This document shows, one piece after another, positions 1 to 10,809 of a DNA stretch of 10,809 nucleotides; within the stretch, counting starts at the first letter, position 1; each line of letters begins with the position of its first letter. The stretch is from Peptococcaceae bacterium BRH_c23 (GTDB taxonomy: Bacteria; Bacillota_B; Desulfitobacteriia; Desulfitobacteriales; Desulfitobacteriaceae), in assembly GCA_000961805.1 (NCBI GenBank), contig LADV01000153.1, positions 1 to 10,809 on the forward strand, given 5' to 3'. The notes under the pieces were generated by a model. The model was given only the letters and a program-made list of their open reading frames with translations, made no database searches and had not been told where the DNA came from. A program made the position numbers and the translations under genes.

Positions 1-262
1 GGTCATCCTACTTGCCTCCCTGTGAACTCGACCGTCTTAACTAATTTGGCTTTTTCCATTTATCGGGCTTTCTCACATCTTGCAAAGTTACCCACCAAAC
101 CAGCCAGCATCGGTTCGCTTTCGCTCCGTTCCACAGTTTGCCTTCAGACCCTCCGGACCCCTCCTCACGGACGACGCCCTGTCTGTTAGCTAGTGCTTCC
201 GAATGGAATCGGCGCACAGAGGAACTTTAATCCTCCAATACAAATAGAACTGCCCGGCGCAC
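1..262 (-). mobile_element. Group II intron, 5' part (domain I), truncated by the window edge
   Basis: Read on the minus strand from 262, the sequence begins GTGCGCC, the usual 5' start of bacterial group II introns. It continues with recognisable domain I landmarks: a degraded form of the GTGAAAGTCC element (around 233-223), the stretch CTAGCTAAC then AGGGCGTC, GGTCTGAAGGCAAAC, and GGAGCGAAAGCGAACC. These follow the same order as in IIC-type introns such as the Oceanobacillus one, recalled from memory rather than aligned. The intron body, any reverse transcriptase/maturase ORF and domains V-VI lie beyond the left edge. A perfect hairpin lies 3 nt upstream of the insertion point, which fits the IIC preference for sites after stem-loops. 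The AAAGTTCC in place of AAAGTCC may mean mild decay. I see no protein-coding gene here. The identification is fairly sure; the class assignment is inference. Confidence 0.8.
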
Positions 263-265
263 AAG

Positions 266-293
266 AAATAAATGAATATTGATTCATTTATTT
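266..293. repeat. Perfect 12-bp inverted repeat beside the intron insertion point
   Basis: The arms AAATAAATGAAT (266-277) and ATTCATTTATTT (282-293) are exact reverse complements around the 4-nt loop ATTG. The intron begins 3 nt beyond the stem on the minus strand. It could be the stem-loop target recognised by the intron, or an AT-rich operator upstream of the crotonase gene. No minus-strand gene ends nearby, so a terminator role for a current gene is not supported. Confidence 0.8.
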
Positions 294-385
294 TGCTTTA
301 CAGTCCAAATAGCATAGATTTTTCTGTCAAAATATATTACAGTACAAGTTAAGTATACTAAAATTTGGGGGATGGGGGAAATAAA

Positions 386-1168
386 ATGAGCTATGGGAAC
401 TATTTAGCCTTTAACAGAGATGGGAAAATCGGTATAATAACCCTGGATAATGCTCAAGGCTTTAATTTGGTAGGCACCAACTTCCTTTATGAATTAGAGG
501 AAATCCAAAAGGAGATCTCTTCAGACCGCACCTTGGGGGGAATCGTGATCAATGCCAACGGTGAAAACTTTTCCGCCGGGATAGACCTCAAGTTCTTGAA
601 GGGTGTTAGTTCTGAGTTTATTATGGATAATCTAGTCTGGCTGCAGAAACTGTACTCCTTCTGGCAGGATCTCCCCATCCCAGTAATTGCAGCCGTAAAC
701 GGTCTGTGCTATGGATCTGCTACAGAACTTATTCTTGGTTGCGATATACGCATAGCCGCTGATAATGCTAGATTTGCTCTTCCAGAAGTACGTTTTGGTT
801 TATCACCCGATATGGGGGGGACAACTCGCTTAACCCATCTGGTAGGTATTGGCCAGGCAAAGCGATTAATTATGGGATGTGAAGAGATTGATGCCGAGGA
901 AGCCTTGCGGATTGGTTTGATAGAAATAATGGTTAAGAAAGAAGATCTTAATGAACGCGCGATGAAGCTGGCCAATAAAATGGCCTGTTTTCCTCCAGCA
1001 GGGATTCGTTTTGCCAAGAAAGGGATCAATTTAGCCAACGAAAGCAGCGTTGAAGCAGGATTACTCTTCGAACAGGCACAATCAACCTTTTGCTGCGGTA
1101 CTGAAGATTTACGTGAAGCGGTTACGGCCTTTCTAGAAAAGAGAAAACCTGAATTCAAGGGAAAATAA
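386..1168 (+). CDS. Enoyl-CoA hydratase/isomerase (crotonase) family protein
   Basis: A 260-residue crotonase-fold enzyme that would act on acyl-CoA thioesters in the cytoplasm, as a hydratase or double-bond isomerase. The first oxyanion-hole segment is FSAGIDL (62-68). The second is the GLCYGSATEL stretch (106-115), followed by CDIRIA. Both glutamates that act in true enoyl-CoA hydratases are present: E114, and E134 in LPEVRFG. The SPDMGGT segment (140-146) replaces the commoner IPGxGGT, so the exact reaction is uncertain. Start: an in-frame TTG at 365 would add seven residues, but GGGGGA at 374-379 sits 6 nt before the ATG at 386, which I prefer. The gene stands alone, convergent with the cytochrome b operon, with no acyl-CoA dehydrogenase or thiolase beside it, so the pathway cannot be named. 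Confidence 0.9.
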   Translation: MSYGNYLAFNRDGKIGIITLDNAQGFNLVGTNFLYELEEIQKEISSDRTLGGIVINANGENFSAGIDLKFLKGVSSEFIMDNLVWLQKLYSFWQDLPIPVIAAVNGLCYGSATELILGCDIRIAADNARFALPEVRFGLSPDMGGTTRLTHLVGIGQAKRLIMGCEEIDAEEALRIGLIEIMVKKEDLNERAMKLANKMACFPPAGIRFAKKGINLANESSVEAGLLFEQAQSTFCCGTEDLREAVTAFLEKRKPEFKGK

Positions 1169-1206
1169 TCCTCAGAAACCCTCTCCTACAGTTGAACCAG
1201 TGGATA

Positions 1207-1252
1207 AAAAGGAACTCCTCACGGCCCATTTAATTCCGTAGGAGTTCTTTTT
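1207..1252. terminator. Bidirectional Rho-independent terminator between convergent genes
   Basis: GAACTCCT (1212-1219) pairs with AGGAGTTC (1240-1247), and ACGG (1221-1224) extends the stem with CCGT (1236-1239) across one bulged C. A run of T follows on the plus strand (1248-1252), and the AAAAA at 1207-1211 gives a T run on the minus strand. It can end both the crotonase gene and the Fe-S/cytochrome b operon. Confidence 0.85.
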
Positions 1253-1266
1253 ATTCTTACGAACGA

Positions 1267-2052
1267 TTACATAGAAGCGGATTTGCCAACATCCGACTGT
1301 TTCTCGACCTGTTTTATGAAGTCAACCCCATTAGCATGAGTTATGGATTCATCGAGCTCGATTTCGATGATTTTACCAGATTTAAGGAGTTTAGCATACC
1401 ATAGACTATGACGATGTTTGACATACTCCCTGTTAATTGAGCCTGTGAACATTCCTGGAAGAAGTGGACGGTTTTCCTTGAGGAGAAATGCAGCCAAGTG
1501 GCCAATAATCCCAAATATAATTAAGCCCGTACCAATGTTATGCAAAGCAGTGTTCCAATACAAAAGTGAGTGCGTGAGGTCAACGCCTGGGACATTCTTC
1601 AGGGTTTTAATCAGGCCCGTCACGATCAAGAGGAGAAGGCTTAGTCCGATAAACAGATAGGCTACACGTTGTTCAGCAAGGTATTTATCAGAAGCTGGCT
1701 CTTTACCTTTGGTGAACATTGCTTTAATAATCTGATATGATTCTTTCATATCTCCCTTACGTGGGAAAATATCAAATTCTCGGCGAGCGAATGCATAAAC
1801 AATATGGAACGCTGCGGCAAATAATAGCCCAAACGCGCCCAGATAATGAAGGTTAATGGTGATAAAATAATCGCCAAGCCATAGTGCTCCTGGTAATTTC
1901 GTAACATTGTACCGAGTGTACAGCGGAAGTTGCCCTAAACCTGTGATAATAAGCAGTGTAACTGAGAGGGCTGTTGTCCAGTGGACAAACCGATTGGCAA
2001 TACTTTGTCTTAAAATTTTACTCTGCTTTGGATTATTTAATTCCTTCGTCAT
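1267..2052 (-). CDS. Cytochrome b membrane subunit, formate dehydrogenase gamma (FdnI)-like
   Basis: A 261-residue integral membrane protein of the di-haem cytochrome b family that passes electrons between a periplasm-facing Fe-S subunit and the menaquinone pool. Four hydrophobic segments are visible, at about 27-44, 66-88, 130-149 and 168-191. The candidate haem or quinone-site histidines fall where the family has them: H24 (RFVHW), H69 (NLHYLG), H83 (AAFHIVY), H171 (ALHNIG) and H185 (IGHLAAF). The end of the core has the family-typical FTGSINREYVKHRHSLWY, followed by a charged tail of about 40 residues. The start ATG is supported by AGAGGAG 7 nt upstream. Its first 20 nt overlap the end of the Fe-S gene, which suggests translational coupling and a fixed complex. 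No catalytic subunit is encoded nearby. Confidence 0.9.
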   Translation of the reverse strand: MTKELNNPKQSKILRQSIANRFVHWTTALSVTLLIITGLGQLPLYTRYNVTKLPGALWLGDYFITINLHYLGAFGLLFAAAFHIVYAFARREFDIFPRKGDMKESYQIIKAMFTKGKEPASDKYLAEQRVAYLFIGLSLLLLIVTGLIKTLKNVPGVDLTHSLLYWNTALHNIGTGLIIFGIIGHLAAFLLKENRPLLPGMFTGSINREYVKHRHSLWYAKLLKSGKIIEIELDESITHANGVDFIKQVEKQSDVGKSASM

Positions 2053-3103
2053 CGTTATGCTCCTCTCTTTGTTCGTTCTGGTTTTTCTGGGATCGTATTG
2101 CCTTATCCCCTTTCATAGTCCGATATGCCGTAATTCCAGCAACAGCTGCACCTGCGAAGGTCGTCATTATTGAACTCAAAAACATACCTTTTCCAGTGGA
2201 AAGGTAATTTTCTACATTAACAGGCATACCCGGACGGCCGGGAGAAATATCTTTCTTGTTCGCTTTGTCAGCTTTAATCGCTGCATCGATTTTCTCGAAT
2301 GGAACTGCCGAAATATATAAAGTCGGAGTCCCTCCGTTTTCTTTATCCCCGTAAATATAGCCATTTACTTCTTCTGCCTTTTTATAAGCCAGGGTTCTCA
2401 CCTCTTCTCTTGGACCAATTGAGATGGCACCCTTCGGACAAGCGCTCACACAAGCAGGTTTTCTACCCTCTGCTAAAAGGTCTACGCACATATCACACTT
2501 ATACATGACACCCCCACCTGCTAAGTCCGGCGCAATATCTAGGTAGATACCAACCCCAGCCTGGCGTTGAGGGATACCCCAAGGACATACATCTCGACAT
2601 TTAGCCCCTCCGAAACATAGCTCATCGTCGATGGACACGGCTCCCGTTTGATCTTTAGTGATCGCACTAAAAGGGCATAGCTTTGAACAGGTCGGATTAT
2701 CGCAGTGCATACAACGTCGTGGAACATAAACCTCTTGTTCAGTCCCATTATGCTCAACTTTAACATGGTCCACAAATGTCCAGTTATAGGGTGTTAGGCG
2801 ACTTTTTAGATCTCTTTTGTTGGACCAATCTTCTACTTTTTTTTGTGGCCAGTAATTTTTTAGTGGTTTTTGCGGTTCAGGAAATCTTGCTTGATTGTGC
2901 TTGCCACATGCTTCAACACAAAGTGGGGTTTTATAATTTTTACACCCGTCACACTTCGTTAAATCAATTAAGGTACCCAATTTTCCATTACTCAGTCCTG
3001 CAGCCTGAACAGGTTTGCTTAAGCCAGTAGCGGCCAAAGCCCCAAGTAAGCCAGCTGCAGTAGTTCTCTTGAAGAATGTTCTACGCGAAATGCTCTCGCT
3101 CAT
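2033..3103 (-). CDS. Tat-exported, membrane-anchored multi-cluster [4Fe-4S] ferredoxin-like subunit (HybA/FdnH type)
   Basis: A 356-residue Fe-S electron-transfer subunit. The N-terminus carries a twin-arginine signal (SRRTFFK, residues 6-12), then a hydrophobic stretch and a likely cleavage site after VQA (34). Cysteines fall in four groups: C51/C54/C62/C66; C131/C134/C139/C143; C163/C169/C173; C203/C206/C218/C222. The third group lacks one expected Cys, with G166 in its place. A single hydrophobic segment near the C-terminus (about 307-328) resembles the anchor helix of HybA and FdnH. It should sit on the outer face of the membrane and wire an unseen oxidoreductase to the cytochrome b encoded next. 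Having its own Tat signal argues for HybA-like export rather than export bound to a catalytic partner. The start ATG follows a G-rich leader, with GGGGGA only 2 nt before it. Confidence 0.9.
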   Translation of the reverse strand: MSESISRRTFFKRTTAAGLLGALAATGLSKPVQAAGLSNGKLGTLIDLTKCDGCKNYKTPLCVEACGKHNQARFPEPQKPLKNYWPQKKVEDWSNKRDLKSRLTPYNWTFVDHVKVEHNGTEQEVYVPRRCMHCDNPTCSKLCPFSAITKDQTGAVSIDDELCFGGAKCRDVCPWGIPQRQAGVGIYLDIAPDLAGGGVMYKCDMCVDLLAEGRKPACVSACPKGAISIGPREEVRTLAYKKAEEVNGYIYGDKENGGTPTLYISAVPFEKIDAAIKADKANKKDISPGRPGMPVNVENYLSTGKGMFLSSIMTTFAGAAVAGITAYRTMKGDKAIRSQKNQNEQREEHNDDEGIK

Positions 3104-3186
3104 AATCCCCCATACCCCCCATACGTATTGTTTTCATATGCATATATTTATCATATTTTTAGAGAATTTACAAGGATAATTTATAG

Positions 3187-3205
3187 TATACCTTATAGGG
3201 GTATA
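3187..3205. promoter_or_regulatory. Candidate CsoR/CstR-like operator upstream of the Fe-S/cytochrome b operon
   Basis: TATACC (3187-3192) and GGTATA (3200-3205) form a perfect 6-bp dyad around a 7-nt centre. The second arm is embedded in a tandem repeat of ATAGGGGT (3195-3210). Such A/T-flanked, G/C-arm dyads resemble sites of the CsoR/RcnR/CstR repressor family. A minus-strand TATACT (3190-3185) overlaps one arm and could be a -10 element, although no good -35 is visible. The dyad is directly seen; the regulator assignment is inference. Confidence 0.35.
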
Positions 3206-3256
3206 GGGGTTTATGATGGGCAAGCATTTCCAGATAGTAATTCTTGCTGACTAGTA

Positions 3257-3298
3257 CAAAAAAGGCTTAGGCACTCTTTTAATGGTGCCTAAACCTTT
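3257..3298 (-). terminator. Rho-independent terminator of the M23 peptidase gene
   Basis: On the minus strand, GTGCCTAA (3292-3285 read on plus) pairs with TTAGGCAC (3274-3267), extended by AAGG/CCTT past a C/A mismatch. It is followed by TTTTTTG (AAAAAA on plus at 3258-3263). It lies about 20 nt past the stop of the peptidase gene. The plus-strand side has only a weak T run. Confidence 0.85.
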
Positions 3299-3317
3299 AA
3301 AAATTCTACGTTAAGAT

Positions 3318-4748
3318 TTAGCGGAGGTAACCGGTTGGATTGACATGACTTCCATTAATAATCACTTCTAAATGTAGGTGTGAACCAGAAGAGCGACCCG
3401 TTGAGCCTACCAAGCCAATTGTCTGACCTTTTGAAACAGAATTTCCTGCAGAGACCAGCAGCTTAGAAGCATGAGCATAACGAGTCATAACTCCATTTCC
3501 ATGATCTAAGAGAATCGTGTTACCATAGTTCCCATTCCATCCTGCACTTACAACGGTCCCTGATCCAGAAGCTACAAAGGGATCTCCTTTATCACCGTCA
3601 ATATCAAGACCAGTATGGAACTCCGATCCCCGATATCCATAATAAGACGTAATTCTTCCCCTTAACGGCCAAACAAGTCCCGAGGTGATGCTTCCACTAC
3701 CCCGAGAATAGGCAACTGCAACATTAGTACGTTGAGGTCCTTTCTCAATCACTTGAGAGACTGCTTCCTTTAATACCTTTTCATCCTGAACAGTCTGAGA
3801 AACCACTTTATCATTTTTCTGAACGTAAGAATATTGAACTTCCTTTTTTCCGTCACTTCCAGCTTGTTTGACAGTCGATTGCCCAGACGTTAAGCTCGTA
3901 TTCGTCTTTGTCACTACTTCAAAGGGAATTGTCTCAGTTTCAGTTCGAACGCCTTTACTCACTACCGTTATGTAGGGTGTAACCTTGTCCAAGACAATTT
4001 TTTGACCTAGTTTAAGTATGGTATCCTCAGTGGTTCCTGGGTTACTAGCTAGTACTTCTTTTGTTTTCATGTCGTTCTTTCGAGCAATAAGCCACCAAGA
4101 ATCATTAGCCTGAACTGTATATTCTACCTTTTGTAAATTTCCTTGTTTTAGTTTGTCTAAGGCCTGCTCATAGGAAGTGACCTGGTCCAAGGGGACTTCC
4201 ACGGGTTGCGTCTCCACTTCATCTTCAAAGGAGACTGAGGAAACTTGGTTTTTATCACTGGGTTGAGAAATGTAATCTTGAAAATCTTTAAGTAATTTCT
4301 CTCCATCTTCTGCTTTAGCCAGAACTAAGAGAGGTTCCTTGTTAACCGTTAACATGACTCCATCAACATAGTAAGAAATGTCCTCAGCTAACGTTTCTTT
4401 AGAAAGAGCACGATAATCAGCATTCTTAATTCGAACAGTTGAGTACGTAATATCATCATGGGTCTTAGCCTCAGTAGCCAGGGGAGCTCCCTTTTCAGAA
4501 AGAATCTGATTTATCATTTCTCCAGCTTTATCTTGATTAGCGACAAGACCAACCTTTTCGCCATTTACGACAACATAGACTGCTGAAGTTGTAGAATTAA
4601 GATAAACCATTCCACTTCCCATCAAAAGTAAAAGAACGATGGATCCTCCTATGACTTTTGGAGATTTCCATGATTTGTTCTTCTTTGTGAATATCTTAGC
4701 TTTTAGGATTTCGAGATATCTCATTGGTAAATCTCCGACCTTTTTCAT
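3318..4748 (-). CDS. Membrane-anchored LysM-G5-M23 peptidoglycan endopeptidase
   Basis: A 476-residue cell-wall hydrolase. A short basic cytoplasmic tail (1-31) leads into one membrane helix (about 32-50), so the remainder faces outward. Residues 55-205 form an ectodomain of the type often seen before G5 domains. A LysM-like module follows (about 208-254, with NDSWWLIARKND). A G5-like segment spans about 260-338. The C-terminal M23 domain runs from about 360 to 474. Its zinc site is complete: H378 and D382 in HTGLDID, H426 in RYAHAS, and H457/H459 in HLHLE. It should therefore cut peptide cross-links in peptidoglycan. The start ATG at 4748 follows AGGGGGG by 4 nt; an in-frame ATG at residue 9 with GGAG upstream is a possible alternative. 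It is monocistronic and could act in growth or sporulation; the sequence does not decide. Confidence 0.92.
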   Translation of the reverse strand: MKKVGDLPMRYLEILKAKIFTKKNKSWKSPKVIGGSIVLLLLMGSGMVYLNSTTSAVYVVVNGEKVGLVANQDKAGEMINQILSEKGAPLATEAKTHDDITYSTVRIKNADYRALSKETLAEDISYYVDGVMLTVNKEPLLVLAKAEDGEKLLKDFQDYISQPSDKNQVSSVSFEDEVETQPVEVPLDQVTSYEQALDKLKQGNLQKVEYTVQANDSWWLIARKNDMKTKEVLASNPGTTEDTILKLGQKIVLDKVTPYITVVSKGVRTETETIPFEVVTKTNTSLTSGQSTVKQAGSDGKKEVQYSYVQKNDKVVSQTVQDEKVLKEAVSQVIEKGPQRTNVAVAYSRGSGSITSGLVWPLRGRITSYYGYRGSEFHTGLDIDGDKGDPFVASGSGTVVSAGWNGNYGNTILLDHGNGVMTRYAHASKLLVSAGNSVSKGQTIGLVGSTGRSSGSHLHLEVIINGSHVNPTGYLR

Positions 4749-4793
4749 AGAACCCCCCTAAATTATTATATTCTTTTTCAAAAACACTTCCAC

Positions 4794-4818
4794 AATTTGG
4801 ATGTTCTGCATCCAAATT
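4794..4818. repeat. Perfect 10-bp inverted repeat in the leader of the M23 peptidase gene
   Basis: AATTTGGATG (4794-4803) and CATCCAAATT (4809-4818) are exact reverse complements around a 5-nt loop. It lies about 45 nt before the peptidase start, downstream of a candidate promoter, so it would form a hairpin in the 5' leader. On the minus strand T-rich sequence begins about 9 nt later, too far for a normal terminator of the upstream YhaN-like gene. It could be a regulatory hairpin or a protein-binding dyad. Confidence 0.6.
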
Positions 4819-4863
4819 ACTTTTTTCACTATCCCAGATTACAGTGTTTACTTATCCCCTACT

Positions 4864-4892
4864 ATTTTCTATTATTCTGCTTTGGTTGTCAA
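4864..4892 (-). promoter_or_regulatory. Candidate sigma-A promoter for the M23 peptidase gene
   Basis: On the minus strand a perfect TTGACA (4892-4887) is followed at 17 nt by GAAAAT, which is a poor -10; TAGAAA at 15 nt is an alternative. It lies between the end of the YhaN-like gene and the peptidase gene. The -35 is convincing and the -10 is not. Confidence 0.35.
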
Positions 4893-4926
4893 CCTAATGT
4901 GAAAATACTCTATGAATTGGTCAGTA

Positions 4927-7362
4927 TTAAATAAGTGGCAAGCAAAAAAGAGACCAACCTCTACTGGAAAGCTTCTCTCCCAATTTATGATCCGTCGTGC
5001 TAAATACCACCTGTCTGGTAGGGGATAGTTTATAAAGATATTCTGTAACTTCTCTCCAAAAATCCTTATCCTCTATCTTTGCCATCCCAACAGAGAAGAA
5101 CAAGGGGGTCTCGGTGTTGTCACGAAGCACTAATTGGGCGACGGCCATACGATATGAAAAATAATTCATCTTCGCTAACGTCTCGGCTTCTATGGCCTTT
5201 GGAGTCGACGCAGAGAAACTATGCTCAAAAATCCACTGTTTTTCTATACTGAGTATCTTTTCGTGCTTTGTTTGCCATTCGCGCCAGGATAATTCCAACA
5301 AGATATGCGCGTCATCTAAAGCATGACGTAAGTCCTCATACGCCATCCACTGATGTTTCATTGTCTCTATCTTCTTCTCCAGAACAGCTAACGACTGAGA
5401 TGTCTGGGTACTCTGAAGGCGTTGTTTGGCAACTGCCAAACGCTGGCGGATTTCCATTTGTTCTATATGCAAAGTAGACATTTCTGCCAACCTTTTTTCA
5501 TTCGGAAGACGTTCTTCGCGTTCCAATTCTGCCAAAGGTTCTAAAACCTTGGTGAGTTGTTCCATATTTCGATCACCAAGTAAACCATAAAACCTCTTGG
5601 ACAACTCGGCAACTGCTCTCTCCATCTCATCTTTATCCCTCAGTAGACTAGCAACCTTTAATACTGCTGCAAGTACTTCCTCTCTGTCCGTCGAGGGTAT
5701 TCGCCAATTCTCTATCTTTTTGCGCAGTTGTTCCGCGCATTTGAGTAATTCTATTTCTTCTTTTTGTTGTTTTTCATGTTCAAGTTGTAACTCATTAAGT
5801 TCTATGGCTAGCTGATGTTTTCTTTGTCGATAGTCTTCCCATCCGCTCAGCCATTCTGAAAAATTTTTGGTATGGACTGCAGTAAACGCTTGTTGCAACA
5901 CTTCATTGCGCGCACGCACAATTCTACGCAGATTTTCCTCTTGGCTCACTTTGTTTTGGTGCTTTTCTAGCTGTTTCTTCACGCTTTCAACCCGTTTTTT
6001 TTGATCTCGAAATTCCTTCAGTTGATTCGTGAATTCCTGATAGTTTGAGGCATGGTATCGTTTGTAGTAATCTTGAAGACGAGACGATAACATTCCTGCA
6101 ATACCTGTCAAACCTAACCATTTACGCATCGTTCGATCCAGAGTGTTAGCAAGTTTGGAGCTTCGCCACAGTTGTAAATACTTTTCTCTTTGGGCAATTC
6201 TAATTTCATCTACCTCTGTAACATCGTCCATTACTACCAAATTCGCCAATCGAGTACTTTCTTGTGAAAAAATTACTTGAAGCTTATCAAGTCCACGTTT
6301 TGTAATCATGAGTTTATTCAGTTTCTCCTGCGCTACATCCCTAGCTTCTAGCGACATTCTCAGAATCTGTTCTTCGTCCTCCGACACTCCCATATATCCC
6401 GATGTTTGGAGGAAATTTTGAATCTCCGCAATTTGTCTGGTGCGCAGCTGAGTATCAGCAACTAAGAGATCTACGTTTTTCTGGAGATATGCCCACTCCA
6501 TGCACTCTTCACGCAAGCTCTCAATTAACGCCCAATCGACACATGATTCAGAAGAAAAGGCCAACAAATTTGTCTCCGTACCTTGCAGCCGTTCTGCCAA
6601 CCGGTTTAACTCATCTTGCAGTCGGCGTAACTCTCGAAAATCAGGGTTTTGATAATGAACCTCTATGCGCTTCTGAATATTGGCAGATGACGTAATTTTC
6701 TCAGTTAAGATCATTTCTTTTTCCAATAAATTTTTTATATTAATTTGAAGCAAGCGTTGATTGTCTTGTTGGCGGTAAGCTATTTCCCATTCATGCCTTA
6801 GAGTATCATACTCGGTCTTAACAAGGGCCATACTCCCACTTTGTTCTTTCACTCTCTTTTGCGCCCCCACAATGGAAGCCCGCACATTGGTTAAGGAAAG
6901 TCCCTCATCCCCTCCTTGGCGAAGGTTGTTAATGCGCCGGAGTAAATAATCATTGTGGTCATTTTCCGGCCAATCCACTATCCCTCCCCGCAGAAAATCT
7001 TGAAGCTGTACCTTGAATACATACTCTCCAATAGTCATTGATTCCGGTAGCTTAACAGGCTGTTCAGTTTCATCCATTAAGGTTGAAAGCTGCTCCAGTT
7101 TATCATCCTTTTGGATGAATTCATGACGCAGATAAAAGTGATGGCTTTCTCCAGACATCCACACTTCGATTAATCCATTTCGGTTTTGCCCTAAGCATGG
7201 CGTAGACTTTTTTTGATCGTAGAATAGGTTCAGCAGTAAGTCACTAAACAATTTTTGAATACTTTTATCCTGAAATAAGAGCAGAAATGGGCCTGAGGAA
7301 AATATCCAGTCGACATTCCCCAGGCCTACTAAATTTTCAATTCTGATTCGGTCAATCCTCAT
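4927..7362 (-). CDS. YhaN/SbcC-like coiled-coil protein with degenerate ATPase motifs
   Basis: An 811-residue homologue of the YhaN (SbcC/Rad50/SMC-type) family, recognised by its N-terminal strand pattern (MRIDRIRIENLVGLG), a long charged coiled coil (about 165-700) and its position directly after a YhaO-like gene. In active relatives the head begins with GPNEAGKST; here the matching place reads LLLFQDKSIQKLF (27-39), with no glycine loop. The C-terminal head has lost the LSxG signature (MNYFSYRMAVAQL instead). It has also lost the Walker B acidic pair: PLFFSVGMAKIED (753-765) stands where PLILDDALxNFDD is expected. No other P-loop and no CxxC zinc hook occurs anywhere. It is shorter than B. 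subtilis YhaN (about 960). The start ATG overlaps the upstream gene by 11 nt and follows GGGGA. It probably serves as a structural partner rather than an ATPase. Family placement is good; loss of activity is inference from motifs. Confidence 0.75.
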   Translation of the reverse strand: MRIDRIRIENLVGLGNVDWIFSSGPFLLLFQDKSIQKLFSDLLLNLFYDQKKSTPCLGQNRNGLIEVWMSGESHHFYLRHEFIQKDDKLEQLSTLMDETEQPVKLPESMTIGEYVFKVQLQDFLRGGIVDWPENDHNDYLLRRINNLRQGGDEGLSLTNVRASIVGAQKRVKEQSGSMALVKTEYDTLRHEWEIAYRQQDNQRLLQINIKNLLEKEMILTEKITSSANIQKRIEVHYQNPDFRELRRLQDELNRLAERLQGTETNLLAFSSESCVDWALIESLREECMEWAYLQKNVDLLVADTQLRTRQIAEIQNFLQTSGYMGVSEDEEQILRMSLEARDVAQEKLNKLMITKRGLDKLQVIFSQESTRLANLVVMDDVTEVDEIRIAQREKYLQLWRSSKLANTLDRTMRKWLGLTGIAGMLSSRLQDYYKRYHASNYQEFTNQLKEFRDQKKRVESVKKQLEKHQNKVSQEENLRRIVRARNEVLQQAFTAVHTKNFSEWLSGWEDYRQRKHQLAIELNELQLEHEKQQKEEIELLKCAEQLRKKIENWRIPSTDREEVLAAVLKVASLLRDKDEMERAVAELSKRFYGLLGDRNMEQLTKVLEPLAELEREERLPNEKRLAEMSTLHIEQMEIRQRLAVAKQRLQSTQTSQSLAVLEKKIETMKHQWMAYEDLRHALDDAHILLELSWREWQTKHEKILSIEKQWIFEHSFSASTPKAIEAETLAKMNYFSYRMAVAQLVLRDNTETPLFFSVGMAKIEDKDFWREVTEYLYKLSPTRQVVFSTTDHKLGEKLSSRGWSLFCLPLI

Positions 7363-8524
7363 CGAATCCCCGTCCCTGCCCCAGCGCTGTTAGTCCAATT
7401 TTTTGTACTAGTTCCCAGTATTGAGAGTTCTCCGAGCCCTTTACGTCAACCAAGTTCTTTTGTAATTTATGCACGAATATTTGGGCTAGAGTAGGATAGC
7501 CTTCACTGTGCTTCACTCCTGAAACCCCTCGTGATTCAAATTGAGATTGAGACGGCGATTTTCGTTCTAAGGAGAGAACTTCAGCGAAGCGAAACTGAGT
7601 CTCGAGAAGATTTTTTACAGTTTGTAGCATTCCTTCAACTTCGAATAATGTTCCTGATAATTTAAACCTAAATAAATTGTTCTGTCGATCTTCTAGGTTA
7701 GTTTCTGCCAGTAAATTCGCTGAAACATTTTCAAAATCTGCTTGGGATTGAAAGGTAAGATCCTTATCAATATAACTCCGTTGTCCAAGTTCTCGGAATT
7801 CAAATCGAGAGGATTCTTTCCCTATCTCACCTAGCAGCACACCATGAGGACCGTTATCCTGAAAACCTCTGGCTTCAGGCGCACCACAATCAGCCCAGAA
7901 TGTTTCCCCGGCTTGCTGAATCCCGCTCCAAACTTCTCGCTTTCCTAAGGCTAAGTAAGCTAAACCACTTGAAGCAATCTCCTCTTGCCGAATCGGAATA
8001 AACCCTTCAGTATTCTTCTCAGAATCCACCTCAGCATGGAGAAGCATCAGCTGAAGTGTACCGTCACTCGTCGTTTGAAAACCGTTTAGAAAAGGTCCTT
8101 CCTGATGATACGTTGTCCAGCCCTCTCCAAAAACTATGAGGTTATGGGAAGGAATTTTTATACTACTAACACCACTTGAAAATATATGCACGTTCTTCGG
8201 CCAAACCGCTAGGCGATAAGCAGACGTTAAAATCAGAGGGTCCCTCCTACCTGGAGTTATAAAAATTCTCGCCCCTTCTAACTGAGCAAACGACCTAGCT
8301 ACCCGTTCGACGGTCTCTTTGCGCACATACTCTTGTTCAAATAAATCTCCGGTTATAAAAAGAAATTCAATTTTTTCCGATCGACAAAGCGAGAGAACCG
8401 CTTCAAAGGTCTGCCAGAGATCTTTATTTCGCAGAGCCGTCCAGGTCTCCGGTCCATCCCAGGAGGGGCTGTCAAAACGAAATCCTGCACACTGTAAGAA
8501 ACGAACACACGAAGCCATAATCAT
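7352..8524 (-). CDS. YhaO/SbcD-like calcineurin-fold phosphoesterase homologue with degraded metal site
   Basis: A 390-residue member of the Mre11/SbcD/YhaO phosphoesterase family by layout, but most metal-binding residues are replaced. Motif I, normally FLHAADLHLDSP, reads FLQCAGFRFDSP, so the DxH pair is G14 and R16. Motif II keeps the GD (59-60) of TGDLFE. Motif III, normally GNHD, is GRRD (92-95). The motif IV histidine is kept in LLHAEVD (H163). Motif V, normally GHxH, is GKRE (194-197). Only one Asp and one His of the usual set remain, so nuclease activity is unlikely. The C-terminal 170 residues match a capping region and partner contact only by position. I chose the ATG at 8524 because GAGGTGA lies just upstream; a GTG at 8530 would overlap that site. 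It overlaps the YhaN-like gene by 11 nt and follows the lipoprotein gene by 75 nt, probably in one transcript. Confidence 0.8.
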   Translation of the reverse strand: MIMASCVRFLQCAGFRFDSPSWDGPETWTALRNKDLWQTFEAVLSLCRSEKIEFLFITGDLFEQEYVRKETVERVARSFAQLEGARIFITPGRRDPLILTSAYRLAVWPKNVHIFSSGVSSIKIPSHNLIVFGEGWTTYHQEGPFLNGFQTTSDGTLQLMLLHAEVDSEKNTEGFIPIRQEEIASSGLAYLALGKREVWSGIQQAGETFWADCGAPEARGFQDNGPHGVLLGEIGKESSRFEFRELGQRSYIDKDLTFQSQADFENVSANLLAETNLEDRQNNLFRFKLSGTLFEVEGMLQTVKNLLETQFRFAEVLSLERKSPSQSQFESRGVSGVKHSEGYPTLAQIFVHKLQKNLVDVKGSENSQYWELVQKIGLTALGQGRGFDED

Positions 8525-8599
8525 CTTCACCTCACCAGTAAAGGAACCTATTTCGTGTTCTACTCCATCTGAAATCTAGTTGAACTTGTCCAGGGAGAT

Positions 8600-9658
8600 T
8601 CAATGAAATTCGACACTGTTTTTTAGATCTACTCTAAAGAACTCACCCTTGTTCATCATATAATGCCCAGACGAATATGGACTTCCTTCAATCGTTATAT
8701 AGACTTTGTCGACCCCGTAATATGTTCCTAGTGTATTGGTGATACTCTGTAAAATCATGCTTTCATAACCAGAGCCTGCGTTCATTTCGCTAACCAATTC
8801 CTTAGTAAAATCAATATAAACCACTTCGTCTTTATTTAAGTACAAACTCTTAATCTTAACATTCGGGCCCAAAACCTTGGATATATCCCCTTTAGGCAGT
8901 TCTTTAAATGTCTTCTCAAACACAATGTTTGTCAGATCATTCGTCATAAAAGAAAGCTTCTTATTAAGATAATTGAGCTTATCATTATTTAGATTTGGAT
9001 AAAAGAATTTTACCGTTTGAGTTAATGGAACATTATTCTCTACTTTGCTTAAAGCAGAGTAAACTACATATCCATCTGATGTGAAAATTGTTTTTACGAG
9101 ACCAATATTTGGGGCATAATAATCTTGGATCTTATGATCCTTACCCTCGGTCGTAACCTCTAGGGTTTTATAAGTACCCGAAGGGGTGGTTATGTCAACC
9201 TCGACATTAGTAATTGATCTCTTTCTATCATCTGCCAAGACCCACGAAGTTCCTTTTTCAAGCGGTTCTTTCAAGAGAATTTCCTGATAATTACTCGGAC
9301 TATTGGTTATATTCTCTCGATAATAGGCTTCCCCTCTTACTATTGGTTGGGTCAGCTCACCATCTTTGTTCTCTAGCACCTTAATCATCTCAGTTCCACC
9401 GTTATTAGACCTTATCTGAACACGATTTCCTGCGATATAATCAACCATAACGTTGTATGAAGCATATTCATTCCCTTCTCCCTCATACACATAGTTCGTA
9501 TTTTCTTTGTAGGCAAAATAATCTTGAATGGTAAGTGGTTGCTTAGTTTCTTGTGGTTTAGTTTCCTCAACAGGTGGCTTAATATCGTTCTTATTAGAGC
9601 AACTGCTTAACAGAACAAGCGTCAATAATATGCTAATAACAATGAATAACTTTTTCAA
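8600..9658 (-). CDS. Lipoprotein with C-terminal GerMN domain
   Basis: A 352-residue membrane lipoprotein. It starts with a type II signal peptide (MKKLFIVISILLTLVL) and lipobox LSSC, with C20 as the lipid-modified residue, followed by a Pro/Glu/Lys/Thr-rich linker (21-42). Residues 43-205 are a beta-rich region of the kind with a YYAPNIGLVK segment, seen in many Firmicute lipoproteins. Residues about 214-345 fit the GerMN domain found in sporulation and germination proteins (GerM-like), including VKFFYPN at the beginning and a VYIDFTKEL strand. The start codon is TTG, fixed by a strong AGGAGGGG 5 nt upstream. It is the first gene of a probable operon with the YhaO/YhaN-like pair. A role in the cell envelope or spore coat/cortex assembly is likely from the family, but the actual partner is unknown. 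Confidence 0.88.
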   Translation of the reverse strand: MKKLFIVISILLTLVLLSSCSNKNDIKPPVEETKPQETKQPLTIQDYFAYKENTNYVYEGEGNEYASYNVMVDYIAGNRVQIRSNNGGTEMIKVLENKDGELTQPIVRGEAYYRENITNSPSNYQEILLKEPLEKGTSWVLADDRKRSITNVEVDITTPSGTYKTLEVTTEGKDHKIQDYYAPNIGLVKTIFTSDGYVVYSALSKVENNVPLTQTVKFFYPNLNNDKLNYLNKKLSFMTNDLTNIVFEKTFKELPKGDISKVLGPNVKIKSLYLNKDEVVYIDFTKELVSEMNAGSGYESMILQSITNTLGTYYGVDKVYITIEGSPYSSGHYMMNKGEFFRVDLKNSVEFH

Positions 9659-9688
9659 GTTTACCCCTCCTATGGTGATTTAGATAAT

Positions 9689-9697
9689 AGTATAGCA
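9689..9697 (-). promoter_or_regulatory. Extended -10 promoter of the lipoprotein/YhaO/YhaN-like operon
   Basis: On the minus strand the sequence is TGCTATACT, an extended -10 (TGnTATAAT-like) element about 30 nt before the TTG start of the lipoprotein gene. No good -35 is visible 17 nt upstream, which is common for extended -10 promoters. Transcription would begin near 9682, just ahead of the ribosome-binding site. Confidence 0.5.
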
Positions 9698-9851
9698 CTT
9701 CTCTCAATAATTACCCAGCCACGATGCCGCAACAAGTTCTTAGAAATAACAAGATACACTCCACAATAAAGTTGAACTAAGCAAACTATGTGCAGGAATC
9801 TCGTAGGTTACAGTCGAATAACGTTAAAACGAGCGAGGAGGTCAATGCAAT

Positions 9852-10145
9852 ATGTTTGTACTTATTTTATCCCTTATTTGTTCCATTCTGATTGCAATCT
9901 TTGCTGTACAAAATGCTAGCTTAGTTACTATTCAGCTTTTATGGATAACCAAAGAAGTTCCTTTAGTTCTAATAATCTTAGGTTCTACATTTGCAGGAGC
10001 TATAATAATGCTTCTCTTAGCTATATGGCGAGAATTACGATTAAAGCTCAAACTTAAGCAGCGTCAAAAGGATGACAGTTTGAAGAACGACCTTCCTGTT
10101 CAATCTGTGACTCCAACTCTAAAACAGTCCGATAACTCGGATTAG
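9852..10145 (+). CDS. LapA-domain (DUF1049-type) small membrane protein
   Basis: A 97-residue inner-membrane protein. Two hydrophobic helices are clear (about 3-22 and 36-57). They are joined by the short NASLVTIQLLWITKEVPL segment typical of the LapA/DUF1049 family, in which a FAVQNxxxVxxxFL pattern ends the first helix. After the second helix comes a basic RELRLKLKLKQRQK stretch and a polar tail, presumably in the cytoplasm. In Gram-negatives LapA works in lipopolysaccharide assembly; in Firmicutes the function is unknown. The ATG at 9852 is 10 nt after GAGGAGG, a slightly long but acceptable gap; an ATG at 9845 is in another frame and hits an early stop. It is divergent from the lipoprotein operon. 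Confidence 0.85.
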   Translation: MFVLILSLICSILIAIFAVQNASLVTIQLLWITKEVPLVLIILGSTFAGAIIMLLLAIWRELRLKLKLKQRQKDDSLKNDLPVQSVTPTLKQSDNSD

Positions 10146-10192
10146 TAAAACAAGTAATAAACTATACAAGTAACGAAAGGAAGTAAGATGAA

Positions 10193-10360
10193 TTGGCGAG
10201 CGTAATTGCAGTTAGAGAAATACCAGGAGTAGCTGATATTGGGGAAAAGTTCGAAGTATATGCTGTTGAACCTCACATTTTCGCAGAGGATTCTAAGTTT
10301 TTAATATTTACGCCTGAAGGTTGGAGATGGGCTTTTGCGTTTAACTTCCAACCCTTGTAA
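10193..10360 (+). CDS. Small protein of unknown function, 55 residues
   Basis: I do not recognise this family. A TTG start at 10193, 9 nt after AAAGGAAG, opens a frame that runs without a stop to TAA at 10358-10360. The product begins MASVIAVREIPGVADIG and ends FAFNFQPL. It is rich in acidic and aromatic residues (FEVYAVEPHIF, then GWRWAF) and has no signal peptide or membrane helix. An in-frame TAA lies three codons before the TTG, so no longer upstream start is available. An ATG at 10188, closer to the Shine-Dalgarno, gives only five codons in another frame, so the gene may have lost or gained a base near its original start. It follows the LapA-like gene by 47 nt and could share its transcript. 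Confidence 0.5.
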   Translation: MASVIAVREIPGVADIGEKFEVYAVEPHIFAEDSKFLIFTPEGWRWAFAFNFQPL

Positions 10361-10370
10361 GATAGATATA

Positions 10371-10394
10371 GGGTCGATGGTTCAAAACCAACCC
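10371..10394 (+). repeat. Two-part hairpin after the 55-residue ORF
   Basis: GGGT (10371-10374) pairs with ACCC (10391-10394), and TGGTT (10378-10382) pairs with AACCA (10386-10390), with a 3-nt bulge and a 3-nt loop. No T run follows, so it is a poor intrinsic terminator. It lies 10 nt past the small ORF and just outside the probable IS110 left end. Confidence 0.5.
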
Positions 10395-10470
10395 GAACGT
10401 TCCTTGATAACTTACTCCTTATTGTTCAGATGAATTAGTTGACACGTTGGACCTCAATCAGTAAATATCG

Positions 10471-10479
10471 TGCTATAAT
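10471..10479 (+). promoter_or_regulatory. Extended -10 promoter at the IS110 left end
   Basis: TGCTATAAT is a perfect TATAAT (10474-10479) with the TGn extension. The only consensus TTGACA (10439-10444) is 29 nt away, too far to work with it. In IS110 elements a full promoter can form when the excised circle joins a right-end -35 to a left-end -10, and a lone -10 at this place fits that model. Confidence 0.55.
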
Positions 10480-10680
10480 CACTTTTGGCAGAGAGATAGA
10501 TGTGCGTTCCTCCTGGATCCCTCTTTTTGAGGCTTATCCGTAAAATAGCGTGTCACTCCACAAGAATGATTCGATGTTTAGCTGGTTGGGTCACTATTCT
10601 AGTGTTACCCGTTTCAAATGCAAGGTTGTTTGACATTCTTCTTAAGTGGATGCTCTGATTCATTCTGTTTGAAAGGTTGT
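10480..10680 (+). ncRNA. Putative IS110 bridge RNA
   Basis: The leader between the -10 box and the transposase shows several stems. A 5' hairpin is formed by GGAT-CCTC (10515-10523) and GAGG-ATCC (10529-10539) around a TTTTT loop. A long-range stem pairs TCCAC/AAGAATG (10557-10568) with CATTCTT/GTGGA (10634-10650), with a 5-nt bulge. Inside it sits a third hairpin, GGGT-CACTA with TAGTG-ACCC (10588-10610). A 5' stem-loop followed by large loop-bearing stems is the layout described for bridge RNAs of IS621-like elements. The ends are approximate, and I cannot assign target- and donor-binding loops without the element's other end. Confidence 0.5.
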
Positions 10681-10686
10681 GTTCCC

Positions 10687-10809
10687 TTGTCTCAGTTTCT
10701 TAACGATTTCGTAGTCGGAATCGATGTTTCCTCCGAATTCTCGATTGTTGCTATGCTAGCACCAACCGGCGAACTTATTCGTAAACCGTTTAGGATCGAC
10801 CACAATCCT
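10687..10809 (+). CDS. IS110-family transposase, N-terminal 41 codons (cut by window edge)
   Basis: The visible product contains VVGIDVSSEFSIVAML, the opening strand of the RuvC-like DEDD domain of IS110 transposases. D13 would be the first catalytic acid, and a PTGELIRKPFRI strand follows. IS110 enzymes recombine DNA under guidance of a bridge RNA. The TTG at 10687 is chosen because it lies 10 nt after GAAAGG and gives the usual short lead before GIDVS. The frame stays open upstream to an ATG at 10618, but that has no ribosome-binding site and would overlap the structured leader. The remaining coding sequence is outside the window. Confidence 0.8.
   Translation, partial: MSQFLNDFVVGIDVSSEFSIVAMLAPTGELIRKPFRIDHNP

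Follow-up and report, generated by a model that had tools for sequence, protein, structure and literature searches.

Mre11–Rad50 complexes are usually thought of as ATP-driven, DNA-cutting machines. The locus described here, within a window of 10,809 nt (the whole stretch analysed, from contig LADV01000153.1 of Peptococcaceae bacterium BRH_c23), shares with SbcCD and Mre11–Rad50 an Mre11 fold with a cap and a Rad50/SMC head with a coiled coil, but differs in that neither subunit has an intact active site and in that most of the same genomes carry a separate SbcD. The likeness is closer to the YhaO–YhaN (SbcE) pair of the Bacillota, which has the same gene order, overlapping or closely abutting genes and the same two folds. 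As is characteristic of the YhaO–YhaN lineage, an MPE gene is followed directly by a YhaN-type SMC-like gene, and the nearest MPE relatives are intact YhaO-like proteins, called DNA repair exonuclease or SbcD in some sources. However, YhaO–YhaN keeps its catalytic motifs, which the window clade has lost.

Several other described systems bear on the comparison. An SOS link is given for the yhaONM cluster of Bacillus pumilus (PMC3896406). Fused Mre11/Rad50 proteins, with an MPE followed by a Rad50-like part in one chain, are already published, and Mimivirus R555 is reported to possess both Walker motifs, A and B, along with almost the full set of nuclease residues (PMC3175470). The B-subunits of eukaryotic replicative polymerases have a fold close to that of Mre11 with inactivated nuclease motifs, and their conversion to scaffolds has been proposed (PMC4996933); these pair with a polymerase, whereas the partner of the window protein is a coiled-coil ATPase relative that is seemingly dead too. 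Pseudonucleases have arisen repeatedly in another family (PMC8097288). The literature matches listed, which are mainly open-access, include no description of a dead Mre11–Rad50 pair. We consider it probable that the window genes encode such a pair: a YhaO–YhaN (SbcE-type Mre11–Rad50) complex that has turned non-catalytic and is kept by selection as a binding or bridging body.

Gene layout and folds

The minus strand of the window contains a 390-aa gene (7352–8524) and an 811-aa gene (4927–7362) that share 11 nt (7352–7362), with the ATPase ATG lying inside the 3′ end of the MPE gene. This overlap, described in the first-pass annotation, recurs in all 29 two-gene loci with both frames readable, although 11 of these have further possible ATPase starts close by; L107, whose ATPase frame is broken, is excluded from the count. 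The 390-aa product is an Mre11-fold protein (pseudo-Mre11, YhaO-like) and the 811-aa product a Rad50/SMC-fold coiled-coil protein (pseudo-Rad50, YhaN/SbcE-like). Neither gene scores above a Pfam cut-off, and the NCBIfam models give only a faint Mre11 trace for the MPE (20.9 bits, the cut-off being 434.6). A chance open frame is ruled out by the homologs and by the dN/dS of both genes.

The Mre11 fold of pseudo-Mre11, with its capping domain, is taken from the predicted model of a fused relative (L022) that was built on a joint alignment, A8, containing a few stray residues. The C-terminal helices of the MPE part fall at residues 331–345 and 349–368 of the model; the corresponding helices of the window protein (7367–7495, minus strand) coincide with conserved alignment columns and lie at what we take to be the Rad50-binding place of canonical pairs. 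Pseudo-Rad50 has an ABC-type head formed from N- and C-terminal lobes, with a coiled-coil stalk between them (residues about 175–715; 5218–6840, minus strand). Its closest relative is a protein of Desulfosporosinus burensis (90%), which makes Desulfosporosinus the probable origin of the window. Comparison with canonical YhaN gives a profile match of 97.3% by hhalign versus an E value of only 0.47 by direct BLASTP; it is the profiles, together with fold and gene order, that establish the homology. A CxxC zinc hook is absent from the 54 aligned ATPase rows (the window protein and 53 of 56 homologs, with P0170, P0171 and P0176 left out for length) and likewise from the 12 canonical YhaN proteins read.

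Loss of both active sites

Eight MPE positions were compared, in columns taken from an alignment with intact relatives, and the letters at these positions, D-H-D-N-H-H-H-H, are those that we take to be the Mre11 catalytic motifs. The canonical relatives have the full eight residues in 85 of 90 cases; of the other five, three are without the first two (N-terminal) columns and the remaining two carry a single substitution, and one further match, P0195, was left out of the set for length. The window MPE has G R D R R H K E and does not retain a complete two-metal active site. Former motif I (DxH) is now G14-F-R16 (8477–8485), former motif III (GNHD) is R93-R94-D95 (8240–8248) and former motif V (GHxH) is K195-R-E197 (7934–7942), whereas Asp60 of motif II (8345–8347) and His163 of motif IV (8036–8038) are retained (all on the minus strand).

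The same positions are lost throughout the relatives examined. MPE homologs number 165, of which 120 are listed; the listed matches comprise 118 degenerate ones and the intact P0119 and P0120. Among the degenerate matches listed, counting at each position only rows with a residue there, the motif I Asp and His are each present in 0 of 114, the GNHD Asn and His each in 0 of 115, and the second GHxH His in 0 of 118. In the genomes, 44 loci were collected and 43 are readable, with one contig in the set twice (L026 and L105); the motif I Asp, both GNHD residues and the second GHxH His are found in none of the 43, and the motif I His in L018 only (1/43). The first-pass annotation had asked whether the pair always lacks catalytic residues, and in this set it does, with the motif I Asp missing from every readable locus.

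Three metal-ligand positions are often retained, and so a residual metal role may persist. Among the degenerate matches listed, the motif IV His is present in 112 of 118, the motif II Asp in 77 of 115 and the first motif V His in 101 of 118, and all three occur together in 65 of 118. The chemistry could on this basis have been swapped, with these residues forming a reactive one-metal site and pseudo-Rad50 serving as a mere clamp. We regard this as quite improbable: the motif I Asp, the GNHD Asn and His and the second motif V His are gone in every row with residues there, the window itself has Lys in place of the first motif V His, motif II has Asn in 38 of 115 and motif IV has Pro in 5 of the 43 loci (one contig being counted twice).

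The ATPase motifs of pseudo-Rad50 are similarly dismantled, and Walker A, signature and Walker B are all absent. The former Walker A motif (P-loop) reads FQDKSIQK (residues 30–37; 7252–7275, minus strand), and the block comprising the former signature and Walker B (residues 734–765; 5068–5163, minus strand), which the alignment places opposite Walker B of canonical YhaN, is without the Walker B acids. None of the 54 aligned ATPase rows has the Walker B acid pair, and none of those having the P-loop block contains GxxxxGK[S/T] there. The pattern does occur in 3 of the 56 proteins (P0152, P0170 and P0171), at places that belong to the stalk or to the MPE part, going by their letters. The best-conserved ATPase stretches in two-gene members (e.g. 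residues 141–200 and 661–700) are outside the nucleotide pocket.

That the window holds a sequencing error or a pseudogene is ruled out, because 118 of the 120 homologs listed (of 165 in all) show equal losses, as do the 44 loci. The claim that both partners had lost their active sites while keeping full-length open frames thus holds for the window genes, one of Mre11 fold and one of Rad50/SMC fold. The labels SbcC or exonuclease carried by some genes of the degenerate clade are misleading.

A single degenerate clade and its coexistence with SbcD

In a tree of 39 degenerate and 5 active MPE rows, from which contig-edge fragments were left out, the degenerate rows form one clade (support 100/99). 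A quick tree of 21 degenerate and 90 canonical rows separates the two kinds with an SH-aLRT of 100 and a stem of 0.97 changes per column. The intact P0119 is the nearest row to the degenerate clade in the quick tree (SH-aLRT 98), in keeping with descent from canonical YhaO, although its position has a support of only 85/61 in the first tree, which is the more careful one and has fewer rows. No intermediates between canonical and degenerate MPEs are seen in these trees. Free mixing of active and inactive versions among close relatives, which the first-pass annotation had named as evidence against a retained assembly, is not seen either. The simplest reading is a single conversion to the degenerate form, which would most simply have taken place before the Desulfosporosinus / Gracilibacter / Dehalobacter group diversified. 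The distances of MPE and ATPase correlate with r 0.96 (378 pairs of 28 loci), a value also expected from shared descent alone.

The order around genome G002 has a YhaO-like gene in 43 of 73 genomes, and since the other 30 are without it the gene is dispensable in the wider group. The gene is degenerate in 41 of the 43, some of these copies being contig-edge fragments, and canonical in two (G052 and G053, with both genes). A search with a canonical protein returns the same 43 genomes, none of which has both kinds, and nine further genomes of the class have no YhaO-like gene. Within the genus the degenerate MPE is present in 26 of 29 genomes. Absence from sister strains, another pattern that had been put forward as counting against the pair, is confined here to the remaining three, which are assemblies of 2.2–3.0 Mb and may therefore simply be incomplete. 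The two genes also co-occur, another point that the first-pass annotation had asked about: of the 45 genomes in the G002 family, 26 match the ATPase profile and 28 the MPE, and the two with a match to the MPE only, G040 and G043, have it truncated by the end of a contig.

SbcD scores above its family cut-off in 27 of the 29 genus genomes and accompanies the degenerate MPE in 25 of 26, so that the question whether the pair coexists with a separate SbcD is answered in the affirmative; SbcD also exceeds the cut-off in 21 of 23 genomes reached through loci, one of the 23 being the canonical G023. SbcC-like matches are present in 63 of the 73 order genomes, none above the cut-off of the SbcC model, a score reached in just 1 of 14 control genomes, and several of them adjoin SbcD on one contig. 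This coexistence invites a second explanation, that the pair is a regulatory decoy of catalytic SbcCD, forming mixed complexes with the SbcD or SbcC partners or competing for them; the two-gene members indeed retain both head lobes and the C-terminal helices. We think it unlikely, as the window MPE reaches only 13.3 bits with the SbcD model (cut-off 77.65), its nearest intact relatives are YhaO-like, and the pair is found without SbcD in G019 and G021 (1.8–1.9 Mb) and in G041 (4.6 Mb), though incompleteness may account for these three.

Constraint, loss of the head and the proposed tether

The dN/dS of MPE and ATPase is 0.15–0.28 in 12 pairs (pairwise Nei-Gojobori counts), which share loci and are not independent; one ATPase dS value is near saturation. 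The values are far below 1, and the relaxed selection that the first-pass annotation had allowed for is not observed. In four pairs from the same genomes SbcD has 0.09–0.15 versus 0.19–0.28 for the degenerate gene pair, which is 1.4 to 2.8 times as high, and the constraint is therefore weaker than on this catalytic relative. Among neighbouring genes, dN/dS is 0.07–0.11 for M23, 0.13–0.22 for the lipoprotein, 0.14–0.23 for the c7 gene, 0.08–0.17 for the cytochrome b gene, 0.12–0.49 for the LapA gene and 0.02–0.06 for the ECH gene. The pair is thus constrained at a level like that of some neighbours and less tightly than SbcD. Across 106 degenerate MPEs, 39 positions, including W22, W28, W37, W136 and W210, reach a conservation of 95% or more, yet no more than 4 of 16 canonical MPEs have the residue in question; we read these as new constraints, bearing in mind that most of the 16 come from Bacilli.

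The MPE matches listed for the 43 order genomes are free of internal stop codons. In one genome, G057 (locus L107), a deletion breaks the frame in the ATPase stalk, and in its relatives G056, G058 and G059 the frames are open. The kin of G057 resemble the Dehalobacter protein P0104.

Neighbours and regulation tie the pair to no pathway in the loci compared. A conserved third partner is ruled out, with the upstream lipoprotein gene and the downstream M23 gene each present in only 9 of 30 loci. Upstream regions were scored with what we take to be a LexA-like box consensus. In 33 of 38 loci the best score is no higher than shuffling would lead one to expect, with a share of more than 0.1 of the shuffles exceeding it, and in the other five that share is 0.03 to 0.1. 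The degenerate loci thus have no convincing LexA-like box, in contrast to the SOS link given for yhaONM of B. pumilus (PMC3896406). A sporulation role is unsupported, as the neighbours vary and 30 of the 73 order genomes are without the gene. The PADLOC models give one weak match for the MPE, to an endonuclease effector (E 0.0056), which is not convincing for a defence system; at E 0.01 they give none for the ATPase or for the fusion L022.

The pair may have acquired a new function as a non-enzymatic scaffold or tether, in which pseudo-Mre11 and the coiled-coil stalk would act as one body that binds and bridges and does not cut or pump, by analogy with the B-subunits of eukaryotic DNA polymerases, inactivated phosphoesterases that are thought to have turned into scaffolds. 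Ancestry would make DNA, or another protein of DNA repair, its likeliest ligand, this being where the ancestor acted. For the specific form of this reading, a pseudo-nuclease clamped to a coiled-coil stalk as an ATP-free tether of DNA or a repair protein, and in places a single headless chain, we see an even chance. If an assembly has indeed been kept after the loss of both active sites, with the motor head trimmed away in places, it would be a natural split of the structural from the enzymatic role, and a complex stripped by selection makes it testable how much of the work of such complexes is tethering or signalling and how much is cutting.

Such trimming is seen in the fused members of the clade. 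L008, P0170 and P0171 have both genes in one chain, with the ATPase part starting near residue 41, and L017, L018, L022, L023 and L102 are single chains without about the first 130 ATPase residues. Fused rows occupy at least two separate places in the tree, and further fusions, or later splits, are possible. Of nine fused or reduced loci, eight have no match to a profile of the N-lobe (Walker-A lobe) and the ninth (L008) matches it over residues 32–132 only, whereas a profile of the rest of the ATPase matches all nine. Among nine unfused loci the N-lobe is full in five, three of which are rows of that profile, and partial in L107, L108, L115 and L116. These fusions have their MPE and Rad50-like parts in the same order as R555, but differ from it in being without the motifs that are reported for that protein (PMC3175470).

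The disappearance, in some lineages, of part or all of the Walker-A lobe and in the end of the entire head, the broken ATPase of G057 and a dN/dS above that of SbcD are what would be expected if the pair were a dying relic of YhaO–YhaN in slow decay, with the head lost first. This is highly improbable given the low dN/dS in each of the 12 pairs, the clade-specific conserved residues of the MPE, its stop-free frames and its retention across most of the genus. A scaffold or tether fits the pattern of kept and lost parts, which is the reverse of that for a motor: what persists longest is the body of pseudo-Mre11 together with both stalk arms, and the nucleotide lobe, at the extreme the whole head, is lost. 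The most reduced loci, L103 and L104, consist of stalk arms and pseudo-Mre11 only and are still constrained, with a dN/dS of 0.27.

Reduced, broken and intact forms of the pair

The most reduced form of the pair is found at two loci of relatives (L103, 6822–8513; L104, 5117–6832) and in the database protein P0118, and its product of ~565 aa comprises the pseudo-Mre11 and two stalk arms; neither ATPase lobe was found. At a further locus (L107 of genome G057, 6150–8415) the ATPase gene is disrupted by a deletion and a frame break within the stalk, although the frame of the Mre11-fold subunit remains open. In the closest intact relative, P0119, the Asn position of GNHD (motif III of the Mre11-type catalytic site) is occupied by Asp.

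Genome G032 has a single open frame of 1309 aa (contig C1, 95692–99531) that carries both SbcC and SbcD matches and is probably an SbcD–SbcC fusion; an ordinary SbcD is additionally present elsewhere in this genome.

Genes flanking the pair

The pair is flanked upstream by a Germane-domain lipoprotein gene (8600–9658, minus strand) and downstream by a LysM-G5-M23 peptidase gene (3318–4748, minus strand), each common to 9 of the 30 compared loci, every one from Desulfosporosinus or its kin. At nine loci (e.g. L001, L002, L004) a cluster c7 protein is encoded upstream, separated from the pair by a small number of genes, and looks formamidopyrimidine-DNA glycosylase-like, judging from its N-terminus.

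Window edges

An open frame at 10702–10809 (plus strand) extends past the end of the window. A search with 40 residues of this frame gave no Pfam match, and by eye its beginning resembles an IS110-type transposase. At the opposite edge there is a match to Group II intron D1-D4-3 (7–174, minus strand; Rfam RF02001, 81.3 bits).
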